From: an archaeon
GTDB taxonomy: Archaea; Micrarchaeota; Micrarchaeia; Anstonellales; Bilamarchaeaceae
Direction of reading: 5' to 3'
DNA length: 33,835 nucleotides
NCBI GenBank assembly: GCA_020052735.1
Contig: JAGVON010000051.1
Coordinates: 1 to 33,835, forward strand
Below, piece by piece: positions 1 through 33,835 of this stretch. Position numbers and translations under genes: made by a program. The notes under the pieces were generated by a model, which worked only from the letters and a program-made list of their open reading frames with translations, was not told the DNA's origin and ran no database searches. How positions within the stretch are numbered: position 1 is the stretch's first letter; the number at the start of each line of letters is the position of its first letter.

Positions 1-106
1 ATTTTATTTCCTTAAGCGAAATTGTTCTGCCGTTCCTATATTCCTTTATCGCATGCTGAAGGTTCCGGATATCCTCTTCGCTCATGCGGTCACTTTCTTT
101 TTCCAT
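1..106 (-). CDS. Antitoxin-like small protein, 3' part cut off by window edge
   Basis: An open frame reads from an ATG at 106 to the window edge, giving 35 residues. It is charged and helical, with the segment IKEYRNGRTISLKEIK near the visible end. That segment resembles the C-terminal part of short archaeal and bacterial antitoxins of the RelB/Phd-like type, which often read 'EYRxGKTISLEE'. An internal ATG eight codons in is an alternative start. A TATA-like stretch at 131-141 lies about 30 nt upstream and may also serve the divergent gene at 194. No toxin partner is visible because the sequence ends here. The family assignment rests on one short motif and is tentative. Confidence 0.45.
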   Translation of the reverse strand, partial: MEKESDRMSEEDIRNLQHAIKEYRNGRTISLKEIK

Positions 107-193
107 TTGATTGCCGGCTTTATTTGGCGGTAAATAAATTAGAATGTTTCGGGCGGGGAAACGGTTAAAACCAGAAAAGATGCAAGGGAAAAC

Positions 194-1192
194 ATGCGGC
201 ACGCTGTTGAACAGGCGAAATCCGATTCTGCGAAGGGAAGGTTCAGGCTGGCTCCGGACGCGGCGGAGAAGCTTGCGAACTCGCCGATAAAAGATTTGCA
301 GTTGGTGAAGCGGCTTCTCTCCGTGGGCTCGCTGGATTACAGGGAGCTGAGGGGCTATCTCGCGACCGGGGAGGTGAAGAAGCTGGTTGAGGCCCTCGCG
401 AAGGATGACGGGCTGTTTGGCGTTTATAGGGAGGCGCTGCGCGTTCCCGGAGTTACGAAATTAATCGCGGAATTCCTTGAGAGCAAAGAGGGAATAGACA
501 GCTTCGTGATGATGGGCCGCAACGAGAGCGGGCTGAAGCTGCTCATAAAGCTTGGGCAGGTCCCCGAAGGGCGGAAGGTCGCGAAGCACATGCTCCTGAG
601 CCCCAGGAAGGGATGGCTTGCAATATACCATATAATGAAGGGGCTGGAGCAGGCGACGCCGGAATCCGAGAACAGGGCGCCGGAGGTCCCTTCGTTTGGC
701 CTTTCGCATTGCGCAAAATCCGCGGAGCCGGCGAAAGAAATATTGCCCCTGCTCAAGGATCCGGGAAAGGCGAAGGCGGTGTTCGCCTCGCTCTCGGAAA
801 ATAGGGAGAATGCAAACCTGTGCTGCAAGGTGCTTGGGGACCGGGAGGCGAGGGGGGCCATTTTTGATCATCTGACCGGAGACCCGGTGGCCGCGGTCGG
901 AACCTTCAGGGAATTGTTTGCTTCCGAGGAACGGCGGGGCCTGATGAAGCAAATATTCAGGAGCGATGGGGGCAGGGGCCTGCTTCTGGAGCTGGCCGGG
1001 GATGCGGTGGGCAGGGCAATAATCATTTCATTGGCCACGGTCCCTGAGGCGAGAAGGATGGGGCTGGGGATTATGATAAACCCGCGCAACTGGCTGTTTG
1101 CCGGCAAATTGGCAAGCGCATATTTCAGGGAGCCGGTGACTGGCGTGGAGAAACAACCGGCAGAAGCGGAAGGCCGGGATATTCCGGCATAA
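194..1192 (+). CDS. Helical-repeat protein, function unknown
   Basis: This 332-residue protein has no signal peptide or membrane segment and is almost entirely predicted amphipathic helix, like HEAT/ARM-type solenoids. Residues about 117-148 and 276-307 look like copies of one unit: LIKLGQVPEGRKV and IISLATVPEARRM, each followed by an 'SPRKGW' or 'NPRNW' turn. The tail from about residue 310 is acidic and disordered. I do not recognise a named family. Similar helical proteins are at 5442-7859 and 8873-9439, so it probably belongs to a lineage-specific group of scaffold or binding proteins. The ATG at 194 is the first plausible start. The stop codon directly abuts the stop of the convergent gene at 1193. 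Function is not inferred. Confidence 0.7.
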   Translation: MRHAVEQAKSDSAKGRFRLAPDAAEKLANSPIKDLQLVKRLLSVGSLDYRELRGYLATGEVKKLVEALAKDDGLFGVYREALRVPGVTKLIAEFLESKEGIDSFVMMGRNESGLKLLIKLGQVPEGRKVAKHMLLSPRKGWLAIYHIMKGLEQATPESENRAPEVPSFGLSHCAKSAEPAKEILPLLKDPGKAKAVFASLSENRENANLCCKVLGDREARGAIFDHLTGDPVAAVGTFRELFASEERRGLMKQIFRSDGGRGLLLELAGDAVGRAIIISLATVPEARRMGLGIMINPRNWLFAGKLASAYFREPVTGVEKQPAEAEGRDIPA

Positions 1193-2389
1193 TCATAGGA
1201 GCGCGAGCACCCTGTCCGTCGCCCCCTGGACGAATTCCATCGGCTGCTGGACAAGCTCCCCTGCCAGCGCCTGCACCAGGGCTTCTGCGAGCCGGGCTTC
1301 GCCCGAAACTTCGGTGATTATCCCCTTGTCGCGCAGTATCTTCTGGAAATCATATTTCGGGTTCAGGCCGGGCAGGTAGGCGAGTGTGGCCACGCCGCAT
1401 ATCCGCGAAGTCATCAGCGTGTTGTTGAACGTCCCCACCACCAGGTCGGCGGCGCGGTAAAGCTCCATCTCGCTGTATTCGTTTTCAAGTTTTTTCCCTT
1501 CTGCTATTTTCGGGTTGTGCACCACCTTTACGAGATGCGGGGTTTCATATTCAGATGCCTCTTTCGCATCCGCATACCTCACCGGGTGGGGGCGGATAAT
1601 CAGGTTTATCTTCATCCCTGCCATTTCCGCAACCCGGTCCAGGGCTTTAAGGAAGGACCGCAGCACGCTCTTCTCGGTGAATCCCAAGTCTGGATACCCC
1701 GACGTGGTGTCGCTCATGAAGACTACGACCTTGCCGTCAGGATGGAAATTGGAAAAGACTGGCTTCCTGAGGAGCTGCGCCCGGGCATTCGGGGAAATCC
1801 TCCCGAAATCCTCCGCGACCCTCTCAAAGAACGGGTTTCCGGTGACCGCCAGCACATCTGCCGGGAAACCCAATCCAAGCATGACGCCCCTCTGGTACTC
1901 GTCCACCACAGCGATTTTGTCCGGCAGGTGGGCGAGCGGGCCCGTGACGGAAGAGCGTGGGGACGGCGCGGAAAGGTCAATGATGCTGAACCTCTGCAGC
2001 TCGTTTGCATGCGAGTCCACGACTGCGACCGCAGGTATGCCCATCTTTTTTGCGATTCCCCAGAGTATGTGCTCAAGGGGGTTTGGATAATCTATTTCCT
2101 GTACCTGTGTCCCGGTCAGGACGGCTGAAAAACCCTTCCTTTCCATGATTTCCCGGCATAATGCATGGGAGACGGGAGGGAACAGGAGTGGCTTGCCGCC
2201 AGGGCCGAGGACCTTTGAAACGCGCGGGAGGACTATCGGCTTCCGCTCAAAATCTGAAGCATTGCTGCCTGCCGCCCCGGCGAGCAGGACCGTTGCGCGC
2301 TGCTTGAGGCGGTTGGCTGCAGGGCTGATGGCCTGCGCGCCTCCGTTCATTGTGGATGCGCAGAGGATTGGTTGGCTGTTCATATTCAA
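1193..2389 (-). CDS. GT-B fold glycosyltransferase/epimerase-like protein
   Basis: A 398-residue soluble protein with features of the GT-B superfamily (UDP-GlcNAc 2-epimerase, LpxB and CDP-glycerol transferase relatives). The N-terminal half has alternating strands and helices ending in the typical TGNP turn (183-186), after 'KIAVVDEYQRG'. The C-terminal half has a strand 'KVVVFMSD' (about 220-227), RPHP (266-269), and 'ADLVVGTFNNTL' (315-326), where such enzymes hold the nucleotide-sugar. The substrate cannot be read from the sequence; surface glycan or archaellum/pilus glycosylation is possible. A TATA-like TTTATAAG at 2407-2414 lies about 22-28 nt before the two in-frame ATGs (2389, 2383), suggesting a leaderless mRNA. 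It ends against the convergent gene with no spacer. Confidence 0.65.
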   Translation of the reverse strand: MNMNSQPILCASTMNGGAQAISPAANRLKQRATVLLAGAAGSNASDFERKPIVLPRVSKVLGPGGKPLLFPPVSHALCREIMERKGFSAVLTGTQVQEIDYPNPLEHILWGIAKKMGIPAVAVVDSHANELQRFSIIDLSAPSPRSSVTGPLAHLPDKIAVVDEYQRGVMLGLGFPADVLAVTGNPFFERVAEDFGRISPNARAQLLRKPVFSNFHPDGKVVVFMSDTTSGYPDLGFTEKSVLRSFLKALDRVAEMAGMKINLIIRPHPVRYADAKEASEYETPHLVKVVHNPKIAEGKKLENEYSEMELYRAADLVVGTFNNTLMTSRICGVATLAYLPGLNPKYDFQKILRDKGIITEVSGEARLAEALVQALAGELVQQPMEFVQGATDRVLALL

Positions 2390-2406
2390 ATAAGTGGTAA
2401 GAAATA

Positions 2407-2414
2407 CTTATAAA
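2407..2414 (-). promoter_or_regulatory. TATA box for the gene starting at 2389
   Basis: TTTATAAG read on the minus strand, centred about 22 nt from ATG 2389 and 28 nt from ATG 2383. It lies just past the stop codon of the upstream gene at 2419. The spacing fits leaderless transcription. Confidence 0.5.
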
Positions 2415-2418
2415 TGGA

Positions 2419-3480
2419 TTACTCCCACCATTGCCCGATGAAATAGACCTTGGAATCGTCCTTTGAGAAAATGGGCGAGTGGGAAAGGAAGCCGGGCGGG
2501 AAATATGCGGGGCTTATGTCTTGGTTGCCAGTCCCGTCCGCATTGATTTCATAGATGTGGTATTTTCCCTCTTCCCCTATTGCAGCAACAACGTATGCCA
2601 GTTCATTCCCGGAATGGGACCAGCTTGCGAGCCCCTGCGCGTATCCATTTTCAGTGAGGCGGGTTTCGCCGCTCCCGTCGGAATTTATTACGAAGAGGTT
2701 GTAGGAGCCGTGGGCGGTGTTCGGGTTTTCCAGGCGCTCAAAAACTATTTTTGTGCCGTCCGCATTGAGCCGCGGGTCGTAATCCCCTATGGGGAGGTTG
2801 GCGGTCCCCCATGTGCCGGCATTTTCTGGGTTGGTTATTTGGATGGGGGAAGTGCCATCCGCATTTATTACCCATATTTTGAAATCGGAAGTGAATACTA
2901 TCCTATTTCCTGCCCAATCCACGTCCGCGTCATGGGTTCCGGAATCATAAAGGAGCCCGGGGCTGGAACCGTCCGCACCCATCACATAAAGGTCAAGGTC
3001 GCTTCCCCTAAAGGAAAGGAAAACTATTTCTGTGCCATCCGGGGACCACGCGGGGTAGAGGTCCCAATAGGAATTGGTTGTGATTCTTTGGAGCCCAGAG
3101 CCATCCGCATTTACGGTGAATATCTCTAGATTTTCATCTGCATTTCCCCCGGTCTTTTTGGCGAACACAAATTTATCTCCTGCGGAATTGAGCCTCAGGG
3201 CGGATGCCTGTATTTCCTCGTCCGTGCTGTAAATCAGCTCCACATCCTGCGTCGCCAAATCCAGGGAATAGATGCCCCATTTCCCCTCGTGGGGGACGGA
3301 TTGCGCGGGCTGCGGAACCGGTGGCTGGGTGCCGGAAACTGGGGACGGGGTGCCGGATGCCGGCTGCTGTGCGCCGGAAACAGGTGGCTGTGTCCCTGGC
3401 GTGGAAGCCGGGGTTTGGCTTCCGGTGCATCCTGCGGATGCAAGCAGCGCGAACAAGAAGAACGGAATTAGATATTTCAT
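2419..3480 (-). CDS. TolB-like beta-propeller lipoprotein
   Basis: A 353-residue exported protein. It starts with a hydrophobic signal (MKYLIPFFLFALLASAGC) with a lipobox cysteine at residue 18, so it is probably anchored to the outer face of the membrane. Residues about 20-62 form a Pro/Thr/Ser/Gln linker made of short repeats ('QPPVSG', 'TPSPVSGTQPP'). The rest contains at least five WD40-like PD40 units of the TolB type: 'SPDGTEIVFLS', 'NADGTKIVFER' and 'SGNELAYV', each with 'NADGSG'-type turns. Propellers of this kind usually bind proteins or glycans. The frame is open further upstream, but ATG 3480 fits the signal peptide and has a TATA-like CTTTTTATT at 3502-3510, 26 nt upstream. The binding partner is unknown. 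Confidence 0.8.
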   Translation of the reverse strand: MKYLIPFFLFALLASAGCTGSQTPASTPGTQPPVSGAQQPASGTPSPVSGTQPPVPQPAQSVPHEGKWGIYSLDLATQDVELIYSTDEEIQASALRLNSAGDKFVFAKKTGGNADENLEIFTVNADGSGLQRITTNSYWDLYPAWSPDGTEIVFLSFRGSDLDLYVMGADGSSPGLLYDSGTHDADVDWAGNRIVFTSDFKIWVINADGTSPIQITNPENAGTWGTANLPIGDYDPRLNADGTKIVFERLENPNTAHGSYNLFVINSDGSGETRLTENGYAQGLASWSHSGNELAYVVAAIGEEGKYHIYEINADGTGNQDISPAYFPPGFLSHSPIFSKDDSKVYFIGQWWE

Positions 3481-3501
3481 GGGATTATTGGGACGGGCAG
3501 G

Positions 3502-3510
3502 AATAAAAAG
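3502..3510 (-). promoter_or_regulatory. TATA box for the TolB-like lipoprotein gene
   Basis: CTTTTTATT on the minus strand, centred 26 nt before ATG 3480. This supports 3480 as the real start and a leaderless transcript. Confidence 0.5.
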
Positions 3511-3545
3511 CGTGGGGGGTGTTCCCGCCTTCCGGCGTGCTGAAA

Positions 3546-4865
3546 TCACACCCTTGCCAGCCGCAGGCTCTCCTCGGGGAACATGAGAAAGACCGAGAGC
3601 GGAATCTTGTTCTTCCCCAACTCGTCCTTGGTAAGATAAACCACCCCGTCTTCCTCCTTCTTTACCTTCCCGAACTTGCACTCCAGCTTAACGACCCTCT
3701 TCCCATAATTCACGATGAAGTCTATCTCGCCGCTTCTCGTTTTCTCAAAGTGCGCATGGCGCCGGATGTCGAAATCGTTTTCGCCGGTTTTCCGGTCCAT
3801 GTGCTGGACTATTGCGGAATAGGCGCTCATCTCCGCCAACCGCCCCATGGTGGTGGAATCCAGGCCCGCAAGCCCGATGGAATTGATTTTCCTGCTTTTG
3901 AAAAGCGCAACCCAGTAGATGAACGGATCGGTGAAGTAGATTTTCTTGTTTCTGGGCGCGCCTGCACCCGCCCTTTTGTGCTTCTCAAGGTAATCCAGCA
4001 CGAACATGCTCCTAAGCAGCTCAACATATTCGGAAACAGTTACGTGGTTTACTCCCTTAGCAAGGGAACTCCACGAAACTTCATTGGTGAGAGCATCGGC
4101 AACCCCGTCCATAACGAGGGTTGAGGTTTCGGGGGAGCGCTTCTCCTTCGCGAGCTCGCCGTCTATCCATGCGGAATAGACGGAAAAAAGCTCCTCCCCG
4201 AGAGAGCCTTTGGAATGGAGGGCGTTTATTGCCCTCACGAAGCCGCCGTGCAGGAAATAGCGGTGCAGGACAGGATTCAGCTTATCCATCTGTGCGACCG
4301 CATCCTCTGGTTTTTTTGCATTTATCCCGTAAAGGAAGGCAACCTCCCTGAAACTCAGGGGATAATAGCGAAATTTGTACTGTCCTTCGGCCATCCTGCC
4401 CGGAAGCCTCTCGGCTTTCTTCATTATGTTTATGGAACTGGAGCCAGTGAGCACGGCGGACTTGCCTTCGAAAAATCCTTCGTCCGAAAGCGCCTTTATT
4501 GCCCTTTCCCAATCATCCACCGCGCTTATTTCATCTATGAAGATGTGTGCCGGGTTATACAGGCCGTTCACCAGCTTTGCGGTCTCATAAAGCTCAAACC
4601 TGTCCTTCACCATCTCTGCATTGAGGTAAAAAACGCTTTCCGGCTTCCCTTTCTCCAGAAGCTTTGAAATTCCCTGCTTTATCCAGGTTGTTTTTCCGAC
4701 CTGCCTCGGCCCGTAGACAACTACAGAGCCCTTTTTCCCGGGAAAGTATCCGGTCCTTTCGTATACGTAAGTGTATTTCGCAAGCTGCTTAAGGTGCTTG
4801 TCCTGCTTCTCCCAACCGGGATTCCTCCACCAGGGGTTCTGCGCCGCGATATCCTCAATTCTCAT
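3546..4865 (-). CDS. AAA_14/DUF4143 family ATPase
   Basis: A 439-residue P-loop ATPase. The Walker A motif is GPRQVGKTT (52-60) and the Walker B region is 'HIFIDEISAV'. A sensor-like serine stretch follows ('VLTGSSSINIM'). The C-terminal half matches the DUF4143 layout: a helical bundle, then a segment with 'EIDFIV' and 'VKLECKFG' that looks like a PD-(D/E)xK nuclease-type core. Proteins of this architecture are common in archaea, often in many copies, and their cellular role is poorly known. Defence or mobile-element links are suggested for some members. A TATA-like GCAATAAAAATG lies 25 nt upstream of ATG 4865, so the transcript is probably leaderless. Two copies of a 22-nt repeat sit just upstream of that box. 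Confidence 0.85.
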   Translation of the reverse strand: MRIEDIAAQNPWWRNPGWEKQDKHLKQLAKYTYVYERTGYFPGKKGSVVVYGPRQVGKTTWIKQGISKLLEKGKPESVFYLNAEMVKDRFELYETAKLVNGLYNPAHIFIDEISAVDDWERAIKALSDEGFFEGKSAVLTGSSSINIMKKAERLPGRMAEGQYKFRYYPLSFREVAFLYGINAKKPEDAVAQMDKLNPVLHRYFLHGGFVRAINALHSKGSLGEELFSVYSAWIDGELAKEKRSPETSTLVMDGVADALTNEVSWSSLAKGVNHVTVSEYVELLRSMFVLDYLEKHKRAGAGAPRNKKIYFTDPFIYWVALFKSRKINSIGLAGLDSTTMGRLAEMSAYSAIVQHMDRKTGENDFDIRRHAHFEKTRSGEIDFIVNYGKRVVKLECKFGKVKKEEDGVVYLTKDELGKNKIPLSVFLMFPEESLRLARV

Positions 4866-4884
4866 GATGATATATGAAAAGTAG

Positions 4885-4896
4885 CATTTTTATTGC
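4885..4896 (-). promoter_or_regulatory. TATA box for the AAA ATPase gene
   Basis: GCAATAAAAATG on the minus strand, centred about 25 nt before ATG 4865. Confidence 0.45.
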
Positions 4897-4903
4897 TTGC
4901 TAT

Positions 4904-4957
4904 TATTGAAACTCTGATTTCATTAATTACGTATTTATTGAAGTTGTGATTTCAATA
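4904..4957. repeat. Pair of 22-nt imperfect direct repeats upstream of the ATPase gene
   Basis: Two copies of TATTGAA(AC/GT)T(C/G)TGATTTCA start at 4904 and 4936, a 32-bp offset or about three helical turns. Each copy is itself partly palindromic (TGAA ... TTCA). They lie directly upstream of the TATA-like box of the minus-strand ATPase gene, which suggests a regulator binding site. The ATTGAAAC piece resembles the end of many CRISPR repeats, but there is no array. Confidence 0.5.
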
Positions 4958-5041
4958 GGTAAATCTTGCCGTCGAAACAATATTATTAAGTTTGTCATCA
5001 AATAATAGTTAACGATACCTGATAATAGTCGCTTGTCCTCG

Positions 5042-5096
5042 TCTTCAGGAGTACGCAGATTATTCCTTGCCATCCGCCCGGGCGGAATGGTGAAGA
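5042..5096. other. Large inverted repeat in the A/T-rich intergenic region
   Basis: TCTTCA (5042-5047) pairs with TGAAGA (5091-5096). Inside, CCAT (5070-5073) pairs with ATGG (5087-5090) around the self-complementary CCGCCCGGGCGG (5074-5085). The 5' side carries an extra 22 nt. It belongs to the 402-nt gene-free stretch 4866-5267, where I see no convincing protein gene. It may be part of a structured RNA or a terminator. The strand is undecided. Confidence 0.35.
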
Positions 5097-5180
5097 GATA
5101 TGTCAGGCTGCAAAAAGTTCCGGGCCCAAAACCCAAGATATTTGAATTCAAAAAAATTTGACTATAAGAATAGAAAATCT

Positions 5181-5260
5181 CCGGCGTCCGGAAACCGGAT
5201 GGCAGAAGTGGGAACTTCTGCCAGTTATCGCGAAGCGATACGGAAACCCGAGACGGAAAA
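5181..5260. other. Cluster of three perfect hairpins beside tRNA-Ile (candidate structured RNA)
   Basis: Three adjacent perfect stem-loops: TCCGG-AAA-CCGGA (5187-5199); a 10-bp stem TGGCAGAAGT/ACTTCTGCCA with a GGGA loop (5200-5223), a GNRA tetraloop if transcribed as plus; and TATCGC-GAA-GCGATA (5226-5240). CGGAAACC-like motifs recur at 5189, 5241 and 5254. The cluster ends 8 nt from the 3' end of tRNA-Ile on the minus strand. It could be the trailer of the tRNA transcript, followed by a T-rich stretch (AAATTTTTTTG, minus strand), or a plus-strand RNA. I do not recognise it as RNase P, SRP or 5S RNA. Confidence 0.4.
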
Positions 5261-5267
5261 CTCCCGA

Positions 5268-5342
5268 TGGGCCCACGGAGATTTGAACTCCGGACCTTTC
5301 GATTATCAGTCGAACGCTCCAACCTGGCTGAGCTATGGGCCC
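5268..5342 (-). tRNA. tRNA-Ile (anticodon GAU)
   Basis: A full cloverleaf on the minus strand. The acceptor is GGGCCCA/TGGGCCC with discriminator A, and the D stem is GCTC/GAGC. The anticodon stem is TTCGA/TCGAA around the loop CTGATAA (anticodon GAT), and the T arm is CGGAG-TTCAAAT-CTCCG. CCA is not encoded. No intron is seen. It decodes AUU and AUC codons. An A/T-rich box at about 5371-5381 (minus-strand TTTTAAAAC) lies at promoter distance from the mature 5' end. Confidence 0.95.
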
Positions 5343-5441
5343 TATTGATGAGAAATTTATATGGGTATGAAATGTTTTAAAAGGGATTTACACGCGGGGA
5401 GGAAAAGCTTAAGAACTGAATGTGGTATTAAATAACCTTAT

Positions 5442-6230
5442 ATGGATGCTGGAATCCTTACCCAGATTGAGCAGGTACTGCCCTGGCTGAGAGTGATGGT
5501 TTCGGAAGCCCTTGGGCTTAAGGCCGGCTCCCCCGAATGGCACGCCGCGGTTGAGAGGGTGCAAAGCTGGCTGGACAGGATTGGCCAGCACCTGCTCCGC
5601 GAAATCACAAAATGCGAGAAGGACCCGGTTGTGAGGGGCGAGGCCGCCCTCGGGCTGATCCGCCACGCGGACAAGGACGACAAGCTTGGGATTGATGAGA
5701 AAATCCTTACCATGAGGTGGCTCTCCCAGGACAAAAGCTTCCATTCGCTCGTGAACGGGTATGCTGCTGAGGTGCTGGGGCGCCTGGAAGCCAGGCACAG
5801 GCCCTGGGAAAGGGTGTTCCGCGACAAGGATGCGCCGTACGCGGACAAGGTGGATGCGGGCATGGATTGCATCGCGCATGCATACCACACCAAGAAAGTG
5901 AAGGTGCTCTACAGGATTGCGTTGGATTTTTCCATGCCCATGGAGGCCAGGGTTGAGGCGGCAAGGAAGTTCCAGTTGCTGGTCGCGGCCGGCAATAACG
6001 GAGGCGAGGACCCGCTGGAGATTGGGAGGATGGCGGCAAACCCGAACCTGCCGGGCGGTGCGGGCATAAGGCAGATAACCCTGAGGATGGACGTTGGCGG
6101 AATCGGCACGCCTGCCGGCTGCCGCGAGTTCGTGAAAATGATTGCGGACCGTAGGCGCGCGGACGAGGAGGCCGGCAGGACCAGCAAATTCGTGGTTCCT
6201 GATATTCGGAGGAAGCAGAATGGAAAGTGA
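5442..6230 (+). CDS. Helical-repeat protein, first gene of a three-gene cluster
   Basis: A 262-residue soluble protein made of helical pairs with no signal peptide. The middle contains a HEAT-like unit, 'VLYRIALDFSMPMEARVEAA'. The following gene has a close counterpart, 'VLHRIAGDSGMPMKAREMAT', so the two are paralogues. Near the C-terminus 'GTPAGCREFVKMI' likewise matches 'IGIACSEFVKRAG' in the neighbour. I do not recognise a named family. The A/T-rich AAAGCTTAAG at 5404-5413 lies at leaderless-promoter distance from ATG 5442. The 3' end overlaps the next start by 11 nt, so translation is probably coupled. A scaffold or binding role is the only inference the fold allows. Confidence 0.7.
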   Translation: MDAGILTQIEQVLPWLRVMVSEALGLKAGSPEWHAAVERVQSWLDRIGQHLLREITKCEKDPVVRGEAALGLIRHADKDDKLGIDEKILTMRWLSQDKSFHSLVNGYAAEVLGRLEARHRPWERVFRDKDAPYADKVDAGMDCIAHAYHTKKVKVLYRIALDFSMPMEARVEAARKFQLLVAAGNNGGEDPLEIGRMAANPNLPGGAGIRQITLRMDVGGIGTPAGCREFVKMIADRRRADEEAGRTSKFVVPDIRRKQNGK

Positions 6231-6906
6231 TGAGGGGAACCTTGTCGGCCGCCTGCGGCTGTTCTCCATGGCCGCCTCAAGCCCCCGCCTTGACTGGGGC
6301 TTCACCATGATGGCACACCAGCATATCACAAAACAGCTCCGGGGCCTGCCCCTCCCTGTGCTTGAGCGGCTCGCGCTGGACGAGCCGGACCGGGGCCTGA
6401 GGGGCTCTGCGGGGTTCATATACGCATGCAAGCTTGCTTCAGATGCCACGCTGGGCAGGCAGGTGAAGGCGGAAAAACTGGATGCGCTGGTTTCAAATGC
6501 GGGCACGCGCCCGGACGTCGCCGGGTACGTGAAGAGATTCCTCTCCGGCTATCTTGGATGGCCGGTGGGCAGATGGGAAATCCTGGTGGATGGGAACAGG
6601 CCAGAGGCGGAGAGAATCGGGGCATCGCAGGATATCATACTCTATTGCCGCGAGAAGGGGTACAGGGGAGTGCTGCACAGGATTGCCGGCGATTCCGGAA
6701 TGCCCATGAAGGCGAGGGAGATGGCCACATGCGCCATGGTGGAGCTGCGGATTGGCTGGATGGAGCCTTCGGAGAAGGGCAAGGTTGATGTGCAGGCGGT
6801 TGCGAGGCAAATGCTGGAGGGGGGGGTGCGGGCCGGACGTGCCGGTGGACATCGGGATTGCATGCAGCGAATTCGTAAAGAGGGCCGGGGTGAAGGGCAA
6901 GGTTGA
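6220..6906 (+). CDS. Helical-repeat protein, probably frameshifted near its C-terminus
   Basis: This 228-residue reading frame starts at ATG 6220, 8 nt after a GGAGG (6208-6212), inside the end of the upstream paralogue. It shares the helical unit 'VLHRIAGDSGMPMKAREMAT' with that neighbour. After a run of eight G (about 6817-6826) the sequence turns into an atypical Gly/Arg-rich tail. The +1 frame from that point encodes a natural-looking continuation ('DVPVDIGIACSEFVKRAG') to a stop at 6988. With seven G instead of eight, the protein would be about 255 residues, close to its 262-residue paralogue. This is most likely an assembly error or a recent frameshift; programmed shifting is possible but unproven. 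Confidence 0.65.
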   Translation: MESDEGNLVGRLRLFSMAASSPRLDWGFTMMAHQHITKQLRGLPLPVLERLALDEPDRGLRGSAGFIYACKLASDATLGRQVKAEKLDALVSNAGTRPDVAGYVKRFLSGYLGWPVGRWEILVDGNRPEAERIGASQDIILYCREKGYRGVLHRIAGDSGMPMKAREMATCAMVELRIGWMEPSEKGKVDVQAVARQMLEGGVRAGRAGGHRDCMQRIRKEGRGEGQG

Positions 6907-6988
6907 GCTTTCCTGGGCAGGGGCGAAGATGCCCGTTCCGTTGCCTGAGGACGGGAAAAGGATGCTGCGGGCAAAGCTTTTTAAATAG
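6827..6988 (+). other. Likely C-terminal continuation of the 6220 gene in the +1 frame
   Basis: Read in the +1 frame relative to 6220, this stretch encodes 'PDVPVDIGIACSEFVKRAG' and continues to 'RMLRAKLFK' with stop TAG at 6986-6988. 'GIACSEFVKRAG' matches 'GTPAGCREFVKMI' of the upstream paralogue, so it is genuine coding sequence separated from its start by the G run. Confidence 0.6.
6978..6987 (+). promoter_or_regulatory. TATA box of the gene at 7008, embedded in the end of the preceding frame
   Basis: TTTTTAAATA lies 24-26 nt upstream of ATG 7008. The same bases encode the last residues (LFK) and part of the stop of the upstream reading frame. Confidence 0.55.
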
Positions 6989-7007
6989 TGTTAGGAGATA
7001 TATTATT

Positions 7008-7859
7008 ATGGTAGATGAAACTTTAACCCAGAGGCTTGATGCACTGCTTGAGCAGTCAAAAGATTCAGCTGCAGCAGGGCGGGAGTTGCACAGGATGCTT
7101 CATGACAGCGGGCTGCAGGGCAACCCTGAAGTGGAGCGCTGGTTCACAAGAGAAATGGCAAAGCAGGAATTCGTCAAACTTAGGCTCGCTGCGCTCAATG
7201 CCCCAAATGATATGCACAAGAAGTGTGCCGGGCTCGCGCTCGTGAAGAAGGTGCAGGCAACGGAAGGGCTCACGCAGCACGAGAGGGTGGAGGAGCTCAC
7301 GAAGATTGTCAGGGCCCCCGGCTTGCATGCGGATGCGAGGGTGGAGGCGGTCAAGGCGCTTGACCACGAGCTTGCCAGCACAACCGGCGGCATGGAGAGG
7401 CTGCGCATCATAAAGGTCCTGCTGCTGGAGCTGGGCGGCGCGCCGCAGCCGTTGAAGGAAGCGGTGGCAGAGGCGTTCGCGGAGTGCGCATTAGCCGTTG
7501 GGGGGAATCCCTATACGGTCAAGAGAATAATCCTTTCCGGGCAATACGGGGAAGCCATGTGCGAAAGAATCGGCAGGAAGCTCATAGACATGTATGTGGG
7601 GAAGGGGAATGCGGGCGATGTGGAACTTATCGCGGACGACCCGAAGACTCCATATAAGGTTGTGGCTTATGCGTGCGCGAAGCTCGGGCGCCCGGTTCCA
7701 GAGCCGCCTGCCATGAAGGCGGACGATGATACGATGATGGGGCCGCTTGCCAGATGGCTGGATAGAACCAAGGGGGCGGAAAGGGCAAAGGCCGCAAACG
7801 GGGCCCCCGATGGCGGAACGCCTAACGGCGGGAAACCCAAGGTTCCGATTAGGCGCTGA
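7008..7859 (+). CDS. HEAT-like helical-repeat protein
   Basis: A 283-residue soluble protein with repeated helical hairpins. Units such as 'IVRAPGLHADARVEAVKALD' and 'IADDPKTPYKVVAYACAKLG' have the spacing of HEAT repeats. The last 25 residues are a Gly/Pro/Asn/Lys tail ('GAPDGGTPNGGKPKVP'), probably disordered. ATG 7008 was chosen over in-frame upstream codons because a TATA-like TTTTTAAATA sits at leaderless distance and because the upstream frame overlaps the preceding paralogue. It forms a cluster with 5442 and 6220. No enzymatic motif is visible and I cannot assign a function. Confidence 0.7.
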   Translation: MVDETLTQRLDALLEQSKDSAAAGRELHRMLHDSGLQGNPEVERWFTREMAKQEFVKLRLAALNAPNDMHKKCAGLALVKKVQATEGLTQHERVEELTKIVRAPGLHADARVEAVKALDHELASTTGGMERLRIIKVLLLELGGAPQPLKEAVAEAFAECALAVGGNPYTVKRIILSGQYGEAMCERIGRKLIDMYVGKGNAGDVELIADDPKTPYKVVAYACAKLGRPVPEPPAMKADDDTMMGPLARWLDRTKGAERAKAANGAPDGGTPNGGKPKVPIRR

Positions 7860-7871
7860 AAGCATTGGCCT

Positions 7872-7946
7872 TCATTTCGTAAGCAGATATGTGAGGATTA
7901 GCACAAGCGCTATCAGGCTCGTGAAGAAGAGTATTTCCTCAATCAT
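7872..7946 (-). CDS. 24-residue single-pass membrane peptide
   Basis: A tiny frame starting at ATG 7946: an acidic start (MIEE), one continuous hydrophobic helix (ILFFTSLIALVLILTYLL), then TK and stop TGA at 7872-7874. The orientation would place the short acidic N-terminus on one side of the membrane and the lysine on the other. A TATA-like AAGTATAAAAATAA is centred 26 nt upstream, exactly where leaderless genes in this window have it, and the same box serves the divergent carbamate kinase gene. It is too short for most gene finders. It may be a small membrane-protein subunit or regulator. I do not recognise it. Confidence 0.55.
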   Translation of the reverse strand: MIEEILFFTSLIALVLILTYLLTK

Positions 7947-7966
7947 GGGTAATGGTTATCCTTGCT

Positions 7967-7979
7967 TATTTTTATACTT
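7967..7979. promoter_or_regulatory. Bidirectional TATA element between the membrane peptide and carbamate kinase
   Basis: TTATTTTTATACTT is centred at about 7972. It lies 26 nt from ATG 7998 (plus) and 26 nt from ATG 7946 (minus). One box appears to drive two leaderless divergent genes. Confidence 0.5.
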
Positions 7980-7997
7980 TGCGCGGGAGATGGAAGC

Positions 7998-8882
7998 ATG
8001 AAAATCGTGATTGCGCTGGGGGGGAACGCGCTAATCCTTCCGGGGCAGAAGGGCACTGCTTCCGAACAGATAAAGAACGTGCAGAAGACTTGCAGGCAGC
8101 TGCGCATCCTTGAGGAGGAGCATGAAATAGTTGTTACGCACGGGAACGGGCCCCAGGTCGGGAATTTGCTGATCCAGCAGAAGGAGGCGAACGGAAAAGT
8201 GGCGGAGATGCCCCTGGACGTTTGCGGGGCGATGACACAGGGCCAGCTGGGGTATTGGATGCAGCAGGAGATGAGGAATGAGGGGCTGCATGCCACGACC
8301 ATTGTGACGCAGACGCTTGTGGATGCGAAGGACCCCGCATTTAAGCATCCGACCAAGCCGGTTGGGCCTTTCTATAAAGAAAAACATGAAGGGATGGTGC
8401 AGGATGCAGGGCGAGGATATAGAAAAGTGGTCGCTTCGCCCATTCCCGTTGAGATTGTGGAGATAGATGCGATAAAGGCGATGATTGCAAAGGGGCTTGT
8501 GGTGATTGCTTCCGGAGGAGGGGGGATTCCGGTCATTAGAAAAGGGGGAAAACTGGTCGGGGTGGAGGCGGTGATTGATAAGGACCGCGCGGCGCAGGTT
8601 TTGGCGAATGAGATTTTTGCGGATGTGCTGATGATTCCCACCGCGGTGGATTCCGTGAAGATTAATTTTGGAAAAAAGAATGAGAAGGAGATATGGGAAC
8701 TGAGCGTTGATGATGCGGAGAAGCATCTTGCAAATAATGAGTTCGCGGAGGGGAGCATGAAGCCGAAGATTGAGGCGTGCGTCGCTTTCGTGAGGAAGGG
8801 CGGAAAGAAAGCGGTAATCTGCTCAATAGAGAATATAGAGAAGGCGCTGGATGGAAGGGCCGGGACTACGATTCATGCCTGA
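7998..8882 (+). CDS. arcC: Carbamate kinase
   Basis: A 294-residue amino acid kinase-fold enzyme that interconverts carbamoyl phosphate plus ADP with carbamate plus ATP, in the cytoplasm. The N-terminal phosphate loop is KIVIALGGNAL. Further family motifs are VVTHGNGPQVGNL, DVCGAMTQGQLGYW, VVASPIPVEIVE, 'VIASGGGGIPVI', 'AVIDKDRAAQVLAN' and the C-terminal 'EGSMKPKIEA' with 'GRAGTTI'. The length is close to the usual ~310. ATG 7998 was chosen because the sequence before it does not fit the family and a TATA box lies 26 nt upstream. No arginine deiminase or ornithine transcarbamylase gene is nearby, so the carbamoyl-phosphate source is unclear. The 3' end overlaps the convergent gene by 10 nt. 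Confidence 0.95.
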   Translation: MKIVIALGGNALILPGQKGTASEQIKNVQKTCRQLRILEEEHEIVVTHGNGPQVGNLLIQQKEANGKVAEMPLDVCGAMTQGQLGYWMQQEMRNEGLHATTIVTQTLVDAKDPAFKHPTKPVGPFYKEKHEGMVQDAGRGYRKVVASPIPVEIVEIDAIKAMIAKGLVVIASGGGGIPVIRKGGKLVGVEAVIDKDRAAQVLANEIFADVLMIPTAVDSVKINFGKKNEKEIWELSVDDAEKHLANNEFAEGSMKPKIEACVAFVRKGGKKAVICSIENIEKALDGRAGTTIHA

Positions 8883-9439
8883 GTCGCTTCCAGTATTTCC
8901 GCCAGCCTGTCCGCGTCGAAAGTGACCACTTCCTCCGTGAATTCCACCCCGTCTGCCTTGGATGTGGTGGGGAGCTTGCAGTCTGCCAGCGTCCTTAGTA
9001 TTTCATCAGGATGTTTTTCCGATATGAAAGCCAAAGCTCCAAACTCGTCCGCGGTAAGGCTCCTTTTCGGCTTTCTATAAACCAGTTCAGTGGCCATGTT
9101 CAGTATCCTGGCTCCTGCCGCCGCCTTCGCATCCGCATCCTTGGAGCGTGTTGCGACCGCCATGATTGCTCCGGTGTCTGTAAGGACGTCGAGTATGCCT
9201 GAGAGCATCTCAACCGCCTTTTCCCCAACTTTCGGGTCACCGTTCTTTGCGACGTAGGCAAGTGCCCTTTGGTTGTCGCCTATTTTCCCGAGCGTTGAAA
9301 GCGCGAGTTGCAAATCCTGTCCGCAAATCAGCCTTGCGAGCCCCCTATTGTTTTCCGAAGGCGCTGCTTTTCTGTCCGCGCCCTTCCCACCTGCCACACC
9401 TAGAGCGGAAACGGTGCCTGTCTCTTGTGCTAATGCCAT
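8873..9439 (-). CDS. Helical-repeat protein (HEAT-like), function unknown
   Basis: A 188-residue soluble protein made mostly of helix pairs: 'LQLALSTLGKIGDNQRALAYVAKNGDPKVGEKAVEML' (shown in parts: LQLALSTLGKIGDN, then RALAYVAKNGDPKV), 'ILDVLTDTGAIMAVATRS' and 'LAFISEKHPDEILRTL'. These fit HEAT-type solenoid turns and resemble the nearby repeat proteins. The N-terminus is a short Gly/Ala-rich tail. ATG 9439 was preferred over more distal in-frame codons because it lies 26-28 nt from a TATA-like box shared with the divergent gene at 9489. The 3' end overlaps the carbamate kinase stop by 10 nt in convergent orientation. No catalytic motif is seen. Confidence 0.7.
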   Translation of the reverse strand: MALAQETGTVSALGVAGGKGADRKAAPSENNRGLARLICGQDLQLALSTLGKIGDNQRALAYVAKNGDPKVGEKAVEMLSGILDVLTDTGAIMAVATRSKDADAKAAAGARILNMATELVYRKPKRSLTADEFGALAFISEKHPDEILRTLADCKLPTTSKADGVEFTEEVVTFDADRLAEILEATQA

Positions 9440-9462
9440 GACACTAATATGTGTGGAGAAAC

Positions 9463-9472
9463 ATTTAAGTAT
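9463..9472. promoter_or_regulatory. Bidirectional TATA element between 9439 and 9489
   Basis: ATTTAAGTAT (minus: ATACTTAAAT) is centred about 28 nt from ATG 9439 and 22-28 nt from ATGs 9489/9495. It probably starts two leaderless transcripts in opposite directions. Confidence 0.5.
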
Positions 9473-9488
9473 GTAAGCCACAGAGAAT

Positions 9489-10007
9489 ATGGTTATGACT
9501 GACCACACTTATCGCAGGCCAAGGTTTTTCCCGGAACACATGGACCCCAAACGGGCGGAAAGGATGAAAGCCGTGGGCATGGCGAGACTGTTCGAAAAGT
9601 ATGGCGGACCGCAGACTGAAATGGTTGCGCCACAGCCCGTGGTGTGCGAGCCGAGGGTGAAGAAAAGAAGCTTCTGGAACCCAAAGCAGGTAAGGGAGAT
9701 GGGCGATTCGGAGCTGAGAGCCAGGGCAAGCCGGCTGGAGAGGACGGATAATATTATATCCTCTATAGGAATTGCGGCTATATTTGCAGACGCCATTGCA
9801 TGGACGGGCCGCATAGCCTACGAAGCGGTGGTGAATGGGCTGGAGGCAGTCAGGGGCAAGGGATTTGACATGTTTGACAAAGCCGCGCTTGCGGGAGCGG
9901 GCACAGTAATACTCGTGCTGCTCCTTTCAAGAGTTAACCTGGCAGATGGGAAGGGCGAATGCTACAAGGAACTGTTGAAGAGGGCGGACGCAAAGAAACC
10001 GGAGTAA
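9489..10007 (+). CDS. Small two-TM membrane protein with basic N-terminal domain
   Basis: 172 residues. About 95 residues of basic, Pro-containing sequence ('PVVCEPRVKKRSFW') precede two hydrophobic helices ('NIISSIGIAAIFADAIAWTG' and 'AALAGAGTVILVLLLS'), with a charged C-terminal tail. It is probably an inner-membrane hairpin with both ends in the cytoplasm. The next two genes have the same plan, and 'VVYEPKETPKEK' in the second resembles 'VVCEPRVKKRS' here, so the three look like diverged paralogues. An in-frame ATG at 9495 is an equally good start for a leaderless mRNA. I do not recognise a family. Confidence 0.65.
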   Translation: MVMTDHTYRRPRFFPEHMDPKRAERMKAVGMARLFEKYGGPQTEMVAPQPVVCEPRVKKRSFWNPKQVREMGDSELRARASRLERTDNIISSIGIAAIFADAIAWTGRIAYEAVVNGLEAVRGKGFDMFDKAALAGAGTVILVLLLSRVNLADGKGECYKELLKRADAKKPE

Positions 10008-10012
10008 TCTTT

Positions 10013-10441
10013 ATGTACAGGACACTAACACCTGCCGGAACCCGTGATTTGGCCAGAATGGACCGGGTGCGAGTTGCCGCTAAGGCGGCATTCGGCAGGC
10101 GGATGAAAGACGATTTGCTTGTGGAGAGGGAAGTGCCGCCGGTGGTGTATGAACCTAAGGAGACGCCGAAAGAAAAAGCACGATGGCGCATAAGAGCCAA
10201 AAGGGCAAAAATAGCTACTTTTGTAGGTTCAGTGATTACTTCGGCAATGGCCGCAGGTTCATACTGTGATTTCCTTGGGGGCGGGCGTGGCTTGTATTCC
10301 CGCATTTTCGGCAACCTGGACAGCCCGGCGGTTGCATATATTTTCGGAGCTGCAACCCTGGCACTTGGAGTTACCCATTTTGTGCTGTACGTCAGAACTT
10401 ACCGAATGGAGATCCAGGCAGCAAACGGGCAGGCGAAATAG
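10013..10441 (+). CDS. Small two-TM membrane protein, paralogue of its neighbours
   Basis: 142 residues with a basic N-terminal part (rich in Arg and Lys, containing 'PPVVYEPKETPKEKARW') followed by two hydrophobic segments, 'IATFVGSVITSAMAAGSY' and 'VAYIFGAATLALGVTHFVLY', and a short tail. ATG 10013 is preceded by GGAG, 5 nt after the upstream stop, so it is co-translated with the gene before it. Membrane topology and motif order match the genes at 9489 and 10472. No known family is recognised. Confidence 0.65.
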   Translation: MYRTLTPAGTRDLARMDRVRVAAKAAFGRRMKDDLLVEREVPPVVYEPKETPKEKARWRIRAKRAKIATFVGSVITSAMAAGSYCDFLGGGRGLYSRIFGNLDSPAVAYIFGAATLALGVTHFVLYVRTYRMEIQAANGQAK

Positions 10442-10448
10442 TTTTAAT
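10442..10448 (+). promoter_or_regulatory. TATA box for the gene at 10472
   Basis: TTTTAAT directly after the upstream stop codon, centred about 27 nt before ATG 10472. This supports ATG over the GTG at 10466 and an independent leaderless transcript. Confidence 0.4.
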
Positions 10449-10471
10449 CTCTCTTTGCTAATTCTGTGCAT

Positions 10472-10882
10472 ATGGCTGAAATAAGGCAGCTGCACGAGAA
10501 GCCTGTTTTTAGGGAAAGGTTCAAAGCTTGGAGATTCAGGACTTACGAAAGATTGCACCTGCGCAGTAAGCCGCGTGAAGTAACAGAGCAGGTACCGGTG
10601 CAAATGCCCCAGCAGAAAATGCAGGCGGCCGAAGAAAGGGTACTTGCCTCCGGGTTCCGTAAGCGCATGTTTGCCATTGTGATGACGGAACTGGGCAAAG
10701 CGGCTGCTTTCATAGGAGGTTTTTATTGTGTGTTTCAGCCCAATAGGATTATCGCGGCACTTGGGTTAGTTGGCGTACTCTCTGTGATATGGCTGGAGAA
10801 AGCAGGGGAAACCATAGATGAGAAAATCAGAAAGGGCATATGCGTCAAGGTTGAAGAGCTTAAAAGAACCTCAAATAGCTAG
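10472..10882 (+). CDS. Small two-TM membrane protein, third of the cassette
   Basis: 136 residues. A basic N-terminal region ('FRERFKAWRFRTYERLHL'), then a Gln/Pro-rich stretch ('VPVQMPQQKMQ'), then two hydrophobic segments ('ELGKAAAFIGGFYCVF' and 'IIAALGLVGVLSVIWL') and a charged tail. The layout matches the two genes before it. GTG 10466 is in frame, but ATG 10472 has the better promoter spacing. The function is unknown. The following gene (Orc1/Cdc6) has its own promoter. Confidence 0.65.
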   Translation: MAEIRQLHEKPVFRERFKAWRFRTYERLHLRSKPREVTEQVPVQMPQQKMQAAEERVLASGFRKRMFAIVMTELGKAAAFIGGFYCVFQPNRIIAALGLVGVLSVIWLEKAGETIDEKIRKGICVKVEELKRTSNS

Positions 10883-10903
10883 GGCGCTGGGATTTCGCAA
10901 GGG

Positions 10904-10909
10904 TTTTAA
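10904..10909 (+). promoter_or_regulatory. TATA box of the Orc1/Cdc6 gene
   Basis: TTTTAA centred 26 nt before the GTG start at 10932, the usual leaderless spacing in this window. It supports the GTG start. Confidence 0.5.
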
Positions 10910-10931
10910 CTTCTTTTTGTGAATTGGAAGC

Positions 10932-12008
10932 GTGAACGTTTTCAGAGGGCTTGAAGGGATACGCGGAAAGGGCGTGTTCCGCAACGAGGACGCATTCAAT
11001 CCGGAATTCCTTCCGGACCAGGTTATCGGCAGGGAGAAAGAGGTCCGCGAAATCGCCTTCAACCTTAAGCCCGTGGGGGAGAAGAGGAGGCCCACTTCCA
11101 TGGTTTTGTACGGCCCTCCGGGAACCGGAAAGACCTGCTGCACCCGTCATGTGCTGAAGGAGCTTACTGAATATACGCAGAGGGCGGAGCCGATTTACAT
11201 TAATTGCTGGAGGCACTCCACGCGCACTGCTGTTCTCTCCGTAATATTGGAAAAGTTTGATGCAATCATGCCGCGGAGGGGCATAAGCTCCGAGGAACTG
11301 TTGCAGAGGACCGTGGAATTGATGAAGAAGAGCGGCAAAATCCCCATCATCGTATTGGATGAGGCGGATGCGCTCATAGACGAGGAGGAGGGCGGCTTAT
11401 TCTACGATTTGTTGCGCATGGGGGAGACGGAGAAACTGAATGTGGGCGTGATTGCGATTACGAACAGGGAGGATATTCTCGCTTTATTGGATAGGAGGAT
11501 TAGAAGCTCATTGATGCAGGCGGAAGTTGAGTTTAAGCGGTATGCCCCGGGAGAACTAAAAGAAATCCTAAAGGAGAGGGCAAAGGCCGGGCTGGTTCCC
11601 GGTTCGTGGGACGAGGAGGCGCTCGGGGTGTGTGCAGCCTTCGCTGGGAAGAATGGCGGGGATGCTCGCATAGGGATTACGCTCCTTTGGTTGGCGGGAA
11701 GGAGGGCGGAAGCTGGAAGCGGGCACATTACGGTTAAGGAAGTGGAGGAATCCAAGAATAAAGTATTGCAGGAAATAAAGGAAAAGAAGGCGGAACTGCT
11801 TGACGAGAACGACAAGGAACTGCTGGAATTCATAAAGAAGAAGGGGAGGGCGACAAGCGGAGACATCTATTCCGCATTCAAGGGGGTGAGCGAGAGGACA
11901 ATACGGGAGCACCTGGGAAAATTGGGGAGCATGGGGCTGCTTGAGATGGAAACGCTCACGGAGGAAGGGAAGAAGGGAAGGACGCGATTGTTCAGGGCGA
12001 AAATATAG
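10932..12008 (+). CDS. cdc6: Orc1/Cdc6-family replication initiator ATPase
   Basis: A 358-residue AAA+ protein. Walker A is GPPGTGKT (61-68), Walker B is VLDEADAL (141-148), and the sensor region contains 'GVIAITNREDI'. An arginine-rich lid follows ('LLDRRIRSSL'), then a helical lid domain. The C-terminal winged helix (about 300-358) contains 'GRATSGDIYSAFKGVSERT' and ends 'GKKGRTRLFRAKI'. Archaeal Orc1/Cdc6 proteins bind origin repeats and load MCM. At 358 residues it is slightly shorter than typical (about 400). I see no clear ORB-type origin repeats next to it. A decayed copy of its 3' end recurs at 13111-13167, beyond the toxin-antitoxin module. Confidence 0.88.
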   Translation: MNVFRGLEGIRGKGVFRNEDAFNPEFLPDQVIGREKEVREIAFNLKPVGEKRRPTSMVLYGPPGTGKTCCTRHVLKELTEYTQRAEPIYINCWRHSTRTAVLSVILEKFDAIMPRRGISSEELLQRTVELMKKSGKIPIIVLDEADALIDEEEGGLFYDLLRMGETEKLNVGVIAITNREDILALLDRRIRSSLMQAEVEFKRYAPGELKEILKERAKAGLVPGSWDEEALGVCAAFAGKNGGDARIGITLLWLAGRRAEAGSGHITVKEVEESKNKVLQEIKEKKAELLDENDKELLEFIKKKGRATSGDIYSAFKGVSERTIREHLGKLGSMGLLEMETLTEEGKKGRTRLFRAKI

Positions 12009-12019
12009 TGGAATGGGCA

Positions 12020-12070
12020 CGTTTAGCTGAACTAAACGATATGTTTAAAAATATTAAACAACTTGTTTAA
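12020..12070. promoter_or_regulatory. Array of palindromes: probable operator of the MNT/HEPN operon
   Basis: Three overlapping inverted repeats: CGTTTAG-CTGAA-CTAAACG (12020-12038), GTTTAA-AAATA-TTAAAC (12043-12059) and TTAAACAA-C-TTGTTTAA (12054-12070). GTTTA half-sites start at 12021, 12043 and 12065, and TAAAC half-sites at 12033 and 12055, so the period is 22 bp. The middle repeat overlaps the TATA-like TTTAAAAAT at leaderless distance from ATG 12074. The encoded winged-helix antitoxin is the obvious candidate repressor. Confidence 0.65.
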
Positions 12071-12073
12071 TCC

Positions 12074-12610
12074 ATGAAAACACTTATCTCGACCAGAGGC
12101 AGGAAGAAAATCCTGAAAGAAATACTCTCAAACCCGGGGAAAGCATATGGGGTAAGGGAACTCGCAACAGCTGTGGGGGTTTCCCCGGGTGCGGTCTCCA
12201 TATTCCTGAGGGCCCTTGAAAAGGACGGAATAATAAAGAAGGGGATGCCTGACCTTTCAAACCCTGAAGTTAGGGCGCTGAAGGTTCTTTTCAACGTGGA
12301 AACGGTGCGTGCGATTTACGGAAAATTAGTGAAGAAATTCAAAATAGGCGGAATGGGCATCTATGGAAGTTGGGCAAAGGGAGAGAATACCGAAGAGAGC
12401 GACCTGGACGTGTGGATCAGGGTGAGGAAGGAACCGCCGCCGCTGGAAACTGCGGAGATCAGGAGGATTGTGAAGGGAGGGGCGGGGGTTGCTAACGCAA
12501 GCATATTATTTGTTACCCCGGAAAGCCTTAGGGGGATGCGGGAGAAGGACAGCGTGTTCTATTCCACGCTCTTCCATTCCTTAGTGATTGGAGGTGAGGG
12601 GATTGCTTAA
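12074..12610 (+). CDS. MNT antitoxin: winged helix plus minimal nucleotidyltransferase
   Basis: 178 residues. Residues 1-60 form a winged helix-turn-helix ('YGVRELATAVGVSPGAVSIF'), and residues about 85-175 form a minimal nucleotidyltransferase domain with the signature GSWAKGENTEESDLD, giving GS(98-99) and D110/D112. In HEPN/MNT (type VII) modules the MNT protein adds AMP to a tyrosine of the HEPN toxin and so silences it. The neighbour is the matching HEPN gene and overlaps the 3' end by 8 nt. The N-terminal DNA-binding domain and the palindromes upstream suggest autoregulation. ATG 12074 has a TATA-like box 24 nt upstream. Confidence 0.85.
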   Translation: MKTLISTRGRKKILKEILSNPGKAYGVRELATAVGVSPGAVSIFLRALEKDGIIKKGMPDLSNPEVRALKVLFNVETVRAIYGKLVKKFKIGGMGIYGSWAKGENTEESDLDVWIRVRKEPPPLETAEIRRIVKGGAGVANASILFVTPESLRGMREKDSVFYSTLFHSLVIGGEGIA

Positions 12611-13028
12611 ATTTGAAGGATGCGTCAAGGCGGGGATGCTGCGAACGATGCCGCCTTCCCCGGAACAGGCGCTGCTGAGCATGGAGAAGGCCGAGGAGAT
12701 TCTTGAGGATGCGAAGGCGAACCTTGAGGAGGGAAGGTATAACGCAGCCGCGATGCTCGCCTACGTTTCCATGCTGAATGCCGCGCGAGCGGTGCTCTTC
12801 AAGGATGGCTGGAGGGAGAAGAGCCATTATTGCATAACACGCTACCTTGAGGCAAAGCACGGGGATGTGATCGGGAAGGAAATGGTTGTTTTATTGGATG
12901 ATTACCGGGATACGAGGCACGACGTGCAATATTCCGCCGGGTATAATGCGAGCCCCGAGAAGGCGTCGGGCATGGTATCTTTTGCGGGAAAGTTTCTGGA
13001 GAAGGTCGGGGGCATATTGGAAAAGTAG
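12603..13028 (+). CDS. HEPN-domain toxin
   Basis: 141 residues from a TTG start. The start was chosen because a perfect Shine-Dalgarno GGAGGTGA lies at 12590-12597, 5 nt upstream. The body is a four-helix HEPN fold: 'EKAEEILEDAKANLEEGRY', 'NAAAMLAYVSMLNAARAVLF', 'EKSHYCITRYLEAKHGD' and the active-site helix 'YRDTRHDVQY'. HEPN proteins of this kind are ribonucleases using the R...H pair; the tyrosine in 'DVQY' is a likely site of modification by the MNT partner. The overlap with the MNT gene is the normal arrangement. The exact RNA target is not predictable. Confidence 0.82.
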   Translation: MLKFEGCVKAGMLRTMPPSPEQALLSMEKAEEILEDAKANLEEGRYNAAAMLAYVSMLNAARAVLFKDGWREKSHYCITRYLEAKHGDVIGKEMVVLLDDYRDTRHDVQYSAGYNASPEKASGMVSFAGKFLEKVGGILEK

Positions 13029-13049
13029 GCGGTAGGGTCTGAAAATTGG

Positions 13050-13082
13050 TTATACCAGATGGTTTTAAACCAAAAGGTATAA
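13050..13082. promoter_or_regulatory. 33-nt nested palindrome after the HEPN gene
   Basis: Symmetric about 13066: TTATACC (13050-13056), AGA, TGGTTT, T, AAACCA, AAA, GGTATAA (13076-13082). As RNA it is a 13-bp interrupted hairpin followed by ATTTTTAT, so it could terminate the toxin operon. As DNA it could be an operator for the next gene, whose TATA-like TTTTTATAAAT starts at 13083. Confidence 0.5.
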
Positions 13083-13089
13083 TTTTTAT

Positions 13090-13116
13090 AAATAACATAT
13101 GTTATTTTAAAATAAC
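13090..13116. promoter_or_regulatory. Two overlapping palindromes with 10-bp spaced half-sites
   Basis: AAATAACATATGTTATTT (13090-13107) and GTTATTTTAAAATAAC (13101-13116) are perfect palindromes sharing an arm. AATAAC, GTTATT and AATAAC start at 13091, 13101 and 13111, one helical turn apart. They sit between the TATA-like box and ATG 13164, as a repressor site would. Confidence 0.5.
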
Positions 13117-13167
13117 GAAGGAGCTGGGAAAAAAGGAAGGGCGAGGGTGTTCAGGGCGAAATTATGA
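13111..13167 (+). pseudogene. Remnant of a cdc6 3' end
   Basis: The frame ending with TGA at 13165-13167 reads 'NEGAGKKGRARVFRAKL', against 'LTEEGKKGRTRLFRAKI' at the C-terminus of the Orc1/Cdc6 gene. At the DNA level TGTTCAGGGCGAAA is identical at 11989-12002 and 13148-13161. The frame is closed upstream by TAA at 13108-13110, so only about 18 codons survive. It flanks the MNT/HEPN module on the side opposite the intact gene. Confidence 0.6.
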
Positions 13168-13670
13168 AAATCAACAAGAAAAGCGAAACGAGGATGGAAC
13201 TGAGGGATTACAACTGGACCTTTTTGCTTTTAGGGGGTTTCGGCCTGCTTTTTTTCATTGCAAATGTCCTGCTTTATCTCGCAGGCTATGGAGGGTTATC
13301 ACTTCTGTACCTCGGCTTATCTGCAATAATCGGGCTGGTGAGCCTTTTCTTGTTGGCGGTGGCAAGCAGGCTTGAGGTTAATCTGGATAAGGAAGGGAAT
13401 GAGTTTTCATTTTCGCAAAAGAAGCTGCTTGGCTCATGGGCGAAGAATTATCGGCTGGATGAGATAACTGGGCTGAAGCTGGAGAAAACCAGGTCCGGCT
13501 CCTCAATCTGGAGGGCGCACACCCTCAGATTCTCATTCAAAAAAGGGGCGGAATTGCCCATTACACTTGCATTTATGCGGGATAGCAGAAAGATGGATAC
13601 GCAGATTAAGGCGCAGGCGGAAAAGATAGCGGAATTCTTAGGAATTAAGCTGGAGATTGCCGGTTATTAG
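13164..13670 (+). CDS. Two-TM membrane protein with PH-like cytoplasmic domain
   Basis: 168 residues: a short basic N-terminus, two close membrane helices ('FLLLGGFGLLFFIANVLLYL' and 'LSLLYLGLSAIIGLVSLFLL'), then about 95 residues of strands and a final helix ('QIKAQAEKIAEFLGIKLE'). The strand pattern 'RLEVNLDKEGNEFSFSQK' and 'RLDEITGLKLEKT' resembles bacterial PH-like domains that follow a TM hairpin. An internal ATG (11 codons in) is an alternative start. The gene lies downstream of two palindromic sites and may be regulated with the neighbouring toxin-antitoxin pair. The function is unknown. Confidence 0.65.
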   Translation: MKINKKSETRMELRDYNWTFLLLGGFGLLFFIANVLLYLAGYGGLSLLYLGLSAIIGLVSLFLLAVASRLEVNLDKEGNEFSFSQKKLLGSWAKNYRLDEITGLKLEKTRSGSSIWRAHTLRFSFKKGAELPITLAFMRDSRKMDTQIKAQAEKIAEFLGIKLEIAGY

Positions 13671-13754
13671 TGGTCTTTTGCGTCATCCCGCGTATTTTTA
13701 AACGGTTCCGCACATATATATCCAATAGAGAGAAATCTCGCGCGAAGGCACCCA

Positions 13755-13760
13755 TTTAAA
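13755..13760 (+). promoter_or_regulatory. TATA box of the CBS protein gene
   Basis: TTTAAA centred 26 nt before ATG 13783. A second A/T-rich box (ATTTTTAAAC, about 13695-13704) lies 60 nt further up and may give a longer transcript. Confidence 0.5.
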
Positions 13761-13782
13761 CCTTTGCGGAAGAAACCAACAT

Positions 13783-14208
13783 ATGGGTTCGGAAATCAAA
13801 GTAGGAGACGTAATGTCAAAAAATGTCATCTCCGTGACCAGGGACGCCAGCATCATGGAAGTCGCTAAGCTGATGGAAAAATACAATGTCGGCTCCATAG
13901 TGGTCGCGGACAAGAAAAAGGCCGAAGGGATAATCACCGAACGGGACATCGTTAGAAAGCTCGTCGGTAAGGGAAAGGACGTGTCCGAGGCGAAGGCCTC
14001 GGACGCTATGAGCTCCCCATTGAAAGTGATAACGGCTGAGGCGAGCCTTGAAACCGCCGCAAAGGCGATGAAGGAATACAGGATAAAGAGGCTCCCTGTC
14101 ATAAGCGAAAAGAACGAGCTCGTGGGGCTCGTGAGCGAGGGGGACATCATGAAGGTGTTCCCTGCGGTCGTGGACCTTTTGGAAGAAAGGGCCGCGGCTG
14201 AACGTTGA
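13783..14208 (+). CDS. CBS-domain pair protein
   Basis: A 141-residue protein consisting of two CBS domains (about 8-64 and 73-130) and a short charged tail. Motifs include 'VGDVMSKNVISVTRDASI', 'IITERDIVRKLV', 'ASDAMSSPLKVITAEASL' and 'LVGLVSEGDIMK'. Stand-alone CBS pairs bind adenine nucleotides or related ligands and act as energy or ligand sensors, often through partners. It heads a same-strand run that continues to DnaG and the tRNA methylthiotransferase, but the 103-nt gap to the next gene suggests it may be separately transcribed. The partner is unknown. Confidence 0.9.
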   Translation: MGSEIKVGDVMSKNVISVTRDASIMEVAKLMEKYNVGSIVVADKKKAEGIITERDIVRKLVGKGKDVSEAKASDAMSSPLKVITAEASLETAAKAMKEYRIKRLPVISEKNELVGLVSEGDIMKVFPAVVDLLEERAAAER

Positions 14209-14217
14209 CATTAACCG

Positions 14218-14276
14218 GCTGCGCATAGGATGGCGGCGGGAGCACAGCAATGACTTGCCCGTCAACAATGCGCAGC
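14218..14276 (+). other. Structured element upstream of the DUF167 gene
   Basis: A perfect 9-bp stem GCTGCGCAT (14218-14226) / ATGCGCAGC (14268-14276) encloses CGGG/CCCG and a terminal hairpin GCAA-TGAC-TTGC. The three stems nest into one 59-nt folded unit in the gap between CBS and DUF167 genes. It could be a leader regulatory RNA, a small RNA, or chance. I do not recognise a known riboswitch. Confidence 0.35.
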
Positions 14277-14311
14277 TTCCTACTAATCTTCGGAACCCGT
14301 GGAGAGAAGAG

Positions 14312-14566
14312 ATGCTGCTGAACGTGAAAGTGGTTCCCAATTCGCGGGAATTCAGGATAGAGAACAAGGGCGGGGAATGGAAGATTTCCCTGACCGAACC
14401 CGCGGACAGGAACAAGGCGAACATGGAACTGATAAAGAAATTGGAACGGGCAACCGGCAGGCGGGTGAGAATCCTGCGCGGGGGCACGGGAAAAAGAAAG
14501 GTGTTGGAAATTGAAGGCGAAGAAACGGAAATCCTTGGATTACTCGAAAATGCATCGGGAGCGTAA
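14312..14566 (+). CDS. DUF167 (UPF0235/YggU) family protein
   Basis: 84 residues with the family pattern: 'LLNVKVVPNSREFRIE' at the start, 'WKISLTEPADRNKANMELIK' in the middle and 'RILRGGTGKRKVLEIEG' towards the end. YggU-type proteins are small, conserved and of unknown biochemical function. ATG 14312 is preceded by GGAG at 14301-14304 with a 7-nt spacer and fits the family N-terminus, whereas the TTG at 14255 would add a non-conserved extension and cut through the structured element. The 3' end overlaps the small Toprim gene. Confidence 0.85.
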   Translation: MLLNVKVVPNSREFRIENKGGEWKISLTEPADRNKANMELIKKLERATGRRVRILRGGTGKRKVLEIEGEETEILGLLENASGA

Positions 14567-14915
14567 GGTGCTCCAGAACCTCATGGAGGACATGGGCGGC
14601 TGCATTGCGATGGTTGAAGGAAAAAAGGATGCCGAAGCGCTCCAGAGGTACGTGGAGAGCGTGATAGAGGTGTCCGGAAGGAACAGGAACGCCTGCGAAA
14701 GGGCCGCAAGGGAAGGGGCGAAGGAAATCGCGGTGCTCACCAACCTGGACGACAGGGGGAACGAGCTGGCTGAAGAGCTTAGCGGCGAGCTGCGCTCATG
14801 CGGCATAAAGCCGAACACATTCCTGCGGAGGAAAATAGGGAGGGTGCTCGGGATTTCGCAGATGGAGAACTTTGAGAGGAAGTTCAAGCAGAGATTGAAT
14901 GAGACAAAACCTTAG
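14550..14915 (+). CDS. Small Toprim-domain protein (UPF0292-like)
   Basis: About 121 residues forming one Toprim domain, the metal-binding fold of DnaG primases, topoisomerases and RNase M5. The first motif is 'CIAMVEGKKDAEAL' (catalytic Glu), and the second acidic motif is 'VLTNLDDRGNEL', slightly degenerate compared with the usual DxD ('LDDRG'). The C-terminal part 'FLRRKIGRVLGISQMENFERK' is typical of the archaeal small primase-like group. The start is uncertain: ATG 14550 overlaps the DUF167 gene by 17 nt, and an upstream TTG at 14511 would add 13 residues. It sits directly before DnaG, so a nucleic-acid role is plausible but unproven. Confidence 0.8.
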   Translation: MHRERKVLQNLMEDMGGCIAMVEGKKDAEALQRYVESVIEVSGRNRNACERAAREGAKEIAVLTNLDDRGNELAEELSGELRSCGIKPNTFLRRKIGRVLGISQMENFERKFKQRLNETKP

Positions 14916-14935
14916 ATGAAAACTAGGTGAGACAT

Positions 14936-16483
14936 ATGGCAAAAACATACATTGACACGGTAAAATACCTGATATATGCTGACGTTGAAGTGGATGGGAT
15001 GGTGGACAAGCCCGACGTGGTCGGCGCAATCTTCGGGCAGACGGAAGGCCTGCTCGGAGAAGAATTGGACCTCAGGGACCTCCAGAAGAACGGCAGGATA
15101 GGAAGGATAGAAGTGGACATGCACAGCCGGAGCGGCAGGACGCAGGGGCAGATTAAGGTGCCCAGCTCCCTTGACATGGTGGAGACCTGCATCATAGCGG
15201 CCGCGGTTGAGACCGTGGAGCGCGTGGGCCCGTGCGAGGCGCGGATAAAGATAAGCAAGGTTGAGGACACCAGGAGCATAAAGAGGGAGCGGCTCGTGGA
15301 GAGGTCCAAGGCGATACTCAGGACCCTCGTGCACACCGAAATCCCGGAGAGCCAGGAGATAACCGACATGGTCAGGGAAGAGGTGAAGGCGGGCGAGATA
15401 CACGAATGGGGGCCGGAGAAGCTATCCGCTGGCCCGCACATAGAGAAGTACGAGGCGATAATCATAGTGGAGGGGAGGGCGGATGTGATAAACCTCCTCA
15501 AGAAGGACCTCCCGAACGTGATTGCGATAGGGGGGGCGAAGGTGCCCCAGAGCCTGCTGAAGCTCTCCCGAGAGAGGGAGGCGACCGCATTCCTGGACGG
15601 GGACCGCGGCGGGGACATAATCCTCCGCGAACTCGTGAACGGCGGCGTGGATCTGGACTTCGTGGCGAGGGCGCCCACAGGGAAAGAGGTTGAGGAGCTC
15701 ACGCGCAAGGAAGTGATGAAGTGCCTCAAGACAAAGGTTCCGTTTGAGCAGGAGAAGGAGGCGACGCGCGCAATCGTGAGGGACAAAATAACCCCTTACC
15801 AGTCGCGTGAGGACCGGACGAAAATCGCTATGAGGAAGGCGGAGATGGACGCGCAGTATGCGCGCGAGAGGTCCTCGCCGACCATACGCGAAGTGGCGAG
15901 GGAGGTGGAGTCCGGGAGGCAGGAGCCGGCCGCATTTGAGAAGAGGGTGGAAGACGCGCCCGCGCTCGGCGAGATAAGGGGCATGGGGAGCGACCAGCCG
16001 GAGCCGAGGGAGGTTCAGGAGAATGCTCCGAAGCAATCTGCACCCCCGTCCAGCGGGTTCATAGGCAGGCACACGCCCGGCCCGCAGCAGGGCTATGGCA
16101 GCCCGCGCCCGGCATATAACGCACCGCAGCCGGCATCCGGCGGAACGCACAGGGAACCGGAAACCGGGGAGTCCGGGCCGGCACCTTCAAGCAAGGCAAT
16201 CAACAGGGAGGACCTGATTGAGGAGCTGAGGGGGCTGAAGGGCACGATGAAGGCGCGGCTTTATGCGGAGGACTATTCCCTTATGAAGGAGCTCCCTGTG
16301 CGCGAAGTGATAAAGAGCATAGAGGAGGCGTCCAGCATCCACGCCATTGTCTTTGACGGCATAATAACGCAGCGGCTCGTGGACCTCGCGCAGAGCAAGG
16401 GCGCGAAGGTGCTGGTGGGCGAACGGCTCGGCAACGTCAACAAGAGGCCCGAGGGCATTGAGCTGATTACGAGGGGCAAGTGA
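14936..16483 (+). CDS. dnaG: Archaeal DnaG primase
   Basis: 515 residues. The N-terminal domain (1-165, 'AKTYIDTVKYLIYADVEVDG') is the archaea-specific part. The Toprim domain (about 170-250) has 'IIIVEGRADVINLL' (catalytic E179) and 'FLDGDRGGD' (D221-D227). A charged, Pro-rich linker (about 330-425) leads to a conserved C-terminal domain ('DYSLMKELPVREVIK', 'IVFDGIITQRLVDLA'). The protein can make short RNA primers and is also a stable exosome subunit in archaea, where it helps recognise poly(A). ATG 14936 has GGTGA 5 nt upstream. The methylthiotransferase gene follows after 7 nt, so the two are co-transcribed. Confidence 0.95.
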   Translation: MAKTYIDTVKYLIYADVEVDGMVDKPDVVGAIFGQTEGLLGEELDLRDLQKNGRIGRIEVDMHSRSGRTQGQIKVPSSLDMVETCIIAAAVETVERVGPCEARIKISKVEDTRSIKRERLVERSKAILRTLVHTEIPESQEITDMVREEVKAGEIHEWGPEKLSAGPHIEKYEAIIIVEGRADVINLLKKDLPNVIAIGGAKVPQSLLKLSREREATAFLDGDRGGDIILRELVNGGVDLDFVARAPTGKEVEELTRKEVMKCLKTKVPFEQEKEATRAIVRDKITPYQSREDRTKIAMRKAEMDAQYARERSSPTIREVAREVESGRQEPAAFEKRVEDAPALGEIRGMGSDQPEPREVQENAPKQSAPPSSGFIGRHTPGPQQGYGSPRPAYNAPQPASGGTHREPETGESGPAPSSKAINREDLIEELRGLKGTMKARLYAEDYSLMKELPVREVIKSIEEASSIHAIVFDGIITQRLVDLAQSKGAKVLVGERLGNVNKRPEGIELITRGK

Positions 16484-16490
16484 AGCGGCC

Positions 16491-17789
16491 ATGAAAGTTT
16501 ACCTGGAAACTTACGGATGCACCCTCAACCAGGCGGATTCCGACATAATGGGGGGCATCCTAAGGCATGCCGGCTTTAAGGTGGTGAAGAAAGCCGGGGA
16601 TGCGGATGTTGCCGTGCTCAACACGTGCACGGTGAAGGGCAGGACCGAGAACAGGATTATTTCTCGGATAGAGAAGCTGCACTGGGAGAAGAAAAGGATT
16701 GTTGTGGCCGGGTGCCTCTCCATTAACAGGAAGAGGGTGAGGGACGCCTGCCCGGGGGCCGTGCTAGTGCATCCGGGGGCCGTTTCTTTCATTGCCGAGG
16801 CGGTGAGGTGCGCCGCTGATGGGAAGGCGGGCGAATTCAGGGAGAACGCGGCAAAGGAGGGTTTGCCGCGCGTATTCACGAAGCCCATACTGCGCGTTCC
16901 CATACAGGAAGGGTGCGTGGGCAACTGCCATTTCTGCCAAACCAAGCTGGCGAGGCCTTACCTTATGAGCTATAGCCCGGGATGGATAAGGAGCTGGGTT
17001 GAGGAGGGGGTGAGGAAGGGCGCGAAGGAGGTGCAGCTCACGGGGATGGATTCCGGGGCTTATGGAATGGACATGGGCACGGATCTGGTTTCGCTCCTTA
17101 AGGAAGTGGCAGAGATGGAGGGCGAATTCAGGGTGCGCCTCGGGATGATTAACCCCGGGCATGCGAAGAAGATGCTTTCCGGGCTGCTGGATACATTTGA
17201 AGATAAGAAATTCTACAAATTCTTCCACCTTCCGGTGCAGACCGGAAGCGAGAAGGTGAGGGAGGAAATGAACCGGGCGCACTCGGTCGCGGATTTCAGG
17301 AAGGTTGTGCGGGGGATAGGGGAAAGGTTCCCGGATGCGTGCATTTCCACGGACATCATAGTGGGATATCCCACGGAAACGGAAGAGGATTTTGCGAAGA
17401 CGATGGAGCTTGTGCAGGAAATCAGGCCGGACATTGTGAATGTATCCAAATTCGCCTCGCGGAGGGGTACGAAGGCGGCGGAGCTGGGGGAAATCCCCAC
17501 GGACGAGGTTAAGAGGCGGAGCACGGAGCTTTCGGCGCTGGTGCGCAGGATTGGGGCGGAGAAGAACAGGGAATATGGGGGAAGAGGGGTGGAAGTTCTG
17601 GTTTTGGAGAAGGGGAAGGCTGGAAAGGGGGAATACGGAACTGGGAAAGGGGGGCGGGGCGAGAACTGGAAGGGAAGAACAAACAATTACAAGCAGGTGT
17701 GCATCCTGGGAAAAGCGAAAATAGGGGAAAGGATGCGCGCAAGGATAACCGGCTCAAACCACGGCTCTTTGTTCGGGAAAAGGATATAG
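16491..17789 (+). CDS. tRNA t6A37 methylthiotransferase (CDKAL1/MtaB-like)
   Basis: A 432-residue radical-SAM methylthiotransferase, which converts t6A to ms2t6A at position 37 of ANN-decoding tRNAs. The N-terminal UPF0004 domain carries the auxiliary cluster cysteines C10 (YGCTLNQADSD), C46 (NTCTVK) and C75 (AGCLS). The radical-SAM motif is 'EGCVGNCHFCQ' (C142, C146, C149). The C-terminal TRAM domain contains 'RTNNYKQV' and ends 'ITGSNHGSLFG'. A Gly/Lys-rich insert (about residues 369-390, coded by purine repeats with AACTGG units) interrupts the TRAM domain. The gene starts 7 nt after dnaG. Confidence 0.93.
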   Translation: MKVYLETYGCTLNQADSDIMGGILRHAGFKVVKKAGDADVAVLNTCTVKGRTENRIISRIEKLHWEKKRIVVAGCLSINRKRVRDACPGAVLVHPGAVSFIAEAVRCAADGKAGEFRENAAKEGLPRVFTKPILRVPIQEGCVGNCHFCQTKLARPYLMSYSPGWIRSWVEEGVRKGAKEVQLTGMDSGAYGMDMGTDLVSLLKEVAEMEGEFRVRLGMINPGHAKKMLSGLLDTFEDKKFYKFFHLPVQTGSEKVREEMNRAHSVADFRKVVRGIGERFPDACISTDIIVGYPTETEEDFAKTMELVQEIRPDIVNVSKFASRRGTKAAELGEIPTDEVKRRSTELSALVRRIGAEKNREYGGRGVEVLVLEKGKAGKGEYGTGKGGRGENWKGRTNNYKQVCILGKAKIGERMRARITGSNHGSLFGKRI

Positions 17790-17854
17790 AAGAATTACTG
17801 GATGCCGGCCGCCGTGTGCGCCATGCAAACGGGAGACTGGAAACTGGATGGCGG

Positions 17855-18355
17855 CTACTGCCTCGGCTGCTCATACACGATGATGTCAAAGTAGCCCAGC
17901 GAGGTTTTTCCGTCCTCCTTCATGTAGGATACGGCCCTGCGCATCCGGTATGCGCTCTGGGAATCTATTTCATCCTCGGGCGTACCCCAGGTGCAGACGC
18001 GCGTTACGCCGCCCCTGTTGTTCACCTCGTCAAAATAGACGGACACCAGGTAGCCGGAGCCGAACGCATCCGCAGGGCCGGCGCCATCAAGCCCATCAAG
18101 CAGCAGGCTGCAATCATCATCAACCAGCGAATAGTTTACGTGCGCATCCCTCCAGCCGGCGGTAATCCCGGGGGGCACGGGGGTGAGCATGGTTTCGGAT
18201 ATGCGGAACGCCTCCCTCGCGAGCATGTCGTGCGCCTGGTCAAAGGAGCCGTTTATGCCGTTCCAATAGGAGAAAAGGGCTATGGCGGTGAGTATGAAGA
18301 TGGTGCCCCCGACAATCGCATCAAAGCTGAAATACTGCCCTTTGAGGAAGCTCAT
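17855..18355 (-). CDS. Type IV pilin-like secreted protein
   Basis: 166 residues. The N-terminus MSFLKGQYFSFDAIVGGTIF is a class III-like signal: a short basic leader (KGQ) followed by an uninterrupted hydrophobic helix with an acidic residue five positions after the cut site (Phe-Asp instead of the usual Glu). The remaining 130 residues are extracytoplasmic and contain a Cys pair (DDDCSLLL, TRVCTWG). It is the last gene of a five-gene operon and its ATG overlaps the upstream stop (ATGA). It is probably a minor pilin or pseudopilin subunit. The Glu-to-Asp change is unusual. Confidence 0.7.
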   Translation of the reverse strand: MSFLKGQYFSFDAIVGGTIFILTAIALFSYWNGINGSFDQAHDMLAREAFRISETMLTPVPPGITAGWRDAHVNYSLVDDDCSLLLDGLDGAGPADAFGSGYLVSVYFDEVNNRGGVTRVCTWGTPEDEIDSQSAYRMRRAVSYMKEDGKTSLGYFDIIVYEQPRQ

Positions 18356-18861
18356 TCTTCAACCACCCCGCAATCCACCCTTATGGTTGGAGTGCTTTCA
18401 TCAACCATGTTCGTGAACAGGAGATGGCCTCCGGCCTCCCCCACGTCTATGCTGACCGAGCCGCCTGGGGAGGGCTTGAAGCAGCCCCCGCTGCCCTGCT
18501 CATATTTTGCATATGGAATGGTATATAAGTAGGCGAACTCCGAGGTGGTGCCGTTCCACACCGTCTTTACGGTGGAGACGCCAGTATCCCCGTTCGTCTG
18601 GAAAATGAGGCTGTACGGCTTCCCGTCAACGTTCTGCGGGAAATAAAGGTCGTAGGTGAAGCCCTCCCCGCCCCGGTATGCAACAATCGCGGCGTACTGG
18701 AACTTGTACCCGAACTCGCGGAACATCTGGGATTCGCGGAGGGAAACCTCGCCCCTCTGCGTGAAGTATGTGAGCGTGTATGCCATGACTGCGATGAGCA
18801 GGAATACGCCTGCGTACACGAGGAACTCAAGCGCGACTTGCCCTTTACTGCTTCCCTTCAT
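18352..18861 (-). CDS. Class III signal peptide pilin-like protein
   Basis: 169 residues beginning MKGSSKGQVALEFLVYAGVF, a textbook archaeal class III signal (KGQ followed by xxxE, then a hydrophobic helix), cleaved before Gln by an EppA/PibD-type peptidase. The mature domain is a mostly beta, 130-residue extracellular part with a Cys pair (GGCFKPSPGG, RVDCGVVEE). ATG 18861 is preceded by GAGGT and fits the signal better than the in-frame TTG at 18867. It overlaps genes on both sides, showing translational coupling. Probably a pilin-type structural subunit. Confidence 0.82.
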   Translation of the reverse strand: MKGSSKGQVALEFLVYAGVFLLIAVMAYTLTYFTQRGEVSLRESQMFREFGYKFQYAAIVAYRGGEGFTYDLYFPQNVDGKPYSLIFQTNGDTGVSTVKTVWNGTTSEFAYLYTIPYAKYEQGSGGCFKPSPGGSVSIDVGEAGGHLLFTNMVDESTPTIRVDCGVVEE

Positions 18862-19303
18862 AATCAAACCTCACTACGCCCCCGTCGTTGTAGAAGCGGA
18901 TGGCCATGAGCCCCCTCTTGTCCGTAATCTTCTCATCCTGGTCGTCATCCGCGAGCTTGCCGAAATACGGATAGGTGACCTGCGTCTGCGCGCCGCCGGA
19001 CCGCAGGGTGAGCACGACTTCGTTGCCCGTGAAAGAAATCTCCTCCAGGCTGGACGGGAGATTTACAACAGCGACCTTGGAGGAGCCCTGCCCCTCAACC
19101 CAGACCTCGTTTATGGAATCCGACATGACACGCGCGGACGCGCTCGCCTGCACGCTGGCGAGGTCCTCAAAGCGCACCTGCGCCCCCACAAGGAGCAATA
19201 TGAGTATGGGCACGAGCAGCAGCATCACTAGCCCTACGGTTGCGAGCATCTCCACAGATGCCTGCCCTTTCAGGAATCTATTCTTCGCATGCTGCCCTTC
19301 CAT
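18845..19303 (-). CDS. Class III signal peptide pilin-like protein
   Basis: 152 residues with 'NRFLKGQASVEMLATVGLVM' near the start, again KGQ, then a Glu four residues on, then a long hydrophobic helix (LLLVPILILLLVGAQV). The rest is a small beta-rich external domain (about 100 residues). A GGGTG sits 5 nt before ATG 19303, inside the end of the upstream gene. The gene overlaps both neighbours. It is probably processed by the same prepilin peptidase as its neighbours and assembled with them. Confidence 0.82.
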   Translation of the reverse strand: MEGQHAKNRFLKGQASVEMLATVGLVMLLLVPILILLLVGAQVRFEDLASVQASASARVMSDSINEVWVEGQGSSKVAVVNLPSSLEEISFTGNEVVLTLRSGGAQTQVTYPYFGKLADDDQDEKITDKRGLMAIRFYNDGGVVRFDYEGKQ

Positions 19304-20936
19304 CGTTGCACCCTATGTTATCTTCGTCGTCGCTGTCCGTGACGCCGAGGTAATATTCCATCGCTTCGTCCGAGAGGGCGAAATGGCCCAGGTCGGAATT
19401 GGGGTTGCCGCACATCTGCGGGTCCTTGCATCCGGGCATGCCCCTTATCTTCTCCCCGGAAACATCATTGAAGAAATCCGTGTCCACGCGGCTGAGCCCG
19501 TCCAGCCCGGGGTTGTAGATGCCGCCCGCGTATTTCCCTATGAGGAATGTCTCTATCCCGTTCGCGCTGCTGTATTTGTATCCGTCCTTGAACATCCGCT
19601 GGAGGAAGGACGGCGCGGCCGGATTAACCATGTAATAGGAGCACCTGGCGAAGTCGCGGAGATTCTCCATGTCAAAGACCTCCACGTTGTCCCGCTTGTT
19701 GTCCGGGTCGTTGAGCACGTCCTCCGCGGAGTATTGGGCGATGAAGAGCATGCGCACTTCGTTGGGGGGGGCGCCGGGCTCGTGGTACCTGTACTTCCCG
19801 AGCATCTCATCATAGGCCTCATCTTCAAAATCTTCATATACCATGAATGGATGGGTTGTGTAGTCCGAGCCTCCCTCGTCTATGGACTCATCGCAGCCGC
19901 CTCCAGCCCGGGTTTCGCGCTGGACGGGGTTCAGGGTGTTGGACTCGTCCCCGCAGCTCCCGGGGTCTTCAGGCGCATCCAATAGGATGTAAGCCCCGAA
20001 GTTCTCCCAGCTGTCCACAAATTTTATGTCGGTATAATTGCCAACGAGTATCGTGCGCGGCGCATCCAGGGACGAAACACCGTCCGCGTCCTCCGTGAAT
20101 ACGGCGGGGCCGTAGAACCAGCCCTGCCCTTCGGAGCCGGTGCCTATGTTGTCCGGGTAAAGCTCCTCATGCACCTCGGCATAGAACTCGTGCAGCTCCT
20201 CTGGGGACATCTCCTCGTAGCCGCCAATTTCGGCCACGGGCGGATAAAGATAAACCCCTTTGTAGATGGTGAGGTTCTCCCTGCTTGCTGTGCCCCTCAG
20301 GCCCAGGCTCTCCCTCGCCACGAGCGGGTCCACCATCCCTTCCGCATCCACAATCCTGTTGAACTGGTATGTGCGGACTATCGCGGTGTCGGTCTGCAGG
20401 TCCTTCACATGCAGCTCAAGAGTGGCGTTGAAGGCGAAGCGGAGCGGGTGCCCCGTCTCGTTGAACGAAAGGTTGGAGAGCTCAAAGGACTGGACCTCAA
20501 AGCCCTGCGTTGCCATGGAATTGTTGAGCTGGTTGAGGAAGCCCTTGAAGCAATAGGTGCGGGATTCCTCCTCCGTGTATGCGAGCGGGAAGCCGTCCTC
20601 GTAATCCACTGGAAGCGAGGTGCAGTTCGCGATGAGGGAAAGGTACGCGGAGCGTATGTGCGAGAACTGGTCCGGGGATTCGCCCGCCTTCATGGGGAAG
20701 CGGATGGAATTGTTTGAGAGCCGGTAAAGGGAATAATGGGAGATTATGTCCGCATACCTGCCCATCCTTTCGGCGCTCACCTGGTCGGTGAGGGTGTTCA
20801 GCGTGGAGGCGCGGAACGCATCAGAATAAGTGAGCTCCGAGGCCTCTATGGCGCGCACCCACATGGTCGTGGACACGAGTATGTATGATAGGAGGATGAA
20901 GGAAATGAGCACGAAGAAGAATCCCTTTCTGCTCAT
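19278..20936 (-). CDS. Large secreted protein of the pilin-like operon
   Basis: 552 residues: a single N-terminal membrane helix (KGFFFVLISFILLSYILVST) after a two-residue-plus-Arg-Lys leader, then a helix 'DAFRASTLNTLTDQVSAERM' and about 480 extracellular residues with scattered Cys (NCTS, TYCFKG, PGSCGDE, GGCDES) and very acidic loops ('DSDDEDN'). N-linked sequons are frequent (NNS, NCT, NLS, NAT). The start ATG overlaps the upstream stop (ATGA). It resembles a minor pilin with a large head, an adhesin or tip protein, more than a typical pilin. I do not recognise a specific domain. Confidence 0.7.
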   Translation of the reverse strand: MSRKGFFFVLISFILLSYILVSTTMWVRAIEASELTYSDAFRASTLNTLTDQVSAERMGRYADIISHYSLYRLSNNSIRFPMKAGESPDQFSHIRSAYLSLIANCTSLPVDYEDGFPLAYTEEESRTYCFKGFLNQLNNSMATQGFEVQSFELSNLSFNETGHPLRFAFNATLELHVKDLQTDTAIVRTYQFNRIVDAEGMVDPLVARESLGLRGTASRENLTIYKGVYLYPPVAEIGGYEEMSPEELHEFYAEVHEELYPDNIGTGSEGQGWFYGPAVFTEDADGVSSLDAPRTILVGNYTDIKFVDSWENFGAYILLDAPEDPGSCGDESNTLNPVQRETRAGGGCDESIDEGGSDYTTHPFMVYEDFEDEAYDEMLGKYRYHEPGAPPNEVRMLFIAQYSAEDVLNDPDNKRDNVEVFDMENLRDFARCSYYMVNPAAPSFLQRMFKDGYKYSSANGIETFLIGKYAGGIYNPGLDGLSRVDTDFFNDVSGEKIRGMPGCKDPQMCGNPNSDLGHFALSDEAMEYYLGVTDSDDEDNIGCNDGRAACEE

Positions 20937-21514
20937 GTGAACACCGTCAATCTGACCAGCTTGAGCGCGTAGTCCCCCGCTTCGTATTCATATGGGAGCG
21001 GAAGGTCGCATACCGTTGAGTCGCCGTAGCACGTTATGTATCCGTAGGGGCTTTCCCCGATGTTTCTTTCATTTGTCGCAGCAAGGTAAAGGGCCTGGGC
21101 GGTGGCCTTGAGCTTGTGGTATTCCCTCTTGTGCTTGTTTTGCTGCGTGTCCGTATCCGTGGCGGTGCTATAAACCTCGGCCCATTCCGGCTCCCCGCCG
21201 GCGACGTAATCCGCCGTCTCCAGCTTGTAGCCGAACTGCTCCGGGACCATGCTGCCGGAATACTTGCGCGCGGCGTCCGGGCTGCCCTCTATGATGAGGT
21301 CAAGGTAGGTCTGCCCGGATGAGCCCTCCCCGTCGTACGTGGTGGTCATCAGCGCGACCAGCGTGTCCTTCGCAAGGTAATTCGCCTGCGTGAGCGTGGA
21401 ATAGTATGCGGAAGGGACCGTTGAGAAGAAAACGAGCGTGTAGAGGGCTGCGACCACTAGCGTAAATGCGACGAATGAGTCAAGCGAGAACACAAACGCC
21501 TTCCGGTACCTCAT
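20933..21514 (-). CDS. Pilin-like protein, first gene of the operon
   Basis: 193 residues beginning 'MRYRKAFVFSLDSFVAFTLV': a basic leader, then 'FSLDSFVAF', which matches 'FSFDAIVGG' of the last gene in the operon, then a hydrophobic helix to about residue 35. The rest is an extracellular alpha/beta domain with a Cys pair (YITCYGD, TVCDLP). ATG 21514 was selected over in-frame upstream codons because of this N-terminus and a TATA box (TTTATAAA) 28 nt upstream. It leads a tightly overlapping operon down to 17855. Confidence 0.7.
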   Translation of the reverse strand: MRYRKAFVFSLDSFVAFTLVVAALYTLVFFSTVPSAYYSTLTQANYLAKDTLVALMTTTYDGEGSSGQTYLDLIIEGSPDAARKYSGSMVPEQFGYKLETADYVAGGEPEWAEVYSTATDTDTQQNKHKREYHKLKATAQALYLAATNERNIGESPYGYITCYGDSTVCDLPLPYEYEAGDYALKLVRLTVFT

Positions 21515-21538
21515 CAATCTAGACTTGAGATAATAGTG

Positions 21539-21547
21539 TTTATAAAT
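21539..21547 (-). promoter_or_regulatory. TATA box of the pilin-like operon
   Basis: ATTTATAAA on the minus strand, centred about 28 nt before ATG 21514. Confidence 0.5.
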
Positions 21548-21611
21548 ATGATGACGGGCTGCAGAAGAGAGCAAAAACACGGGCAAAGGAATAAAAAAAT
21601 GAGGCGCGCAG

Positions 21612-21638
21612 ATATCCACATTCCCCTGGTGTGGATAT
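21612..21638. promoter_or_regulatory. Perfect 9-bp inverted repeat over the pgk start
   Basis: ATATCCACA (21612-21620) and TGTGGATAT (21630-21638) enclose a 9-nt loop and cover the Shine-Dalgarno and the ATG at 21637. It could be a DNA operator or a start-sequestering hairpin. A TATA-like AATAAAAAAA centred at about 21594 would place the transcript start near 21620, so part of the left arm may not be transcribed. Confidence 0.4.
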
Positions 21639-22815
21639 GCGCGAAGTTGAGCATTTTGAAGTGAGCGGGAAGCGGGTCGTGAAAAGGGTGGACATAAACT
21701 CGCCCATAGAGGACGGGGAGCCGGTCATGAACCCGCGCATCCGCAGGCATGCGAAGAGCATAAAGGAGCTCAGCGACCGCGGCGCAAAAGTGATAGTGAC
21801 CGCCCACCAGGGGAGGAAGGGCGACGATGACTTCACGTCGCTGGAGAGGCACGCCGAAATGATTGCGCAGCTCACGGGCAAGGGCGTGAGGTTCGTCCCT
21901 GGGACGGACGCCGCGAAGGTGGAGAAGGAGATAGCCGCGATGAAGCCCGGGGACATACTCGTGCTGGAGAACACGCGCATGTGGGCGAACGAGGAGAAGG
22001 ACATAGGCGAGAACCCCCTCACGAAGGTGCTTGCGAAGAATTCCGACATCTATCTTCTGGACGCGATGAGCGTCGCGCACAGGGAGCACGCATCCGTTGT
22101 AGGGCTAACCAAATACGTGAAGAGCGGGGTTGGCTTCGTGCTCAGGAGCGAGATTAACGCCCTGCAGAAGATGGAGGGCGGGCAGGTCCTTTTGATAATA
22201 GGCGGGGGGAAGGTGAAGGACTCCCTCAGGATAATGAAGGCGTGGCTGGGCAGCGGGAAGGCGAGCAGGGTGCTCCTCGGGGGCGCGGTCGCCGTATTCT
22301 TCTTATACGTGGACGGGTACAGGAACGAATCGTCCAAAAAATACATGGAGGGGGAGGGGCTCATGGAGCTGGCGCCTGAGGGGAAGGAGCTCCTGGAGAA
22401 ATACCGGGACAAGATTTTCGTCCCCGAGGACGTCGCGGTGAATATGAACGGCGACAGGGTGGAGTGCGGGAAGGGCGAGCTTTGCGAGGGGCCCATCGCG
22501 GACATCGGCTCCGGCACGATGGAGAAGTTCTCCGAGGAGATATTCAGCACGAAGAAGATACTCATAAACGGGCCGATGGGGATGTACGAGCTGCCCAACT
22601 TTGACACCGGGACAAGGAAGGTGCTGGAGGCGGTCGCGGGCAGCGAGGCCTTTTCGCTGGTGGGCGGCGGGCACACCATCTCCGCGATAGAGAAATTCGG
22701 GATTCCTGAGGAGAAGTTCGGCTATGTCAGCCTTTCGGGCAAGGCGCTCATTGAATACCTGAGCGGCAAGGAGCTGCCCGCCCTAAAAGCTATTAAAGAG
22801 AGCAGTTCCAAGTAA
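21637..22815 (+). CDS. pgk: Phosphoglycerate kinase
   Basis: 392 residues of the archaeal phosphoglycerate kinase type, converting 1,3-bisphosphoglycerate plus ADP to 3-phosphoglycerate plus ATP in the cytoplasm. Family motifs: 'VVKRVDINSP', 'VTAHQGRKGD', 'VLENTRMW', 'DAMSVAHREHAS', 'LLIIGGGKVKDS', 'ILINGPMGMYE' and 'SLVGGGHTISAIEKFG'. ATG 21637 has GGTG 5 nt upstream; GTG 21631 is an alternative. No other glycolytic genes lie nearby. The CorA-like transporter follows after 33 nt and may share the transcript. Confidence 0.95.
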   Translation: MREVEHFEVSGKRVVKRVDINSPIEDGEPVMNPRIRRHAKSIKELSDRGAKVIVTAHQGRKGDDDFTSLERHAEMIAQLTGKGVRFVPGTDAAKVEKEIAAMKPGDILVLENTRMWANEEKDIGENPLTKVLAKNSDIYLLDAMSVAHREHASVVGLTKYVKSGVGFVLRSEINALQKMEGGQVLLIIGGGKVKDSLRIMKAWLGSGKASRVLLGGAVAVFFLYVDGYRNESSKKYMEGEGLMELAPEGKELLEKYRDKIFVPEDVAVNMNGDRVECGKGELCEGPIADIGSGTMEKFSEEIFSTKKILINGPMGMYELPNFDTGTRKVLEAVAGSEAFSLVGGGHTISAIEKFGIPEEKFGYVSLSGKALIEYLSGKELPALKAIKESSSK

Positions 22816-22848
22816 GAGGGCAGGCCGTCAGCGCGCGGAGGCGTGGCT

Positions 22849-23922
22849 ATGGATAGGAAGCCGGAGAACGGGGAAAGCATCGCGGACGCGAAGGCGTTCT
22901 GCTCGTCCCTGCTGCGCGACGGGACCACGATAAAGCAGGTCGGGCGCAGGCCAACTGATTTTGCCAAATTGATTGCATGGTCCTCCGTGTCCTGGGCGGA
23001 CTTCGTGGTTGAGGACCTGGAGAAGGAGGCGGGGGACATCGCCCGCTCGCTTGAATTTTCGCGTTCGTTGGTCGCAAACCTCATGAACGGCAGGATTTCC
23101 GCGTACGAGGATTACGACGACGAGATGGGGCTGCTGATGCCCGCGGTCACGGTGGAGGGCTTCAACGTGACGCCCAATCCGCTCATCATACTCATAAAAA
23201 GCAACCTCGTTGTGACCATACACAGCGGGAAGGTCGTCAGGTTTGAGCGGCTGAGGAGGTACGCGGAGACGATGATGAGGAAAATCCCGGTGGACGCCTC
23301 CCAGCAGGACAAGGTCACGCACGCGCTCATAAGGATAATAGACGAGAACAACGGCAGGAACTTTGACCACCTGCGCGAGATAGAGGCGCAGGGCGACAAG
23401 CTGAGCCAGACGCTTATAGACGTGAATGCGCCCAGGGAGCTCATAGGGCCGGAGATATACCACATGAAGCACGCCCTGCTCACCTACCTGAATGCGCTGT
23501 GGGCGACCGTGGACGTGATAAACGCGCTGCGGTACGGGGATGCGGAGCTGCTCACGGACGACCCCCGCCTCCTCGGGAGGGTGGGCGCCCTGGCCGCGGA
23601 CGTGAACAACCAGATTTCGCTCGCGGAGCACCTGAGCGAGGTGCTCGCCTCGGGGCTTGAGGTGCTGCAGAGCATCTACAACAACCAACTGCAGATCCTG
23701 AACAACAAGATGGCCATGGTCACGGCTTACCTGGCGGTCATTGGGACGGCGGTGCTGGTGCCTAACACCCTGGCTACAATCCTGTCCAACCCCGCGTTTG
23801 CGATGGGGCCGCAGGACGCGGGATGGTATGCCGCGGTGCTCGTGGCATCTACCGTGGTAGCAACGCTAATCTCGTTCTGGTGGGTGCAGAAGAAGGGCTG
23901 GCTGCCGAAGAGTTCGCACTAG
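22849..23922 (+). CDS. CorA-like divalent cation transporter, lacks the GMN motif
   Basis: 357 residues with the CorA plan: a cytoplasmic alpha/beta domain (about 1-220), a long stalk helix ('ISLAEHLSEVLASGLEVLQSIYNNQLQILNNK' region) and two C-terminal membrane helices ('MVTAYLAVIGTAVLVPNTLA' and 'WYAAVLVASTVVATLISFWW'), with a basic tail. The canonical GMN signature of CorA/Mrs2 channels at the end of TM1 is absent; the equivalent position reads 'PNTLATILSNPAF'. Some archaeal CorA relatives show 'PNTLATIFG', so this is a divergent branch and the ion may not be Mg2+. ATG 22849 has GGAGG 6 nt upstream. It lies 33 nt after pgk. Confidence 0.78.
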   Translation: MDRKPENGESIADAKAFCSSLLRDGTTIKQVGRRPTDFAKLIAWSSVSWADFVVEDLEKEAGDIARSLEFSRSLVANLMNGRISAYEDYDDEMGLLMPAVTVEGFNVTPNPLIILIKSNLVVTIHSGKVVRFERLRRYAETMMRKIPVDASQQDKVTHALIRIIDENNGRNFDHLREIEAQGDKLSQTLIDVNAPRELIGPEIYHMKHALLTYLNALWATVDVINALRYGDAELLTDDPRLLGRVGALAADVNNQISLAEHLSEVLASGLEVLQSIYNNQLQILNNKMAMVTAYLAVIGTAVLVPNTLATILSNPAFAMGPQDAGWYAAVLVASTVVATLISFWWVQKKGWLPKSSH

Positions 23923-23934
23923 CCGCGAAGGGAA

Positions 23935-23997
23935 GGTTCAGCACTCAAGATTTTCATCATCTTATTTCAGCCCATCTAAGTGCTCATCACAGTAACC
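23935..23997 (-). ncRNA. C/D-box guide sRNA
   Basis: On the minus strand: C box GTGATGA (23984-23990), 13-nt guide (23971-23983), D' box CTGA (23967-23970), 6-nt spacer, C' box ATGATGA (23954-23960), 12-nt guide (23942-23953), D box CTGA (23938-23941). Flanking GGT and ACC can close the terminal stem. All four boxes have canonical sequence and spacing for an archaeal 2'-O-methylation guide. A TATA-like GTTTTTATCC at about 24012-24021 is centred 26 nt upstream. The D' guide is complementary to 'CAUCUAAG', which matches the conserved 3' domain of 23S rRNA as I recall it. The D guide would pair with CACUCAAGAUUU. Confidence 0.85.
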
Positions 23998-24021
23998 GTC
24001 TTGTAGGATGAGGATAAAAAC

Positions 24022-24951
24022 CTAGTATATCTGGAAGACGAAATCAAACAGTTTGTAGTCCCACGCGGGCCAGTCCGTGAGGTCCATCGCCATCGTGTCG
24101 TACATCTCGCCGTAGGGGTTGCCCTCGGAGCGCGCCCACTGCACGCCGTAGCTGTCCGTGGTGTCCATCCTTGCGACAATCCAGTATTTGCCCGCCGGGA
24201 GCGTGAGGTTCTGGAACTGCGCGAAATGCCAGCCCGGCTCGTGCCCGACCTCTGCGCCGTTTATGGAAGAGGAGGAGATTACTTCTCCGGGCTGGCCCCC
24301 GTTGTCCCGGGTTATCTCCACTATGACGGGTGCGCCGCAGGGGGCCTCCGTCGCGGAACGGAGGTAAAGCCCAATCCTGCGGATTGTGAAGGGGCGCGTC
24401 ATGTTGATTGACTGCGCCTGCCTCATGGAGTAGCTCACCGCGTCGTAGTAAAGGTGCATGCAATCGTAGCAGGCGCCGTAATAGCCGAGGGGCTGGGGAT
24501 GCACGGTGCGCTGGAGGAAGTTGTTCTCCAGGGAAAGGGGCGGCTCGGAATGGAGGAGGTCCGCGCTCTCCACGTACGCGCGGATGTTGTGGGGCGCGTC
24601 GTCCGCGTCCGTGTAATTGAAGGAGAATGTTTCCATGAGCCCGGGCTTGCTCACTATCCCGTCATAGAGCGCCCGGTCCGAATCAAAGATGCGGAGGCGG
24701 TACGCGGTAGGGGTGTACATCCCGTACCTCTGCACATGCACCATCACGGTGTAATTATCCCCTATGTATACGTTCTGCGGAAGGGTGGAGACGTCCTTTA
24801 TGAGCAGGTCATAGGAATAGTCCGGGGGCGCGGGCTGGGGCGGGGTTCCGCCCGCCTGTTGCGCGCATCCGGAAACGGAAATGAAGAGGAGCACAAGGAG
24901 AATGCAGGGAACTGAGAACTGGCAACTGGGAACCTGAATGGCGCGCCTCAT
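24022..24951 (-). CDS. Secreted lipoprotein, function unknown
   Basis: 309 residues. The signal peptide ends in a lipobox ('LLFISVSGC', Cys 29), then a Pro/Gln-rich linker. The external part has beta-sandwich-like segments: 'NVYIGDNYTVMVHVQRYGMY' and a C-terminal half with 'FTIRRIGLYLRSATEAPCGA', 'GGQPGEVISSSS' and 'LPAGKYWIVARM', which resembles carbohydrate-binding-type jelly-roll modules. Several N-glycosylation sequons are present. A TATA-like TTTTTTAACC is centred 25 nt before ATG 24951 (leaderless). The signal peptide is coded by AACTGG-like repeats. Ligand binding at the cell surface is inferred only from the fold pattern. Confidence 0.7.
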   Translation of the reverse strand: MRRAIQVPSCQFSVPCILLVLLFISVSGCAQQAGGTPPQPAPPDYSYDLLIKDVSTLPQNVYIGDNYTVMVHVQRYGMYTPTAYRLRIFDSDRALYDGIVSKPGLMETFSFNYTDADDAPHNIRAYVESADLLHSEPPLSLENNFLQRTVHPQPLGYYGACYDCMHLYYDAVSYSMRQAQSINMTRPFTIRRIGLYLRSATEAPCGAPVIVEITRDNGGQPGEVISSSSINGAEVGHEPGWHFAQFQNLTLPAGKYWIVARMDTTDSYGVQWARSEGNPYGEMYDTMAMDLTDWPAWDYKLFDFVFQIY

Positions 24952-24993
24952 GCTAGGGGAAGGGAAATAAGGTTAAAAAAGGGAGAAGGAAGC

Positions 24994-25905
24994 TCAGAGG
25001 TTTATCTTCAGCCCCAGTTCTTTTTTCAGTTCGCGGTAGCGGTTCCGGATTGTGACCTCGGTCACGCCGGCGACGTCCGCCACTTCCTTCTGCGTGCGCT
25101 TCTCGCCCGTCATCGCGGATGCGATGTAGAGGGCCGCGGCTGCGACGCCGGTCGGGCCCCTGCCCGAGATGAGGCCGCGCTTCACCGCCTTGCGGATGAG
25201 CTGGACCGCCTTCTTCTGCGAATCCCCGCTCAGCCTCAGCGCCGTGGCGAACTTCTGCACGTAATAGGACGGGTCCGTGAGCGGGACGTCCAAATCCAGC
25301 TCCGCCTTCAGGAACCTGTATGCCCTGCCTATTTCTTTTTTCTCTATGGCAGAGGCCTTGGATATCTCGTCCAGGGTCCTCGGGATGCCGTGCATCCTGC
25401 AGATGGCGTATATTACCGCGGCGACTATGCTCTCAATTATCCTTCCGCGGATGAGCTCGGCCTTCACCGCCTTCCTGTACAAAAGGGCTGCGGCCTCCTT
25501 TATGTCGTCCGGCAGGCCCAGGTAGGATGCGACACGGTCCAGCTCGGCGAGGGCAATCGTGAGGTTCCTCTCCATTGAAGTTGCGATGGAGACCCTCTTG
25601 TGCCACTTCCTCATCCTGTAGAACTGCGCCTGCTTGCGCGTGGATATCTTGACTCCGCGTATGTCGCGGTTGTACTGGTCTATTTCTGTGACGAGGCCCT
25701 TGTTCGGGCGCATGTACTTTATCGGCGCGCCTCCCCGGGCCCTCTTCTCCTTCTGCTCGGCGTCAAAAGCCCTCCATTCGGGGCCCGCGTCCTGTATGTT
25801 CTCGGTGATGACGAGGCCGCATGAGCCGCAGATGAGCTCCCCCTTCTCGTAGTCCTTTATCAGCTTCGCGGAGCCGCACTCCGGGCAGGTTCTTGTTTTT
25901 TGCAT
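24994..25905 (-). CDS. tfb: Transcription initiation factor B
   Basis: 303 residues. The N-terminal zinc ribbon has C7, C10, C26 and C29 (TCPECGS, ICGSCGLV), followed by the B-finger/linker ('GPEWRAFDAEQKEKRARGG') and two cyclin-like repeats (about 110-200 and 205-300), ending in the helix-turn-helix 'QKEVADVAGVTEVTIRNRY'. TFB binds TBP and the BRE and recruits RNA polymerase. The ATG at 25905 was chosen over upstream codons because it fits the ribbon and is preceded by GGGGGA. The upstream region has three A/T-rich boxes (25945-25953, 25965-25980 and about 25987-26000), which may allow autoregulation. Confidence 0.95.
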   Translation of the reverse strand: MQKTRTCPECGSAKLIKDYEKGELICGSCGLVITENIQDAGPEWRAFDAEQKEKRARGGAPIKYMRPNKGLVTEIDQYNRDIRGVKISTRKQAQFYRMRKWHKRVSIATSMERNLTIALAELDRVASYLGLPDDIKEAAALLYRKAVKAELIRGRIIESIVAAVIYAICRMHGIPRTLDEISKASAIEKKEIGRAYRFLKAELDLDVPLTDPSYYVQKFATALRLSGDSQKKAVQLIRKAVKRGLISGRGPTGVAAAALYIASAMTGEKRTQKEVADVAGVTEVTIRNRYRELKKELGLKINL

Positions 25906-25963
25906 ATGATTTCCCCCGTAAAATCCTGGAAGGAACGAAAAAGAGTTTTTATCCGTTTCCAAG

Positions 25964-25982
25964 AAGTATTTATATATTTATG
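25964..25982 (-). promoter_or_regulatory. A/T-rich promoter of tfb
   Basis: ATAAATATATAAATACTT on the minus strand gives a TATA box about 67 nt before ATG 25905 and so a leader of about 40 nt. A closer box, GATAAAAAC (25945-25953), would give a leader of about 20 nt. Confidence 0.45.
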
Positions 25983-26005
25983 CGTAGAAATATTTAAAAA
26001 CTTTT

Positions 26006-26788
26006 CTACAATTTCCTTGCCACGCAGCCCTGGAGCAGCGCGCTCGCCCTTAGGACTTCCCAGCCGGATCCGGCGAGGCGCCTCCTTATCTCCACGGAGA
26101 TGCCCCTCCGCCCTATCCCGAGGGAGCCGAAGTAATGGAAGAGGAGGGCCCCTTCCCTGGAAACCGAGGCGAGGCGGCGGTAGAACTCCGCGGAATAGAG
26201 GTTGCCGGCGCGCGAGAAGCGGGGGGGGTCGTGGATTATCTTCGTGAAGATTGGTTTTAGGCGGGGCACCTCCTCATAGGAATCGCCCCTTATCATAGTG
26301 ATATTATTGGAATGGAAAAGCTCCATGCTCCACGGGTTCCATTCCGCGAGCGAGAGCGCGGCGCGGCTCTTCTCTATCGTGGTTACTTTTTTCGCATAGC
26401 GGGAGGCGGCGATGGCTGTGTAGCCCAGCCCGGTGCAGGTGTCCAGCACGGTGTCGCCCTTCCCTATTTGCAGGAGGCGGCATATTTCCTTGGAATAATC
26501 AAAAACGTCATTGAAATCCTTCACAAGGTTCATCCTGAGCCCGTCTATTTCCAGGATTGGCTTTCCTGCCAACATCCTTAGCCGGTATAAGTGCTCGTCA
26601 AAAACAGCGAGCTTGTAGAGTTCCTTGCCGTCCCATGCGTATAGGAAATCCCCTTTTATTTCTTCTAATGGGATTCCATCCAAATCAGAGAGGGAGGCGT
26701 TGCGGAATGTGCGGCCGAAATCCAGGGAAACATTTGCAGTGCCTTCTGCGCGGAGCTTGCTTACTACCTCACGGCTCAGATAAATCAT
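26006..26788 (-). CDS. SAM-dependent methyltransferase (COG2521-like)
   Basis: 260 residues. An N-terminal domain of about 95 residues precedes a class I methyltransferase: motif I 'TVLDTCTGLGYTAIAA' (about 113-128), motif II 'KVTTIEKSRAALSLA', and motif IV 'IIHDPPRFSRAG', where DPPR resembles the (D/N)PP(Y/F) of N-methyltransferases. The layout matches predicted archaeal methyltransferases of the COG2521 type, whose substrate is not firmly known. The ATG overlaps the stop of serS (ATGA at 26785-26788), so it is translated together with seryl-tRNA synthetase, which suggests a translation-related role. Confidence 0.82.
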   Translation of the reverse strand: MIYLSREVVSKLRAEGTANVSLDFGRTFRNASLSDLDGIPLEEIKGDFLYAWDGKELYKLAVFDEHLYRLRMLAGKPILEIDGLRMNLVKDFNDVFDYSKEICRLLQIGKGDTVLDTCTGLGYTAIAASRYAKKVTTIEKSRAALSLAEWNPWSMELFHSNNITMIRGDSYEEVPRLKPIFTKIIHDPPRFSRAGNLYSAEFYRRLASVSREGALLFHYFGSLGIGRRGISVEIRRRLAGSGWEVLRASALLQGCVARKL

Positions 26789-28047
26789 TTGGTATCAATC
26801 CAGTCCGTGCCCATGTGCGGCTGGAGCGCCTTCGGGATTTTTATCCCGCCGCTCTCCTGGTGGTTCTCAACCACGGCGATGAGCGCCCTTCCCACGGCGA
26901 CGCCGCTCCCGTTCAGGGTGTGGGCGAATTCCATTCCCGCCTTCCTGCGCACGCGGATATTGGCGCGCCGTGCCTGGAATGCCTCGCAGTTTGAGCAGGA
27001 GCTGATTTCCCTATACGTGTCCTGGGAGGGTATCCACACCTCCAAATCATAGGTTTTCGCTGAGGCGAAGCCCATGTCCCCTGTGCATAATTCTATTACC
27101 TTATATGGGAGATCCAATTGCTTCAGGACGGTTTCAGCGTCCTGCACCATCCCTTCCAATTCCTTATACGAGTTTTCCTGCAATGCAAACTTCACCAATT
27201 CCACCTTGTCAAACTGGTGCTGGCGGATGAGCCCCTTTATGTCCTTGCCATAGGCGCCCGCCTCCCGCCTGAAGCAGGGGGTGAATGCACAATATTTGAA
27301 CGGGAGCTGGGATTCCTCCAATACTTCTTCCCGGTGGAGGTTGGTGAGGGGGACTTCCGCCGTTGGGATTAGCCATAAGTTATCCGTTGCCTGGTAGAGT
27401 TCTTCTGCAAACTTCGGGAGCTGGCCCGTCCCTTCCAAGATTTCCGTCTTAACCAAATAGGGAACATAAAATTCCTTGTATCCCCGCGAAGTATGCAATG
27501 CGAGCATGAACGAGGTGAGGGCGCGCTCCAACCTCACCGCCCATCCGCTCATCACGGTGAAGCGGTGGCCCCCGAGCTTTACTCCGCGCTCAAAATCTAT
27601 TACTCCGAGGCGCGTGCCCAAATCGTGGTGGGATTCCACATCCGAGCTCTTCTTTTTGGGGACGCCCCATTTCCTTACCTCGGGGTTGTCGCGGCTGTCC
27701 TTTCCCACCGGGACGGATGAGTGAGGGATGTTGGGGATGCGCATCATCACCTGCTTCCTTTCCTCCTCAAACTTCTGCTCTTTTTCGCCTGCCTTTTCCA
27801 GTTTTTTGGCTATTTCCTCGCCCTTCTTCTTCAATTTGGAGATGTCCTTCTTCTCCTTTGCGGCTGCGGCTATCTCCAAACCCAGCTTGTTCCGGTCCGC
27901 GCGGAGGGCGTCCCCTTCCCCTTTCAGTTCGCGCCATTTCGCGTCCAGCTTCTCTATTTCTGAAAGTATGGATAAATCCGCGCCGCGGTCCTGGAGCGCC
28001 TTCTTGAGGAGCTCCGGATTGTTGCGTATAATGTCCTTGTCAAGCAT
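26785..28047 (-). CDS. serS: Seryl-tRNA synthetase
   Basis: 420 residues, charging tRNA-Ser with serine. It is the common (bacterial-type) class II form. An N-terminal coiled-coil arm (about 30-105, 'EIAAAAKEKKDISKLKKKGE') binds the tRNA. The catalytic core has 'LIPTAEVPLTN', motif 2 'CFRREAGAYGKDIKGLIRQH', and motif 3 'NGSGVAVGRALIAVVENHQ'. Serine-binding residues are within 'EVPLTN' and 'ELCTGDMGFAS'. The start ATG 28047 is preceded by an A/T-rich box about 24 nt upstream. It is co-translated with the downstream methyltransferase. Confidence 0.96.
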   Translation of the reverse strand: MLDKDIIRNNPELLKKALQDRGADLSILSEIEKLDAKWRELKGEGDALRADRNKLGLEIAAAAKEKKDISKLKKKGEEIAKKLEKAGEKEQKFEEERKQVMMRIPNIPHSSVPVGKDSRDNPEVRKWGVPKKKSSDVESHHDLGTRLGVIDFERGVKLGGHRFTVMSGWAVRLERALTSFMLALHTSRGYKEFYVPYLVKTEILEGTGQLPKFAEELYQATDNLWLIPTAEVPLTNLHREEVLEESQLPFKYCAFTPCFRREAGAYGKDIKGLIRQHQFDKVELVKFALQENSYKELEGMVQDAETVLKQLDLPYKVIELCTGDMGFASAKTYDLEVWIPSQDTYREISSCSNCEAFQARRANIRVRRKAGMEFAHTLNGSGVAVGRALIAVVENHQESGGIKIPKALQPHMGTDWIDTK

Positions 28048-28095
28048 GGGAATCGGGAAGAATATGAAAATAATAGATTATAACTATTGCTATGC

Positions 28096-28127
28096 GCAGG
28101 CATGGTTGCTGGACGAGGGATGCCTGC
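28096..28127. terminator. Hairpin between the ABC exporter operon and serS
   Basis: A perfect 8-bp inverted repeat GCAGGCAT (28096-28103) / ATGCCTGC (28120-28127) with a 16-nt loop lies just after the permease stop (28141). It may stop or stabilise the exporter transcript. No T-run follows directly. Confidence 0.3.
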
Positions 28128-28140
28128 TGCCTTGTGCCGC

Positions 28141-29997
28141 CTACCCTCTTCCTTTAGTTGCGTATAAGGCGCCCGCCGCCAGCACCGCCAGCACCATATC
28201 GTATATTATGAGCGTTCCGAAAACTGCGTAGTTGGGCGTAGCATAGAGGATGGCGCTCTGCATCGCCGTGATTGCGGGCGTGAGGGGCGTCGCCTGCCCG
28301 AGGAGCATGATGGGCGCGGGCATGAACTCAAACGGGAATAAGATTCCGCTCAGGAAGAGGAGGGGCAGCCCTATTACGAGCGAGGCGAGGAATGCGGTCG
28401 CCTCGGATTCCGAGAACGCCGCAATCACTATTCCTAATGCATTGAACGCGAATAGAAGAAGGACCAGCGCCGACGCAAGGAAAAGGAGCATGTCCGTGTC
28501 CGAGAGCGGGAACGCCCCGTACGCGACGGAAGCGGTGGCCAGGAGCAGGAGCACCTCCGGGAAAAGCACTACGGTGTAGCTCACTATTTTGGTGAGCGCG
28601 TATTCCCAGAGCGGGACCTGCGCCACATATACACGCTCAAGCGTCATTGAGTTCTTCTCGCGCACAAGGGATGTGGAGGCGAGGAACAGTGAAACGAACA
28701 TGAGTATGAGCGGAATCAGGCTGGGGAGCAGGAAATCAAAGAAGGTGCGCGAGGAGAATATGTTCTGCGAGGAGAAAAGGATGGGCGCGACCACGGAAAG
28801 GGCGTCCCTTGAGGTTATCTCGTTTATCTGCGCCTTGCTCCCGCGTATGAGGGACTCCAGCTCGCCGCTCTTGGTTACGAGCTGCGCCGCGGAGGAGTTT
28901 ATCTCGCGCATGGTGCGGAGGGATTCCTCCCTGCTCTCCTCAAGGGAGGATGCGAATTCATACATGTTGGAGATGCGGGCGCGCACATTCTCTGTTTCGG
29001 AAAGGGAGGCGCCTATGTTCAGCTTGAATTCCTCCATGGTGGAGTTAATGTTGCGCAGGTCTTCCCTTGCCCCGTCTATCTTGGAGATGCGCGAATCCAC
29101 CTCAAAGAGCGCGGATGCGACCGTGCCGTTCATTGAGTGGAGGGAGGCGCAGTACGCGAGGAATATCGGGTCCGAGCAGTTGGTGCCCGCGCCCGCGCTG
29201 GAGATGGAATCCGAAACATTCTGGAGCATCTCCCGCACGCGGAGGAGGTCCGCTTCCGTGGAATCCAGTTCCTCGTCGTAGAAGGCGAGCTTGCCCTGCA
29301 TGAGGGTGAGGTTGGACTGCGCCGAGCGCAGCTCTGATGCCGCGCCGTCCAGCGTGGAGTTGGCCGCGTCCAGCTGCTCCGTGAGCGTGGAAAAATCAAT
29401 GGCGGAGAGCGAGGAGTGCGTCTCCCCTATCCTATCCTGTATCTCAAGCGCCTTTGCGCGGGAAGCATTCACATCAACTAGGAGGCTGTCCAGCTGCGCG
29501 CTCGCGTTGTCAAGCCGCGCCCACACGCTCAGGATGAAGCTGGAGCTGATCTGCTGCCCCGTCCCCTGCGCCGCCGCGCTGAGGAACGCCTCCAGAGAGG
29601 GGCTCACCTGCACGCGCGAGTTGTCAAGGAAGACGGTCACATTTTGGGATTCTCCGGCGGTTATCCCCTGCTGGAAGCCCTTTGGGATTATGATTGCGGC
29701 CGAGAGCCGCCCCTGCGAGACCTGAGAACGGACAACATCCGCGCACGAGCTCCGCTCCGAATAATCAATTATGTTTGAATGGCTGGACACGGATTCAACG
29801 AAAAGGGACGATGCCTCGCTTGCGTCCAGGTCGCAGAGCCCTATGGAGACGGGCAGCGCCTTCTCGGTTGTTTCCTTCCCAAAGACGCCGGCGAGCACGA
29901 GGAGGACTATGAGCGGGGCTGCAACCAGGAGGATGAGCGTCCTCCTTTCGCGCAGGAATGCCTTCCCGTCCTTGCTAATTTCCGCCAGCAGCTTCAT
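28141..29997 (-). CDS. ABC-2 type exporter permease with large coiled-coil external domain
   Basis: 618 residues. One membrane helix near the N-terminus ('RTLILLVAAPLIVLLVLAGV') is followed by about 330 external residues, the second half of which has heptad-like helices ('LREINSSAAQLVTKSGELES' type). Five membrane helices follow at the C-terminus (e.g. 'FLLPSLIPLILMFVSLFLAS', 'VLLLLATASVAYGAF'). This matches ABC-2/YhgE-Pip type permeases. The start ATG 29997 lies inside the end of the ATPase gene (23-nt overlap), so the two are one transporter. The substrate is not identifiable; lipid, polysaccharide or small-molecule export are all possible. Confidence 0.85.
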   Translation of the reverse strand: MKLLAEISKDGKAFLRERRTLILLVAAPLIVLLVLAGVFGKETTEKALPVSIGLCDLDASEASSLFVESVSSHSNIIDYSERSSCADVVRSQVSQGRLSAAIIIPKGFQQGITAGESQNVTVFLDNSRVQVSPSLEAFLSAAAQGTGQQISSSFILSVWARLDNASAQLDSLLVDVNASRAKALEIQDRIGETHSSLSAIDFSTLTEQLDAANSTLDGAASELRSAQSNLTLMQGKLAFYDEELDSTEADLLRVREMLQNVSDSISSAGAGTNCSDPIFLAYCASLHSMNGTVASALFEVDSRISKIDGAREDLRNINSTMEEFKLNIGASLSETENVRARISNMYEFASSLEESREESLRTMREINSSAAQLVTKSGELESLIRGSKAQINEITSRDALSVVAPILFSSQNIFSSRTFFDFLLPSLIPLILMFVSLFLASTSLVREKNSMTLERVYVAQVPLWEYALTKIVSYTVVLFPEVLLLLATASVAYGAFPLSDTDMLLFLASALVLLLFAFNALGIVIAAFSESEATAFLASLVIGLPLLFLSGILFPFEFMPAPIMLLGQATPLTPAITAMQSAILYATPNYAVFGTLIIYDMVLAVLAAGALYATKGRG

Positions 29998-31117
29998 TCT
30001 TGGTTGCCTCCTTGAGCTGTGCGCCCGTGAGCTTGAGGAAAACGTCCTCCAGCGAGGGGCGCGAGACCGACAATTCAACTATCCTTTCCGAATTCTCCGC
30101 GAATATGCTGGTGATTGCGGACACGAGGGATTCCGCGTCGTCCGCCTCCACAACTATTCCGTGCTCCGTGACCGTGGTGCCCTCAGCCCCGGGGAGGTTC
30201 CTTATGAGCGGCTCCATCCTGGAGTACTCGCCCGGGACGCTGCGCAGCTTGAGCACCTCCCTTCCCGCCAGGCGCTTCAGTTCCCTGGGGGAGCCGTATG
30301 CGGCAATCTGCCCCTTGTTCACAAACGCTATTTTCCCGCAGAGGGCCTCGGCCTCCTCCATGTAATGGGTGGTGAGGATTACGGTTGCGCCGGTTTCCGA
30401 GGCGAGCCTTGTGACGGTTTCCCAGAGCTGCCTCCTCGTGGAGGGGTCAAGCCCCGTGGTCGGCTCGTCCAGGATTATGAGCTTGGGGCTGTGCATCAGT
30501 GCGCACGCGAGGTTCAGCCGCCTCTTCATGCCCCCGCTGAGGAATGACGCCTGCACATCCTTCTTTTCCGCGAACCCGAGCTGGCTTATGAGCCCCTGCG
30601 CGCGCTCCCTCGCCTTCTTCCCGGTTATGCCGTACAATGCGCCGTAATAGAGCAGGTTCTCGGTGCAGGTGAGGAGAGGGTGGAAGCTGTTCTCCTGCGG
30701 TGCGAGCCCTATCAATTTCCTTGCGGATGGGGAGGGCTTCTGCCCGAATATGAGCAGGGTGCCGCTGTCCTCCTTCTCAAGCCCGGTGAGGATGCGGATG
30801 AAGGTGGATTTCCCAGCGCCGTTCGGGCCGAGGAGCCCGAATATTCCCCCTTCCGGGATTTCCACGGAAAAATTGAAGAGCGTGACTTTTCCGGGATATA
30901 CTTTTGAAATGTCCGATGCCTGCACGGCGAAGGAAGCTGGCGGAGAGGGAGCGTGGATGGTGGAATCCCGCTGGATTCTGCCAGTCATCTCCGCAGAGAT
31001 ATGGAATCCATCCGAATTGCGGCTCTCGCCTATTGCGTCCTGCATGGGGGCGGGCAACGCCTGGGCTGGCTGTGCAACCGGAACCCCGACTGCGCGTGCC
31101 TTCTTCCTTCTCGCCAT
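29975..31117 (-). CDS. ABC-2 exporter ATP-binding protein
   Basis: 380 residues. An unusual N-terminal extension (1-62, basic then Pro/Ala/Gln-rich, probably disordered) precedes the ATPase: Walker A 'GPNGAGKST' (97-105), Q-loop 'LAPQENSFHPLLT', signature 'LSGGMKRRL' (193-201), Walker B 'LIILDEPTTGLDPST' and switch His251 (TTHYMEEAEALC). The C-terminal part ('RPSLEDVFLKLTGAQL') is typical of the drug/polysaccharide exporter class. A TATA box (GTATATAAA, 31140-31148) is centred 26 nt before ATG 31117, so the transcript is leaderless. It is paired with the permease at 28141. Confidence 0.93.
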   Translation of the reverse strand: MARRKKARAVGVPVAQPAQALPAPMQDAIGESRNSDGFHISAEMTGRIQRDSTIHAPSPPASFAVQASDISKVYPGKVTLFNFSVEIPEGGIFGLLGPNGAGKSTFIRILTGLEKEDSGTLLIFGQKPSPSARKLIGLAPQENSFHPLLTCTENLLYYGALYGITGKKARERAQGLISQLGFAEKKDVQASFLSGGMKRRLNLACALMHSPKLIILDEPTTGLDPSTRRQLWETVTRLASETGATVILTTHYMEEAEALCGKIAFVNKGQIAAYGSPRELKRLAGREVLKLRSVPGEYSRMEPLIRNLPGAEGTTVTEHGIVVEADDAESLVSAITSIFAENSERIVELSVSRPSLEDVFLKLTGAQLKEATKNEAAGGN

Positions 31118-31139
31118 CGTGGATAGTAATAATCCGCCC

Positions 31140-31148
31140 TTTATATAC
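31140..31148 (-). promoter_or_regulatory. TATA box of the ABC exporter operon
   Basis: GTATATAAA on the minus strand, centred 26 nt before ATG 31117. It supports this start over longer in-frame extensions that would overlap the upstream gene. Confidence 0.55.
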
Positions 31149-31157
31149 ATTATCTCT

Positions 31158-32258
31158 TCAGCCCAAAACATTCCGGGTGTAATGGACGTATGCCGCGACC
31201 AGCGCCGCGGAGAGGAGGAAGAGGGAGACGCTGCCGAACGCGGCTAGGATGAAGCCGCCCGCGGCCAGCACCGCGAATTCGCCCAGCCGGGCCGGAACGT
31301 GCAGTATGGAGACGTCCGTTGAGGGGTATTCGCTCCCCTCCGCAACCTTCACTATCACTTCCTCCTGCATCGCGAAGGAGACGCCCAGCCCGAAGCCCAC
31401 CATCATGAGCATGGGCGCAAGGTAGCCGGGCACCAGCGGCATCAGCGCAATCATGGGTATGGTGATGTCCTGGAAGAAGAGCAGGCGCTTCTCGCTCATC
31501 CCGAACTCTATGGCCGCATAGCTGCCCACGGCGACGCAGATGTAGAAAAGCATCATGAGCGCGCCTATTGATTCGTAGGGCATGTGGAGCTCCTGGTCCA
31601 TGTAGATGGGCAGGAGGAACGCGAACAGGATTGCGAACGCGGAGAGCAGGAAAAAGAGGGAGAGGGACGCGTCCCGGAATTTCTTCCCCTTCTTCTGCGT
31701 GAGCATCTTCAGCGGCTCAACCCTGGGGGCCTTCCCCTTCCCCTTCCAGAAAAACAAGGAGGCGGCGAGGCTCACCATGCCCGCGAGCATGAGGAGCTGG
31801 AAGAACGAATCAAATGAATAGGAGATGAGGATGCCGGCTGCGCCTATCCCCACCGTTGCCGCGACCATCCTCACCGAGAGGAGCTGGGCCAGGCTGGTGT
31901 CCTTGGACTGCTCGTGCTCTATCACCTTTGTGCGGTTGACCGCCCAGAAGAAGGAATATGCGGAGCCCTCAAACATCTTCCCCAGCCCGAACAGGGGCGC
32001 GGAGGAGGCGACGGAGAAGGCGAAGGCGGAAAGGGATTCGGAGAGGGAGGTTGCGATGAAGAATATCCTAGTTCCCAATACCTCCGCGAACAATGCGGCG
32101 GCTATGCGCACCACCATGAACACCAATGGGGACACCGCGAGGATTAGCCCTATCTCCTCCACGTCTATGCCCCGGCTGAGGAGGTAGAGGGGGAGCGCCA
32201 TCGCGAGGGATGCGGAAAAGAAGGCTTCTATGAAATTCACGAACGCGAGCTTCCGCAT
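31158..32258 (-). CDS. Major facilitator superfamily transporter
   Basis: 366 residues with about ten to twelve hydrophobic helices and a charged central loop ('WKGKGKAPRVEPLKMLTQKK'), the usual boundary between the two MFS halves. Helix 1 is 'FIEAFFSASLAMALPLYLLS'. There are no motifs from which the substrate can be read. Length is slightly below the usual ~400. A TATA box (AATATAAAAACA) is centred about 28 nt before ATG 32258 and is shared with the divergent lipoprotein gene. The ABC exporter operon follows on the same strand but has its own promoter. Confidence 0.85.
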   Translation of the reverse strand: MRKLAFVNFIEAFFSASLAMALPLYLLSRGIDVEEIGLILAVSPLVFMVVRIAAALFAEVLGTRIFFIATSLSESLSAFAFSVASSAPLFGLGKMFEGSAYSFFWAVNRTKVIEHEQSKDTSLAQLLSVRMVAATVGIGAAGILISYSFDSFFQLLMLAGMVSLAASLFFWKGKGKAPRVEPLKMLTQKKGKKFRDASLSLFFLLSAFAILFAFLLPIYMDQELHMPYESIGALMMLFYICVAVGSYAAIEFGMSEKRLLFFQDITIPMIALMPLVPGYLAPMLMMVGFGLGVSFAMQEEVIVKVAEGSEYPSTDVSILHVPARLGEFAVLAAGGFILAAFGSVSLFLLSAALVAAYVHYTRNVLG

Positions 32259-32282
32259 AAGGCGTGGATTGGCTATGCTATG

Positions 32283-32294
32283 TTTTTATATTTA
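32283..32294. promoter_or_regulatory. Bidirectional TATA element between the MFS gene and the lipoprotein
   Basis: TTTTTATATTTA (plus) / TAAATATAAAAA (minus). The centre lies about 28 nt from ATG 32258 and about 30 nt from ATG 32319. Confidence 0.5.
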
Positions 32295-32318
32295 TCAGTC
32301 AAAAGGGAAGCTGGTGAA

Positions 32319-33110
32319 ATGATGGGAGTAGCAGAAACAGGAGTGGCATTGATGATGGTGTTCCTTCTCGCCAGCTGTTCCACGCTTGACACGGGGAACG
32401 GCGCAACGGTGAGCGGCATAACGGACAGGAACGGGGTCACGGTCCTGAGCGGCGGGACCACGGACCAGAGGGTGCAGACCATAGCTGGCAGGGTTATGAA
32501 CCCTTCCGGCGCGGATGCGGCCGATTTCGGGGGCAAGGTCTTCATAGTGCATAATGGCGACAGGCAACAGGTTACGCCTGCCACGTGCTATGAGTCGGAC
32601 TGCCAGCCCGGCGAATGGTCCTATTCCGGGGACACGGTGCTCACGAGCGGCAGCAACACGATACAGACCGTGGTTGAGGACGCGACCGGGAACCAGGTGT
32701 ATTCCAGCTCCACCTTCACGGTGAACGCGGACATACCTCCCCGTGACATTACCGTCACATTGACATGGGAGACGGACGGCAACGACGTGGACATGCACAT
32801 ATACGACCCGCAGGGGAACCACGCGTGGTATTCCGACCTTCAGGGCATACCCGGCGGCTTCCTTGACCTGGACGACACGGACGGCTTCGGGCCCGAAACC
32901 TTCACCATGGAGCAGGCGACGCCCGGGACATATACCGTGAAAGTCAGGTATTACTCCACGCACGGGGTTGAGGCGAGCGTGCCGGTGACGGTCAGGGTTT
33001 CGCTGAACGAGGGGACGCCGATGGTGTATACGCACACCTTCATATCCTCCCAGGCGAACTACGACGACGAGACGAACGACTGGACGGTCACGACCTTTAC
33101 GGTGCAGTGA
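32319..33110 (+). CDS. Lipoprotein with YfaP/DUF2135-like domain
   Basis: 263 residues. A short signal peptide with lipobox ('MMVFLLASCS') leads to an Ig-like region (about 40-145, 'QTIAGRVMNPSGADAADFGG') and then a C-terminal domain (about 150-263) with 'VTLTWETDGNDVDMHIYDPQ', 'GGFLDLDDTDGFGPETFTM' and 'ATPGTYTVKVRYYS', the pattern of YfaP/DUF2135 jelly-roll domains. These are found in secreted proteins and often bind Ca2+ through the Asp-rich loops (DxDxD). ATG 32319 or 32322 follow GGTGA. The next gene starts 13 nt downstream, so the two are likely co-expressed. Confidence 0.82.
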   Translation: MMGVAETGVALMMVFLLASCSTLDTGNGATVSGITDRNGVTVLSGGTTDQRVQTIAGRVMNPSGADAADFGGKVFIVHNGDRQQVTPATCYESDCQPGEWSYSGDTVLTSGSNTIQTVVEDATGNQVYSSSTFTVNADIPPRDITVTLTWETDGNDVDMHIYDPQGNHAWYSDLQGIPGGFLDLDDTDGFGPETFTMEQATPGTYTVKVRYYSTHGVEASVPVTVRVSLNEGTPMVYTHTFISSQANYDDETNDWTVTTFTVQ

Positions 33111-33123
33111 GGGGTGCTTCCTT

Positions 33124-33438
33124 TTGAGGCATCTTCTCTTCTTTTTTATTCTTCTTTCCTTTTCCTTTGCGCAGATGGACTGCGCTGATTTCGGTTCCCT
33201 TTGCAGGGAGAACGCATGCGTGGATTCCGGCGGGGAATATGTTGATGGATGCGTGCATGCGGCGGACGGGGGGTTTGATTTCGCATATTATGGGAATGCC
33301 ACGGCTGAGTGTGGGATTGCGGAGCAGAGGTGCGTGGATACGGGCGGGATGATGCCCCGGGACTCCGCCTGCTGCTGGCCCGTGTTTGTTCTTCTTCTCG
33401 TGGCTGGTTTCGCCTTCCGGTCAAGAAGCTTTAAATAG
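33124..33438 (+). CDS. Cysteine-rich small envelope protein
   Basis: 104 residues from a TTG start with GAGGGGTG about 8 nt upstream. A cleavable signal ('LLFFFILLSFSFA') leads to a short external domain with ten Cys or more ('DCADFGSLCRENACVDSGG', 'CGIAEQRCVDTGG', 'SACCWP') and a C-terminal hydrophobic helix ('VFVLLLVAGFAF') ending 'RSRSFK'. The Cys spacing suggests disulphides or metal binding. It probably anchors at the surface next to the preceding lipoprotein. I do not recognise a family. The last codons overlap a TATA-like box (CTTTAAATAG). Confidence 0.6.
   Translation: MRHLLFFFILLSFSFAQMDCADFGSLCRENACVDSGGEYVDGCVHAADGGFDFAYYGNATAECGIAEQRCVDTGGMMPRDSACCWPVFVLLLVAGFAFRSRSFK
33429..33438 (+). 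promoter_or_regulatory. Promoter-like box before tRNA-Glu
   Basis: CTTTAAATAG, embedded in the last codons and stop of the preceding gene, is centred about 50 nt before the mature tRNA. It would give a leader of about 23 nt. Confidence 0.4.
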
Positions 33439-33463
33439 TGTTTAGGGCGAATTATTCCACCGG

Positions 33464-33480
33464 CGCTTAGAAAGCGTTTT
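33464..33480 (+). terminator. Terminator-like hairpin with T-run just before tRNA-Glu
   Basis: CGCTT (33464-33468), loop AGA, AAGCG (33472-33476), then TTTT. It could end the transcript of the Cys-rich protein gene or be part of the tRNA precursor leader. Confidence 0.4.
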
Positions 33481-33481
33481 A

Positions 33482-33556
33482 GCTCCCGTAGTCTAGCCCG
33501 GTTAAGGATAGCGGACTCTCACTCCGTTGACCCGGGTTCGAATCCCGGCGGGAGCA
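33482..33556 (+). tRNA. tRNA-Glu (anticodon CUC)
   Basis: A complete cloverleaf: acceptor GCTCCCG/CGGGAGC with discriminator A, anticodon stem GCGGA/TCCGT with loop CTCTCAC (anticodon CTC), and T arm CCGGG-TTCGAAT-CCCGG. CCA is not encoded and no intron is seen. It decodes GAG codons. The convergent Lon-like gene ends 16 nt beyond it. Confidence 0.95.
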
Positions 33557-33571
33557 ATCATATTCCGAATT

Positions 33572-33835
33572 TCATACAGTTTCGCTGCCCTTCTTGCTCC
33601 TTACCCCGAAGTCCGCCATCCCTGCGCTCCATGGGTTCTCGTATTTGTCTTCCAATTGCTCCTCCGCGGACTTGGCGAATTGCACTGCGGCGCGAACGTG
33701 CGCCTTTTCAATCAGTTCTGCCTTCTCGGACTTTGCCAAATCCCCTGCGAGGCGAATCAGGCCCGAAAGGTTGCGGAAACGCAATGTAAGCCCTTTCTTC
33801 CCATCCGCCGCCCTGCATATCCTTCTGGATTCTTC
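33572..33835 (-). CDS. Lon-like AAA+ protein, C-terminal part only (window edge)
   Basis: The frame is open to the window edge and ends at 33572; 87 residues are visible. 'LTLRFRNLSGLIRLAGDLAK' and 'AHVRAAVQFAKSAEEQLEDK' match the small helical lid of the archaeal Lon (LonB) AAA+ domain, which in other archaea reads close to 'LRDLGGLVRAAGDIA'. In LonB a serine protease domain would follow here. Instead the protein stops about 30 residues later ('YENPWSAGMADFGVRSKKGS'). So this is a Lon-type ATPase without its protease domain, a split gene, or a different AAA+ protein of the same branch. The assignment is inferred from a short segment. Confidence 0.5.
   Translation of the reverse strand, partial: EESRRICRAADGKKGLTLRFRNLSGLIRLAGDLAKSEKAELIEKAHVRAAVQFAKSAEEQLEDKYENPWSAGMADFGVRSKKGSETV

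Follow-up and report, generated by a model that had tools for sequence, protein, structure and literature searches.

Five overlapping pilin-like genes conserved in Micrarchaeota as probable minor pilins of a type IV pilus with a candidate tip subunit

Minor pilin sets are already known in archaea, where they were placed near the base of the filament by Makarova et al. in analogy with the minor archaellins of the archaellum, and where ATPase/TadC modules can draw on common pilin sets (PMC4858521). It has also been proposed that a minor pilin which exceeds the others in size and lacks the acid at position 5 may identify the subunit with which a filament begins (PMC5207764). Within the Micrarchaeota, two type IV pili systems, one of them from a euryarchaeal group, were described for Mia14 (PMC5498576). 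Here, a set of five pilin-like genes was compared with these systems. The window, i.e., the whole stretch of DNA that was analyzed (33,835 nucleotides), belongs to a Micrarchaeota metagenome-assembled genome (1.09 Mb, 112 contigs, 88% complete), whose nearest named relatives are Candidatus Micrarchaeota and "ainarchaeum" bins. In agreement with the preliminary description of this DNA, five pilin-like open reading frames (ORFs; A to E) are present on the minus strand, running head-to-tail from 21514 to 17855 with overlaps of 4 (A/B), 26 (B/C), 23 (C/D), and 4 (D/E) bases (a slash in the leader marks the predicted junction):

20933..21514, minus strand: gene A, pilin-like, 193 aa, leader RKA/FVFSLDS with Asp at +6
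19278..20936, minus strand: gene B, pilin-like, 552 aa, leader RKG/FFFVLIS without acid at +5 or +6, large acidic sequon-rich head
18845..19303, minus strand: gene C, pilin-like, 152 aa, leader LKG/QASVE with Glu at +5
18352..18867, minus strand: gene D, pilin-like, 171 aa from a TTG start, leader SKG/QVALE with Glu at +5
17855..18355, minus strand: gene E, pilin-like, 166 aa, leader LKG/QYFSFD with Asp at +6, remote DUF7287 homologue

For gene A, a longer alternative GTG start at 21619 is possible and not conserved, and for gene D, an ATG two codons downstream of the TTG agrees better with the orthologues. The genes around A to E encode a DnaG-like Toprim protein, a MiaB-like radical SAM protein, PGK, and CorA, none of which has an evident link to pili, and a Pfam scan of the remaining ORFs of the window returned nothing relevant to pili. 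Neither T2SSE nor T2SSF domains were found on the contig that carries A to E, and the absence of secretion ATPase and platform genes near the module, as first noted, thus holds for the entire contig. Beside CorA, the window also encodes a genus-conserved protein of 309 aa with a lipoprotein-like cysteine (24022-24951; SVSGCAQQ), for which no Pfam match reached the cut-off.

All five proteins and nearly all of their orthologues have a short basic leader with a [KR][GA] junction, the predicted cleavage site, followed by a hydrophobic helix. Acid positions were counted from this junction in the leader of each orthologue. Counted in this way, an Asp is located at +6 in 61 readable orthologues of A and in 58 of E, a Glu at +5 in 63 orthologues of C and in 58 of D, and both +5 and +6 are without acid in all 74 readable orthologues of B; the exceptions are mostly miscalled starts or junctions. 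Only D matched the Pfam model PF04021 (Class_IIIsignal), with 17.2 bits and thus below the cut-off of 23.7, this model being weak and only 27 positions long. C (KGQASVE) and D (KGQVALE) are the two proteins with the standard KGQxxxE leader already recognized in the preliminary description, which had moreover taken the Asp of A and E as a variant of the usual Glu. The Asp is present in both leaders, yet its equivalence to the Glu at +5 did not stand: it lies one residue further in, so that a plain Glu-to-Asp swap at +5 is ruled out by the register. As an acid at +6 was also found outside the Micrarchaeota, namely the Glu in the leader RAQTFTLE of a haloarchaeal pilin-like protein, the +6 acid, judging from these leaders, probably characterizes a subunit class that is more widespread among archaea rather than being peculiar to this genome.

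The set was recovered well beyond the window, as had been called for in the preliminary description. A homologue of B was identified in 41 of the 43 genomes of the window's family, and the loci fetched from this family read A-B-C-D-E with constant order and direction, the incomplete ones ending at a contig edge. In one locus (L074), B is divided between two ORFs, and one genome without detected B (G025) retains E at a contig edge. Profiles built from the window's family recovered the A to E set in most other families sampled within the class, once with a changed order (C-D-E-A-B, L167); across 301 genomes, B was detected in 124 and E in 174. Because the order is kept across the window's family and most of the other families sampled, the five-gene set is not a product of chance; with the leaders conserved as well, chance ORFs were excluded. 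The homologues are thus conserved as a set and do not occur singly in unrelated contexts. In three further loci from distant families (L168 6502-12171, L170 2-3484, and L173 5050-9881), all adjoining ATPase/TadC genes, A or B either reaches a much greater size (up to 1,160 aa) or is split, a large protein then being encoded separately from the N-terminal pilin.

The prepilin peptidase and the pilus ATPase, whose location had been proposed as a check, were both found in the host genome: one clear copy of an A24-type prepilin peptidase is encoded on contig C37, and three ATPase/TadC loci on contigs C39, C69, and C72. Missing assembly machinery was thereby excluded, and the characterization of the module as lacking assembly genes is correct for the window's contig but not for the genome, nor for some distant relatives, in which such genes stand beside the module. 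Besides an ATPase and a 461-aa protein, the C39 locus encodes TadC1, TadC2, and a major pilin of the typical archaeal kind (KGQAAMEYLMTYGWAIL), with no minor pilin genes within it, whereas the C69 locus carries pilin-like genes of its own; the C72 locus has a single platform protein of 522 aa. An ATPase-TadC1-TadC2 cluster adjoins the module, or at least B or E, in eight distant loci, and the best match of this cluster was always the C39 locus. Within the window's family, a C39-type ATPase lies on the contig of the module in 10 of 34 genomes (at a distance of 16-31 kb in nine of them), compared to 0 of 18 for the C69 type and 0 of 30 for the C72 type, all of these counts ignoring shared descent. 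In single-contig genomes of other families, E and the ATPase are separated by 8.3 kb (G123) and 7.1 kb (G245). C39-type ATPases appear nearly universal, with matches in 92 of 96 good genomes at 1e-100, a threshold that also lets in C69-type copies.

Since the distant loci adjoin C39-type clusters, contig sharing is limited to this type, and the C39 locus combines a major pilin with a lack of minor pilins, the partner machine of A to E is very probably the C39-type system. That the module would work with the C69 or C72 machinery instead, or would be used by several machines, is in line with the report of pilin sets common to archaeal ATPase/TadC modules (PMC4858521) and with the E paralogue noted below; given that linkage was found to the C39 type only and that C69 has pilin-like genes of its own, we regard this as very unlikely. 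The C39 assignment itself has one exception that counts against it: in a 93% complete genome (G031, family f1), B and E were undetected, though a C39-type ATPase and the 461-aa protein are present.

The C69 locus (L047, G000:C69, 6680-12914) represents a second type IV pilus locus of the host genome. Apart from a 713-aa protein with a match to the carbohydrate-binding domain CBM_4_9, it encodes two major-type pilins with a genuine Asp at +5 (KGQAALDFLMTYGWAIL and KGQAALDFLITYGWALL), unlike the Asp at +6 of A and E. In three other genomes (G033:C59, G038:C61, and G021:C46), a diverged second paralogue of E is located a few kb from a C69-type ATPase, which suggests that the C69 system of some genomes may own a DUF7287-like subunit.

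Taking this together, we propose, with a probability of about 0.7, that A to E are minor pilins of a type IV pilus which, in Micrarchaeota, is assembled by the C39-type ATPase/TadC1/TadC2 system, and that they form a priming and tip complex with B as its adhesive tip. Following insertion into the membrane, the short basic leaders of the five proteins would be cut off by the A24-type prepilin peptidase of contig C37, and the subunits would assemble within the membrane into a priming complex, at which the filament would start and which would remain at its tip. B, which lacks the acid that would engage the N-terminus of a subunit ahead of it, would be the first subunit, its large, acidic, and probably glycosylated head would serve as the adhesive tip, and A, C, D, and E would link it to the shaft; the two acid registers (Glu5 and Asp6) may set the order of these four.

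The case for B as the first subunit rests on its being the largest of the five by far and the sole one without an acid at +5 or +6, the combination proposed for GspK-type tip pilins, namely a size above that of the partners and no acid at position 5 (PMC5207764). The description of one protein with an acidic, sequon-rich head was borne out for B: the head comprises 507 aa with a net charge of -53 and 9 Cys, and it contains 8 sequons compared to 3.4 expected on shuffling, a number reached in 1.3% of the shuffles. Together with an STT3/AglB-like gene in the host genome, this suggests that the head is a candidate for an exposed, glycosylated tip. In the predicted structure of B (pLDDT 87.4), a long helix and a helical region are combined with a meander of three strands and a large C-terminal part of mixed structure. 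No PDB fold matched B at E <= 0.001, and GspK was not among the matches when sequences of solved structures were searched; hence, B was compared with GspK but not classed as a member of this family. Sliding-clamp proteins (E 0.007 in the search of solved-structure sequences) were treated as chance matches.

An alternative placement of A to E at the base or along the shaft, where they would anchor or decorate the filament, agrees with the position near the base assigned to archaeal minor pilins by analogy with minor archaellins (PMC4858521), which counts against the tip. The acid-less B suits a first subunit and its large, acidic, sequon-rich head an exposed position, and we consider such a placement unlikely. 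The five-subunit plan and the GspK-like features of B (PMC5207764) would suit T2SS and Com pili as well, so that the genes could also form a short pseudopilus of the type II secretion or competence type, which would transport proteins or DNA over the envelope in place of a long adhesive pilus. With a typical archaeal major pilin in the C39 locus and no secretin or DNA-uptake genes seen in the neighborhood of the module, this is quite improbable. The original interpretation as a minor pilin set with an adhesin-like tip is thus retained as the best reading, supported as regards the set and its partner, whereas we infer the position and function of the tip.

A role in pili is further supported by E, because it is a remote homologue of DUF7287 and DUF7287-like proteins adjoin TadC in haloarchaea. 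Against the DUF7287 profile (PF23958), E scored 16.3 bits, below the curated cut-off of 27, and 15 of 30 members matched weakly, at E <= 0.1 (best 6.3e-5). In profile-profile comparison with a haloarchaeal DUF7287-like protein, 125 columns were aligned with a probability of 64.5 and a P-value of 6.3e-5, far ahead of the other haloarchaeal proteins, and the acid lines up, as does a C-terminal Arg-Arg pair. On these alignments, E is classified as a remote homologue and not as a clear member. Its structure was predicted with confidence (pLDDT 89.7) as a long N-terminal helix with four main strands, and no PDB fold matched at E <= 0.001. As neither B nor E has a significant PDB match, membership in a solved minor-pilin fold is not established, which counts against the minor-pilin and tip reading. 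The best PDB fold hits for B and E (dehydratase reactivase and ribosomal proteins) had low TM-scores and were treated as spurious, and the matches among solved-structure sequences to CutA1 for E (E 0.8) and to two proteins for D (near 0.8) as chance.

The haloarchaeal loci were reached via a haloarchaeal sequence that served as probe only. On a Halobaculum halophilum plasmid and on pHME505 of Haloferax mediterranei, five pilin-like genes, putatively for DUF7287 and its neighbors, come after a TadC gene and, in Halobaculum, also after an annotated ATPase; for DUF7285-7288, no papers were found. Judged by its alignment with E, the first product is DUF7287-like, and no other product aligned with any subunit from Micrarchaeota along the greater part of its sequence; the second is the protein with Glu at +6, and the third (about 320 aa) has no acid. 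No convincing homology was detected between A-D and the pilins of this set, which counts against the minor-pilin reading.

Micrarchaeota are small archaea, some of which at least rely on other cells, and pili would be a plausible means of attachment to these. With the present data, a widespread minor-pilin set is defined and linked to one of the cell's three pilus machines, and B becomes a concrete candidate for a tip adhesin. As the subunits fall into three fixed groups (acid-less, Glu5, and Asp6), mutation could be used to test whether the acid register takes part in ordering them, for which Haloferax is a possible host, as a DUF7287 protein and an adjacent +6-acid subunit occur there. A far-reaching extension would be that a conserved five-subunit tip complex primes archaeal pili, with the leader register setting the stacking (acid-less first, Asp6 and Glu5 in defined later layers), that this heteromeric ordering code is older than the divergence of haloarchaea from Micrarchaeota, and that the complex holds partner cells in Micrarchaeota; this is speculative and, in our estimate, doubtful. 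No prior description of the five-gene set or the +6 acid class was found in a non-exhaustive literature search.

Compared with the known systems, A to E resemble GspHIJK and FimU-PilVWX of bacterial T2SS and type IV pili (T4P) in comprising few pilins with a large one that lacks the acid at position 5 (PMC5207764). They differ in the absence of any sequence or fold match, in the Asp6 of two subunits, and in gene order: GspK-type genes come last in their operon and B second, which counts against the tip reading. The haloarchaeal set shares with A to E the five consecutive pilin-like genes, a DUF7287-like protein that aligns with E along its length, one subunit with a +6 acid, and another (the third) without acid. 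Unlike the window's module, it lies directly downstream of TadC, its gene order and leader classes differ, and homologues of A-D are not detectable in it. The Mia14 account reports type IV pili together with a small number of prepilin peptidases from this phylum, as observed here, and a five-gene minor pilin set and its leader classes are not described in the consulted part (PMC5498576). Type IV pili of Micrarchaeota as such had therefore been reported, and relative to that part of the account, the five-gene set is a new and well-conserved addition.
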